Part shown: piece after piece, positions 1 through 64,000 of the stretch
Layout: each line of letters starts with the position of its first letter
Numbering within the stretch: the stretch's first letter is position 1
NCBI RefSeq assembly: GCF_028583425.1
Contig: NC_072806.1
Span: 34,518,001 to 34,582,000 of the forward strand
Reading direction: 5' to 3'
DNA: 64,000 nucleotides
DNA from: Eublepharis macularius
Taxonomy: Eukaryota; Chordata; Lepidosauria; Squamata; Eublepharidae
Program-made: the position numbers and the translations under genes
The notes under the pieces: generated by a model
Seen by the model: the letters and a program-made list of their open reading frames with translations, nothing else
Database searches by the model: none
What the model was told of the DNA's origin: nothing

Positions 1-973
<973 letters not shown>

Positions 974-1135
974 TCACAGGAGTGGGAAAAAGTAGAGAAA
1001 ACAAAACAAGTCAGTTAAAAGCTATTTCCATGAACTGCAAGACTGTAAAACCCTGGGTATCCTACTCTTAATTGCAAAAAAACAGAACATAGCTTCAAGA
1101 CTGCATGAAAGCAAGCTTAAAAGTGTGTAATTACC

Positions 1136-1365
1136 AGAGAGCCAGTATGGTGTAGTGGGTAAAGAGTTGGAACAGAGTTTGGGACGGCCAGGTTTGAAAC
1201 CTCTCTCTGCCATGGAAGCTTGGCTGGGTGACTTTCGGCCAGTCAAACACACTCAGCCTGGCCTACCTCTCAGGGTTGTTGCGAGGATAAAATGGGGACA
1301 AAGAGAACAATGTAAGCCACTCTGCATCCCCACTGGGAATGAAGATAGGGCATAAATTAATACAT
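1136..1365 (+). repeat. tRNA-derived SINE
   Basis: GAGAGCCAGTATGGTGTAGT head with A-box-like segment, GGTTTGAAACC B-box-like segment, then the GGGTTGTTGCGAGGATAAAA body and a TAAATTAATA tail. Typical squamate tRNA-SINE layout. Confidence 0.75.
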
Positions 1366-1570
1366 ATATACTTAATGAGACCCCGAAGCACAGTGGCAAC
1401 TGGGCACTGAGCAAAATTTCCAATAGTTTGGGAACAGGAGGTGGCCTCAGCGTCTAAATAGCTGCAGCCTCCCCGCCTTCCTAGAGCTGCATGAATGCCA
1501 CAATTAGTACAGAAAACCCGCAAAACGCACTGGGCAGGCGATCTGGTTTTCCGAGAAACTTATTTTTTAA

Positions 1571-1742
1571 AATACTCAAGAGTCCAGCAGCACCTTTAAG
1601 AGTAAGCAACTTTATTGTAGCATAAGCTTTTGAGAACCACAGCTCTCTTCGTCAGATGCCTCTGACGAAGAGAGCTGTGGTTCTCGAAAGCTTATGCTAC
1701 AATAAAGTTGGTTAGTCTTAAAGGTGCTACTGAACTCTTGAC
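1571..1742. repeat. Family A hairpin element
   Basis: Near-perfect inverted arms (AGAGTCCAGCAGCACCTTTA versus its complement near 1720-1740). Flanked by exact 10-bp duplications TATTTTTTAA (1561-1570 and 1743-1752). Confidence 0.75.
1658..1697 (+). ncRNA. Hammerhead-like motif, partly degraded (family A)
   Basis: CTGACGA (1662-1668), extra A, GAGA...TCTC, GAAA (1686-1689), GCTT and ATGC are all present. The upstream stem I strand is GCCT instead of GCAT, leaving one mismatch. The opposite-strand arm has the GAAA guanine changed to A. Confidence 0.3.
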
Positions 1743-2099
1743 TATTTTTTAACGGAAAGACTGACTATAGCCAGGGTCTCTGGGGGTTTCTGGGGGATAG
1801 AATTTTAAAGAGAAAGACAGGAAAGAGACAATGGGACAGCCCTCATCTGTCCTGAGGCAAAGGGGATGGGTCATTCAAGAAGAAGAGCCACACCTTTAAG
1901 CATTTTAACACCTGCTCTCAGATGCTAAGCAGCAAGACAGATGTGAGTACCAAGAGGATGGAGGAAGAGAAACTCCCTCGTGTACGCATACAGAGAATGC
2001 CAGCTAGCAATTAATATTTTGGTGGGGAGGGGGGAAGCAAAAGGAGTTGTATGGTGAATGGGACAGAAATGAAACTCTACTGAGATAAACTGATCACTA

Positions 2100-2325
2100 C
2101 TACACCCTGACCTGGATAGCCCAGGTGAGCCTGATTTTGTCAGCTCTCAGAAGCTAAGCAGAGTCAGCCTTGGTTAGTAATTGGATGGGAGACCTCCAAG
2201 GAAGACTAGGGTTGCAGAGGCAGGCAATGGTAAGCCACCTACGTTAGTCTCTTGCTATGAAAACCCCACCAGGGGTCATCATAAGTCAGCTATGACTTCA
2301 GAGCACTATCCACCACCACTATGAT
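2100..2325 (+). repeat. 5S rRNA-derived SINE
   Basis: CACCCTGACC, AGAAGCTAAGCAGAGTCAG and TGGTTAGTAATTGGATGGGA followed by GACC reproduce most of the 5S rRNA internal promoter (box A, intermediate element, box C). A non-5S body (GGCAGGCAATGGTAAGCCAC) follows. Confidence 0.85.
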
Positions 2326-2666
2326 GGCTCAATGGAAATTCCATATTCATAGGCAGTTTACCATTAAATAGCAGATGGTGACAGGCAATAATGCTGAGGG
2401 GGGAGGTGTGCTTAGCCTCTGCAACCTGCTTCCAAGTGTTGTAGGGTACCTCCCTGACCACCATGGGGAAAGAGGTCACTGGAGTAGATGACCACTTTTC
2501 AGAATCATCGGGGCTCTCTCAAGCACAAATTCCACAGAGGCGTTTCAAAAGCAAAATGGAAGGAAGTCTTGCAGCACCTAAAAACCTACAGGTTTTGTAG
2601 CAGGGGCATTCATGCACTGGAGTCCACTTCATAAGATGCATGAAGTGCCAACCAAGGTCATACTTT

Positions 2667-2815
2667 TTTTTTTGCTGTCAAGTCATAGCTGATTTGTGGT
2701 TTTCAAGACGAGAGACGAACAGAGGTGGTTTGCCATTGCCTGCCTCTGCATAGCAACCCTAGACTTCCTTCCTCTCCCATCCAAGTACTAACTGAGGTTG
2801 ATCCTGTTTACCTTC
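2667..2815 (-). repeat. 5S rRNA-derived SINE, reverse, partial
   Basis: GTCAAGTCATAGCTGATTTG tail, GGTTTGCCATTGCCTGCCTC body, TCTCCCATCCAAGTACTAAC 5S box C complement. Confidence 0.8.
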
Positions 2816-2834
2816 CAAGATTGAATGAGTTCAA

Positions 2835-3068
2835 GGGCCAAACTACAAGTGACGAATGACACAGGCTGGACACTTGTCAGCTTCCCTCAAGTTTTGACGG
2901 GAAATGTAGGCATCCTGGTCTTGCAGCTTGGCTCTCCGACTGCTGTCCAATGGACTTTTCAACTGTCACTTGTCTAACATTCCGTCAAGCTGCCTACATT
3001 TCCCGCCAAAACTTGAGGGAAGCTGACAAGTGTCCAACCTGTGTCATTCGTCACTTGTAGTTTGGCCC
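2835..3068. mobile_element. Long-terminal-inverted-repeat MITE
   Basis: GGGCCAAACTACAAGTGACG at one end and CGTCACTTGTAGTTTGGCCC at the other. Arms extend about 75 bp. No clear target duplication. Confidence 0.7.
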
Positions 3069-3172
3069 CAAGTTAGCCTGGCCCACCCAGGTCAGGGAGG
3101 GGTCATGCTACATGCCACAAAGAAACCCATTTTTAAAGAGCCACAAGATTCCATTTTTATGAAATCTTCAAT

Positions 3173-3832
3173 CAGGGTGGATAAAAATCATTTTTAAAAA
3201 AAATAAAAATAAAAATCAGACTTTGAAAATTTAAATGGGATGTTTTAATAAAATGTTTTTTGAGGAAAAATCTACCTAAAGATAGTTTTCTGTTTAAGAT
3301 ACATTATAGTCCAAAGGCTATTCATCAGGAAATAAGGAGTAGTTTTTAATTATGTTGCATGTGACTGTATATTCATGCAATGTTTAATTTTTTGGGTCAA
3401 TGAATTCCATTAATCCACTCACAACGCCATGCTCTTCCAGAGGTTTCTGTAAGATTATTGGGAAATTTTTCCATCTAGAAGATACGATCACTGATGCTTG
3501 GTTTTACAGTTCTCAAAACTGTGAATTTGTGCCTGCACAGCAGAGATCACATGCCTCTTCTTCACAGCAAAAAGGTTATAAAATAAACATACAGAGTTGA
3601 GAAAATGACCTTAATCCTCCTGTTCCTTTGCAAATCTTTGTACACAGAACCAACCCCCTTACCTCTTAAGTGCTAAGTTTCAAAAAATTCAATGAATAGA
3701 AGATTGTTGGGAGTGGAATAGATCTGCACAAGAAGCTAAGTGTGAGGAGTCTTTATGCAGAAAACCATGATTTAAATCTAGTCTTACTGACTCGTGATTT
3801 ATATCAATTTGATTTAAATCAAATTCATCCTG
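3173..3832. mobile_element. Non-autonomous hAT-type element, 660 bp, AT-rich
   Basis: Ends CAGGGTGGATAAAAATCA and TTAAATCAAATTCATCCTG are imperfect inverted repeats. Flanks TCTTCAAT/TCTTCAAC (3165-3172, 3833-3840) match 7 of 8. No transposase reading frame. Confidence 0.75.
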
Positions 3833-4959
3833 TCTTCAACAGCTTGATAATCAGCTATATTAGATTAACACACTGTACCATACAACCACACAACCATACA
3901 AAACGCTAAACACTGCCTCCTCCGGTGTACATTTATGGATAATATCCTTTATGGCAACCGTACAAATGTTTTGTATCTGTTAAATTCCTGGGATCAAATT
4001 ACAAGTCCGTTTTGGCGTTCTGCAGCCAACCCAGAAAACCAAACGTCTCATGCCCACTGAAGAGGAGAGCCATCGACTGACATCTGCCAGCCCCGAAGGA
4101 GCAGACAGCTGTGCCTCCATCTGTTCCATGCTCTGCTATCTGAAGAGAGCAGCAGTTTGGTGAGGGTGATTTTGGCAAGAAAGCCTCGTGGGCGCTGCAG
4201 CTTCCCAAATGCTTGAAAAGACAGAGAGGGAAGGAGGCCTGTCTAGCAGGTGCAGAGTTGAAGGATGAAAGAGGATGGGGTTCATGGCCTGCAGACCGGG
4301 CTCCTAAGCCCCAAACATCGCGTTTTGCCACAGCAGTGAGTCAGGTGACCCGCACACTCACCGGCTCTTTGTATTCCCCCCGCCCAAGGAAGAAAGCCGG
4401 CAAGAACAACACCGTCAGCTATTGGGCAGAAGATGACCTCAAGAAGGAAACTTTCACATCTCTGTCTGCACCAAGACCCGATGACCAGGAACTCCACCAT
4501 CGGCCCCTCCTGTGAATTCGGAGCATCCTCTTTAAGAAGCCCCAGGTGCAACTGTTACCTCTGCTAGAGGCGCACTACGCACTCTCAGTTACACACTAGC
4601 AGCCTGCAACATGCTAGTAATCAGATTAATTTCACTTGCCAGGTTGGTATTACAAGGGTGACTGGATTAATCACTAACACTCACTGTAAATACTAAATAA
4701 TTTCCATAACTGTAATTGCAAAGTAAAAGTGTTTACATGTGTTTCAGTTTTGCAGGGCAGGTTTCCAGACCTCCGCAAAAGAAAAAAAAATCCCCACATT
4801 TCACAGTTTGGCAAGCGCTAGAAGACTGAGAATAGCTGGATTTGGGCTACAGGGTTAAAGAACTGAACCCCAAGAAGGGCCAGCTAAATCCCAGATTCTA
4901 GGAATGCGAGAAGTTTTTTCCAGACCTCCCTGAGAATAACACTTAACATCACTCGTTGG

Positions 4960-5270
4960 CAGGGCTTTTTTTCTGGGAAAAGAGATGGTGGAACTCAGGA
5001 CCGCACAATGCCATCATTTTGGGTCAGCTGGAACAAGGGGGGAGTTTTTTAAAGTTTAAATCACCCGTGGCGAAAATGGTCACATGGCGAGTGGGCCCAC
5101 CCCCTGATCTCCAGACAGAGGGGAGTTTAGATTGCCCTCCATGCCGCTGCGCGAAGGGCAATCTAAACTCCCCTGTCTGGAGATCAGGGGGCGGGGCCAC
5201 TGGCCATGTGACCATTTTCAAGAGGTGCCAGAACTCTGTTCCACCGCATTCCTGCTGAAAAAAAGCCCTG
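4960..5270. mobile_element. hAT-type MITE, family K copy 1
   Basis: Ends CAGGGCTTTTTTTCTGGG and GAAAAAAAGCCCTG. The long internal inverted repeat contains CTCCAGACAGAGGGGAGTTT. Flanked by CTCGTTGG/CTCCTTGT (6 of 8). CAGGG...CCCTG termini with 8-bp duplications are the hAT signature. Confidence 0.78.
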
Positions 5271-5549
5271 CTCCTTGTGAAATTTCACATGGCCACTGAT
5301 TTTCAATGCTATCGCTCCATCCATAAAAACTAGAAATGTGAATTTTAAGGAAATGTCAAATTCCGTTTCCATCCAGAAACCAGACTGATCCACTAATTCA
5401 CTGCTGCAATTATCGATACCCCTCATCAAGCGCTCCATCCTTTATTTGCCTGTCTCCTTCTATCGTCTTCCAACAGGATGGGAAAACTTTTTTGCTTTAT
5501 TTGGCATTCCCCCGTAACTCTTATTAGCTCTCCTGCTCAGTTGTTTTTA

Positions 5550-5700
5550 TTTTATTTTAATTTATTTTATTGTTTTCAAGACTATATATAAAAACACCGT
5601 TTTAAGGTTTGAAATGTTTTTATGGTTGGATGTCTGCTGCCTTGGGGACCCTGTTTGGATGGAAAGGCAGCACAGAAATGCTTTAAATAAATAAACTGCT
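5550..5700 (+). mobile_element. LINE 3' end (L2-like)
   Basis: GCTGCCTTGGGGACCCTGTT, GGATGGAAAGGCAGCACAGA and a TAAATAAATAAA tail are typical of L2-type 3' ends. Confidence 0.6.
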
Positions 5701-5994
5701 GACTACACCTTGGCTCTGGCCCATAATGAAGACTTTGGCTTCTACGAGAATCGCTTTAGCCAGTCACCCCACCAATCTACTACCACCACCCCACTTAAGT
5801 GTCCGCCTGACATTCTAGATGCCATCACAACTTCATACATTTCCAATCTCATCTCCTAAGGACCAGAAACTTGAAATGGAAGGGGAAGGGGAGAACTGAA
5901 ATACTCAGGATGTTGGTACAAAAGCTAATCTAAAAATGTGGAACACAACCAGCATCAGAAAACACCAAAATTTTGGGGAAAGCTCCTATTTCGC

Positions 5995-6215
5995 TACCTG
6001 CTGCATTTTTAATCTTCCCTGCCTTCCAGGCGTTCAGGGGTGCTTCTGTTCTCCATTCTGTCCTCCAAACCACCCTGCGAGGTAGGATAGGTGGAGAGAC
6101 TGTGGCAGCCCAAGAGCATCCAGTAAGCTTCATGTCAGAGCAGGGACTGGAACCTCGGCCTGCCAGTTCCTAGCCTGACACCATAACCACGACACCACAC
6201 TGGCTATCTACATGC
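5995..6215 (-). repeat. tRNA-derived SINE, reverse
   Basis: CACCCTGCGAGGTAGGATAG body and a GACTGGAACCTCGG B-box complement, ending in CACACTGGCTATC. Confidence 0.65.
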
Positions 6216-6783
6216 CTACATTTAAGCCGTATTGGGGCTGTATCTGCACCAACCCTAACTACAGCTAACCAGGTCCTCCCCGCACCCCAATCCAGGTTTG
6301 CAAACCTTGCTTCAACCCTTGGTTTCAGCCACGGTCAGCATAGGTGCAAATGTGATGCAAGAAATTGGTGGGCCTGTCATATTCTTCTTAAGCATTAATA
6401 ATGAGAACTTCCATGTTTAGAGGTAGTCTACTTCTGAGTGCTGCATGCTGGGGACATATATCAGGGAAGAGCTGCTGCCTTCACGCCCTGCTTCTCTGGA
6501 CCAAAAAATGCGGGGCTACGAAAGCCTTTGGTCTGATCCAGCAGAGCTTGCCTTATGACATGACACGGCTGTAAGAACATAACCTGGATCCAAGCACACC
6601 ACGGGGATCGAACTCCAGGAGTTTATTCAATCATCTCAGGATGTGTCCTCGGGTGCCACGTCCAGAATTCTGAGTTTCCATTATCAACTGCTTAAAATCA
6701 GAATTCACTCACAGCTTGGCCGACAGGCCTCATCCAGCATACAAAAAGCAATTCTGCCCATGAAAGAGACAGGAAGACAATTA

Positions 6784-7125
<342 letters not shown>

Positions 7126-8005
7126 CTATACATCTTTTTTATTAAAAGTTTTATATCATTAAAAACAAATCTAAAAAACTACAATTACACATATACTAAT
7201 AAAACAAAAAAAAACTGATCTACATACAAAAACATACACACTACAGAAAACAATAACAAAAACAATCTAAATGAAAAGGTTTCCGGGTTTCTCCAAAATA
7301 AATATTCGTATCATGTCAAATCTACACTTTCTCTAAGTAATGCTGAACAGCTCTGTTTTTTCTAATGTTAAGCCACCCCATTTATACATCTTGACCCATG
7401 CCAAGAATCACGGTTGTTCCACACTGATGAACCAACAACGGCCACTCCTTTTCCAATAAACTGCCCAACCCTCCTCAGAACCAGTTAGTATTCGGTCACA
7501 CTTGGGCCTGGGGGAAGAGATATTTTCAATTATCATTACTTATATTGGGTATATTGAAATCGTTTTGAAGAAAAGATGGGAAAGATCATCTTTGATCCTG
7601 CCCACCATGAAGGAAATAAGCAGTCTGGAAAAGCTTACATTCGCTTTGCAGTCAAACTTGTTTTGGTCATGAATTCTTATAACAAAGCACTTCCCAACAA
7701 AAAGTCAAGAACCAAAAAGTGCTACTCTGGTGCTGCCAAGAAACAGGGGAGAGAAAGGTGACATTGCTGGGCAACGGCATTCCTTAAGTACCAGGGGATC
7801 AAGGTAGGCAAGACTGCTGGGGGAGGAAAAAAATGCTGTTCCCCACATCAAGAAACAGTCTCGTCAAAGACAGGTGAAATGCAATGGTTAGAGTCAAGAT
7901 GGGATCTGAGGGGCCCCAGTTCTAACACCCACACTGCCACAGAGGTTTGCAGGGTGCCTTTGGGCCAGTTACACACTCTCAGTGTAACCTACCTCACAGG
8001 GTTGT

Positions 8006-8286
8006 TGTAGAAAAGAGCAAGAGTCCAGTTGCACCTATTAGACTAACAAAATTTGTGGTAAGGTTGGAGCTTTCGTGAGTCACAGCTCACTTCTTCAGAT
8101 ATTTGAAGAAGTGAGCGGTGACTCCCAAAAGCTCCAACCCTCCCACAAATTTTGTTAGTCTTAAGAAGCGAGCTGTGACTCACAAAAGCTCTTACTGCAC
8201 CACAAAACTCTGTTAGTCTTCTAGGTGCTACTGGACTCTTGCTCTTTTCTACTGCTACAAACAGACTAACACGGCTACTCATCTTG
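8006..8286. repeat. Family B hairpin element inserted in a SINE
   Basis: Arms GTCCAGTTGCACCTATTAGA and complement, with the characteristic AACAAAATTTGTGG. The right part carries an extra partial arm. CAGGGTTGTT flanks both sides (just before 8010 and near 8300), and the host tRNA-SINE continues after it. Confidence 0.7.
8063..8102 (-). ncRNA. Hammerhead-like core (family B)
   Basis: Minus strand: CTGAAGA (8092-8098), extra A, GTGAG (8086-8090) paired with CTCAC (8075-8079), GAAA (8071-8074), then GCTC. Stem II is a perfect 5 bp. Stem I is not well formed in this copy. Sense to PPM1D intron 1. Confidence 0.35.
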
Positions 8287-9779
8287 AGCTACCTCCATGC
8301 AGGGTTGTTATTGTGAGTTAAAAATAGAGGAGAGAACAATGTAAGCTGCTCTGGTTCTCCACTGGGGAGAAAGGGGAGGGTGTAAATGAAGCGGCTAAGT
8401 GAAAAAGCACACGCAGGAGGCGCAAGAGGTCCCAGGGTCAAGCTAAAGGCTCCCAGTCAGCAGCTCATGGGAAAATCCTTTCTCTACAGCAGCAGCCTAG
8501 TGCTCTGATTTTGGCACAAGGCAGCTCTGTATATTTTAAAAAAACTCCGCCCTCCAGGAAAACACCTCGCTAGACAGCTGCGCTTCTGCAGACACAAAAG
8601 TATCCTGGCAAGCCTGAACAAGGCGCCAAGCAACCTGCTGCGCCTCCCCTGAGCACACCCCAACCACCTGTTTCCCTCTGAGCAGCAGCAACGCTGAGAC
8701 GCTTCGGCGGCTTCCGGAGGAGCACCAAGCAACAACGGCCCAGTCTACCCAGTAGGAAAGAACATGGGCCACACCGGGCAACAGTGCTCAGAAGAGCCGC
8801 ATGCAGCTCCTGAGCCACTGCGTGACTATCACCGGTCTAATCCCGAGCTGGAAAAGTCAAAAACCGTCTCGCAAATCTAATTTGCCAGATCATTTATAGA
8901 CTTTTCCATCTTGAGTGCTGGAGTGCTTGCACTGTCCCCCGGAGAAGTTGTAGGCTGGTGAAGCAAGCAAAATAGGAAGGGGGGGGGAGACAGACAAAGG
9001 TAGTCTTGCACCAGATGCACTGGGAGCAAGCCAAGCCTCGGCAGCTCTGCCAGCCCCGCAGGGGCTCAGCTCACACCTGACTGGCAGTCGCACAGCTGTG
9101 GGAGGGGATGACGGGCCCATGCCCGTCGTCTTCTCCCGTGCTGCCAGCCTCAGCGTGTTGCCAGCACCTCAGGGGCTCATCCCAGTCACTTGGGAGGAGA
9201 AGCCATTCTGGGTGCCAAGCAAATTGGTCTGATGTGTCATCGTTCAGCATGGATAACAGGTGTTAACCAACAGGTGTTGACTACCTCTAATTTCAACCTT
9301 ACTGAGGTGGTAAACCTGTGGCTAGTCTCGGGTTACCAACCTTAATGTGCAGCCTCAAGTTCTACTGGAATGTCAACATCTCCAGATTACAGTTCAGGGG
9401 GCAAACTCTATGGTGTATGATATAATTTAAGAGAAACGGAAGTCCCAGAGTGCCATCACACCTCCAAAGAGCTCCCAGCCCAAACTGCGCCCTCCCCAGG
9501 CACTGTTCCATAAATCTTTTCCAAGTGGTTAAAAGCAAACCCTAGATTGAGCTTTTCTGTTTGTAAGGGGGGGGCCTCACCTGATGGAATGCTTCTCCCT
9601 GTAGATGGAAAGCTAGCATATGAAGCAGAAAGCCGTGCTAGAATCCTTCTCCATGCAATCTAGTTTTCCACATGCAAGGAACTTTGTAGTTGGAGAGGAG
9701 TGTTTGATCTGCAGTCAACTGGCCAGTTTCTGGTAGAGAGCTGCCAATTGCTGAGGTTCTTGTAAAGAATGTCGGACCT

Positions 9780-10265
9780 TCTAATTTATTTACATAATTT
9801 ACAGTCCCCCTTTCTCACTGAGGCTCAAGACAGACCACATGGGGTGAGTCAGTACAGTCAATTGCAAAAACATTTCAATAAACATGTAATACATGCACAT
9901 TTGCAAAGATTTTAAGCAGGCAGAAATCCAATTCAGAGCTGAAGAAACAATGAAAGAGAGAGAGCATAAGCAGTTCTAAGCCTACATATTAAAAAAAAAC
10001 AAAGACTAGCCAGTAGGATCATGCTTACAGTGACAAACAGCACATAGCACCCGGAGCCTGTCTAACGGGGACGGCAGTCTAGAAGTGTAATAAAACAACG
10101 ATGACAACAACGACAACGACAACAATAAAGTCTAAGTCCCTATCCCCTTACTGATGCATCTCTTTGAAACCGTTTCCCTGCAGTACCACCCTCCTATCTG
10201 AATAAAGAGCCCTCCTTGAACATTTCTGATGTTCTAACGTGAGGGTGGCTACTTGGGATATTCCA
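9780..10265 (-). mobile_element. LINE 3' end, reverse, with microsatellite
   Basis: CCTTTCTCACTGAGGCTCAA and CAATTGCAAAAACATTTCAATAAAC-like blocks recur in the copy at 54610-55210. An AACGAC-type microsatellite (10096-10128) interrupts it. Confidence 0.6.
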
Positions 10266-10317
10266 ACATAAATTGATTACAATTATTATTTTTTAAAATT
10301 TTCCCTTTCTTCCAACA

Positions 10318-10348
<31 letters not shown>

Positions 10349-10455
10349 CAACAACAGAACAACGAATCACCCACTCAGAGTGGTTTACAAAGTATGTTGT
10401 TATTGTCAGGGCTTGCCGCGACTGCCGCTGGGCATGGCACTGGGCGGTCTGCTCC

Positions 10456-10463
10456 TGACGTCA
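10456..10463 (+). promoter_or_regulatory. CRE (TGACGTCA) in the LTR U3
   Basis: Full palindromic cAMP-response element about 250 bp upstream of the LTR TATA box. A likely CREB/ATF site if methylation permits. Confidence 0.55.
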
Positions 10464-10705
10464 CAGGGGGGCCAGGGATTCCGCAGGACCCTGCTCTGTG
10501 GAAGGAGAGGCGGTATACATCACCCAGACTCCCTCTCAGTCCACTCGCTGGCCTGCTCAACCTGGCCTGCTTACCCTCTGCATCCTCCTTCATCTCCTCC
10601 TTCCAGAACTCTCCTCCAAGCCTCCACCCTTGCATCCTACTGCTCTCACTCCACATCATCACTCCTCACTCACACCCACCACCTCAGAGCTCTTCCTAGC
10701 CACCT

Positions 10706-10711
10706 TATATA
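10706..10711 (+). promoter_or_regulatory. TATA box in the solo LTR
   Basis: CCTTATATAGGGC, about 300 bp from the LTR start and consistent with a U3/R boundary about 30 bp later. Confidence 0.55.
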
Positions 10712-12870
10712 GGGCTTCCTTTCCCCGCCCCGCCCTCCTTCCAGGCTTGTTCCCTCTCCTGACTTGGCCCAGCTGTGCCTTCCCTCAGGTGTTTCCCTCC
10801 TACCACTAATCCCTTCTTGGCTTCCTTGCCTTGCTGGCAGGGTGGGATTGAATGCGAGCCATCCCCGGCTGAGGTCTCCTTGGCCTTGCTCATGAGGAGC
10901 TGCCCCAGCCGGCTTCTGTGCTGCTGAGCCTGCCTGGCCTTGCTTGCGAGGAGCTGCCCTGGCCAGCTTCTGTGCTGCCTGTTCGTTGATGCCGGGCGGG
11001 GCTACCCATCTCCTCCCCCAGAATGCCTGTGGCAGCTCCACCTGGAGGGGCTTGGCTCCTAGCACCTCCTGAGCCAGGCTGCTGTCCTCTAGCCAGGGTG
11101 TGGCTCTGGGCTGTAGTGGCTGCTTCTCCTCATTGGAAGGTAAGGGCTCTGTTTGGGCTGTTGCTGTGTCCCTATTCCCCCTGCCTTGCCCCTTTTCCTC
11201 TAGCCCGCTTAGCCCCCTCTTTTCCCCCGGGGGGTGGGACTAGCTGGCTTCTCCCTGCTCCCTCCAGCCTTCTGGGGCTTTGGCCTTTCGCCCCTTCCCC
11301 CTGGAGTAGGCAGGTTCTGGCTCTGTTTGCCAGACAGAGCGGTTGAACTGTTGTCTCCCGGCTGCCCCCTGCCGCTGCCTGTCAGCAAGTCCGGGGGCTG
11401 GGCTGCTGACCCCGGACAGTTATTATCCTCACGACAATCACCCTGTGAGGTGGATGGGGCTGAGAGAGCTCTGGAAGAGCTGTGACTGACCCAAGGTCAC
11501 CCAGCTGGCTTCAGGCGAAGGAGTGGGGAATCAAACCTGGTTCTCCAGATTAGAGTCCTGCCACTCTTAACCACTATACCAAACTGGCTCCTGATTTTTT
11601 GTTTCCCAATGGTTGGGACTAAAAGGTTATGATTGGCCCACGTCATATAGCTCAGTGGGGATTTGAACCCAGGTCTTTCATTCATAAGGTCACCGGAGGT
11701 CGGAAGCAACTTGACAGCATGTAACACACACACACACACACTCCCAGCCCTAGTCTGACATTCTAATGACTATGCCACACTGGCTGTTGTGCTGTGAGAA
11801 AGTCTGATGAGACACTCTTGCTTTGCAAATCTGATGCACATCAGTGGACCCACGAAGACCGTATTATTTTTAAAAGATCCACGCTGTGCAAGATTAAAAT
11901 CAACTCATCCTGCCTTAAATATGTTATTAATTTTTTTTATCACACATGCCCTCCCACAGCCCACGCACTCAGAGCAGGTCTGTTTCATCTCTTCCCCCTA
12001 CCCTGCTCCATCCTACCAGATTGTTGGGTCCATTTCCAAAAAGCAGGAATGTGTAGCCACTGCCCCTTGCCAAGAAACACAATACAGAGATCCCTGCCTC
12101 CCTTACACCTCAGCCGCTCGTTCTGGAAACAAGAGCCAAGATCACACTAACTGGTTGTTCCACATATCAGTTATTTAACTATCCTCTACAAGACAGAACA
12201 GATCTGAGAATACAGCCTACTGGTAGTTACAGCCTGGGGACGCCTTCCCCAAATCCACTCATCCTTCACGTAAATATTCCTCGTTTGCCCACCCCTTTTC
12301 TGCCATTCCTATTGTTCTCACTGCTAGGAACACTAAAACATCTAAAATTATTGTGGGAGAGGGGAGAAGGAAAGAGGAGAGGAGAGTTTAAAAGACAGCT
12401 ATCTCCTCCCACCATGGGAAAATACTGAAAACTTCCCTTAAAAAAAATAAAGGCTGGGGGAGTCCAGAGAACAAACACTGCAAGCGGTAGAAAGAAAAAC
12501 AGTGATGTTTAGCCATTATATGCTACCTTTCTAAATCAATAAATGAAATGAGAACGCTGACTGAGAAGGGTAAAGCACCAAACCCCATTACGGACACTGA
12601 CTGTTAGGGAAAGGGAAAAGGTGAGTTTTCATGGGACAGCTATCTAAAAGCCTCCTGCTCCCCCAGAGAGCATTGTCTTTTCTCCCCTGCTTCCCCCTTT
12701 CTGGACCAGCTTCCCCAAACATCTGCATGATGCAGCTTCTCTTAATTCCTTGGCATACCTTGTCAAAGGACACCTTTTCCAGGAACTCCTTAGTCTTCCT
12801 CCTAAGTACGTACAACTGCAATAAAAGCATATTCTTCCTCACCCACCACTTCTCTCTTTTAGATGTGCAC

Positions 12871-13250
12871 TATGCTGTAGCAGAGTTGTTAAGTGGTTGG
12901 ATGCAAATCAGCACTCTGGTGGTTCGAGTCCCACGACCGCCAGGAGCTCAGTAGGTGGCCTTGGGCAAGCCACCCCTCTCAGTCCTGGTTTTGAGCTGCT
13001 GTAGCAGAGCGGTTAAGTGGCTGGACTGTGCATCAGCACTCTGCTGGTTCGAAAAAATCCCACTACTGCCATGAGCTCAGCAGGTGGACTTGGGCAAGAC
13101 ACTCCTCTCAGCCCCAGCCCCCCAACTGCACTGAGGGGATAATAACAACATTGATTTTGTTCACCTCTCCAAGAGGGCACTAATCTGTCTAGAAGGGCTG
13201 TATATAAGCACATTGATATTATTGTTATTATTATTACATTTTTCTTTTTA
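12871..13250 (+). repeat. Two tandem tRNA-derived SINE copies (tRNA-Ser/Leu-like head)
   Basis: GTAGCAGAGTTGTTAAGTGG with GGTTCGAGTCCCACG (first, truncated near 12990), then GTAGCAGAGCGGTTAAGTGG with its own B-box, body and (ATT)n-type tail (to 13250). The head resembles a class II tRNA. These are not functional tRNA genes. Confidence 0.65.
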
Positions 13251-14236
13251 GCCCCACCAATGGACATGATGCTTTGCAGAGTTAATCAAAGTAAGAAAGC
13301 AATCCCTTGCCCCCAAAGGAGCTGGCAACAGGGGAGATAACAGAGGGAATGACTATGCGGACATAAGTCGCAAGGGTGGCAAGGGATGAGGGCAAGGAAC
13401 TACAGCTACAGATTCTTTAAGGGATTAAATCAAAGATTTGCAACCCACCCACCCCTCCCCAAACACACACAAAAGCAGAAGGTGTTTTTAGAGGAAGAAA
13501 GGGTAGCAGTACCAAGCAGGTGTTGAGGGACTGGGAAAGGGGAACGTGGATCTGTCATGCCAAAGATCATAAATTCTTGCCTACTGTTTAAATTTCAGCC
13601 TCCCTTTACCTGCCCCCATCTCATACCAGACTTTCAAGAGGAAACTGCTCTGTTTTCAGGGCATTTGCCGTCAACAGTCAGGCTATACCGAATGTGCACA
13701 CGGCCAGCCAACCCTGTTGAGCTTCCAGTACCCAACCAAGTGTTATCGGGGAGCGGATGGCCTGACGTCCGCCTGACATGGCGCAAGGTAGTTTCTTACG
13801 AGAGAGGCAAGACGCAGCCAAGCTCCCCTCCATTAGGCAGCCCCTTTGAGGAGGTCGGCAGGAGGGCAGGACGTTGCCAGCCAACATTCCCCTCCTCAAG
13901 TAAAAGCTGTAAACTGAATTTTAATGGGATAAAAATATAAAGGGGTTCGCTGCATCCTTCCAAACACTCTCGATACCTATTAGGCCTTATGCGTGCACAT
14001 ATGAAAGAGGCCCGAACAGGACGCCCTCTGCCTCTTCAGCACAGGATGAGTGAACCTTAAAATAAGAAACACAATTGGTGCAGAATAGAAAAGAGCCCAG
14101 TAGCACCTTTAAGATTAACCAACTTTACTGCAGCACAAGCTTTCGAGAACCACGCCTCTCTTTGTCAGATGCAACTGTATTGTACCATAAGCTTTCGAGA
14201 ACTACACCTCTCTTTGTCAGATGCAACTGTATTGTA

Positions 14237-14276
14237 CCATAAGCTTTCGAGAACCACACCTCTCTTCATCAGATGC
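14237..14276 (-). ncRNA. Hammerhead-like motif, tandem unit with CTGATGA box (family A)
   Basis: Read on the minus strand: GCAT (14273-14276), canonical CTGATGA (14266-14272), an extra A, stem GAGAG/TTCTC, GAAA (14245-14248), AGCT overlapping, then ATGG (14237-14240). CAT/ATG can close stem I. It lies sense to PPM1D transcription. The extra A before stem II is non-canonical. Confidence 0.45.
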
Positions 14277-14340
14277 AACTGCATTGTACCATAAGCTTTC
14301 GAGAACCACACCTCTCTTCGTCAAATGCAACTGTATTGTA

Positions 14341-14380
14341 CCATAAGCTTTCGAGAACCACTGCTCTCTTCGTCAGATGC
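14341..14380 (-). ncRNA. Hammerhead-like motif, tandem unit with CTGACGA box (family A)
   Basis: Minus strand: GCAT (14377-14380), CTGACGA (14370-14376), extra A, GAGAG/TTCTC stem, GAAA (14349-14352), then GCTT and ATGG (14341-14344). The core residues are intact. It is one of two tandem units with no core substitution. Confidence 0.42.
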
Positions 14381-14439
14381 AACTGTATTGTACCATAAGC
14401 TTCGTCAGATGCAACTGTATTGTACCATAAGCTGACGAT

Positions 14440-14479
14440 GCATCTGACGAAGAGAGCTGTGGTTCTCGAAAGCTTATGC
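14440..14479 (+). ncRNA. Hammerhead-like motif, intact plus-strand copy (family A)
   Basis: GCAT (14440-14443), CTGACGA (14444-14450), extra A, GAGA...TCTC stem II, GAAA (14468-14471), GCTT, then ATGC (14476-14479). GCAT/ATGC is a perfect 4-bp stem I. AGCT is self-complementary, as expected of a short stem III that works as a dimer. The predicted scissile bond follows T14475. Confidence 0.45.
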
Positions 14480-15919
14480 TACAGTAAAGTTGGTTAGTCT
14501 TAAAGGTGCAACTGGACTCTTTTCTATTTTGCTACAACAGACTAACATGGCTCACTCCTCTGAACTGGTGCAGAGTGAGGGCAAAACATGACGTGACAGC
14601 TGCCCATGTGTTATCCTTGGGTCTTCCTGCTAAATCCACACAAAGCAGTTTGGCAGGAGGAGGGCAAACTGAAACCACTGCAAAGCAGTTTAGTAGGAGG
14701 CGCTGGGACGGAAATTGATGCCTGGGTCCATAAGCAGGAAAGGGGAATTGAGCTCTTCCCCAAGCCCATGCTTTCAGATGCGTAAATGTTGTGGACCAGC
14801 TGCTTTCCTCTCTCCTGGTACCCAAAGTTACCCTGCCAGAAGGAAAACAGCTGGAATGGAGGGGAGAGGGCTTCGTTCCTCCGGGCTGTGCTTTCAATGG
14901 CCTCCCCCTCCTTTATTCAGATGCTGCAGGCTCACAGCTGGGCTGGTCTTATCTGCCTGGGAATTAATTACAGATTTGCAGCCACTGTCCTGTACTGTAG
15001 ACTAAGAGCAACACAATATTAGCTAGTTTCTTGGCTTGTCTGGTGCTCCATTCCTAAGGAATGAAGCAACCCTCAGGCTGTTCCCTCACCTAGCGGAGAA
15101 GCAGGTGACAGGAAGCCATTAAGTAATGCACAAAAGAGAGTCTGCGATGCCTACTTGGCGCCAAGCCTGAATTACTCACTCGCAAGCACATATTAGATTT
15201 AATGGGACTTGGGAGTAACTCGGTTCAGCAACCATTCTGGGGTGGACAAAAAAACACACACCCCTTTTTGTTGTTTCGAAGGAAGAGCTGTTTTATCACC
15301 AGTTTCACAAAATCTCTCTGTCTCAAACACACACGCACACATACACCAGGGACCCCAATGAATGGGGAGAAATTCTCACGAAGGACCTGCGTATCTTATT
15401 TTCAAAATCAAATCTCAAAAGAGCAGCATTTCTTTTTGATTATATTTGCTGTCATTCGTCTTGGCCCTCCTTTCTGCTGCCATCCTCGAAGACTCTTGTT
15501 TCTTTTATGCAATTTGACATCAACATTAATGTGGAAACGTGTGCTAATTTTGATGCGGGGGGGGGAGGGTAAATTGAGTGCCAGGAAACAGAAAATGGAA
15601 CAATAATAAGGAATTAATGGTTCATTTCAAGAGGGAGAAAAGCATAATCAAAATGAAAACATTAAAACTGCACCAGAAAGCTCTCAAAAATATGGCCTTT
15701 GACATGTTCTTTTACCTGCCGGAGTAAGCAGAGCTGTCACCAAATAACTGAAATGTCATTCAATTTGTTGACTAAGCTTAGGGGATTAACTAGAGAATTA
15801 GAAAAAAAGACACTTGTGAAAAAAGGCGTATTTTGTTTTATCTAGATGCTGCTCTTGGTATCGCAGCAAACAGAATCCCAAAAGGGAATTTCCTATTGCG
15901 CAGAAAACAAGAGAAGGAA

Positions 15920-16290
15920 CAGAAGAGTTAGCTGTGTTAGTCTGTAGTTGCAAAATAGTAGAGTCCAGTAACACCTTTAAGACTAACTCGAGCAGACTCT
16001 ATGATATATATTTGATATTCCCTCCCTATTTTTTCCCTTGTCCTCCCCTATTCCTATATGAGAACACTAATAAAAAGCTATTAAAAAAAAAGACTAACCA
16101 ACTTTACTGTAGCATAAGCTTTCGAGAACCGCAGCTCTCTTTGTCAAAGGCAACATCTGACGAAAAGAGCTGTGGTTCTTGAAAGCTTATGCTACATTTG
16201 CATCTGACGAAGAGAACTGTGGTTCTCAAAAGCTTATGCTACGATAAAATTGGTTAGTTTTAAAGATGCAACTGGACTGTTTACTATTTT
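15920..16290. repeat. Family A hairpin element with internal insertion
   Basis: The left end AGAGTTAGCTGTGTTAGTCT and GAGTCCAGTAACACC are interrupted by about 100 bp of AT-rich sequence ending in a poly-A run (16081-16091). Then the AACCAACTTTACTGTAGCAT arm and two plus-strand hammerhead-like units follow. In one unit the stem II base pair is changed on both sides (AAGA/TCTT). The second has GAAA changed to AAAA. Confidence 0.65.
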
Positions 16291-16304
16291 GCAAGATAAG
16301 GAAG

Positions 16305-16480
16305 AATGTGAGCAGGCCTGGTATAGTAGGAATCGAGCTTTAGACCAGCATCAAAGAGACCTGAGTTCCAATCTGTATTCTGCCAGGAAACATGCATGGA
16401 CGATTTGGGGGCAGTTGCACATACACAGCCTAACCTACCCACAGGGCTGCAACGAGGATTAAAATGGAAGAAAGGAGACC
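16305..16480 (+). repeat. tRNA-derived SINE, diverged
   Basis: GTATAGTAGGAATCGAGCTT head, GAGTTCCAATCTG B-box relic, CACAGGGCTGCAACGAGGAT body. Confidence 0.5.
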
Positions 16481-17370
16481 AACACAGGTCAACCACAGTT
16501 CCTTGGAGGAAAGCTGGGACAGAATCGGTACTACATAGGTGGTCTCATCTAAGACGGCCATTTCCACTTTTTTTAAGTGTTTGCATTGAAGAGAAATAAA
16601 CTCCACTAACCAATGAATTGGGGATCATCTTTTTATTCCAAAGAAATTAAGTCATTTAGCCAATTAATTGCATAAACACTGCAGCCCTAATCGCTCCTGT
16701 ATATAAGTTGCCAACATCAAAAGAAGCACCATCACTCCCCTTGTCTTTCGCCCTTGAAGCATAAGGGAGCTGTAGTGCCAACTGTGTCCAACAGTCACTC
16801 TGTGGGTAAAAACCGGCAAGCTGGCTAAAGACAAAAGAGATCCTCAAAAAAAAAACCCCAAAGTGTTCTGAAAAACCTGGAGAGGGAGGAAAGAAATGTC
16901 TCCCTCCCTACTCTTCCTTTAATGGCACCACAAGACACACACACCAGTTTAAGTCAGCTCTCCAGAATTAAGGTGGCTGCAGCACTAAAGGAAGCCCGAT
17001 CCAGAATTCAGCAGCGCCCCTAGAACCTTCCCTTGCAGTCCATTGATCCATTACCCCTTCTCTTGCCATTAATACAATCCATGCCTCTTTGACTGCTTCT
17101 ATCATCCCCAGCCAGTTCCAACTGCACCCTTTAAAAAAAATACATGGAACAAGTTTCCTGCTTGGACAAGACAGGAGACAGCAAGGGCAGTAAAGGAGAG
17201 AAGGGACAGTTGCCAGGATAACCAAAGCTCAGGCACAAATGTTTTCTTTAACGATACACAACACTGTTTCTCAACCACCGAGCCAGAGTCCTCGTTCAGC
17301 TTCAGACAAAAAGATACCATCTTGATTATTGCTATTTAAATGTTCATTGCTTCAAATGTAACAGTATAAT

Positions 17371-17601
17371 CAGGGCTTTTTTTCTGGGGAAAGAGGTGGT
17401 GGAACTCAGTGGGTTGCCCTCGGAGAAAATCATCACATGGCTGGTGGCCCCGCCCCCTGATCTCCAGACAGAGGGGAGTTGAGATTGCAATCTAAACTCC
17501 CCTCTGTCTGGAGATCAGGGGGCGGGGCCACCAGCCATGTGACCATTTTCAAGAGGTTCCAGAACTCCATTCCCCCGCGTTCCCCCTGAAAAAAAGCCCT
17601 G
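17371..17601. mobile_element. hAT-type MITE, family K copy 2
   Basis: 231 bp with CAGGGC...GCCCTG ends and perfect 8-bp duplications AGTATAAT (17363-17370 and 17602-17609). Confidence 0.88.
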
Positions 17602-17879
17602 AGTATAATGTTTTATTTCTATCCTGCTTTTCAGCCTAAATTGGCTGTGAGATAAGTGCAGGGGGGGGGTTGTAAAAAAGAGAAAGAAAATATGCAAGGC
17701 ATAAAATTTCAAAGTCAAACTTATTTGATGTATCTATACCCCACATTTCAGCCAGATCAGCTCCTCAAGGGGCTTACAATTCTAATCTATCCCACCTTTA
17801 AATTAAAAATGGTGGAGATGTAAAGCCCTGTCAGGATTTTTCTCTATAAATTTGCAACATTTGGATGGCCACCAAATTT

Positions 17880-18095
17880 TATTGTGTGAACTGTTTTTAT
17901 GCTTTTAATGCCAATTTCATTGTAAACGTATCTATGTTGTGATCTTTTAATGCTGATTTCATTGTAAACTTACTTATCTATGTTGTGATCTTTTAATGCT
18001 GATTTCATTGTAAACTTACTTATCTATGTTGTGATCTGCTCTGAGCCTGTTCGTGGGGAGAGCAGATAATAAATAAAATAAATAAATAAAAAATT
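17880..18095 (+). mobile_element. LINE 3' end with 42-46-bp tandem duplication
   Basis: CTTTTAATGC(C/T)GATTTCATTG starts at 17902, 17944 and 17990. It then runs into GCTCTGAGCCTGTTCGTGGG and a TAAATAAA tail. Confidence 0.65.
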
Positions 18096-18257
18096 GAAAA
18101 AATACGGAAGCACCTACTGGGATGGAGCATACCACTGCTCTGTCTGCTGGAGAGGCAATTGGGTGGTGGGGGTGGGGTATCCTAAGTGTTGGCAGGCACC
18201 TTCCAGGAAGGAGACTCTACCAAAGGGTGAAACCAAGGAGTAACTTCCAATGCTACT

Positions 18258-18633
18258 GTTTAAAAAAACTCCTGGTACTGGATTTCTAAACCATCCAATC
18301 AATAGCCATCTGTATATTTTTAAAATAATTTTTAAAGGTGCTCTAGTGCTACAAGTGCATTCAAAAACGATTATACAACCTAATCAATAACAATCAATAA
18401 TTACAATCAATACATATAAATACAAATACAAATATATAAACCGGAATATCTGATGGAATAACTGATGAAATAGTCTCTGGGTTTTCCTCAAGAACTACAA
18501 TCTCTAGGGTCCACAACCCTTCCTTGAAAAAGGTGAGGTAGATGGTGCCACAATAAAGTTACGTGAAGACCTCTCCTGCACCTTGCACTTCATTGTGGTT
18601 TAGAAATCCAGTACCAGGAGTTTTTTAAAAACA
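18258..18633. repeat. Inverted repeat arms around AT-rich spacer
   Basis: CTCCTGGTACTGGATTTCTA near 18270 is the complement of TAGAAATCCAGTACCAGGAG near 18601. Spacer about 300 bp. Possibly a further hairpin transposable element. Confidence 0.5.
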
Positions 18634-18724
18634 GTACCTTCCAGGAAGGAGCCTGGGGCTCCAACAGCTGAAACCAATGGTGTTCCTCCATAAGTCCTTC
18701 TTTCCGGGAAGCATATGAGGGTGT

Positions 18725-18765
18725 CAAATGCTGTCAAGTCACAGCCGACTTATATCCCACCAAAA
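18725..18765 (-). repeat. 5S-SINE tail fragment
   Basis: TCAAATGCTGTCAAGTCACA and GCCGACTTATATCCC match the tail end of the 5S-derived SINEs. Confidence 0.45.
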
Positions 18766-19879
18766 ATAGCCAATGAGCAGATTCCCAGCATGCTCAGATC
18801 CAGGCATGAGGGAAGTATGGCTGGCTGCCCTCTGCCCTTCTTACAGACTCATCAAGGTGATTCCAATTTAAAATAAAATAAAATACGGAGACCTTAGAGA
18901 AGTAGGTTTGTTCCACATTTTAGTGCCTGTCCAAGGATATTAACCAGTCAAGGAGTATACTGCACATTCAAGTTACCAGTCCTCAAGCTTGAGATTATTT
19001 TTATAACTATTAATTTTTTAAAATAATTATACTCCACTCTTGGTTCAAAGCAGCTTTCAAATAATAATTTCAAATAAGCTATGCTTAACAAGCAAAATTT
19101 AGCAAGCCCAGAGAAACAAGAGGTGCAGGATAGGCGCAGACAAAACAAGTGATACAACAAGGGGTATTTTGTGGAGGGGTGCTAACACTACTCCCCAACA
19201 AGGCCCATCATAAATCAGTGCTACGCCGTAACAGGCTAAATGCAAGCACGCAAAAATACTTCCATTAAAACAGCTTTAATGAAAAGGTAACAAAATATAT
19301 ATATATCAGCACATCGCATGGTCTTAAGTGTTCATTTCCCGAAATACTGGAAAAAGGGGAAGAATTCAGTTTGACTCCTGTGAATAACGGGACAGAATAC
19401 CAGTAAGCAATGCTTTATGGATGCAATCCTGGGCATGTTTGCCTAGAAGTAAGTTGTACTGAATACAATGGGACTAACTTCAAAGTTAACAGGAGGGTGG
19501 CGGTTCTAGTTTACTCTTCGTCTCCAAAAACTAGCCTGCACAAAAGGCCTCTGAAAGAGCTTCAAGCCTGAACTCTGACAAGCCAGTCCAGCAGCTTTGA
19601 TTCATTCGAAACAGAGCAGCCTGGATTCTAATGAACCAGAGTTATGCTAGCTGCCCTGCCTTCCAGCTTGAACCCGGGCTCAAGTTCAATGCACTAGTCT
19701 TTTAAACATTAAACGACTAGGGACCAAATGACCTGACGGATTGCCTCCATCCAAGACCTGCAAATAGCAGATGGTGCCCTTAAGGCGTCTACAGTATCAG
19801 AGGTAAGTAAAAGGATCTCAAGAGAGCTCCCCCCAATTTGTCTCACCCCTTTCCTTCTGGCCTCCTAACACAGTTTAAA

Positions 19880-20105
19880 AATTTTGTTATTGGATAAACT
19901 TTTTAATTCTTGCACCGAAAACCTTTTAGAGACAATGTTGTTTGGTGTGTTCTGTCGCAGACTGTTACTTTGTGCTGTTGTTTTTTTTGACATGAACCAT
20001 TTTTATTAATTTTTGATACATGGCTACGTTTTAACGAATCCTCTCTTTTGTGATTGCTTTAAACAGCCTTGAGAGACGGCAGGATCTAAATTCTCTAAAT
20101 AAGGT
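19880..20105 (+). mobile_element. LINE 3' end
   Basis: CAGCCTTGAGAGACGGCAGG, ATCTAAATTCTCTAAATAAG. No coding part recognisable. Confidence 0.45.
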
Positions 20106-20492
20106 ATTATAAACTGTGGTCCAGCAGCCAAGGAAGGCCTCTGTGTTGCTGTTGATGTTTATTATCTGCTGCAGTCTAGCCCTATTGCTAAGAGGGTGCT
20201 CGCAAAAAACTAAGATAATGCTTAAGCTTCATAAGGAGCAGGGTAAGAAGATTTCATGGGCTTATTTAAACGAAAGACCAAAAGAGCTGCGAGATGCAAA
20301 TTAAAGCCCATTTCATCAACTGGAATTTCTGCATTTCAAGTCTAGTCTAGAGATAAAAAGGACAGCGAATAATGCTACCTTAGGAAGGCAGGAAGGGAAA
20401 AGCATGCTAACTTGATCAACGCAGAGCCCAGGTGGGAGATTTCTTTAAGGAGGCAGTGCCCACAAGAAGAGAAGCAATCACAGTGCTGTCCA

Positions 20493-20679
20493 AGATGGGT
20501 AGCCGTCTTAGTCTGTCTGTAGTAGCAGAAACAAGCAAGAGTCCAGTAGCACCAACAAGACTAACAAAATTTGTGGTAGGGTAGGAGCTTTCTGAAGAAG
20601 TGAGCTGTGGCCCATGAAAGCTCATCCCCTACCACAGTTTTTTAGTCTTATAGGTGCTACTGGACTCTTGCTCGTTTCT
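20493..20679. repeat. Family B hairpin element with 11-bp target duplication
   Basis: Begins AGATGGGTAGCCGTCTTAGT and ends GGACTCTTGCTCGTTTCT. Flanked by AGTGCTGTCCA at 20482-20492 and 20680-20690. Confidence 0.78.
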
Positions 20680-20867
20680 AGTGCTGTCCACGTCCGTACA
20701 CGCTTGTGGCACCTTGAAGTCTAACTCACTGGAGGGTACATTTTGTGAGCCAGAATTAAAGGTGCAGCTCCATTAAAGGTACATGTGCTTCACAGGAAGG
20801 AGTCCCTCATTTATTCCCTGTTCAAATTGACTGTTTTCTCTGGTCATGAGAGATGGTGCAAGTGGAG

Positions 20868-20936
20868 TCCCAATAGGGCAGAAATGCCACTTTTAAAAGA
20901 AAAAGTGGCGTTTCTGCCTTATTGGGACTCCATTTA
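20868..20936. repeat. Short inverted repeat
   Basis: GTCCCAATAGGGCAGAAATG then CCACTTTT pairs with AAAAGTGG and CGTTTCTGCCTTATTGGGAC. Hairpin with arms of about 30 bp. Confidence 0.65.
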
Positions 20937-21767
20937 TCAGGGGAGCAGCAGGTTAAAGCACAGTCAGATGATCCACACATAGAATCAGTTGCTCTGGGGG
21001 AAGGAGAGGCCATGTCCATGCAGAAGTACACATAAGCACGATACTCTTTTTTACTGTAGAGTAGAACTTTTTTTAACTAAGACACCTTCTGCAGCTTGAC
21101 CACATCTGTGTTTACTTAGAAGTGCTATAATATTACAGTGGGATTTATAACACTATCCGCTGCATGCTTATTCCAAAGCAACCCCCTGTGCTCAGAGAGG
21201 CTTACTTCTCTCTTAAAGACTTCCACCTTACTACCAATCACGGCCAAACTGTGGCTTCAATCTCACATGCGCTTTGTCAATGGTGGGGGGGGGGAGCTCA
21301 CTCTCTGCTTGAAGGGGAGGATAGAATTGAGATTATTCCATGGGACCAAGTCCCACTAAACTCTAGCGCACCTCTGGAACGCATGCTACAGTTACTTGTT
21401 GTTGTTGTTGTATTTATAGCCTGCTCTCCCTACAAGCGGGCTCAGAGCAGGTAACATCAAGTAATAAAAGTCACATTAAAACATATTAAACACAATGTAG
21501 TTATGGAGGATTGGAAGAGAACATTCATCTGTAGGTTAATAAGCAAGTAGGAAAAATATAAAAGATTTTAAAAAGTTGCTAAACATCCCTCCTTGGACAA
21601 CAGCTGGTTTTTATTTATAGATGTTGTAATTTACAGTGTGACTGAATCCAGACATCCTCCGTATCCTTTCGGCAGAGGTGCTTTGTAGCTTTCAAGCCTT
21701 GCGTATCTCCATATGCAAAATTACACCAATATATTATATCTGATTCTGAAGCTGCCTGTTCAAAACA

Positions 21768-21792
21768 CACACACACACACACACACACACAG
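21768..21792 (+). repeat. (CA)n microsatellite cluster
   Basis: CA run, with further short CA runs at about 21846-21862 and 21906-21920. Confidence 0.9.
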
Positions 21793-21965
21793 CACACAAC
21801 ACAGCAATAGCAACAGAACTCTGAACCTGAGTGTACTTGTTTAATACACACACACACACACATACTGAGTTGTCAGTTTTAAAAAAAATCTGGTCTTATT
21901 TTTATTTACACACACACACTGTGGCTATACAAATCTGATTCTGACTCTACCGGTTTAAAGCACAA

Positions 21966-22326
21966 TCAAGATGGACAGCTGTGTGAGTCTGTCTGTCTGC
22001 AGCAGCAGAAAAGAGCGAGAGTCCAGGAGCACCCATAAGACTAACAAAATTTGTGGCAGGTATGAGCTTTTGTGAGTCACAGCTCACTTCTTTAAAAACA
22101 CAGCTAGAATGTGAGTCCTTCTGTCCTTATATCTTTGCAAGGTTGATGGATTTCCATTCTGTACGGCTAAATGAGGTGTCTTCACATTCTAGCTGTATTT
22201 GAAGAAGTGAGCTGTGGCTTAGGAAAGCTCATGCCCTGCCACACATTTTGTCAGTCTTCTAGGTGCTACTGGACTCTTGCTCTTTTCTACTGCTACAGAT
22301 AGACTAACACAGGGCTATCCAGCTTG
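21966..22326. repeat. Family B hairpin element, longest copy with internal stem
   Basis: End-to-end inverted arms. A unique centre of about 110 bp contains a second inverted pair (CAGCTAGAATGTGAG and CACATTCTAGCTG). This may be closest to the unrearranged form. A second, shorter copy follows at once. Confidence 0.65.
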
Positions 22327-22334
22327 ATACAGTC

Positions 22335-22505
22335 GAAAAGAGCAGGAGTCCAGTAGCACCTAGGAGACGGACAAGACGTGTGGCTTTCCTGAGCCACAGC
22401 GCACTTCTTCAGACACCAAGGAGTGAGCTGCGGCTCACACAAGCTCCTACCCCGCCACCCATTTTGTCCGCCTTACAGGTGCGACTGGGCTCTTGCTCTT
22501 TCCCA
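22335..22505. repeat. Family B hairpin element adjoining PPM1D exon 1 CpG island
   Basis: AAAGAGCAGGAGTCCAGTAG to GGGCTCTTGCTCTTTCCC, with the core on the minus strand. Stem I is GTGT/ACAC here, different from other copies but still paired. It ends about 230 bp inside intron 1. Confidence 0.65.
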
Positions 22506-22529
22506 GAACTACACACACAACACCCAAAC

Positions 22530-23480
22530 CAGACTCGGGAAGCGGCCAGGGCCCGGCCTCCCCGGCTGAGCTTCGCCCAAACCCCTTGCGGCGGGCGACT
22601 CAACCGTCCCCGCTCGCGTCGACCCGTGCGGCGGCCTTTGTTCGTCCGGACGCGGCAGAGCCGGCGCGGGCCGGGCCGGGCCGGGCGCCTTTGTGCCCGC
22701 CGGGTGCCCGCGCGCCCCCCGCCCCGACTTACGCAGCTCCTTCCACATGGCGCGGTGGCAGGCGACGAAGCCCTTGCGCAGCGCGGCGCAGACGGCGGCC
22801 GGCTCGCGGGAGCGGAAGCCCCGCTGCCGCTGGATGAAGCCCCAGAGGTGCTCGCGGGCGAACTGGGCCGCCTCCCGCCCGCCGTGCCCGTCGCACACGG
22901 CGAAGAAGGCCACCGAGCGCCCCCCGCCCGGCGACGGCGACGGCGGCGGGCAGGGCGGCTCGGGCTCGGGCTCGGGCTCCAGCACCACCTGGGTCACGTC
23001 CTCCATGTATTTCCTGCCGCCCTGGTCCGAGAAGAGGCTCACGGCCAGCCAGCGCGGGGGGCCCGCCATGGAGCGCCGCGGCGACCGCTCGGCCCGCCTC
23101 GCCTCGCCTCGCCTCGCCTGCGTCGTCGAGGCGGCCGCGGCGCGCCACAATCCCCCGCCGAACGCGGCGCAGCTCCGGGTTCCGAGGAGGAGGAGGAGGA
23201 GGAGCGGCGGCGGCGCCGCCCCGAGCCCGGCCCTCCTCAGCCCGCCGCCGGCCCCGGCCCGGGCTTCCTCTCCCCCTCGGAAAGTTGCTTGGGGCTCAGG
23301 CGGGGAGGGGAGACGGGGGCCCGGGCGGCGCACGGAGAGCGCTTCGCCTGCCTCCTCGGGCCGAGCTGCGTCCCGAGCCGAGCCGAGCCTCTTCGGGGGC
23401 CCCGTCAAGGCCCGGCGCACCTTCGCGGAGAGCCGCGGCCAGGACAGGCCGAAGCCAGCGGGAGAAGACTTCGCTCCGCC
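22530..23480 (-). promoter_or_regulatory. PPM1D: CpG island / promoter region of PPM1D
   Basis: Very GC- and CpG-rich, spanning the start codon, all of coding exon 1 and the start of intron 1, unlike the AT-rich flanks. No TATA box is evident, which is typical of a housekeeping-type promoter. GGA-triplet runs (about 23184-23205) lie in the likely 5' UTR. WIP1 is a known p53 target, but I could not pick out a convincing p53 element by eye. Confidence 0.8.
22733..23069 (-). CDS. PPM1D: PPM1D exon 1 (coding part): p53-induced PP2C-type phosphatase WIP1, N-terminus
   Basis: Encodes the first 112 residues plus one base of the metal-dependent Ser/Thr phosphatase WIP1, a nuclear enzyme known to dephosphorylate p53, ATM and checkpoint-kinase sites and so end the DNA damage response. 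Visible PP2C signatures are [12 protein letters not shown] (residues 14-25) and the metal-binding [11 protein letters not shown] (60-70). The ATG at 23069 was chosen because MAG followed by the [11 protein letters not shown] block matches the family N-terminus. The exon ends at a GTAAG donor (22728-22732) in phase 1, which fits the exon 2 phase. The proline/glutamate-rich loop between the two motifs is about 45 residues shorter than my recollection of the human protein. The exon lies in a CpG island. Identity is very likely; mRNA ends are not determined. Confidence 0.95.
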
Positions 23481-23753
23481 AGGACATGCCAGCAAGGGCC
23501 GAGAGGTCACCGTCGTTCAACAGAAACCTTTCAAAAACAGAATCCAAGGCTGAATTGGAATTCATATGTAAATTTGACTCAGTCAGGCTGGGACTGAATA
23601 GAGACTGTGAATGGTTCTCTCATTACTAGAAGTGGCTGATTTCATTATCAGAAGCTACTAATTGCATCTACTCCCCCCTCCCCTCTCTACCTATACATCT
23701 GACCAAGAAAATAAATCCTTATACAAGAAAATAAATCCTCACCTTGGTTCAGA

Positions 23754-24290
23754 TTGATTAAGCTGGCCCATACTAGGGCACAATACCTAATCAAGATCTC
23801 AGTTAGCAAACTACGTGTAGCCCTCACCTCAATCTGCTTTCACTCAATGAAAACAGCCATGCTCGAAGGCCCTTATTCCAAGATTCCAGCTGCTCAGCGC
23901 CTTTGCCAGTGTGGTGGTTCAGAGCCAGAAGACCTGTGTCGCTATTTACTACACTGCCCGCTCTACACATCCCCTAGAAAGAAATTTTTAAGTCCAATCC
24001 TAGCTAGTTTAGGTTTCAGATAAGATAACGAAAAAATGGTTGCTGCATTAGCAGATGTGGACCCAGAGACCTCGTACAGGGTTGCTCTTTTTGCCCTTGC
24101 AGCAGGGAAAATTGGAGAGACGGTCGAGAAAGCACAGGGCTGTCCACAGGCTATACTGTAATTCCTATAGTGTTTTATCAAGTTTGTACTGTATATTTTA
24201 CCTGCATCGTCGCTCATATTTTTGTTACTGTTTTATTGTTTGTAACGGCCTTTGGCCTAATGCAATAAACTTTACCTACCTACCTACATC
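23754..24290 (+). mobile_element. LINE ORF2 C-terminus and 3' end
   Basis: An open frame ends in a Cys/His-type motif, CQCGGSEPEDLCRYLLHCPL, resembling the C-terminal zinc-knuckle-like region of non-LTR retrotransposon ORF2s. Followed by AATGCAATAAACTTTACC and a CTAC repeat. Confidence 0.6.
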
Positions 24291-24309
24291 TGACCAGTTT
24301 CTTCTTACC

Positions 24310-24402
24310 CTCCATGCATCTGACAAAGACAGCTGTGATTCTCAAAAGCGTATGCTACAGTAAAGTTGGTTAGTCTTAAAAGGTGCTACTGGACTCTTCT
24401 CG
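24310..24402 (+). repeat. Family A fragment
   Basis: Half element, GCATCTGACAAAGACAGCTG through TTAGTCTTAAAAGGTGCTAC. The core is degraded (CTGACAA, CAAAA). Confidence 0.7.
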
Positions 24403-24454
24403 ATTTTTCCTCCTAGCATTGTGGTATTCCAGTTTGGTGCCTTGCCTATGGAAC

Positions 24455-24596
24455 AGGATTCGAGTCCAGCGGCCCCTTAGAGACCCACAAGATTTTCAGG
24501 GCGCAAGCTTTCAAGAGTCATCAGATTCTTCAGAGAGCACTGTCTGAAGAATCTGGTGACTCTCGAAAGCTTGCGCCCTGAGAATCCTGTTGGACG
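24455..24596. repeat. Family C hairpin element
   Basis: Arms ATTTTCAGGGCGCAAGCTTT and its near complement near 24560-24590. The core TCTGAAGAATCTGGTGACTC followed by GAAAGCTTGC is related to the other hairpin families. Confidence 0.6.
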
Positions 24597-24724
24597 GGAA
24601 GATGTTGCCATTTTGAATGTCAGATTTGTGCCCAGGAGGGAGGGAATCCTTGCCCTCTATGGCCTCTTTGTTGACCCAGTTGTTTGTTGATGCTAGTCTA
24701 GCTGGACGCTAGTCTTGTCCTGGT

Positions 24725-24930
24725 AGGGTTGCCATCTCCAAGTTGGGAAATTCCTGAAGATTTGCGGGAAGGGGTGAAGCCTGGAGAAGGCAGGGTTTGA
24801 GGAGGGAAAGGACCTCAGCATTGTTATAATTCCGTAGAGTCCACCCTCCAAAGCAACCATTTTCTCCAGGTGAACTGATCTCTCTGGCCTGGAGATCAGT
24901 TGTAGTTCTGGGAGATCTCCAGCTACCCAT
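24725..24930. mobile_element. hAT-type MITE, family M, truncated
   Basis: TAGGGTTGCCATCTCCAAGT start, internal CTCTGGCCTGGAGATCAG, right terminus lost. Confidence 0.65.
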
Positions 24931-24959
24931 CTATATAATAATAATAACAACATTCTGTT

Positions 24960-25218
24960 TATATACTGAAGGGCAGTATATAAATCAAATGTTATGTTAT
25001 AATCCCCTTCGTGACAACTTTAACGCCCACTCAGAGCAGTTTATAAATTGTGTTATAATCTTCACAACAATCACTCTGTGAGGTAGGTGAGGCTGAGAGA
25101 GCTCTGAGAGAGCTGTGATTGACCAAAGGTCACCCAGCTGGCTTCTAGCGGAAGAGTGGGGAATCAAACCTGAATCTCCAGATTAGAGTCCTGCCACTTT
25201 TAACCACTACACCAAATT
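24960..25218 (-). repeat. tRNA-derived SINE, reverse
   Basis: Tail GGGCAGTATATAAATC and CACTCAGAGCAGTTTATAAA, body TCACTCTGTGAGGTAGGTGA, head TTTTAACCACTACACCAAAT. Inside is GGGGAATCAAACC (B-box complement). Confidence 0.75.
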
Positions 25219-25631
25219 AATTCTCATGATCCTTTGTTGGCATTAATTTCCCACTTTTACTCTATGGAACTCAAATCATACATGTGTATTAGTATTGATT
25301 GTGGTAGTCAATTACTATATCTAATAGTAAAAAGTCTGGCCTGTTTTTATGATCAGGAAAACAGCAAAGCCCAGACCACAACCCTACATGGGGGATTCCC
25401 AAAATACAGGGAAAAAATGAGTTTGGAAATGAATGTTTGAAAAGGACCTGGTGATGAGAATATGTTCCAGCAGACCCAGAATGTTGTTATAATATTAATA
25501 CTAAGGACAGAAACACTGTATGTATGTTGCCTTTAATGCTGTGGAAGAATGATGGGATAGAAATTAAAATAATGCATGCTTTAAGCCATTCCGACATCAC
25601 AAGTTGTAGTCTTTACAACAACCCTATCCAC

Positions 25632-25900
25632 ATGTATTGTCGAAGGCTTTCACGGCCGGAGAACAATGGTTGTTGTGGGTTTTCCGGGCTGTATTGCCGT
25701 GGTCTTGGCATTGTAGTTCCTGACGTTTCACCAGCAGCTGTGGCTGGCATCTTCAGAGGTGTAGCACCAAAAGACAGAGATCTCTCAGTGTCTTTTGGTG
25801 CTACACCTCTGAAGATGCCAGCCACAGCTGCTGGCAAAACGTCAGGAACTACAATGCCAAGACCACAGCAATACAGCCCGGAAAACCCACAACAACCCTA
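25632..25900. repeat. Family E hairpin element
   Basis: Starts TGTATTGTCGAAGGCTTTCA and ends CCCACAACAACC. The arms pair over more than 100 bp. The direct repeat CAACCCTATCCACA occurs on both sides, partly overlapping the element end. Confidence 0.75.
25719..25759 (-). ncRNA. Hammerhead-like motif (family E)
   Basis: Minus strand: CCT (25757-25759), CTGAAGA, extra T, GCCAGC stem paired with GCTGGT (one G-T wobble at its base), GAAA, CGTC, AGG (25719-25721). CCT/AGG closes stem I. The plus-strand copy in the same element has GAAA changed to AAAA. Confidence 0.4.
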
Positions 25901-26624
25901 TCCACAGGTTGTGGATAGGACTGAGCGAGGACTGAGTTCAAGGCAAAGAGGTCTTATTTCTTGCATATATATCCCAGCTTTCCTTCCTCAGGGAACTTGA
26001 GGCAACAGCATAGGGAGGGTTCCCAGGCAATCTCCAGGCACTGACCAGCCCAACCCTGTTTTAGCAAAGGGTGTCATATCAGGTATGTTCATATCTTTTC
26101 CTAGAACATTTGCATTGACCTGGTAGATTGCAACATTAACTAACCAACTTCTTAATAGGCCACAATTATTTCTCTGCCTTGGCTCAGTATGCTTCCTCTT
26201 AAGGCAGACTCCATGAGGGATCCTGCACTCCTCAAAATTTAAGATTCAAACAAGACAGACTAATACTTGGGCTGCTCTCCTAAGCTCTCTTCCTGGCTAC
26301 ATCAACTAGTACACATATGTTGTATAGCTGGTTCTGTGCACATTTGCTTGGAAATAAGTCCTATTGAATTGCAGCCTTGATATAGTTGAGAATGAACCTC
26401 ATCTAATGCCCACTTGCTAAAGTGTAAGCCACAAGTTATTTAGCACTGAGCAAATGTATATATGTAGGATCAGGCAGCAATATGGTACAGCCAAACAAAC
26501 AGCATCTCAAAGACTAACAAATCTATTGTGGCAGAATATAGTGTGAACCAGAGTCTGCCATGTAGGGCTCAATAGCAAAAAAGGACCTTTTAAACAGTCC
26601 ATTCATAAACGTACTTCAGATGTC

Positions 26625-26790
26625 TTTGTTGTTGTAGTGCCGTTCAGACGTGGTTTGCTATTACCTGCATCTGCGCAGCAACCCTGCCTTCCTTGTTGGT
26701 CTCCCATCCAAACACTGGCCAGAGCTGACCCTGCTTAAGCTTCTGAGTTCTGATGAGATCAGGCTCCCTGGACCATCCAGGCCAGGGCTA
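26625..26790 (-). repeat. 5S rRNA-derived SINE, reverse
   Basis: GGTCTCCCATCCAAACACTG, TGACCCTGCTTAAGCTTCTG and TGATGAGATCAGGCTCC match the 5S complement in order. Confidence 0.82.
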
Positions 26791-27582
26791 GCTGTACAGG
26801 ACAAGAAGAATCTAAAACTAATTCCACTTGAATTCAGTGTAGCTTCCAAGTAAACATGCACAGGATTGGGCTGTTTAAAAAAGGTCTCTCTCTATGGCCA
26901 AACTCACACGTTTAGATCTCATTTCCATTTATCAACTTATGCCATTGTCACACATTGAGGGAAAAGAGAAGGAAAACAGCCAGAAATTATCATAATTAGT
27001 GACAAGGAGGAGGAATTAATTGGTCAGTGGGGGAACAGTGACAAGGGGAAGCTTAACTGGGCAGTGTGTGTGTGTAATCTGATCTGCCTGGTTCACTTTA
27101 TAATTGATGCCCCATAATGCTAGACAACATTTCAAACCACATTTTATTTTAATGTAGATAGTATTGCCTAATTGCGGACAGGATCGAGAAAAGGTAATGT
27201 TACTCAAGCAAGTCTGTTAATGATAGAACATTTTGGAGGTCTTTCATTCATAGGGTCACCATGGGTCAGAGGTGACTTGGTGTCACATAACACACACACT
27301 CATGTTATAATACTGTTCATTGACCAAACCCTGCCCTGCTTAGCCTCACCAAGGGGGAGAGATTGTGTCATTCTCTGCCATTTGTCATTCACTGCCCATT
27401 GTATGGTGGTCAACCACTGCTATGTTTAGCCTTTAAAAAATGAGGAATTAGACATATCCACAGAGGAAGATAGACCTTCCAATAACTCAGCATGCTAGTG
27501 GAATCCTAACCAGAGTTACACCCTTTTAAGATAATTGAAATAATGGGCTTAGGATATCTGACTTTGTTTAGGATTGTACTAT

Positions 27583-27860
27583 TAGTCTGCTGCAGCAAAA
27601 ATAAAATGGGACTCAGACAGTGAAGATAAACAAAGTATTATTCTAGCATATGCTTTAGTGGACCAGAGTCCATTTCTTCAGACGCACGGAATGGTTATTG
27701 ATTAAGCAGCACTTTTATTTAGGAGGTATCATATGCCATGTTATATAGCTCTTAAAGGCTGCCTAATGACAGAGCATTTACTGCATCTGAAGAAGTGGGC
27801 TGTAGTTCACTAAAGCTTATGCTAGAATAAAATTTTGTCTTGATTCTTGATTATTTAATC
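27583..27860. repeat. Family D hairpin element
   Basis: Inverted arms (TTATTCTAGCATATGCTTTA and TAAAGCTTATGCTAGAATAA) separated by about 90 bp. The minus-strand core has a compensated stem II (TGGAC/GTCCA) distinct from the plus-strand arm. Both arms carry TAAA. Confidence 0.6.
27783..27822 (+). ncRNA. Hammerhead-like motif with core substitution (family D)
   Basis: GCAT (27783-27786), CTGAAGA (27787-27793), extra A, GTGGGC/GTTCAC stem with wobbles, TAAA instead of GAAA, GCTT, ATGC (27819-27822). Stem I GCAT/ATGC is perfect. The G-to-T change at the normally essential guanine predicts an inactive ribozyme. Confidence 0.3.
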
Positions 27861-28094
27861 ATGATGGCTGAATGGGGACCTCCACGCAAAGAGAACGTAG
27901 ACCAGATGCTGGGCCCAAACAGCAGGAGAGGGGCATCAGCTTCATGCCCTGCTGCTTGTAAGCTTTCCAGGGGCACCTGGTCACCTCCATTGGACTAGAC
28001 GGCCCTGTGATCTGGTCCTGAAAGGCGGTTTTTATTAGCCGTGATAATTAGGACTGGAACTGCAAGTTCAGAGGTAGACTACCACTTATTGGGG

Positions 28095-28530
28095 ACAAAT
28101 TAGCCAGTGGGTGACATAATGGTTGGAGTGTCAGGCTAGGATCTGGGAGCCTTTGTGTTTGAATCCCCATTGTGCCATGAAAGCTTTCTGGGTGACCATG
28201 GCACAGCCAAACCCTCTCAGTCTACCCTGTGTTTTGACAACTGTGTTCCTTCAATTCTGGTCAATGCTTGTGATTGCCCCAGTCCACTCCAGGATCTGGT
28301 GTGGGTGGGCTGGGATAAAGGAAGTTGTTTTAACGGCAGCTAGAGAGGAGGAGTGGGGGGCTGATGAAAACCGTGCCTCTGTTGGGCACAACGCTGCCTG
28401 CTTATTCCCAAGTCTAGCATTAAAGACACAACACCTACACCACAGTGTTGTTGTGAGGATAAAATGAGAACAATATATTCCACTTTTAAGTTCCCATTAG
28501 GGGGAAAGGGAGGGGTATAAATTATGTAAA
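28095..28530 (+). repeat. tRNA-derived SINE, interrupted
   Basis: AGCCAGTGGGTGACATAATG head, TTTGAATCCCCATTG B-box-like segment; then unrelated sequence; then GTGTTGTTGTGAGGATAAAA and a TAAATAAATACATAA tail. Confidence 0.6.
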
Positions 28531-28639
28531 TAAATACATAAATAGTAGAGGGCTGGAGCGTTCATCCCCTATTCTGAATTTCCCAGTCGTATCTGACTAG
28601 CAGTCTAAACTTTTGTTCTGACCCAGCAATGCAATCCTC

Positions 28640-28990
28640 ACAGAGATGATCAGGAGGAAATTCTCCGCCATCGCTGTAAGGGCACAAGTTAATCCTCTCT
28701 CCTCCTCAGCCCTCCATACGCCACACTTCCCAGCATTCCGTGAGTGTGCTGCACGGAAGGAATCAAAGCCGACCAATCAGAACAAGGAGGAAGAAGCGTC
28801 GGTCCGGATCCACCCAGTCGCTTACGCATGTCTGCCTCGGGACGTAAGCATCAGACGCACACTGGGAGGGAGGAGGAGAAGAGCCGGTTGCTTGGCCTCG
28901 AGCTCGCTGTTGTTAAGGCAACCAGGCGCAACTAATCGAGCTCAGACTCCAGGGATGGGAAAACAGAATAAAAGACATAATGCATTGCAG
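28640..28990. promoter_or_regulatory. Candidate orphan CpG-rich promoter in the intergenic region
   Basis: A roughly 300-bp island of CpG dinucleotides in AT-rich surroundings. It contains GACCAATCAG (CCAAT box, near 28769-28778), CTTCCCAGCATTCC (near 28727-28740, resembling the ZNF143/Staf core), GACGTAAGC (CRE-like half site) and GTTGTTAAGGCAACC (imperfect X-box/RFX-like dyad, near 28909-28923). No exon is recognisable on either side. It could drive a non-coding RNA or be an enhancer. Confidence 0.4.
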
Positions 28991-29127
28991 AGGGATGGTC
29001 TCTAAACGTGGGTGGGTCGATTAGGGGAATGTGCTTCTCTGCCAAGTGCTGTTAGTACAGGCGCAGTTTTGCTTTGCTTCTTCATATCTCGGGCTTGTGA
29101 CTGAGAGGAGCCTAAATAACAACAACA

Positions 29128-29230
29128 CAACAATATCTGAATCACTGAGTTGTGACTCATGAAGCTCATACCCTACCACAAATTTTGTTAGTCTTATAGT
29201 TGCTGCTGGACTCTTGCTCTTTTCTACTGC
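29128..29230 (+). repeat. Family B fragment
   Basis: Right half only, TGAATCACTGAGTTGTGACT through GGACTCTTGCTCTTTTCTAC. Core degraded. Confidence 0.6.
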
Positions 29231-29236
29231 TACAGT

Positions 29237-29395
29237 AGAGCAGAGCCAGTTTGGTGTAGTGGTTAAGAGCAGCGGGACTCTAATCTGGAGAGCCAGGTCT
29301 GATTCCCCACTCCTCCCCCTGTCCTGAAGGGCAGTATTCCCTACTGTCCTGAAGGGCAGTATCAAATGTTATCATCATCATCATCATCATGCTAC
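29237..29395 (+). repeat. tRNA-derived SINE with internal deletion
   Basis: AGAGCCAGTTTGGTGTAGTG head joined directly to GTCCTGAAGGGCAGTAT (present twice) and an (ATC)n tail (29366-29391). Confidence 0.7.
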
Positions 29396-29430
29396 AGCAT
29401 CTCTAATATGGGCCTGATTTGGCCAAAAGG

Positions 29431-29546
29431 CGCTGGTTGTTGTGGGTTTTCCGGGCTGTATTGCCGTGGCCTTGGCAATACAGCCCGGAAAACCCACAAC
29501 AACCATCATTCTCTGTCCATGAAAGCCTTCAACAATACATTGCACT
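29431..29546 (-). repeat. Family E hairpin element, internally deleted
   Basis: GGTTGTTGTGGGTTTTCCGG plus its complement remain, but the whole hammerhead-like centre is missing. The end AGCCTTCAACAATACA is present. An imperfect direct repeat GC(G/A)CTGGTTG flanks it. Confidence 0.65.
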
Positions 29547-29910
29547 GGTTGCTGACTCCCTGTACTATTGATTTGGAGAAGAGTGTGTGAGGACATAGAG
29601 GTGTTTGCCAACTTCCTAGAGGGAAAAAAATGCCCTGGGCTCTTACTTACCAGATGATTTTTAAATCCTTGCCCTGAAAAGCTTTAGGTGTCCATTTCCA
29701 CAAGTTACACCTCTACTGAAGGGAGGACTTTTTCTCCAAGCTTATTGGCAAGCCTCTCTGGGAGGAGGGAATAACAGGTCACTATGACGATGGGGATCTG
29801 TTGGACAGAAGGACATCAAAGTCTGAGATAACGGAGGGGGGTAAAAAAAAGATATTTTCCCACCACAGCTGGATCCCACTGGAAGCGGCCCAAACTGTAG
29901 CTGGCTAGAA

Positions 29911-30072
29911 GGCAGATTTCGTCATCCAGACTTCCTCAGGGGCTGGAGGATCGCCTCAATGAGTGTGAATGTTTCTCAAGACCCAGAGAGAAAATGACGT
30001 GGACACAATCATTCACACTCATTGAGGCGATCCTCCAGCCCCTGAGGAAGTCTGGATGACAAAATCTGCATT
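29911..30072. repeat. Family F hairpin element
   Basis: About 60-bp near-perfect inverted arms (29912-29971 and 30012-30071), for example CTTCCTCAGGGGCTGGAGGA and its complement, around a 40-bp loop. The arm tips hold a hammerhead-like core. No clear target duplication. Confidence 0.7.
29915..29945 (-). ncRNA. Hammerhead-like core (family F)
   Basis: Minus strand: CTGAGGA (29933-29939), extra A, GTC...GAC short stem, GAAA (29917-29920). The stem I partner is unclear. The sister arm on the plus strand has AAAA in place of GAAA. Confidence 0.3.
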
Positions 30073-31058
30073 CTAGCGTCACCTATATAAGAAAAAACAA
30101 TGATGGACATAAATCAATATGCATTTACCATTTCTTTCACACCTGGAGCATTTGCCTAGTTAAAGGATTCATGGGAACAGGGCACTGAGTCTCTTGTTCA
30201 GATTGGACTGAGATATGAGATAGATAAACAATTAAGATTCTTGAATGTATTATGATATAAATACACTGTAATATTATTGTACATGTATTGAACACGCTTG
30301 TCATATGATATTGTTGCATGTTTCATGCCTATATATACAGAGATATTTTTCCATTTTCTGTGTGGCTTGCCACTTTTTTTGTTCTGGGAATAGACTGGAA
30401 ATTGCCTTGTTTTCCTGTACTACCTGGAGGCTGGCAACCCTAGTCATCATGCAGTCCGGGTGTGCGCAAAGCGCATGCACGCACCAATACCCCTGAAGTT
30501 GCCTCAGGTGCGAGAAACACCCTGCCTCTGTTCTATCACCACATTCTCCTGCATGTGTGACCCAAGCCTGAATATATACTAGCAGAATCACTTGGTTTCA
30601 GTTGTAAGATATATAGATGTGGGCCACATGCTTCAGGGTCTGCTTTTCCACCAAACTGCGTAGCCCAATGTTTCCAAACCTTTTTTCCATGGAGGAACTC
30701 CTAAATTAATTTTTCAGATCCATGTCTATGGAAACATTTACAAGCCAGAAAAAGTTGATGGCAGGAAGTGCAATTCAGTTACTGCTAAATTATGGTCCTT
30801 TGTATTGTCAGTGCTCTAACAATATGAAACAAATGCTCTCATCCTGATAACAAGGTGAAAGTCAATCAGTGGTTGCAGAGGATTGCTCTGTGGCTCTGAC
30901 CCTCTATTGTGTTCAGCGTAGAGTTTCCCATTGCCAGGTCTCTTGGTCTGCCGCCCACACTCTTCGCAAGACCCTGGAGGGACCTCTTCTGGCCATGTGA
31001 CTTTGGTCACATGACTTCCACCTCAACAGGAGCTGGAAAAGTTAACTGCTGCCTAGGT

Positions 31059-31255
31059 AGGGTTGCCAACTCCAGCATGGGAAATTCCTGGAGATTTGTG
31101 GGTGGTGCCTGGTGAGGGAAGAGTCTGGAGAGTTGGAAGGGTCTCGGTGTGGATGTGATGCTATACAGCCCTCCCTCTATACTTGCCATTTTCTCCATGG
31201 GAATTTTATCTCAGTTGTCTGGTGATCAGTTGGAATTCCAGAATTCCAGGACTCA
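31059..31255. mobile_element. hAT-type MITE, family M, diverged
   Basis: TAGGGTTGCCAACTCC start followed by related sequence to the CTGGTGATCAG region. End not identifiable. An isolated right end (GAGGCTGGCAACCCTAG) also lies at about 30427-30444. Confidence 0.55.
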
Positions 31256-31621
31256 CCTGCAGACGGGCCTAACACATGTGACCATAGTGTGGCCTTGATT
31301 CGCCATTTGTAAAATGGGAGCAGTAGCAATGACTAACAAGCCTTGTGAGGATAAGGTGAATGATAAATAGTATCATCTGCTTCCCTGCCTCTTCCTAAAG
31401 GAGCAGTTTGCAAGCTTTGCAATAATGAGTCCAAAAAATAATCCTTTAAAGAATAAAAATATTTTCCCACTGACACTAAAGTATTCAGGACATGTTCAAA
31501 GAAACTTAGGTAGATGGCTAGACATGATGAATCCCTCATGGATGTACCTTGGTCACTGGATAACACCCACTGTGGACTTGAAGCCTGATACCCAATGTGC
31601 CTGAGAGCAATTATGGTGTCT

Positions 31622-31838
31622 CTGGTGGTGGAAAATGCTGTCAAGTTGCAGCTGACATGGCAGCCCCACGGGGTTTTCCAGGCAAGAGACAAACAGAGGT
31701 GATCAGCTATTGGCTTTCTCTGTGTAGCGACATTGGACTTCCTTGATGTTCTCCCATCCAACTAACATGGGCTGACCATGCTTAGCTTCTGAGATCTGAC
31801 AACATCTGTCTTGCCTGGGCAATCCAGATGAGGACACG
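31622..31838 (-). repeat. 5S rRNA-derived SINE, reverse, nearly complete
   Basis: ATGCTGTCAAGTTGCAGCTG tail, TTCTCCCATCCAACTAACAT, CCATGCTTAGCTTCTGAGAT 5S-derived block. Confidence 0.8.
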
Positions 31839-32351
31839 GTATCTCTAAATCTTTTAAAACATTATTTCCCTGAGAAGCAGGCACTCTGTGCATGGTCAGT
31901 GGTGCATTACCTTATTCTGCATGTGCTCAGAGGTACTCAGGTGTAAGGGTGTTGTGTGAATAGCAGCACTAGACTTAAACAGTTCACACAAGTCCCACTA
32001 CCATTCAGTCAATCATCATTATTCCACTTTACATGCCGGTCCCTTATTTTACTTGTAAATTTACAATAATTAAACCTGCATAGATAATAAAGATTGAGTT
32101 TCCTTTGAAGAACAGACAATAATTTCAAAGGCATTTAGCCCTTATGTCCTTTTCTGGGGACAAGGGGAATCTTTTTTCCCCTTCAGAAGAGAAAGCCAAT
32201 CTTCCTATTTACCGGTATACTTTGCCTAGCTCCTGAAAGTCTTTGCTCTTTAAATCTTTACACATGCTCAGAGGCACTGAGGGGGTGGCAGGTTTCTTAG
32301 TGATAAGCAACCCTAATTTTTTCCTATGCTTTCACTATCCGGATAACAGCC

Positions 32352-32536
32352 ACGGCCGTTTTCACACTACTAACCTGCTTCTGCAATGTTGTGCAAAAAC
32401 CGCGGAAGATAGCGTCTTCTTGCGAGAGTTTTGCTCGATGTCGCGCAAAACTCTTGCGAGAAGACGCTATCTTCCATGTTTTTTGCGCAACGTTGCACAA
32501 CGTTATGGAAGCAGGTTAGTAGTGTGAAAACGGCCC
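32352..32536. mobile_element. Palindromic MITE-like element
   Basis: GGCCGTTTTCACACTACTAA and its exact complement bound two arms of about 85-90 bp, differing by a short indel. CpG-rich centre (CTTGCGAGAG). No convincing target duplication. Confidence 0.6.
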
Positions 32537-32589
32537 ATATTTTCTTTATGTGTCCTCTATTTTATTTTATTAAATTAGTTCAAGTTTAT

Positions 32590-34330
32590 TGTTTGTAACT
32601 ATTTCATTTATCTTCATTTATAGCTCGCCTTTCCTGCTAAGACTCAGATAGCAGGGCACATCCTGCAAACAAAATAATAGGACTACAGTCACAACAATTA
32701 GAAATAATACGGGGGGGGGGGAGGAAGGATCAGGCAGTGGCAGTGCAAAAAAACTGGAATTACAAAAGTAAAGAACAAGTAAGAGCAAGATAACAAACAC
32801 AATAAACTGTGGAATAGACTACCCTGTTCTCTTTATAAAACGACCTTCCCTTTATGCACACACCCTCCTGAAAATCATGTTTTATTGTTTGCAGAATGAC
32901 AGGACGTGTAGGTGCCTTCCTGACCTCTTTAAGGAGGACATTCCACAAGGTATGGGCTACCACCAAGAACAAATGTATATGGGCAGTTGTTGATCCTGAA
33001 GATTTGCACCTTCAGAAGGTTTTGCTCAGATGAGCTTTGTAGCCATAGGAGATAAGCAGTGCTTTGATTTGAACCTGGTAATGGAAATGCAGCCAATAGA
33101 GAGACTGCAGAGTGGGTGAAACATGTATACTCTCCCTAGCTCCATCAGAGCTGCATTATCCTACCAACTGGAGTTTCCAGGATGACATGGGCAGATCCAT
33201 GTAGAGATTATTACAATAGTCTAGTCTCAAGGTCAGCATGGTATGGATCCACATGACCAGGACCGGCAAGTCAAGGTAGGGAGCTGTCTTTCAGGCTAAA
33301 TTAAAATTTTCAAAACATTTTTTTTGCCACTGCTTTAGCTCTCTTCTCCAGTAACAATGCTGGATCCAGTAAAATTCCTGGGCTCTTAACTCCATAAAAT
33401 GGGGTAAGTACTATGAACTTCAAGCTGTCGACTAGCATCCCCTTTGTCTTGTCTGGCTTAAAGTTCACCTTTTTTTGTTCTTAATCATTTAACCCTGGTG
33501 AGCAGTGGGTTAAGACTTGTACTGCATCACCAGAGGATTTGGATAAAGAAACATGGAGCTGAGCGTCATAAACATATTGGTGACAACCTACCCCAAAATT
33601 ACAAATAATTTTTCCCAAGGGCTTTATACCCTGCAGTACTCCACTGGAAAAATCCCACACTGATGATAACTGGTCTCCAACAGCAACCCTTTGAATCTGG
33701 TCCAGTCATAAACAACAATTTAACTCAATCAAAATCACCCCTGAAGCCTACTTCTGCCTCCAAATGCCTCAACAGAGTGGCATGATCCACTGTATCAAAG
33801 GCTGCAGGCAGGTCCAGCAGGAGCAAGAAAGAAGCAGGGCCCTTGTCAGGGCTTTTTTTCAGCAGGAATAAGGTGGAACGGAGTTCCGGAACCTCTTGAA
33901 AATGGTCACATGGGTGGTGGCCCCACCCCCTGATCTCCAGACAGAGGGGAGTTTAGATTGCCCTGTCTGGAGATCAGGGGGCGGGGCCACCACCCATGTG
34001 ACCATTTTCTCCGAGGGCAACTCACTGAGTTCCACCACCTCTTTCCCCTGGCCCTTGTCTACATTTAGATGGAGATCATCAGCTAAGCCACCTGTACAAT
34101 CTCTGTCCCATATTCTGGCCTGAAACCAGAATGAAACTCAAGCAGAGTAGATGAGTCATCCAGGAAGAAGTCGGTCTTCAACTGTTAAATCACCTTGACT
34201 AGAAAGGGCAGAGTAAAGACTGGGCGACAACTGGTATATAATTTTTCTGTAGCAATTTTCAAAACAGTAATGGATGGACAACCACCTTTTTGAACAGTCA
34301 ACGTGCCCTGAGTGATGCACATCAAGTCTT
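32590..34330 (-). mobile_element. L2/CR1-type LINE, antisense, reverse-transcriptase remnant
   Basis: On the minus strand, around 33781-33830, the translation matches the RT motif AAFDTVDH. Near 33561-33600 a degraded GCHQYVYDAQL corresponds to the YADD catalytic box with its aspartates partly lost. The C-terminal VVAHTLWN...EVRKAPT block lies near 32900. Internal deletions and stops show it is dead. A family K MITE is nested at 33847-34050. Confidence 0.7.
33847..34050. mobile_element. hAT-type MITE, family K copy 3, nested in a LINE
   Basis: Perfect 8-bp duplications GCCCTTGT (33839-33846 and 34051-34058). The right terminus has lost the AAAAAAAGC stretch. It interrupts the reverse-transcriptase region of an antisense LINE. 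Confidence 0.85.
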
Positions 34331-34569
34331 GAAACTTGATATTTTGAGAAGGAGTCATGGGAAGGAGTACGCACTTTTGGAATTTTGAGGAGTCATAGAT
34401 GCCATAATATGGCTCAAACAAGAAGTGCCTAAGCACGGACTGGAAAATATGCTATTTATAATTATATCAAAATTCAAATTACTCTCACATTTAAATACAA
34501 TCTTTTATATACATACATAAAATTAGAAATACACATAGGTCTTATATACAAATTTCAACAATTCTCACA

Positions 34570-34790
34570 TGCACAAGTGCCGATTGTCACTTTGGGGTCA
34601 GGAAGCAATTTTCCCCAGGCCAGTTTGGCGAGGGATCCTGACAGTGTTTTGCCATCTTCTGGGCATGGAGCCGGGGGGGGGGGGGGGTCACTGGGGGTGG
34701 GGGGAGGTAGTTGTCAATTTCTTGCATTGTGCAGGGGGTTGGACTAGATGACCCTGAAAGTCCCTTCCAACCCCATGATTCTATAAGGTC
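34570..34790 (+). mobile_element. CR1-like LINE 3' end
   Basis: GGGTTGGACTAGATGACCCT, GTCCCTTCCAACCCCATGAT and TCTATAAG are the classic CR1 3' terminus. An uninterrupted G run lies at 34674-34687. Confidence 0.75.
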
Positions 34791-35305
34791 TTAGATACTT
34801 TTACGTAAAGACATAAACAGATCCGTATCTTGCATGAAGAAAGAAAGGACATAGGCAGCAGAACCAATATCTTGGATGAAGAAAAAAAGACAAGAATCTG
34901 GATATACTCCTATTTTGTGGTGTATTTCCTCAGTGAAACACTCTCTGCAAACCCAAAGGTGATACCTACGGAGATCCTCTGAAGCACCTCCTGCTCCAAG
35001 AGGTGAAGAAAGTCTGGACTGGTTCTTTACATTGGAGAAGTGTTTTTTATGCAGGGAAGAAGCATGTGGGCACCAGAAACACATCAGTGGGCCATAAGTC
35101 CCTGCAAAACACAAATTAAATACTCAGTTAAAATATAGAGCTATCAGACACAAAACATGGAGTGAACTGAGAGTGTTTGCCTATTAATTCAAAGCACAGA
35201 TGTTTTCAAGTGTCAGAGATAACGATTAGACTTTTAAAAGCACTTATTTTCTCTTGGGGACACTGCCACATGCCCTTACCAGTGCAATCCTAAACAGAGT
35301 TATAC

Positions 35306-35535
35306 TAGGGTTGCCAGCTCCAAGTTGGGAAATTCCTGGAGATCTGGGGGGGTGAAACCTGGAAAAACCTGGAGAAAGTGGGGTTTGGGGAGGAAAAAGA
35401 CCTTGGCATGGCATAGTTCCATAGAGTCCACCCTCCAAAGCAGCCATTTTCTCCAGGTGAACTGATCTCTGTGGCCTGGAGACCAGCTGTAATTCCGGGA
35501 GATCTCCAGCCACTACCTGGAGGCTGGCAACACTA
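35306..35535. mobile_element. hAT-type MITE, family M copy
   Basis: TAGGGTTGCCAGCTCC start and GGCTGGCAACACTA end. Duplications AGTTATAC/AGTTATAG (35298-35305, 35536-35543), 7 of 8. Confidence 0.75.
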
Positions 35536-35769
35536 AGTTATAGCTTTCGAAATTCACTTTAACTTTGTTTAGGACTTTACATCTCTGTGTTGGGAGGAGG
35601 GATGACATTTCTTTTCAAGGAATGACACTTTACAACCCCAGGGTCTTATTTCTTAGAGGGAAAAAAAGTATGTGCTCAGAGCATTTCCCCCCCTTAAAAA
35701 GAACAAAAAAGACTTATCTTCCCTTTCTGGACGGAGAGCACTCAGCTGACACTCAACGATACTTTTGCC

Positions 35770-36029
35770 CAGGGCTTTTTTTCTGGGAAAAGAGGTGGTG
35801 GAACTCAATGGGTTGCCCTCAGAGAAAATGGTCACATGGCTGGTGGCCCCGCCCCCTGGTCTCCAGACAGAGGGGAGTTGAGATGGCCCTCCAGCTCAGC
35901 CTCAGCACAGAGGGCAATCTAAGCTCCCCTCTGTCTGGAGACCAGGGGGCGGGGCCACCAGCCATGTGACCATTTTCAAGCGGTTCCGGAACTCCGTTCC
36001 ACTGCGTTCCAGCTGAAAAAGAAGCCCTG
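35770..36029. mobile_element. hAT-type MITE, family K copy 4
   Basis: CAGGGC...GCCCTG with perfect duplications CTTTTGCC (35762-35769 and 36030-36037). Confidence 0.88.
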
Positions 36030-36358
36030 CTTTTGCCCTTCTTTTTTGAAGGGGAGAGATTTCCTGTTTGGAAGATGCACCATACTTCTTCAGGTGCTCT
36101 TAGGTCTTTTTTGGTTGGAAGAGGCACTCTTTATATGCTTAGAGGAATTATGCCATCAGGTCTTTTTAAAAGGATTCCTTTTTCTTGGAGAAGCACTCTA
36201 CACATGCCCAGGACACCTTATTTAAAAAACAAACGTACCTTGATTTCCTTTTTGGCTAAAAGCACTGTCCAGTTACTCAAGGCCACGTTGCCCTCAATGA
36301 AATGCAAAACAGAACTTTTCAACTGAGGTGTATGGATGGATAAGTAAGGGTGGTGTGA

Positions 36359-36359
36359 T

Positions 36360-36400
<41 letters not shown>

Positions 36401-36420
36401 AACAACAACAACAACAACAA
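36359..36420 (+). repeat. (ATT)n followed by (AAC)n microsatellite
   Basis: ATT run to about 36398, then AAC units; the tail of a LINE/SINE fragment that continues to about 36500. Confidence 0.9.
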
Positions 36421-36544
36421 AATTTCTAACTCGCCCTTCCCTCAAGTGGGTTCAGGGCGAGGTACAACAGTTATAAAAATATAATAAAATATTTAAAAAA
36501 TTCATAAAACAACAGTTCATCATAAAGTCAACAAACAGATAATA

Positions 36545-36754
36545 ATGGTTGTTGTGGGTTTTCCGGGCTGTATTGCCGTGGTCTTGGCATTGTGACACTG
36601 AGAGATCTCTGTCTTTTGGTGCTACACCTCTGAAGATGCCAGCCACAGCTGCTGGCGAAACGTCAGGAACTACAATGCCAAGACCACGGCAATACAGCCC
36701 GGAAAACCCACAACAACCATCGTTCTCCGGCCGTGAAAGCCTTCGACAATACAT
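36545..36754 (-). repeat. Family E element with shortened left arm and 13-bp target duplication
   Basis: Flanked by CAAACAGATAATA (36532-36544 and 36755-36767), exact over 13 bp. Nearly monomeric: the left arm stops before the core, so a single intact plus-strand motif remains. Confidence 0.8.
36616..36681 (+). ncRNA. Hammerhead-like motif, intact, with extended stem I (family E)
   Basis: CCT (36627-36629), CTGAAGA (36630-36636), extra T, GCCAGC (36638-36643) paired with GCTGGC (36651-36656), GAAA (36657-36660), CGTC (36661-36664), AGG (36665-36667). CCT/AGG closes stem I. After an internal loop, TTGGTG (36616-36621) can pair with TGCCAA (36676-36681) using two wobbles, giving the looped stem I typical of natural hammerheads. 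Predicted cleavage follows GTC at 36664. Confidence 0.48.
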
Positions 36755-36877
36755 CAAACAGATAATAACCGTCCCAAGATGGGGGTCAATTCCAGATGCA
36801 GACTGGAAAGATCCAGTATTCCATATCCACTCATGAAAATCCCCGGTGTGCCACAATGCTCACCTGAGCGGCCTTAG

Positions 36878-37106
36878 TAGGGTTGCCAGCTCCAAGTTGG
36901 GAAATTCCTGGAGATCTGGGGGGTGAAACCTGGAGAAACCTGGCGAAAGTGGGGCTTGGGGAGGGAAAAGACCTTGGCATGGCATAATTCCATAAAGTCC
37001 ACTCCCCAAAGTAGCCATTTTCTCCAGGTGAACTGATCTCTGTGGCCTGGAGACCAGTTGTAATTCCGGGAGATCTCCAGCCACTACCTGAAGGTTAGCA
37101 ACCCTA
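36878..37106. mobile_element. hAT-type MITE, family M copy with perfect duplication
   Basis: TAGGGTTGCCAGCTCC to GTTAGCAACCCTA. Exact 8-bp duplications GGCCTTAG (36870-36877, 37107-37114). Confidence 0.85.
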
Positions 37107-37179
37107 GGCCTTAGTCTAGTCACTTCACCTCAGCCTGGCCTCCTTTAGGTCATTATGAGAAGTTGAACTCTCTCAGCTA

Positions 37180-37372
37180 GGTTTGTCAACTCCAGGTTAG
37201 GAAACGCCTAGAAATTTGAAGGTGGGAGTGCAGGGATTGGCAAGCAGTATAATGCCATAGACTTTCCCCTCCTGGGCAGCTTCCCCCCCCCCCAAACTTT
37301 TCTCTGCAGTGCAGAGATCAATTGTACCTCCAGACCTCCAGGCCCCACCTGGAGGTTGGGAACTATACTCCC
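37180..37372. mobile_element. hAT-type MITE, family M, highly diverged
   Basis: TAGGTTTGTCAACTCCAGGT start and CCACCTGGAGGTTGGGAACT end resemble family M; the interior is divergent. Confidence 0.45.
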
Positions 37373-37439
37373 AGCACAACCAACCTCACTGGGCTGTTGT
37401 GTGGACAACATCATTCTAACATCATTGTCTAATGTCAAT

Positions 37440-37640
37440 CCTAGAATTGCTTATGCTCTGTTTTAGCATTTCTTCAACTATGTGTCGGATTTTTACTCCT
37501 GTTACATCTTTGTAAACTTGCGTTTATTTCCCCTAGGCATTGTTTGTGGAACCGTCCTTGATATTGACTGTACTAATCTCACACGATGTAATCCGCCTTG
37601 AGTCTTAGTGAGGTGGACTATAAATGACATTAATAACAAC
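37440..37640 (+). mobile_element. LINE 3' end
   Basis: TAATCCGCCTTGAGTCTTAG and AGGTGGACTATAAATGACAT match the end of the LINE at 42600-43768. Its tail became the target of a family A hairpin. Confidence 0.65.
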
Positions 37641-37840
37641 CAGAGGAGTTAGCCGTGTTAGTCTGTAGTAGCAAAATCGAAAGGAGTCCAGTAGCACCTT
37701 TAAGACCAACCAACTTTACTGTAGCATAAGCTTTCGAGAACCACAGCACTCTGAGTCAGATGCGCATCTGACAAAGAGAACTGTGGTTCTCGAAAGCTTA
37801 TGCTACAGTAAAGTTGGTTGGTGCTACTGGACTCTTTTCG
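37641..37840. repeat. Family A hairpin element with exact 12-bp target duplication
   Basis: Complete 200-bp copy, from AGAGGAGTTAGCCGTGTTAG to GGACTCTTTTCG. Flanked by ATTAATAACAAC on both sides (37629-37640 and 37841-37852). Both hammerhead-like cores are mutated (CTGACTC and CTGACAA). Inserted into the tail of a LINE. Confidence 0.8.
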
Positions 37841-38546
37841 ATTAATAACAACATCTCTGTCAAATCACTGAACCTCAAAGGGTGGCTGTGAGGGAAAAAC
37901 GGGGGGCAGAACTCTGTCAGCACAATCACAAGGCTGTTGCGAGAACAAAATGAACGAGCGGGTATCCTTCCCTGAAGGAAGGAGAGAAAAATTGGTGGGG
38001 TGAGGAATTCTGCATATTCTCGCTCCACTTTTGCCCTTGGGGCTCTTTGAAGAGATTTTTCTGGGGGCCGGCAGGGGTCACTCTGCACAAGCTCAGACAC
38101 CCCCAGCTTGTACAAGCCCTCGTTTGCAAAACAAGTCCAAGACAAGGCTCCTTTTGAAGCGTGAGGAGCTGTAGGAAGGGGAAAGCGCCGGTGGGCGAGG
38201 CCGAGGGGCTGGCGGCCCGTCCTCGCTTCCTCTCCGTCCCTCCCGCCAGGGCCCTCCGCGGCACCCCGGGGGCTCCCTCCGCCCCGCTCCAGCCTCTCCT
38301 CGCTGCGTCAGCCCACGGAGGGGCGGAACTCGGGCAGCCTCGGCGGCTGGGCGGAGCGACGAGGAGCCGGAGGAGGAGGAGGCCGAGGCCGCCGCCGCCG
38401 CCGCAGCACTAGGCCCAGCAGGCCTGAGGAGGCGCGCTGAGGCGAGCCCGGGAGCGGGGCGGCGAGGCGCGGGCGGGGGCGGCGCGGCGGGCGGGCCGCG
38501 AGGCGGGCGGCTCCGCGGGTCTCCCTCGAGCCCTCTCGGCGCACGC

Positions 38547-38557
38547 AAGATGGCGGC
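38547..38557 (+). promoter_or_regulatory. APPBP2: YY1-type motif overlapping the APPBP2 start codon
   Basis: AAGATGGCGGC covers the initiator ATG. This matches the classic YY1 consensus, which is common at or just downstream of CpG-island transcription starts, and it also gives a strong initiation context. Confidence 0.6.
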
Positions 38558-38690
38558 CGTGGAGCTGGAGTGGGTGCCCGAGACGCTCTACAACACCGCC
38601 ATCTCGGCCGTGGTCGACAGCTACGGCCGGGCGCGCCGCAGGGACATCCGCTCCTTGCCCGAGAACATCCAATTCGACGTGTATTACAAG
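38550..38690 (+). CDS. APPBP2: APPBP2 exon 1 (coding part): amyloid precursor protein-binding protein 2 / PAT1
   Basis: Encodes the first 47 residues, starting MAAVELEWVPETLYNTAISA and ending ENIQFDVYYK directly before a GTGAGG donor (38691). APPBP2 is a TPR-repeat protein. It is known to bind the basolateral sorting signal of APP and microtubules, and acts as a substrate receptor for a CUL2 ubiquitin ligase, where this N-terminal part resembles a VHL/BC-box region. The ATG lies in an AAGATGGCGGC context inside a CpG island. Compared with the human protein recalled from memory, the VVDSY...RRDIRSLPEN segment has several small substitutions. The next exon is 21 kb downstream. Confidence 0.95.
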
Positions 38691-38940
38691 GTGAGGAGGA
38701 GGCCCGGCCCGGCCCAGGGTGGCGCCCGGGAAGGGAGCGGGAAGCCCCGCGGCTGGGGGCAGGAGGGCCCCTCAAGAGCCCGGCGGGACCTCCTGCGGCC
38801 CCCCAGTTGAGAGGGGGCGCCGCGGCTGGATCCTGCAGCCCAGCGAGCGCCTTCGGCCCCTTCCCAAATGCACACGCTCTTGCGGCACCGCCTGGAGGGT
38901 TTCCCCCCCGTAGACCCCGTCTGTTATTTTTGTTATCAGT

Positions 38941-39350
38941 ACACACATTCAGGAAAAATATTTCCTCCTTTGCACCCTATTTTTATTGTTATTAGTGTTA
39001 TTGCTACTATTACTATTACACACATTTTGGAAAAAAAAATTCCTCCTTTGCACCCTGGTTGGATTATTATTAGTATTCGTATTATTACCACCACCACCAT
39101 CCATTCTGGAAAAAATATTTCCTCCTTTGCACCCTGTTTTTATTACTATTACTGTTATTACTATTACTACTATTACACACATTCTGGAATTTTTTTTCCT
39201 CCTTTGCTCCCTGGGTTGTTTTTTTTTTATTATTATTATCATCATTATCACCACCATCCATCCATCCATTCTAGAAAAATATTTCCTTTGCACCCTGTTT
39301 TTTAATCATCATCATTATGCACACATTCTGGAAAAAAAAATCCTCCTTTG
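38941..39350 (+). repeat. APPBP2: Degenerate minisatellite at the start of APPBP2 intron 1
   Basis: CACATTCTGGAAAAAATATT then CCTCCTTTGCACCCTG followed by ATT/ACC/ATC trinucleotide runs recur about six times at 54-91-bp spacing, starting near 38941, 39019, 39101, 39176, 39267 and 39318. Unit length varies with the trinucleotide run. Confidence 0.85.
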
Positions 39351-41434
39351 CTACTGTATGTGTAAAAATTTCCTTTCCCCTAGAACCTTGTTTTGCATAT
39401 TATATTCCCCCCCCCACACACTCCCCTTTCTCAAGGTGAAAGACCCCAGCAAATTTAACTTTTCCTTAAAAAAAATCTCACCCCAAATTCCTTGTCCTTT
39501 TTCTATAGACCCTTAGTTTTAGAATTTGCACCTTGTAATATGTTCTGTCTTCTCTCCCGGTTCCCTCTCTGGCATAATCCCCCCCCCCCCACATACACAC
39601 AGACTGTGGAAATTGCCACTGAACATTGCTTTCCCCTTTTTGGTCTACTGTGAATGCTCCCCCACTGAATATGAACCACCCTCCTTTCTTTATGCCTCCC
39701 AGCTGTAAAATTTGCTCCTTGGAATCTTTTCTCCTATAGCTTTTTCATGAGGGTATCCCATCCAATTGTGAGAGATCTGTTCCCCCCTTAAATATATTCT
39801 GTACCCCCATTCTTCCCTGGCCCTGCTCCTGACAACTTCCTCGATCCCCTTTGCTTCCTTACTCTAGGTTTTGCACCCTCAGAATTTATTTTAACCCTTA
39901 TGTATTCTCCTGGGCATGCAAAAAAAATATTCCCTTGCACTCCTCCCTTTGTGCACACAGCCCATTAATCGCAGAACTTGTTCCCTCCAAATCTGTTTAG
40001 TTTTGTCTTTGCATCACAGATACCCGAAGATTTATTTTTTAAGTTACAAAAGTAGGATAAAGGGATATTGGGGTTTGAGCAAGGGATTAAAACCCAGATA
40101 GGAACCCTAAGTGTCCTGTTACCTTTCCCATCTTCCCACTGCCCTGCAGAGCTGGCAAATTTGTCATATTCAAAATTATATACATTTCGCATGTTAGTCT
40201 ATGTGTGCTGTCAGAGTGCAGAAAGCTTTACAGTTGTGATCTTGGGGCATACTATGCATGAAGATGATACGGGGTTATTGTCCAGTGGAATCGAGACACT
40301 CTTACAAATTAGGGAGTGTTTCTTCTTCCTTAGGCTATTGCAGGGGCTATGTTGATGGCTTGTTTACCTTAAGACATTCACTTAACACTGAAAAATACAG
40401 CTTTTTAAAAAAAACTACTGCCTCAGTTCATTTTATTGCTGCATCTGCTTTTTGCTATCTGGTTAAATGTTCAGGGTGAGCCTTTGAAACCTTCAGAACT
40501 GTCAACTTTGCAGATCTCAGTGCGCGTCTGACTCGTCTTGATGTTTTTCCTAGAGAATAGCTATTTGTGTTTTATAGGTTGCTGCGAGTTATAGATGACA
40601 GTTTTCGTTCTCAGACATGAACCTTATGGTTTGTTATACTGCATTTCAGTCATTCACATAGTGCTGTGGTGTTTATTCAGTCTTCCTCTTTAAAAATAGT
40701 GGATATAAGAGATTCTTTTAAGGGTGGCAAAATATCATCAGCCCCCACTTACGGTCTAGAGAGGTGGCAGTATGTGTCCCCCCCCTTTTTTTTTTGAGAA
40801 GACAGTGACTTATTTTTATTAACCTTGAAATGCTTGTGTGAATGTATACATTTTTTGTATGGCTGCTTGAAAGGATTTCTCAGATAGGAGGGACTCTCCT
40901 CTTGCATTTATATGAAACACTGATCTTGTCCAGAAGGGCAATGTAATGTGATCCATTGAAGTAACTTCTAAATGCCCTCTGTAAGGGACAAACGAGAGAT
41001 ATTTTAAATAACAGTGTTTTGCCAATGAGTAGGAAAATACCAAGTTTGGGTTCAGAAGATGTAGCCTCCTCACGCTTGACAAGAATCCTTTTAAGCATCT
41101 AGTGCAGTCTCTATGAAAGTGGTACATTTTCCAGAAATGCACTAAAGATTAAAGTCATTGTTAGTTGGGGTAGCACTGCATTATTTAGAAATGGGAAGGT
41201 GAACTTGATTAGGAGGAGGTTGGAATTTATGCTGTCTGAGGAACAGCAGAGAGGAAATTTCCCCTATGCTAGCTGAAAGCTGCAAATAATACCTTGTTTT
41301 CTTGGTTTGTTGAGGTGAGGAAAGTGAAACGTGCGCACATTTTGCATGTTTTAATAGTTATTGCGAATGCTAAATAAGCGTTTTGAGGACTTCCGTTGCT
41401 TAAATTATAATTTTAATACAAGACTGGATGAATG

Positions 41435-41660
41435 AACCAGCCTGATGGGAGTGGTTAGAGTGTTGGGACTACTGTCTGGGAGAGCCAGGTTTGAAACTCC
41501 ACTGTGCCATGGAAGCTTGCTGAGTGACCTTGAGCCATTCATTCACTCTCAGCTTAACTTACTTCATAAAGTTGTTATGAGGAGAAAATGCAGGAGGGGA
41601 GACTGACGCTTTGGATCCCCATTGGGGAGCAAAACAAAGTATAAATATATCTAAATAAAC
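41435..41660 (+). repeat. tRNA-derived SINE
   Basis: GGTTAGAGTGTTGGGACTAC head, GGTTTGAAACTCC B-box-like segment, AGTTGTTATGAGGAGAAAAT body, TATAAATATATC tail. Confidence 0.7.
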
Positions 41661-42599
41661 CTCCTGCTGGATGCCCTTCTTGTTGTCTTCCATTAATTAC
41701 TTGCATTAGAGGCATATATCCTCTTTTCATGATCACCGTGTGCTTAAATCTAGCGCTGGTGTCATCCTGGAGAGAGTTCCAGGAGATCTGATCCTTGCTC
41801 TTACTGTAGCAGTGTCCTTGAGCAAGCACCATTGTTAATGGGGATAATAAACACTGAAGTAACCATCAGTTTCTTTGCCATGTTCATGGCTTGCTACCAA
41901 GATTTTCTGTGTGAGCAATTAAACGCTTTTCTTAGACCTTACTGGCTGCTGAAGTGGATTACTATTGCAAATTCTGTTACTGCAGTGCTAAAAACTAGTA
42001 CACCAGTGTAAAAGTTTATGATTTGGGGCCTTATTGTGTGGTTTCACAAAAGCTAGGTATTGGTGGGAAAATGTCTAGATAATGACGACAAATAATATTT
42101 ACTTAATTTATTTGCTTTTGAGAAAAGGAACTCCTCTTTACATTTGCTGAAACTTCCTTCCCCCAAGCACCTATTTCAAAATTCCTGGCTTTTTTCTAAA
42201 TTCTTCAAAATGAAAGTGCAATATTCTGGCCAAAGTAGGCCTGGACACTGTTATAACACTTGTATCCTGCATTTTACTCTCATAGAGTTTCAAGTCAGTT
42301 TGCATGTATTGCTACAACCACATCCGTGTATAAAACTTACCATTAAAACCAAAATTCCATCTAATACCTTATTTCAGCCCAAAGTTCTTCTAAATTGTTT
42401 TATAAAGGACATCAGTGAATCTGGGAGACAGTTTGTTACATGAGGGCCACTATAGGGAGCACCTGTGAACAGGCTGTGGTGAGTCTCATACCTTTGGGTG
42501 GCTGTAGAGCCAGTAGAAGTAGCTGAGAAGAATACAGTTGGCACTCAGGTTCCTACAGACAGCAATGTGGGTTCCAGGCAAGATAAGGTAAATTGAGCT

Positions 42600-43768
42600 C
42601 CGAAACCATTTGCAAGCCAGTGCAGATGTTCAAGAATTTCCCTCTAAAACATGCTTTTTTGTTTTAAAATTATCTGTGATAGTTATACTGGATCCAGCAC
42701 TACTACTAGAAAAACAAGTTAAGGCAGTGACAAAAAAATGCTTTTTACAACTCACTCTTGCCTGGAAGATGGCCTCTTATCTTGACACGGCTGACCCCTG
42801 GCCACCTGGATCCATGCTATGGTAACATCAAGGCTTGACTATTGTAATGCATTATACATAGGTCTCTCATCTAAGCTAACTAGGAGGCTCCAGTTAGTGC
42901 AAAATGCTGCAGCTCGACTGTTATCAGGAGCAAGCAGGAGCATCACTCCCATCCTACAATCACTCCTTGGCTACCTGTTAGTTAGTTCAAGGTATTCATG
43001 CTCAGTTCAAGGTATTGGTTATTACATACAAAGCTCTTCATGTCCTTGGTTTGGCATACCTGCGGGACCACCTCCCTCCTTATGTTCCTCTATGGCAGCT
43101 TCGCTTATCTGAACAGGGGTTCCTTCAGGTGCCAGGGTGCACATGGGCAAAATCAACAGCAGACTTTCTCTGTGGTGGCCCCTACCCTGTGGAACCACCT
43201 ACCTGAGGAGGTCAGGAGAGCCCCCACTCTCCTGGCTTTCCGCGAACGATGCAAAACTGAATTATTCAAAAAGGCTTTTTACTTGAATGGGAGGGGTGTA
43301 TTGTAGGGATGGGTCTCAGATGCTTTGCTAATGAGTTAGGTACCATAGACTTCACCACTATGTTGCCTTACATATTATCTGTTGCTTTAAATATGTACTC
43401 CTATGTACTACCTGTGCTTTATTTTGCCTTATGTCAGTCCGAGAAGTGATTATGTTCCGTTCCAGTATTTTCTTCTACTTTGTATTGGATTCTTGCTAAT
43501 GCTATGTCTTTTTAAACTTTTATCTATTTACCCTATGGCATCGTTTATGGGAATGTCCTTGAACTGTATGGAAATGTACTTGATATACTGTATGGCAATG
43601 TACTTGATACTAAGCTCGTACTGTGTAATCTGCCTTGAGTCTCAGAGAGAAAGGTGGACTATAAATGGCATACATACATACATACATACATACATACATA
43701 CATACATACATACATACATACATACATACATACATACATACATACATACATACATACATACATACATA
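42600..43768 (+). mobile_element. L2-type LINE ORF2 C-terminus with (CATA)n tail
   Basis: Frames in succession encode DPALLLEKQVKAVTK, TSRLDYCNALYIGLSSKLTR, LQLVQNAAARLLSGA and FSVVAPTLWNHLPEEVRRAP, the hallmark of L2/CR1-type ORF2 C-termini in vertebrates. They are broken by frameshifts near 42810 and 42990. The 3' UTR ends AATCTGCCTTGAGTC, then about 97 bp of CATA repeats (43672-43768). Confidence 0.8.
43672..43768 (+). repeat. (CATA)n microsatellite, about 24 units
   Basis: Uninterrupted tetranucleotide run at the LINE tail. Confidence 0.95.
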
Positions 43769-44738
43769 AAATAGTCTTTCCCTAGTATTCATGTCGTGAT
43801 GGCTGCTTCATGGTCCTTTGTAGATGGAAAAATATGATTAAAAAAAATCGAGTTCCTGAATTACGTACAAGACCGTAGTGTTACCCAGCTTGTGTGTTTG
43901 AGGCAGAGTGTGCCACAATTCAAATAAACTGAATTTTAAGATGACCCGGCATTTGGGATACTTTCAGCCATGGATTATGTAAATCACAATAGCATGCAGT
44001 ACAAATGTTCAAATTAACTGTGACTTTTTGGTTTATGATATATTTCTAATAATATCACTCAGTTATCTGCACTGTACTGAAACAAACCTCTGAGAAAGAA
44101 GAATCAAATCCTAGCCTGTGATGTTTTGGTGGATTAAGATTACTTTTGTAGAGACTACTGGACAAAATGATTAACTCTATTTAAGAACAGGTTGCAGTCT
44201 TCCAAATGCTGATCTTGTGCAAGTTTCGCTAAAGTTTATTGAGCATGCTGCTTTGATATGCTTGCTTGGTTGCTTCCCCAGTCTGCTTTAGTACTAATAC
44301 TTTATTTTCATTTATTTGTTTTTTAAATACTTGATGTGTACAGTATCCTGTGGTAGAGACCCTGCTACTGGTATGTTGTGCTGCTTTACCACAAGAATGT
44401 ATATGAAGCACTTTGAATGTTGGGTATTGAGTCTTTTTTCCCAAAGGGTGTGGAGACTAGACTTCAGTGTTTGGAGATACCTGGGTTCAGATAAAGCCGG
44501 TAAGGTAATCTTTGTTCACATGAAGTGTACTGACCAAATTTGGTATGGTGGTCTAAAAAAACTCTGGGAAGAGGGGAGCTCCAGTGAGTTTGACTAGCGT
44601 TGAAACCTTTCCCAAAACGTTTCCCATTTTGTGCAAACTGGGATAAAAATGATGTATTGTCGAAGGCTTTCACGGCCGGAGAACGATGGTTGTAGGGGGT
44701 TTTCCGGGCTGTATTGCCGTGGTCTTGGCATTGTAGTT

Positions 44739-44779
44739 CCTGACGTTTCGCCAGCAGCTGTGGCTGGCATCTTCAGAGG
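44739..44779 (-). ncRNA. Hammerhead-like motif, intact minus-strand arm (family E)
   Basis: Minus strand: CCT (44777-44779), CTGAAGA, extra T, perfect GCCAGC/GCTGGC stem, GAAA, CGTC, AGG (44739-44741). The outer helix TTGGTG/TGCCAA is also present (44785-44790 with 44725-44730). Confidence 0.47.
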
Positions 44780-44807
44780 TGTAGCACCAAAAGACTTTGG
44801 TGCTACA

Positions 44808-44848
44808 CCTCTGAAGATGTCAGCCACAGCTGCTGGCGAAACGTCAGG
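44808..44848 (+). ncRNA. Hammerhead-like motif, plus-strand arm (family E), sense to APPBP2
   Basis: CCT (44808-44810), CTGAAGA (44811-44817), extra T, GTCAGC paired with GCTGGC through one T-G wobble, GAAA (44838-44841), CGTC, AGG (44846-44848). It is in sense orientation within APPBP2 intron 1. Confidence 0.45.
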
Positions 44849-45539
44849 AACTACAATGCCAAGATCACGGCAATACAGCCCGGAAAACCCTCAACAACCA
44901 TGGGATAAAAATGGTTCCAACATGGCTGGAGTATACACTGCAAAAAAAAAAAAAAAAGATTGGGATGCATGAAACACTACAGAGCTACTTACCCAATTAA
45001 GGTTGAAGATAGAGGATTGATTCCCCACTTTCCTGGGCCCATTGAACTTGTACTGTCTGTTTGACATCTGTCCCTACCTGTGTTCAGATATAGCATAAAA
45101 TCAAGATTAGTTTTTTAACAATAATTTGTGAAACTAAGACATGGCTTGCTATCATCCAAATTCTGGTTTGCCTTTAGAAATTCTAGTTTGGTCATCTTAG
45201 AGAGGCCCAGCTAGTATCCCAGCCTGCCTTGCAGCGAAGGCAATGCCAGGGAGCAAGCCAGGATGCCTACATTCATATGCCATGTGAAACCATAGTTAAG
45301 ACTGATAAATCATCCTCAGACCATGGCTTCTTAACCTAGTATGACATACCGTTTCCAAGCATACTGGTGTGGCCTGCTTTCAGATGACCTTGGTCTCGAT
45401 GTGTAAGTTTTCTGTGTTATGTTTAAAATGTTTTTGAGAAGAATGCATTGTTAACCAAATGTGTGCTTCCAAGCATTCTCACAGACTCACCTGTGGGAGT
45501 CTATGAGGCTTTGTGGTTTTTAACAATGCAGAAGCACAT

Positions 45540-45960
45540 CATAAGAACATAAGAAATGCCGTGCTGGATCAAACCAAAGGCCCATCCAGTCCAATATTCT
45601 GTTCACACAGTAGCCAATCGGATGCCTCTGGACCACCCAAAAGCAGGATGGCTGCAAACAGCTTCTTCCCTCCTGTGCTCCCCAGCAACTAACATAAAGA
45701 GGCATTGGGCCACTGGCACTGGAGGGGAGTAGATACCCATCATGACTAGTAATCACTGATAGGCCAGTCCTCCACAAATTTGCCCATTCCCCTTTTAAAG
45801 CTTTCCAAGTTGGTGGCCTTCACCATATCCTGCAGCAGCGAGTTCCACAGTTTAACTATGTGCTGTATGAAGTACTTCCTTTTGTCTGTCCTGAATCACA
45901 CACCCCTTAGCTTCAGCGGATGACTCCAGGTTCTAGTATTAGAGGGAGGAAGAAAAGCAC
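45540..45960 (+). repeat. Interspersed repeat of unknown class
   Basis: ATAAGAACATAAGAAATGCC, GGATCAAACCAAAGGCCCAT, AGTTCCACAGTTTAACTATG. I recognise this as an abundant reptile repeat but cannot assign the class. A fragment of the same family is at 52530-52650. Confidence 0.55.
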
Positions 45961-46235
45961 GACAATTTTATCTTTACCTATCAAGAGTGTTGACCCTCTT
46001 GACTCTTTTGAAGTCAAATATGACCTTGTTGGAGTTTCCTGGCACTTTTTCACATACACATACATTAAATTTGATGCTGTTGTGGTCTGTGTTGCCAGTC
46101 AGCTCAACTGCATCTTGCACTGGGTCCTGGGCAGTACCACTGAGAAAAGTCTAGGTGGCCTCGCTCTGGTTATTTCTGTTACCAGCTTTCTAGGGCACAG
46201 TTATTGAGAGTATCAAGACATTTTACCTTTTCGGC

Positions 46236-47770
46236 ATGACTAGAACATTCCATTCAATCTGAGGGTAGTTAAAGTTGCCCATTATTACAACTCCCCGTCC
46301 TTTGGATTCCTTCCTGACTTCATTGTCCATCTCAAGGTCCCCCTGAGCATTTTGGTCAGGGAACTGATAGCATGTCCCCAGTATTAAATTACTTTTGGGG
46401 GCCTAGTATTGTCACTCGCAGTAATTCTGTGGAGAAGTCCACCCTTTTTAAGGTTTCTAGCTAGTTGCGACTTCCTTAACAATACCCTCCCCAGAATGCC
46501 CTTCCCTGTCTTTCCTGTAGAGTTCGTTTCCAGGTATGACTGTATCTTACCGGTCCTCTCGCTTCCATGAGGTTTCAACACTCCAGCTAGCCCATTTTGA
46601 CTTGAGGCTTCCGGCATTAGCATGGAAACACCTCCACGCAGCGTCTCTGCCTCTAGACATCTCTGCTATATACCTTTTCCACTCAAGCCCTTTGGCTTCT
46701 TTGATAGGCCATCATGCTGTTTATCCTCACTTTCTACATCCATTCCCATCCGCATTTGGGCAATCAGAAGCATTTTCCCCTTCATCCCTTTGGATGAATC
46801 TGCCCGAACTAGATCCTGCGCGGCTCCTATCAGTGTCTCCCCCCTCCCCCCCGGTTCAGTTTAAGACTGCTGTGCCACCTTTTTAATGCTGTGCACAGGC
46901 AGTGTGGTCCCATCCTGGTTCAAGTGGAGCATATCCCTTTTATACCGGCCCAGCTTGTGCCCAAATGTTCCCCATTGATTAACAAATATGAAGCTGTCCT
47001 CATCCATGTATTGAGACCTCCCAACTGTTCCTGTCTAGCTGGTCCTGTGATGGAAACAGGTAGCAGTTCAGAGAAACCTACACTGGAGGTCCTGGCTTTT
47101 ATACTGCAATCCTAAGCAGAGTTACTCCCGTCTAAGCCCATTGAGATCAGTGAGCTTAGACTGTAAGTCTCTTACCTAGCAACCTAAATTTCTTCCAGGG
47201 ACTTGCAACTACACTTCCCTATGTCATTGGTGCCAGCATGCGCCACGACCAGTCACTCCTTCCCAGCACTATCTGCCAGTCTATCTAAACAATGGGTGAT
47301 GTCCACAACCTTCACACCAGGCGGGCAGTTCACCATATGGGCCACATGCCTGTTACAAACCCTACTGTCTACATGTCTAATGATTTGCTCTCTCGCTATG
47401 ACAAGCCCCCTGTCTGCTTGGAGGCATATCCTCAGGACAAGAGGGTATCTGTTCATCCGCCAAGGAAGGGGTCTCTTCTGAGGCATCATGTCCCCTTTGA
47501 GCAACACTCTCCTCCCAGGCTCTCATTATCTATAACTGGTGGGGCGCTGTCATCCTGGAATGACACTGTCACATTCTTGAAAGCCTCGTACACCTCCCTC
47601 TCTGCTTGCTCCTTGACAGTCAGGAGCTCCTTGCACCAAGGACACACTCACAACTACTGCCCACCAGTCAGTCGTACCTGTGTGTCACTGTATGCAGTAC
47701 ATTGGATAGCCCCCAGACTGCTGCTGGCCAGACATCCTAAATACTGTGGCTTAAATAAATTTTACTTTTT
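46236..47770 (-). mobile_element. CR1-like LINE, antisense: ORF1 esterase-like and endonuclease remnants
   Basis: Minus-strand frames give HVDSRVCNRHVAHMVNCPPG (about 47330-47400), similar to the SGNH/esterase-type ORF1 of CR1 elements. Further along, near 46240-46300, VIMGNFNYPQIEW is the endonuclease GDFN motif with D changed to N. A palindromic repeat (47104-47162) interrupts it. No intact frame remains. Confidence 0.55.
47104..47162. repeat. Short palindromic repeat (TGCAATCCTAAGCAGAG family)
   Basis: TGCAATCCTAAGCAGAGTTA to GAGCTTAGACTG. The same motif occurs inverted elsewhere in the window (56709-56752, 58635-58682), as expected of a small MITE. It sits inside a CR1-like remnant. Confidence 0.55.
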
Positions 47771-50160
47771 AGACTGTGTGCCACAGTCTCCAACAGATAA
47801 AAATGTGTGCCCCACATGTCGTAGGGATTCGGGAGGAAGTATGGCCGAATCCCTACGACGCCCCAGTAGAACCTCCAAGTGAGGATGGAACGAGCATGAT
47901 AGCGACAGACCCCCCCCCCCCGAGACTGATTCCGAGCAGTGGTGTGCAGTATGGGGGAAAATGAATGAACTGAAAAGGGACCTGGCGCAAGTGGTGAGAG
48001 GACTACGAGACATGATGCGCCAGATGTCCATGACGGGAGTGCCACAGGACCTGGGGACCAGACAGAGATGGACTCGGGGGGGATCTACGAGGTGGACCAC
48101 CCAGGCCCAGGCACCCTCCTTCCCCCATACCGTCACAGAAAGGTCCGGTTGGGCCCAAGAGGGGGAACGGTAGCCCCACTACTGCCAGGAGCACCAGCGA
48201 GGCCAGTAGGACTTCCCCTGCATCTCTAGCCACCAGGCCTGGCCATCCTGCCGCCTGGAGGCATTCCGATGGGAGCAACACTACATCCCATGCCGCCAGT
48301 TCAACCTCTCCCCGTGTGGCTGCCACCAGGGATACCAGTAACCCCAAGAGGCCCAGTTATCTCACCACCTGGAGGGGTGCTGATGGGAGTACTGCTACAA
48401 CCCAGGCCACCGGTTCAACCTCTCCCTGCTTTGCCGCCAGTAGGGATGCCAGCCGCACAAGGAGGGGTCCCTCACATGATAGTGCCCCAGAATGGCTTGT
48501 GGAAATTAGAGGCCCGTTTTGATGGCGACCCAGAAGAACTAGGATATTTTATCGTACAAGCGATGGAATTTTTCCGAGAGTGGGGCCACACCTTCCCGAA
48601 CAATCCCAGCCGGGTAAGCCACCTGGGATCCCAGCTGGATGGTTCGGCAGCTGAGTGGTATGTCATCCTATATGAGGCCGCGGACCCAGAGCTTCAAAGC
48701 CTAAAAGTGTTCGTACAAGCATTGAGGGTCCAGTTTGAAGATCTGTTGGAAGGAGAACGGGTCCGGACACAACTGAAGCAGATACAGCGAGGGAAAATCG
48801 CCATGTCTGTGAATACATGGCAGAATTCAGACAGTATGCCATGAAAGCATGTGACTGGTCAGAAGGAGTCAAAATCAAATTTTTCCAAGCCAGCCTGAAC
48901 CCAGACTTGGTGGCTAAAAAAAAACTCCCTGGAACCGGGGAGGAAAGAGAAGAAGACCTTTGACCTACGTTCCCTGGACACAAAGTGAGCTACTTGCATG
49001 AGGATTATGTCTACAATGTGGAGGAGTTGGCCATTTCGCCGTCGAATGCCCGGGGAGCAGGAGGGGGCAGATGGAGGGGAGCCGCTCAGAAAGTCCCGCT
49101 GCTTTTGTACAAAACTATGTTTAGAAACAATAAGTTTATATATATGTATATAGTTCATTATTTACTCGCGGTTATTTTTCAACTTTGTATATTGGGTTTG
49201 AAACATTAATAAAATTTAAAATTCAAAAAAAGGGGGGGGGAAAGGAAAAAAGAAAGTCCGGCTGCCCTAAAAGCCACCAAGCCATGGGAAAAAGCCTCTA
49301 CAAAGTGGCAGCCGGCCTCAACACGATAGAAGGGTCGAGTGAGGAACCCTCAGAAGAAGAAACTCCCAGCCAGCAGGCAGGAAACATCAGTGACCTGTTG
49401 TGAGGAGGCCCCGGCGACAGGTCTTGCAGGAGCCACTATCGCCTGAGGTGAGACCGAAAGGGGCCTTACTTTACATGCCAGTGACTATAGTTAACCCCCA
49501 GCTGGGGACCCACATTACAGTGCGAGCCTTAAATGACTCTGGATGATCTCGGGATTTAATTGCCCCAGCTCTAGTCACAGGGTTGGGGCTGAACGTGTGT
49601 AAATTAAACCATCCTATTGCATTTGAGCAGATGGACGGGTCCCGAATGAAAGGAGCCCCGGCTAATGTAGAAACGGAGATGGTCCCACTGGGAATAGGGG
49701 ACCATTGGGAAGCCAGAACTTTTGTAGTAACTGGCGCCACCAAGTTCCCATTGGTGTTGGGAGTACAGTGGTTATGGGACCACGACCCATATGTGAAGTG
49801 GAAAACTGGAGAACTATGGTTTGCGGGGGTGGGGGGGATTGTCGAAGTCTTGTATGGAACCCAGAATGGGGACTCCATTCACCCCCCTCCCCAGAGACTG
49901 CTCTACTAACTCAGGAATAGATTGAGCAAATTCCCCCTGAATACCAGGACTTGAGCCATGAGTTTGGCGAGGAGGAAGCTGACGACAACCCCCCCCCCCC
50001 AATAGGGCTACTGACTGTGCCATAGAGCTAATCCCAGGTCAAAAACTGCCAAAGGGAAAACTTTACTCAATGAGCCCAGGGGAGCATGAGGAATTGCGTA
50101 AATTCATTGACAAAAATTTGGCCCAAGGATACATCCGCCCGGCTAACTTGTACTGAATGG
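47770..50160 (+). mobile_element. Ty3/gypsy-type retrotransposon gag-pol remnant, broken
   Basis: Order seen on the plus strand: a helical N-terminal Gag segment (about 47961-48040), a proline-rich region, a capsid-like domain (48480-48830, starting near LWKLEARFDGD), a frameshift near 48815, a CCHC zinc knuckle (49008-49050), a retropepsin-like region with DSG at 49535-49543, and the start of reverse transcriptase (about 50010-50145) where it is cut off. It resembles the vertebrate sushi/RTL-type lineage. Breaks: frameshift, TGA directly after DSG (49544-49546), a nested 148-bp insertion at 49103-49250, further stops, and no LTRs found. Not functional. Confidence 0.75.
49103..49250 (+). mobile_element. 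5'-truncated LINE tail inserted in the Ty3/gypsy remnant
   Basis: 148 bp ending GAAACATTAATAAAATTTAA plus an A-rich run. Flanked by AGAAAGTCCCGCTGC (49088-49102) and AGAAAGTCCGGCTGC (49251-49265), 14 of 15. A long duplication with an A-rich tail fits L1-type target-primed insertion. Confidence 0.75.
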
Positions 50161-53100
50161 ATCTCTAATAACTTCAGCTGGAACACCTGTGTGTTAACTG
50201 TGGAGAACTTGGGGATCTAACTGCCAGGGACTGACACCCAGTTTGTGACACGTTTTCCTAAACTATTGATTTGTGTTATTTTCAGAGGAATTATAATGGC
50301 TCTGCTTGCATAATACTTTAGTGGTTTGTCCTGCCATCTTCATGTCTGTTTCTTCATGAATCCTTCTGGGAGGCAGCCTCCATATAACAGAGTATGTATA
50401 GCCGTGTATCCTGTCTTATGTGCCAATTATGTGTCGTTATATCAGCAAAACTAGGCCACCCACAGACAAGGCAAAGGTTTCTGCACACTTGAAACTCTCT
50501 AGATCTGCAGAAAAATATGATATTGTAAATTAATAAAAATAAACTTTAAAAAAACCCGTTCCCCAGTATGACTGAGCATGCTCATTGTCTTGGAAGGCTA
50601 CTTCTACATGGGATTTTTGATACCTTTGCCTATCTGGGGAGCTTCCACATGATGTCACGCTCACAACTTGTGTGGCCTCATGGCCTCCCTGTTTCAGTCT
50701 GATTAAAGAATAACCTCATTTGAGCTGATTTAAACACGGAACTGCAGGGTGGCTATGGGCAGAGCTGCCATGTGAAAACTCTGCCTGCAGCCAATATGGT
50801 GAAATGGTGGTGCTTAGCTTTGCATTTGGCACTTTATGATGCCCCCCCCCCCCAAGCGGTTGCATTTATTTATTGCTTTGTAAGGTATGTGCAGGTGTGA
50901 TGGAGCAAAATGAGGGGAGTGGCATCAGGAGCGATGTCGGGATGTGGAGTGTGTAGACACAGTTGGGGTGTCTTTTCATGTCCCCATGTGGAAACAGCCG
51001 AAATATTGAGAGCGGTTGAGTCAGTTGATGGATAGAGAGGAGAGAAGGTCCTTAAGATCATAAAGAATCCTAGAGGGGGAGATTTCAGGTGGGTATCCAA
51101 ATATTTGCCCCTTTCCAGTGATTCCTTGTGATCTCCTAGTTTGGGTGAGAAATTGGGGGGTGGGGGGGAGGCTGTTGCCTTGATGCTCTGCTGATGACTG
51201 AGTAGAAGCATCTAATTAGCCTTTGCTGGAAACAGAATGTGGGTGGAGAGGGGGGACTCTCGGTCTGGTCTAGTTCATATGTTTGGGCCTTCCACTTAAT
51301 CTACAGCCAGCTAAATCCATTTCCTCTCCGGTACGTATGATCTGTCTTCTCCAAAGACAACAGACAAAGGTAAAATGTATTTTCCAGATATGACTAAGAG
51401 GTTATGATGGAATTTTTTTTTAAAAAAGGAAGGATTACAGTTTGAACATGAATTATCTCTGAGAACTCACCCCCCCCTCCCCAGCAACCCTGTGTTGAGG
51501 AAGAAATTGGGGGAGGGAAACCAGCCTGAGAGGGGATTTCATTTTGTTGTTGTTTTCCTCCAAAAATAGCAACACAGAGTTATGATTAAACTCTCTAATC
51601 CTGTAATGAAGTCTGTGGGCGGTCTTTGCTATAGATTTTTCATGCTGTGGAGCTACAATAAAAAAACCTTTCGACAAGCCTAATATTCTTAACACTGATG
51701 GGTTTTTTACTTGTTATTTCTGTCCCTGCTCTTTCTCCAAGGAATTCTGAACAACATCCATGGCAGGACAGATTTCCAGGCAGTTTCCCACCTGCTGCTC
51801 GAATGCATGCATATGAATTTTCTTCTGAATTTTAGTCATTTGCACAGTGTCTGAAATTCAGTGAGGAGCCACAGCACGGAATAGCGCTGATGATGTCTAC
51901 ATGTCCGAGTTCTCACATAGGGTATTTATTTGTGCCAATGCAAGACTGGGTTTCCCTCCACGTATGCCGTCTAGCAAAAGGGGGCTTCAGCTTACATTTG
52001 TATACAAGTTACAGTTATGTCCAGTAATTTTTTTCCTTGTATGTCTTATATTCAGGGTCTTCATCCGTTTGAGTCAGCCCCTTTCACAGCCAGCCCCTTG
52101 AGCTGCTATATCTCCTCCCCCTTCTTCTTATCAGTAATATGCAGCCGATAATACCGGCCTGGTTTACAGGACTGTTGTAAAGGGCTGCTGATATATACAA
52201 AGCATTTAAGCTCTTCAAAATGAATACTACGATTGATCTGTTATCTGATAGCGCCGCAGTACTTCTGCATTATTTTAATATAGGTCAATGGTTGTGTTCT
52301 TGCCCTTCATTTTCATCTCGGAAGAAACAATCTAAAAAATCTGACCTACTTCTGAGGGATCCTTTTTAAAGTGTGGTTAGCAAGATGTGGGCTGGCCTAG
52401 ATTTTGCCTGGCAAGTGTAACTGGATGAAGCTGAGCCTGCGTGGTTTCTGCTGTGCGGCTAAACAAATGGATTTCTCACAGTAATGCAGGGTTGGCGTTG
52501 TGCTGTTTCTGCTAAAAGCTAGAGGACATCAGGACATGAGAATTGCCTTGTCGGATGAAACCGAAGGTCCACCTAGCTCAGCGTTCTGTTTCCAACAGTG
52601 GCAAGCCAGGTGCCCTCGTAGAGCCCACAAGCAAGGCGTAAAGGCAGGCTTTATCTGAACATGAGTGCTATTTAGCTAACATCAGCTGTGATACAAGAAT
52701 AGCTGTACTTAAGATTAGGATTTAATACAACTTTCAAAATGTGTTCGATAGGTTTCAGCAGTAAAATCAGAGCTTTCCCTGCAGGCCACTTGTGAGGTGT
52801 TAACTCAGGGGTGCCTGTGGCAGGTTAAGTGGAACTTAACGGATGTCTGATCTTGACCTCTGCATTTGCTGCTCCGCAATTCCCTTTTGGTTTGCTTCCT
52901 GTACTGGTCACGTGATGCACCTTTGAAGTAACTGAACAACAAATACAGCAGTGTGTGTGCAATTTTTTTTACACAAAATTGAATCTTCTATGCTTTTGAA
53001 TCTCAAACTTTTCCCTTGTGGGATTGCCTCTCAAGTAATTCTTGTGCAACTGCCACAGAATTCCTTTTTATTGCTAAGAATTCTGTGGTGCGTTATAAAC

Positions 53101-54074
53101 GCGCACAACTGATTTATACAACTCAGAGTATCCCTGAGCCCAGAACTAGAGGTGCAACAGTTCAGGAAAATAACACCCCCCCCCCCCAAATGGTAGAAAA
53201 CTGCGTTCTCCCCCACAGCATTTTTCTGTTTTTCGTATGGAAAAGTTGGGAATTGGGGGTGGGGGGCTATTGTGAAATTTTAAAATACTGTTTTAGCTGC
53301 CTTGAATTGCTTCAGATTCAGAATGCTTTCTAATAACTATATGACATTAAGTTAGTTTTGATGTAATGTCACACCCATGGCTTGCTATTACATCTGAACT
53401 AGCAAAGCAAGGTTTGTGTATAGCCTCCAAACCAGGATTAAATCATTTACAGACCTGATTTGGAAGAGAAGTGCTTACCGTAGTTGGGGTGGTAAATAGG
53501 CAGTGTGAAAGTGGTGAAGACTGACATAGGTGCACCCATAGGGAAGACTGACATAGGGATTGTGAAAGCATAGTACTTTTATGTAGGACCAGACAGTGGT
53601 TAGATACTTGCTCTGAACCAACCAAGAATGAAATACTGTCCTCTGACAATGGGATGGAAAACTGAGACACCATACAAAATCGATACTTCTCTGGAACTGG
53701 TGGATAAGATTTTGTGGAACTTGTACTTCTGGTAATCCTAAAGAGGCAGGAAGTTGATTGAAGATCCTGTCACTAGAGTTACTGTATAGGGTTTTTTTTT
53801 TAATGCAGTCTAGGGCCCAGTCTTCATTGTTATGAGACATCACAACCAAGAGATGTGCCATCGAGTTCCTTTTCCTTCCCCCTCACAGATTTATCCCATC
53901 TCCAGTTTCTCTCCACCCCAACGTTAGGGCTGTGCACGAGCGGGAAGATTCGGAAACCGATCCGGAATGCCCCCAAATCCTTGAACCGGACCCGGTACTC
54001 AACCGGTAACCAGTGCAGCTGACGGAGGATGGGTGTTATATGTGCCATGATTGGAGCTCTGGCAACCACCCCTG

Positions 54075-54290
54075 CCCCTTCCAGTCAGTCGACTCTCTTG
54101 TACATATTCTCTTGCAGTGTCCTTATGTGTCTCAGTCTAGGCTAAAATGGATTATGCCATGTTTTGATAAATGGACTATGCTTCCTCTAGTGACATTAGA
54201 GCAAAAGGTTCAATATCTCTTAGAGGATTCTCCTAAACATACTTATTTTGCTGGTTGATTTCTTGAGGCTACAGAGAAGTGTCGAAGAGA
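54075..54290 (+). mobile_element. LINE ORF2 C-terminal fragment
   Basis: The frame reads SVDSLVHILLQCPYVSQSRL, like the Cys/His C-terminal motif seen at 23754-24290. Just upstream, 53990-54069 on the minus strand encodes ITPILRQLHWLPVEYRVRFK, another LINE-type C-terminal motif from a separate insertion. Confidence 0.55.
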
Positions 54291-54434
54291 GGTTTTTTAG
54301 ATATGGGCTTTATTTAAGTTTTTCAGTTTTGTTGTTCAAGACTTTGGTCTGAGAAGGGAGGGATGAAAAGAAAAGATCCAAGCAAGGCACACTTGCTTGT
54401 ACCAATCTAACTGTCCCCCCACTGCCACCTGCAG

Positions 54435-54591
54435 TTTGCCTACAGAAAAGTTCATTGTCAGTTCACAGTCCTCCTGTTTGGCTTGGCGTCTGCTTCCCAG
54501 GTATTCATAAAACTAATGCTGACGCACTTGAGAGTTCAAGGTATCACATTCATCTATACCTAGATAATCTACTAATCAGGTCTTCATCCAA
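54435..54591 (+). mobile_element. DIRS-like reverse-transcriptase fragment
   Basis: In one frame: VLLFGLASASQVFIK, then LTHLRVQGITFIY and a degraded YLDD-type box (YLDN in the neighbouring frame). LPFGLS...A.(R/Q)VF.K and LR.QGI before the catalytic box are typical of DIRS RTs. Only about 50 codons survive, with a frameshift before the catalytic box. Confidence 0.5.
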
Positions 54592-54609
54592 GAGGAGGGC
54601 ACTTATATA

Positions 54610-55210
54610 GTTAATTACATTATTTTTGGTCCGTCTTTTTCACTGAGACTCAAGGCAGATTACAGTGTGAGTTCGTGCAGTCAATTTCAAGGACATTTCA
54701 GTAAACAATGTAATGGAGTATATACATGCAAATTTGCAAAAATTTAAAACCAGCGGAAATCCAGTACAGAGTTGAAGGACTGCTGGAACAGAGTGAAAGC
54801 AATTTGAAGACTGACATATTAGCATAGAAGTACCCAATAGAACCATATTTAAAGCAACAGATAGTACATAGAAGCCCATACTAGTAAGGTCTATGGTCCC
54901 TGTCTCTGTACTCTTTGAGACCTCTTCTTTACAGTACAGCCCTCCTATCTGAGTAAAAAAGCACTCTTGAATAATTCAGTTTTGCATCATATGTGGAAAA
55001 CCAGGAGAGTGGGAGCTTTCCTGCCCTCTTCAGGTAGGCTGCTCCAAAAGGTGGAGGCCACCACAGAGAATGCACATGTATGGGCAGCTGCTGGTTTTGC
55101 CCATGTGCAAGGGGGCACCCGCAGAAGGCCCTGTTCAGGTGAGCGAAGCTGCCATGGAGGGACATAGGGAGGGAGGCGGTCCTGTAGGTATGCTGGGCCA
55201 AGGCCATAGT
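54610..55210 (-). mobile_element. L2-type LINE 3' end, reverse
   Basis: Same family as 42600-43768: reverse-strand frames carry LPMSLHGSFAHLNRA...HGQNQQ matching that copy. The 3' UTR part (CACTGAGACTCAAGGCAGAT) matches 9780-10265. Confidence 0.65.
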
Positions 55211-56251
55211 GGTTGTCTCTCCTCTTCCCTGTTGGACTTCAGCCAGCCTTCGTATATCATGAGTGAGGGAAGGGCTTCCATGTCACCACTCCACTATGAT
55301 TAGCTTGCTTTTTTCTTGGGTAGCTGCTGTGGTGCTTTTATTCCTTCATCTGCACTCCTGTCCTCCCAGCAGTTGTTCCAGTGCTGAGATGAGAGCAGCA
55401 CAGAGGCTGCAGTGTGTGTTGGAAAGAACAGGCCCTTTGCTTCTGTTCCTGGAATGGGGCTTACGGCTCCAGTTCCATCAGCAGTGACTGTTTTAAAGTG
55501 GAAACAACGTGCCAACCACAGACCGTACCAGGCAAGTGACCCTGCTCACTTTCCTGGAAGATGGGAAAGGCACCACGTTGGGGAGGAGCCATAGGTAGCC
55601 AGTCAAGGAGCCACGTGTGGTTCCCCAGCCATTGAGTGAGTAGCACTGATCTTAGCGACCCTTTGAAATGCTTAACTTCAGTTGCATCATGACTCTCTCC
55701 ATTCACAGTAGCAGCATTAAATTAGGAGAGATCAAGATTCAGTTAAGATACCCTTATTCCCTGTCATTCCTTCTTTTGGAGGCCCCTGAAGGTTTTAAAA
55801 AATGCAGTGCCTCTAAAGGTAAACAAGTCCTCAGAGTTCTGTTGAGTGCAGCACTCTTCTTGTGGGAATTCCTCCGAGAACAGGGTGGGAGTGAGGGGAG
55901 AGATGGCATCAGTCAAATTGACAGTCTGGTCCAAAAGTTGCCATTTCTGTGGGACTCTTCTCTAGATGATAAAATGCTCTGTAAACACTTTCATTGTATA
56001 ATAACCAAATGATCAAGTTCTGCTTGAAGACACTTGGAAACGTATGATTTTTAGCAAACTTGCTTTAAGTTGAAATGCTTAAGGAATTATAACCCAATTT
56101 GAGTAACGCAATGTAGAATATTATGAAGTTTTAAAAGTTTTAAAATTACTGTGTAACCATCTTGCCCCAAAGTGTTATTCCATGAAATAATTTACTTGCT
56201 TATCTCCCTGTATGTTCCTGTGGATGAAATCTCAAAGGGGTAGCACTGTTA

Positions 56252-56292
56252 CAATGAAATCCTAAGCAGAGTTCCTCCAGTCTAAGCTAACG
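56252..56292 (+). repeat. Short palindromic repeat (same family as 47104)
   Basis: TGAAATCCTAAGCAGAGTTC then CTCCAGTCTAAGC. Half element. Confidence 0.5.
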
Positions 56293-56708
56293 GGGTACTC
56301 TTGCTAGCAAACGCAGTTACTACAAATTTGTAATATATGCATTACTCGTTCAAAAAAAATTTGTATAGATTGATGGCATATTTTGCCTACTATTAAGCAT
56401 TGTCTATTGTATTTATAGAAGTGGTCTTCAGATTGTATGGCTTTTGGATGTATGCGCTATGTTCAGGAGGTACAGTCCCTTTAAAGCTAGCACTTACACT
56501 TTTGTAAAAAACACTGATAAGCACACTTGCACACTTTGTATGTTTTGATGCTATAGGCTGGTTACTTAGGACCTGTACACCTTCTGTTAATCTATGGGAT
56601 TCTTGAACTGATATAATTGAAACTTTATAAAAGTTTATTTAGTATATATTGGATCTGAAATTGATTGTAGCAAGTTGGTCACAGCATCTTCTTTTCAAGG
56701 TACATTAA

Positions 56709-56752
56709 AATCAATGGGCTTAGACTGGGGGAACTCTGCTTAGGATTTCACC
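56709..56752 (-). repeat. Short palindromic repeat, opposite orientation
   Basis: AATCAATGGGCTTAGACTGG then AACTCTGCTTAGGATTTCA. Confidence 0.5.
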
Positions 56753-58634
56753 GATAGTCTGTTACAGTCCAAACAACAAAGGCGCCCGATGAGGCTTCAT
56801 AAAGTCTAAAGCATTTGTTGTGGTACAGACTTTTTTGTGGCAGAGCCCACTTCTCAGATTAATTATTGATCCACTTATCTAATCTGTGGCACATCAGTAT
56901 CTTGAAAAGGGGAGAACTTTCTACTATTTTGTTAGAACTTCCCCACCTCATTTCTTTGAGTGGGTTGGTTCTTGCATACCATGGTGAGCAAATACACAAT
57001 TGACTGCAGGACTGATTTTTTTAAAAAAACTCCAAAATTAATCTTTTCATGGCATGAATTTTAAAAAATACTATATTTTCCTGCTTACTGCTTGACACAA
57101 TATTCTTGTAACTTACTTTTCCACTGAATAGGCTGTAGTAGTAAACAGTAAATAGTATAGTAAATAGACTGTTGGCTTATACTCTAGAGAACTCTGTGGA
57201 AGAGTGGCACTTTTAATGCCAAACTTGTGGGGAGGGGAGTTGTTTTAAAGCCAGATAGCTTGCACAAGTGTTACAAAGAGCAAAGAGCATACAATACATG
57301 AAACTATTTTTTAAAAAGAAGTAATTCATGGCTTCTTTCGCTTACCCCCTTTCTTTGTTAAGGAGGGAATACCTTTTGTTAAGAACAGAGTATGCAGGGA
57401 GAAATATGATAATTTTCTCTTTGTTTTTAACAATTTTCCTAAAATAAAATTTGCCTAGCAAGTTTAAACCAAAGTTCCACCTTCTCAGCAGTGGAAAAGA
57501 GGATACCCCAGAAGACCCCAAACAGGATAAAGAGAACACCTTGTCTTGAACCTGATAGTCACATGGAGTTTCCACGTAGTCAGTGTGGCTAACAGCCACT
57601 GATGGAGACAGCCATTTTTTTAAAAAATTAGAAAAATTCAGAGGGGAACTTCCACATCCAAAGACAGTAAACCTCTGAATACCAGTGGAGGTGGCCGCAA
57701 TAGGGAAAGGCTCTGTGTCCCGTGTGAAACAGAAATATGATGGACCTCTGGTCTGATTTAGCAGGACGCTTCTTGCGTTGTATTAATATAAGCTAGTGGC
57801 TCATTTTCTCATCATGTAGAATTCTACAAATCAATTTCCTGTTGAACAGACCAGTGTTTCCTTCCTTCCTTCCGGACCTGCAGCCTATCCTCTTGCCAGA
57901 ATAACCCTGAGTTCTAATCCAGTCGCAAGGAAGAGGAATTTCTATGGTGTGTGGCCACTCTTGCTTCACTAATATGCAGCGACTTGCTCCCGATTTCCCC
58001 AATATAGCTCCAGTTTGACGAAATTTTGAGTGGTGTGATTGGCAACCCTTGATGCCACCTCACAAAGTATGTTTATGCTTGAGAAGCATACAAAGGATTT
58101 GAAATTGGTCATTCCCTCGAGTAGCCAGCTTGATGATTGTGCTTCTGTCTGTAGGGCAGTGAAATGTAGACAAGGTATGAGTTTTTGTATTTTGGGAGGA
58201 TTGCCCCAAATATGCAGGAACATATTGTGACTGTATATGAGAGAAGATTGGGCTGTGCTGGATGACAGCAGGGAAAGGTGGCCATAGAAATGTAGCTGGA
58301 TGTGGCCAAGGTGGTGCTGGAGTAGAGAAAGGAGGAGCCTGGTCCAGCAGCTGGAGCTTCTTCCTGGTTCCCTGCTGGAGGTAGGGCCTCAGATGTGGAG
58401 CCAAGGGGCTTGTGTTACCCCCCGCAGCTATTTAAATAACCAATATGACTGATCCATCACTACCAATCTGGGTCAAGACCATTCATCTATCACCCCCACC
58501 CCACAGCTATTTAAATCTGCCTTTTAAATCTTGATCCTTTTCTGAATGCACTCTCCCCCCCCCCCCCCCCCAAAATGTGCAGTGGCCTTCTGGCATGGGT
58601 CAGGAATGCACCCGCTCATTTGAGTTTTAGGAAG

Positions 58635-58682
58635 CAGCCAGTGAGCTTAGACTGGAGTAATTTTGCTTAGGATTGCACTGTA
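58635..58682 (-). repeat. Short palindromic repeat, opposite orientation
   Basis: GTGAGCTTAGACTGGAGTAA then TTTTGCTTAGGATTGCACTG. Confidence 0.5.
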
Positions 58683-58689
58683 AGACTGC

Positions 58690-58840
58690 TTCCTTTGGTT
58701 CGGTGTGTTGAGATGGTCTTTTTGGCAGAGATTAATGTTTTATTTGTTACAACACCGGAATGATCTGGTGGTGTTCTTGGCTAGTTGTTGGTCACTGCTT
58801 TGAGTCCTTCAGGGGAAAAGGTGGACTATAATGTCCTGTA
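58690..58840 (+). mobile_element. LINE 3' end fragment
   Basis: CTGCTTTGAGTCCTTCAGGG, GAAAAGGTGGACTATAATGT resemble the other LINE termini in the window. Confidence 0.5.
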
Positions 58841-59338
58841 CAGAACATTGTCCTGTATTGGAATGATGGAAGCCGTGCAATTATACCAAGTTATTGTTCT
58901 AAGTAGAACTGGCAAAATATCTGAACTTCCTGTATGCCAGCGTCACATTTTTAGGTGTCAGCTGTTCAGTGGTCTAAAATAATATTTCAAATAGCTCATT
59001 GTTAGAATTCTAGGGAGTTGGGCTTTTGGGCCTTTGTGGCTTGCTTTGGACCAAATGAAGCATAACAGGTATAAGCATGCTGCTTTTCATGTATCCACCC
59101 CATTAAAAATGGAGGGGTCTGTCCTGAACAGTAGAGAGCATAAGAGTGTGAAATACCCCAGCATATCTTCTAACAATCCTTTACTCCATTCTTAGCTGGG
59201 ACCAGAAATGGAGTAATGCATTGGAGCAAAAGACAGAGGTGGGTCATAGCATGGGGGAGTAGTTTCAGCAACCTGGCTCCTTTTGCTGTTAAAACGACAT
59301 CCTTACTGGTCTTCTCACTTTGTGGCCATTACGTAATC

Positions 59339-59415
59339 TCTCTCTCTCTCCCCCCCTCCTCCCTCTCTTCCTCCCTCCTCCCTCTCTTCCTCCCTCCCTC
59401 TCTCTCTCTCTCTTT
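59339..59415 (+). repeat. CT-rich microsatellite just upstream of APPBP2 exon 2
   Basis: TC runs with CCCTCC interruptions, ending about 300 bp before the exon 2 acceptor. Confidence 0.9.
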
Positions 59416-59717
59416 CTGCCTTGACAAACCACCACACAGATGTGTCCTTATCATTATTTCCCCATGCAAAGCTCAGCAGGTCACTGTCCTCTTAAATTAG
59501 CGGCGTCAATGCTGTACTAAGTGGTAATAACTCCATGATTAATCTGCAGTCATGAGATGCACACCAAATGCTCTGGTTCTGTGTGAGGAGCAATATTTGT
59601 GTTGCACTGTTATGCAGAGGAGCAGCTTAGTAAGCACTGGATCGAGTACATGTTTTAAATATTTGCATTTCCGTCATCTAGCAACATTCACAGTTGTCTT
59701 CTCTTTGCTTCTCCCAG

Positions 59718-59806
59718 CTTTACCAACAAGGACGACTGTGCCAGTTGGGTAGCGAATTTTGTGAACTAGAAGTTTTTGCGAAGGTTCTTCGAGCTTTAGA
59801 TAAGAG
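59718..59806 (+). CDS. APPBP2: APPBP2 exon 2
   Basis: Begins after TTCTCCCAG (59709-59717) and ends at AG|GTAAGT (59806/59807). The 29 codons plus two bases read LYQQGRLCQLGSEFCELEVF then AKVLRALDK, with a split Arg codon. Exon 1 ends in phase 0 and this exon begins in phase 0, so the reading frame joins directly after DVYYK. The segment is near identical to human APPBP2 as I recall it. Exon 3 (expected to start HLLHHCFQAL) was not found before 64000 and should lie to the right. Confidence 0.96.
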
Positions 59807-60798
59807 GTAAGTCTGTGCAAACAAATGGTACTGCTTTTTTTGCGTCCCGAAGGAAAGGGTTTCCCGTAAAACATGCTGTATACAATCCCTCTGTCCCCTC
59901 TCATTGGTTTTAGTGGAAAAGATTTAAGCTTGTGTTTAAGTCCTTCTTTGGAATCAGTGGGTCTTCCAAAGGGCTGGATTGCACCCTGGCTTTGCAAAGT
60001 GCCTCACACTTTGTGTTTGAAGATGTTCTCAGTCACTGCTTTTTTCACACTTGCAAGTAAGGTGCATATTTCTATCCTACAGAAGTTTTTCCTAGAATGC
60101 CCACTGGTACTTAAATCAATTCAGAATAATTTTTTATTCATTCAAGCCCAGAAGGAAAGACAACAGTCAACTTTGGTAAAGTTTCGGTTGCCTGGAGGCC
60201 TAAATCTTACCCACCCTAAATAACTTGGGCAGATGTGGTTTCATGTGTAGGGAATCGTAAACCAATGCTAAGATTAAACGTAGCGTTGTTTACAAAGTGT
60301 TCTAAAATTGCACATACAGAGTTACAGGATTTTTAACGTGTATTATTTCTGAAGTCCCTTTCTGCTTATGTAATAAGTAAAATTGCTTGTTCTGAACATA
60401 CAGTTGCCTTGTACACACAGTTTTTAGCCATGCTGTAGGAGAAGTAAATTACTTGTTAGATCTTAGATGCACGTTTGAGTAAGATTAAAAGAACTGTGAT
60501 TGGAAGACAGGTAACTAGCAGCTCAACAGTTTCGTTTCTTAAATGTTCACATGTTGCTTAAGTTATTAGATTAGCTTGCCTTTTTCATGTTTTCCGTTCT
60601 TGTTTTATCTTTGCAAACAATCCTGTGAGATAGGACAGGCTCCAAGTGAGCGAGCAGCTTTATCGTAGGGAAAGGGGGGGGGGATTTGCAGCAGGTTCTC
60701 AGATAGAAAAGAAATGGGGTACAATCCAGTCCCAGCACAGTCCAGTGTTAAGCACTGCTGACTCCCATTGGTTTCCATAGAAGAAATTTAAGCATACG

Positions 60799-61056
60799 CA
60801 GAGCTTTTTTTCAGCTGGAACGAGGTGAAACGGAGTTCCGGAACCTCTTGAAAATGGTCACATGGCTGGTGGCCCCGCCCCCTGATCTCCAGACAGAGGG
60901 GAGTTGAGATTGCTCTGTGCGCCGCTTGGCGCAGAGGGCGATCTCAACTCTCCTCTGTCTGGAGATCAGGGGGCGGGGACACCAGCCATGTGACCATTTT
61001 CTCCACGGGCAACCCACTGAGTTCCACCACCTCTTTTCCCAGAAAAAAAAGCCCCG
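60799..61056. mobile_element. hAT-type MITE, family K copy 5
   Basis: Slightly mutated ends (CAGAGC...GCCCCG), perfect duplications AGCATACG (60791-60798 and 61057-61064). Lies in APPBP2 intron 2. Confidence 0.87.
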
Positions 61057-62004
61057 AGCATACGTATAAATCTCCTCTGTTGAAATTGTTGGAACTCAGA
61101 AGTGGTTAAACAGGGGGATGAATCATGCCCCACAGGTCACAACGGACTGTCTTAAATATGAGTAAATAGACAAGTTACTATTTTTCAGGTAGACAAATCA
61201 TCATCTCATTTTGAAACCACTTTTGTGATCCTCCCTACCCTCCCTTTTTTCCTCCAAAATGCTGTGCAAAATAATCTGATTTAAAAAAAAATTGGTAGGT
61301 TAATACCCCCTTCCCCCAAATAATTGAAGCAATGCCTTTACTTTTAAGAAATGAATGTCCTCTTGGTAGCCATTGTGGCGGTTGCTAAGTAACCGCAACA
61401 ATAATATTGCTAACCTTCAAATGTTGGTTTCTGTCAGTAAAAGGGGGGAGACTGGGACAGGGCCCTTTCCAGGGCTATTTTGACCTCCCAGTCCACTCCT
61501 GCTCCCCTCTCTCCTGCCCTGGAGGTCTTGTTGAGGCCATGTCCAGCAGCAAGCACTAGGCATCATGCAGTTTATGCTTCACTCAGGTATGACGGTGGCT
61601 ATGAGCTGATGCCAGGCAACTCAGATGGGCCCAAGACCACCCCCCACGCTAGGCTTAGGGCAACTGGTGGGAAACCTGTTGCCCTCTTGCTCTTCCTGCT
61701 GCCTGTTGGCCAGGCAGTAGGAGGGAAATGGGGGAATTGAGAGAGAGCACACCAATGGCTTTACTGTAGAGTTTTGGGGGGATCCTAAAGCATCACACCA
61801 ACACGATGCACTGGAAGTGATATGTCTCGGTTGGCATGATGTCATTTCCACCTCCACCTCCCCCCCCCCCCCGAGGTTGCCAGCCCTGCAACTTGTATGA
61901 CTTGGCTGGGCCCAGCAGCAGCTGCTGCACTTGATCACTTAGCTGCCGTGCAACTTGGCTCAGCTTTTCTCAGGGAGAAGCTGCCAGAGGATGGGAGCAA
62001 GGGA

Positions 62005-62250
62005 AAGCTGAGAGCCAGGGCGGTGTAGTGGTTAAAGTGTCAGACTAGGGTCTGGGAGACCCAGGTTCAAATCCCCACTTTGCTGTGGAAGCTTGCTGGG
62101 TGACCCTGGGCCGGTCACTCTTTCTTAGCTTAATCTGCCTCACAGAGTTGCTACGAGGATAAAATGGAAGAGAGGGGAGTGACAGAAGCTGCTTTGGGTC
62201 CCCAGTAGGGAGAAAGGTAGGATATAAATAAGTAAATAATAAATAAAGCT
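62005..62250 (+). repeat. tRNA-derived SINE, well preserved
   Basis: GAGCCAGGGCGGTGTAGTGG head, GGTTCAAATCCCC (B box), GTTGCTACGAGGATAAAATG body, AGTAAATAATAAATAAA tail. Confidence 0.78.
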
Positions 62251-62769
62251 GAAGAGTGAGGGGAAGATACCAACAAGAAGGGTTGGTTAGTGAGTGGGAA
62301 GGAAAGAACGAAGCAGGGAAAGGAGAGAGGATATGGGGCTGCCAGGAGGAAAGAGGAAATAGTGTGGGGGGAAAGGATACGGGGGGGGGGAATAAAATGA
62401 CCCCTGCAAGTCTTTGCAGGTTCCCAGTATGTAAGATTCTGTTGTGCATCAGGAGGAGTTCATATTATTTAGGAATAGCGGGAACAGTCTTGCTAGCTGC
62501 TTGCTGTTATAGGGTCAGGGCCAGTTGGAGGAAGCAATAGGGTCATTTGTCCTGGGCTGCAAGCTCGAAAGGGGCTTCAGATTTAGACACTTTTGAATTT
62601 GCTCTTCTTATTTTTTTTAATGGAGTATATCCATTATCTGTCTCTGCATCATCACCTTTCCACACTTTCTCTTTTTCTGGTTCCCCCCATCTTAATAAAA
62701 CTACACAGTGCATCATGTCTCATCCCCACAACAGTGAGAACATGATGTGCCTTTTTTATTCTGTTCTAC

Positions 62770-62955
62770 CTTGAAGGAGCTCCGGGTGGTAGACCAAGTA
62801 CTCCCTGCCTGTGTCTTAGATTCACAGCAACCCTGTGAAGTAGGTTAGGCTGAGAGAGAGAGTTCTGTCCAAGATAACCCAGCAAGCTTCAAGGCTGAAT
62901 GATGTTTGAACCTGGCTCTCCCTCTTCCTAGTCTAAAACTAACCCCTATAGCACA
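62770..62955 (-). repeat. tRNA-derived SINE, reverse, partial
   Basis: AGCAACCCTGTGAAGTAGGT body and TTTGAACCTGGCTCTCC (B-box complement) with CCCTATAGCACACTG at the head end. Confidence 0.6.
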
Positions 62956-63339
62956 CTGTTTAGAGAGAACTCTTCAAATGGGGCCCTGTTTTCACTCTTT
63001 TATTAGTAATGACTATCCAGGCCCCTCCCCCAAAATAAATATTTCCTCCTCTGCTATTCCACATGCAGAAAACTTGGAGGGGTATTTGGAAGTTTGTGGG
63101 AAAATTGAAATACGTGCAATACTTTATCATCAGTCCTGAGCTTATTTTACTGCTTTAACAGCATAAAATACAACATTTATAACTTAGTTTGCATATATAA
63201 TTGAATTATTTGACACATTTATGACACTTAAAAACATAAATGCTGTTGTGTTTCTACAAGCAAATTTGTCAATTCTGTGCACTCAGTGTTAAAGAGAGAG
63301 AGCTGTAAACTGCTGAACCCTATGGTACCTTAGTATCTG

Positions 63340-63690
63340 TATCTCTCTTAGCCTCACCCACCTCACAGGGTGATTTTTGTAAGGATAATAGTAACATATT
63401 GTCGAAGGCTTTCACGGCCGGAGAACGATGGTTGTTGTGGGTTTTCCGGGCTGTATTGCTGTGGTCCTGTCATTGTAGTTCCTGACGTTTCGCCAGCAGC
63501 TGTGGCTGGCATCATGCCAGCCACAGCTGCTGGCGAAACGTCAGGAACTACAATGCCAAGACCATGGCAATACAGCCCGGAAAACCCACAACAACCAATA
63601 GTAACATACTTTGTAAACCGCTCTGAGTGGGCGTTAAGTTGTCCTGAAGGGCACTATATAAATCAAATGTTGTTGTTATTTTAGTTTTTC
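63340..63690 (+). repeat. tRNA-derived SINE 3' part split by family E hairpin
   Basis: CACCTCACAGGGTGATTTTT before and TGTAAACCGCTCTGAGTGGG with GTCCTGAAGGGCACTATATA after the hairpin at 63399-63596. Confidence 0.7.
63399..63596. repeat. Family E hairpin element, core deleted, inside a SINE
   Basis: Flanked by AATAGTAACATA (63387-63398 and 63597-63608). The central junction GGCATCATGCC has removed both CTGAAGA boxes. It splits a tRNA-SINE tail. Confidence 0.8.
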
Positions 63691-64000
63691 TCATCTGAGA
63701 AAGGCAAAAAAAATTGAAAACAGAAAACACAGTTTGTTAGGACATGTCTCGTATAGTCATAGTTAGGCTAGCAGCATTAAACTGTATAACATTGATAATA
63801 CTGAACTCTTCAGTAACATTATAGAATATTGTGAACAACATGAGTCTCATTTAAACAGTAAATATAGTCCTGACAACATTGTATATGTTTACAGTATACA
63901 CAGGGACTATAGTTATCTAATGCTGTAGATTGTCTTACATAAAAATTTGATAGGTACTTCACATTTGGAAGTATCTGACCTTGTCTTAAAAAGCATTTCA

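Follow-up and report, generated by a model that had tools for sequence, protein, structure and literature searches.

Hammerhead-like repeats of Eublepharis macularius and their PLE host elements

Several families of hairpin repeats were noticed in a 64,000-nucleotide stretch of Eublepharis macularius DNA (the window). They share the core of a hammerhead ribozyme, interrupted by one additional base. This locus raises the questions of which elements the repeats come from, and of what the additional base means.

Motifs and host elements of the repeats

Both strands of the window were scanned for CTGANGA, zero to two extra bases, a stem II of at least 4 bp and GAAA or TAAA. Eleven motifs were found in this strict scan, and exactly one extra base was present in all 11. 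Sixty order-1 random sequences contained a mean of 0.75 motifs (maximum 4) with 0, 1 and 2 extra bases pooled, and 15 motifs with one extra base across the 60, i.e., a mean of 0.25. The order of core, extra base, stem-loop and GAAA or TAAA, which an earlier note had described from the letters alone, thus exceeds chance (11 against 0.25). The five copies listed there as best intact were correctly placed, with core to GAAA at 36630-36660 (+), 44746-44776 (-), 44811-44841 (+), 14444-14471 (+), and 14245-14272 (-).

By BLAST with the units of four families, 37 copies or part copies were detected within the window. A covariance model was built from 11 copies of families A, B, and D, and a cut-off of E < 0.001 was applied. 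It recognized 25 places in the window, all 11 training copies among them, and 14 places in a 200-kb genome sample (one contig, 3.1-Mb steps). The families had been called unrelated-looking, which is right for family E only; A, B, and D cross-match in BLAST. A hammerhead covariance-model search, which the note had proposed as a check, gave no Rfam hammerhead match. None reached the gathering score across the window, and at E up to 10 two short stretches returned 3 and 0 matches, none of them a hammerhead. The region 24501-24576 is an inverted pair with CTGAAGAATCTGG...CTCTCGAAAGCTTGC and a poor stem II. It may be the family F that was mentioned without coordinates.

The host of family A was recognized at a genomic locus, L030, which carries a Neptune-like retrotransposon of the Penelope-like elements (PLEs) with RVT_1 and GIY-YIG domains (PF01541, E 3.8e-5). 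In its 3' pseudo-LTR (pLTR), approximately 325 nt past the end of the ORF, a family A hammerhead lies at 5449-5487, and degenerate copies are found closer to the ORF, so that an RT and GIY-YIG ORF is joined to the repeat for A through this locus. The element forms an inverted pair whose 1,185-bp arms are 99.4% identical. In the large inverted pair at its positions 1462-5535, one arm seems to be without most of the RT region, with both ends kept. From these sequence comparisons, family A is probably the pLTR of a Neptune-like PLE, and B and D would be likewise by their similarity to A. Neptune is presumably the proper clade name for L030 and for families A, B, and D. An exact family A 43-mer has 1,561 copies in the genome.

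Family A units are spread over the window. One unit on the plus strand (14440-14479) has stem I GCAT/ATGC and an extra A. Tandem repeats of 52 bp on the minus strand at 14133-14380 contain one family A unit each (14133-14172, 14185-14224, 14237-14276, 14289-14328, and 14341-14380). They belong to a 52-bp minisatellite at 14111-14381 with a family A hammerhead in each of its five full units; a tandem multimeric ribozyme RNA could therefore be transcribed there. Head-to-head units were found at 1620-1697 (1620-1659 minus, 1658-1697 plus) and at 37724-37803 (37724-37763 minus, 37764-37803 plus), the latter with the insertion flanks ATTAATAACAAC. Further units lie at 16112-16239, i.e., 16112-16151 (-), 16153-16192 (+), and 16200-16239 (+). 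A relic of a Neptune-like PLE endonuclease was found at 23425-23626 (+), with 56% and 88% identity to L030 in two pieces (E 7e-22), and a family A unit (24316-24355, +) lies downstream of it on the same strand.

Family B units were located at 8063-8138, i.e., 8063-8102 (-) and 8099-8138 (+), and at 22060-22234, i.e., 22060-22099 (-) and 22195-22234 (+). A head-to-head B pair at 20493-20680, with its plus unit at 20588-20627, has the target-site duplication AGTGCTGTCCA. Family D units, with TAAA for GAAA, lie at 27646-27822, i.e., 27646-27685 (-) and 27783-27822 (+). For the A and B tails, BLAST alignments at 20493-20680 and 37641-37843 suggest that a long end is combined with a short one; the tail counts given below cover E pairs only.

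Family E belongs to a different kind of PLE. Its 41-mer has 27,516 exact copies in the 2.24-Gb genome, and the reversed control has none. The window segment 36636-36764 (+), which begins at ATG 36636-36638, is the 5' end of a PLE ORF. It corresponds to residues 1-43 of the Anolis PLE protein P0002 at 49% identity, and residue 1 of P0002 also aligns to three other E copies of the window. At L009 and L010, inverted-duplicate copies of a single genomic locus, an RT/endonuclease ORF ends approximately 70 nt upstream of an E hammerhead. This ORF has an RVT_1 domain (E 3.9e-12) and the sequence GVYRIPC..VYIG. In the Poseidon-type endonuclease region, no Pfam GIY-YIG match was found, and T5orf172 (E 0.042) was below its cut-off. 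The closest proteins to the E-linked ORF are Anolis PLE proteins (76% over 81% of the query). P0002, of 836 aa, is 73% identical over its whole length to genomic E elements, whose frames have 870-911 aa. The assignment of an RT and endonuclease ORF to E is based on RVT_1, on the GVYRIPC..VYIG sequence, and on full-length homology to an Anolis PLE protein.

Among 54 elements scored out of 43,274 first-look candidates, the alignment began at residue 1 in all 54 and no internal stop was found in 53; from these open frames, the family looks recent. A pattern that joins the E tail to the conserved ORF codons following it has 449 perfect matches in the genome. The distance from the ORF start to the tail motif is 99 nt both in the window copy at 36636-36764 and in 11 of 11 elements compared among the 100 matches listed. 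In the arrays examined, tandem units are spaced at 2,668-2,669 bp, and family E shows the pLTR, tail, and target-site duplications of a PLE. The P0002 match, the residue-1 alignments, the 99-nt register, and the tandem units identify E as the pLTR and ORF start of a Poseidon-type PLE. The clade name Poseidon is suggested by resemblance to PAc, the Poseidon element of Anolis carolinensis.

Some related observations were made during these searches. Tandem Poseidon-type arrays occur at C2:133204773-133218151 and C10:57681389-57686481 of genome G000, with six start motifs in one array. L009 and L010 (C1:1343600-1359900) form a 7.2-kb inverted duplication at 99.97% identity, in which one PLE insertion is present twice. 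The search with the N-terminal region gave five proteins among 43 candidates, and a scan of viral contigs for the PLE protein gave none. A PLE reverse transcriptase fragment, P0043, is filed under Escherichia coli and is most likely contamination.

Ribozyme fold, extra base and start codon

Sixteen copies of families A, B, D, and E were compared base by base. A MAFFT alignment of E with A placed the loop gap wrongly, and the stems were therefore counted by script. CUGANGA, GAAA, and a UH cleavage position were present, with exceptions in single copies, i.e., TAAA in both D copies, TTGAAGA in B22p, CTGACAA in A37p, and the lack of U16.1 in D27m. Stem III is ACGT or AGCT, both self-complementary, in 15 of the 16, the exception being D27m with AGCA. 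Such a self-complementary stem III of 4 nt would suit dimers.

Stem II has 90 of 96 cells in standard pairs, against a mean of 72.8 and a maximum of 83 in 5000 partner shuffles. Stem I has 50 of 64 cells paired, a value reached by 5 of 5000 shuffles; both shuffles treat the copies without correction for kinship inside families. Pair 2 of stem II is AT, TA, or CG with one wobble, pair 3 is GC or CG, and the differences lie between families. Clear covariation is confined to stem II and is mostly between families. The number of stem I pairs per copy is 3 or 4 in A and D, 3 in E, and 1, 1, and 4 in three B copies. The outer strands had been said to pair in some B copies, and this is the case in one of three B copies examined, stem I being broken in the other two. 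The GTGT/ACAC stem I was absent from the two D copies examined, which have GCAT/ATGC and GCGT/ATGC instead.

In nearest-neighbour folding, the E monomer forms stem II with a probability of at least 0.94. The hammerhead stem I is not formed and another pairing is preferred. In one A unit and one D unit, both stems fold at 0.88 or above. The z-scores of folding, between -1.45 and +0.12, are weak, the energies are unexceptional, and cofolding did not single out a dimeric hammerhead. Folding of E without stem I fits a ribozyme that needs help; PAc RNA of Anolis was cut only with its protein (PMC11167929).

Stem II does not directly follow A9 in any of the 16 copies. One extra base is inserted in each, as the earlier note had held for every family, i.e., T in 4 E copies and A in 12 A, B, and D copies. 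In known hammerhead alignments, one or two nucleotides are sometimes inserted between CUGAnGA and the stems, according to the available part of PMC10085705, and the inserted base was accordingly not taken as excluding a hammerhead. The choice that had been offered for this base was a true core variant or lost activity. For E, it is not a sign of decay, because the sequence lacking the extra base has 0 exact genome copies against 27,516 with it, where only exact copies are counted and otherwise-changed copies stay outside the count.

The best family E hammerhead lies at 36630-36664 (+). Its core is 36630-36636, the extra T 36637, stem II 36638-36643/36651-36656, GAAA 36657-36660, stem III ACGT 36660-36663, and stem I CCT 36627-36629/AGG 36665-36667, with cleavage predicted after C 36664. 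In E, the extra T supplies the U of the start codon, here ATG 36636-36638 (A9-U-G10.1), and cleavage would take place 26 nt past this ATG, inside codon 10. In PAc of Anolis, the cut site is likewise 26 bp after the start codon (PMC11167929). The role of the extra base as the U of AUG would explain its retention in E. The extra A of families A, B, and D needs another reason, because no ATG is present there.

The ribozyme segment GAAACGTCN reads as Glu-Thr-Ser in the ORF. Twelve PLE proteins, drawn from 170, extend 30 or more residues beyond the LYGE anchor on its upstream side, and M-x6-ETS was found in five of these and was absent from seven; the value for shuffled N-termini was 0.016. A ladybird beetle protein is among the five, with LKM-x6-ETS. 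These protein sequences suggest that the overlap of start codon and ribozyme may be old; protein homology alone could also keep M-x6-ETS. In the searched literature, in which most listed papers stayed unopened, overlap of an ORF and a hammerhead was met only in PMC11167929; novelty is not claimed.

A speculative extension, which is probably wrong as a whole, would make ribozyme and start codon one object in Poseidon-type PLEs. The PLE protein would remove the AUG of its own mRNA, which would end translation and turn the mRNA into template, and a coding constraint would have preserved the extra base from insects to lizards. This self-removal of AUG is proposed because the Anolis homologue cuts only in the presence of the PLE protein.

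Head-to-head pairs and their tails

The E insertions of the window are all head-to-head pairs (5/5), with exact duplications of 12-18 bp in four and of 7 bp in one. The pair at 44650-44901 has its arms at 44650-44795 (minus) and 44796-44901 (plus), with a long left tail and a short right tail. It is flanked by TGGGATAAAAATG at 44639-44651 and 44901-44913. Its minus core (44746-44776) runs from CTGAAGA to GAAA with an extra T; the plus core (44811-44841) also has the extra T and shows one stem II change, C-G to T-G. The pair at 36538-36757 consists of a short minus arm (36545-36593) and a long plus arm (36588-36757) between the target-site duplications CAAACAGATAATAA at 36532-36545 and 36755-36768. 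At 25632-25897, a pair with target-site duplication has a minus core at 25726-25756, and in its plus copy G12 is changed to A. At 29431-29540, the arms begin downstream of the ribozyme, so that no hammerhead is present, and the exact target-site duplication is 7 bp. The arms of the pair at 63397-63597 begin at G8/A9, which leaves the core incomplete, and its target-site duplication is AATAGTAACATA.

In total, 26 E pairs were compared, taken from the window and from L003, L005, L008, L009, and L034-L050. Fifteen had been chosen for the 41-mer in both arms within 1 kb and four for a distance of 1-3 kb; L003, L009, and the five window pairs complete the set. They represent 25 events, since a single duplication is common to L035 and L036. 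Single arms in L011, L012, L016, L026, and at the start of L009 were left out, as was L010, which is the L009 insertion again. L035 (C1:4664300) and L036 (C1:5016050) carry the same PLE insertion and duplication at a distance of approximately 350 kb, which suggests either a segmental duplication or a repeat in the assembly. Among the 100 genome copies of E listed, neighbours are head-to-head in 15 of 15 cases under 1 kb and in 4 of 5 at 1-3 kb.

One long and one short tail were found in all 26 head-to-head pairs. Counted from the ATG, long tails end at +113 to +122 (about +119) and short tails at +83 to +89 (about +85). In L044, the outer arms end at positions 597 (long) and 568 (short). Exact duplications of at least 10 bp, mostly 12-15 bp, flank 22 of the 26 pairs when bases shared with the tail end are counted. 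Duplications of 5-8 bp occur in L037, L045, L046, and the window pair at 29431. At the variable site 559, the alleles of both arms agree in 24 of 26 pairs (17 AA, 7 CC, 1 AC, 1 CT), an indication that each event drew on a single template source. Across the pairs, 27 variants are common to both arms and 92 are in one arm only, most of which may be later mutations.

No support was obtained for insertions that begin at the ribozyme cut. None of 40 arms from 20 short pairs begins within 2 nt of the cut; the selection of pairs biases this sample, since an intact 41-mer was required in both arms for 14 of the 20 and in one arm for L003. The ten window E arms are free of this bias, and none of them begins within 2 nt of the predicted cut either. 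A genome sample of 200 kb contained one E copy, too few for a 5'-end test.

In PAc, reverse transcription begins inside the ORF, mostly at 111-118 bp within an AC-rich stem-loop; two start sites were observed, and the tail lies between them (PMC11167929). Both target strands were cut and extended in vitro, with the start site equal between strands (PMC11167929). The short head-to-head copies of E would most likely arise in a similar manner, by reverse transcription that starts inside the ORF, near +85 and near +119, on the two strands of a target that is cut in a staggered way. In the simplest reading, the two target strands would prime at separate start sites, one strand at each. It is possible that one long and one short tail are a rule of PLE priming on both strands. 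In the searched literature, one-sided tails were met only in PMC3846280; most listed papers stayed unopened, and novelty is not claimed.

Alternative readings and known systems

The repeats are almost certainly fragments of two kinds of PLE, each with a minimal type I hammerhead, i.e., the 5' part of a Poseidon-type element in family E and Neptune-like pLTRs in families A, B, and D. The elements with their ORFs, the position of the ribozyme relative to the start codon, the tandem units, the tails, and the target-site duplications were observed in the genome as described above. In family E, the order is pseudo-LTR, hammerhead, and the opening codons of the RT/endonuclease ORF. By analogy with Anolis PAc, E RNA would be cut after 36664, weakly alone and better as a dimer or with the PLE protein. 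The ribozyme is dispensable for PAc insertion in vitro (PMC11167929). The likeliest role of the hammerhead would be to process tandem transcripts, with little activity by itself and more with protein or as a dimer. As to the earlier note as a whole, its observation is confirmed and its interpretation partly supported; the PLE hosts were missed by it.

It is very improbable that the repeats are independent non-autonomous units, retrozyme-like or satellite, outside PLEs. Most copies examined have no ORF, family A forms the 52-bp tandem arrays at 14111-14381, and type I hammerheads occur in animal retrozymes (PMC7229834, in part). However, the PLE ORF adjoins E without a break on either side, and in L030 a PLE ORF has A next to it, which contradicts this reading for these two families, B and D being linked by similarity to A only. 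Animal retrozymes, as far as described in the available part of PMC7229834, are also tandem repeats of 150-450 bp that have no ORF and carry canonical type I hammerheads. A different objection is that the motif is now no ribozyme, its order being kept for other PLE needs, such as the E codons or a protein-binding hairpin, with the extra base as a mark of lost catalysis. The extra base in every counted copy would agree with this, as would the protein-coding nature of E from A9 on and the ten window arms, the sole sample unselected for an intact ribozyme, of which none starts within 2 nt of the cut. PAc insertion in vitro is independent of the ribozyme, and RNA-seq ends at the cut site were not found by the authors (PMC11167929). 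Nevertheless, PAc RNA is cut with its protein, C3G and G8C abolish the cut, which returns in part in the double mutant (PMC11167929), and the register of ORF and cut is the same in E. Together with the stem II covariation between families and the insertions of 1-2 nt in known hammerheads (PMC10085705, in part), this makes a motif without ribozyme function unlikely.

For the head-to-head hairpins, self-priming (snap-back) of the first cDNA has to be weighed against two reverse transcriptions. This model is stated for rotifer PLEs in the available part of PMC3846280. It fits the arm starts, which differ by 12 nt or less in 15 of 20 short pairs measured, and the agreement at site 559. The arms, however, end at different tail positions in every pair, and exact duplications of at least 10 bp flank most of them. 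In L042, the short-tailed arm reaches 88 nt beyond the long-tailed arm, and so it was not copied from it. PAc also extends both target strands in vitro (PMC11167929). Self-priming is possible to a degree and less probable than not, and two reverse transcriptions are the preferred reading.

Minimal type I hammerheads in PLEs were reportedly described by Cervera and De la Pena in 2014 and by Lunse, Weinberg and Breaker in 2017. Like those of the window, they are said to have CUGANGA, stem II, GAAA, and almost no stem III, to lie in pseudo-LTRs, and to be expected to act as dimers.

The type I architecture with a minimal self-complementary stem III, possibly dimeric, which the earlier note had proposed, is the published one for PLEs in the available parts of PMC7761336 and PMC6155905. 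Thousands of minimal type I hammerheads, possibly dimeric, occur in PLE pLTRs of many animal genomes, and their role is called 'still a mystery' (PMC7761336, PMC6155905, and PMC7229834, each in part; the quotation is from PMC7761336). Animal retrozymes share type I hammerheads with the window repeats. They differ in that, within the same part of PMC7229834, they are short tandem repeats with canonical hammerheads and no ORF, and are not PLE ends. The ribozyme class and the kind of element are already known, and the extra base is explained for one family, E. A published ribozyme class was recovered from repeats alone by a tool-less reading of raw sequence.

The endonuclease-containing Penelope of the rotifer Adineta vaga resembles E in its head-to-head inverted pLTRs and in the first ORF codons inside the pLTR. 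It has target-site duplications of 8-10 bp and a 31-bp tail on one inverted pLTR. In the available part of PMC3846280, this tail is called optional, whereas a long and a short tail are constant in the 26 E pairs and the E duplications are mostly 12-15 bp.

PAc is like E in that its ORF starts at stem II, its cut lies at the same distance after the start codon, its units are in tandem, and two RT start sites explain its tail (PMC11167929). The species is another one and the N-terminal codons differ, with 49% identity over 43 aa. P0002 is taken to be PAc or close to it, and the extra base of PAc is read from the register of ORF and cut, not from its DNA letters. Beyond the searched literature, a start-codon reason for the extra base in E may be added, and tens of thousands of exact copies with this base and none without it may serve as a natural test set. 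The tail pattern may likewise give a testable clue to the joining of two PLE cDNAs, a step that PMC11167929 leaves for validation.
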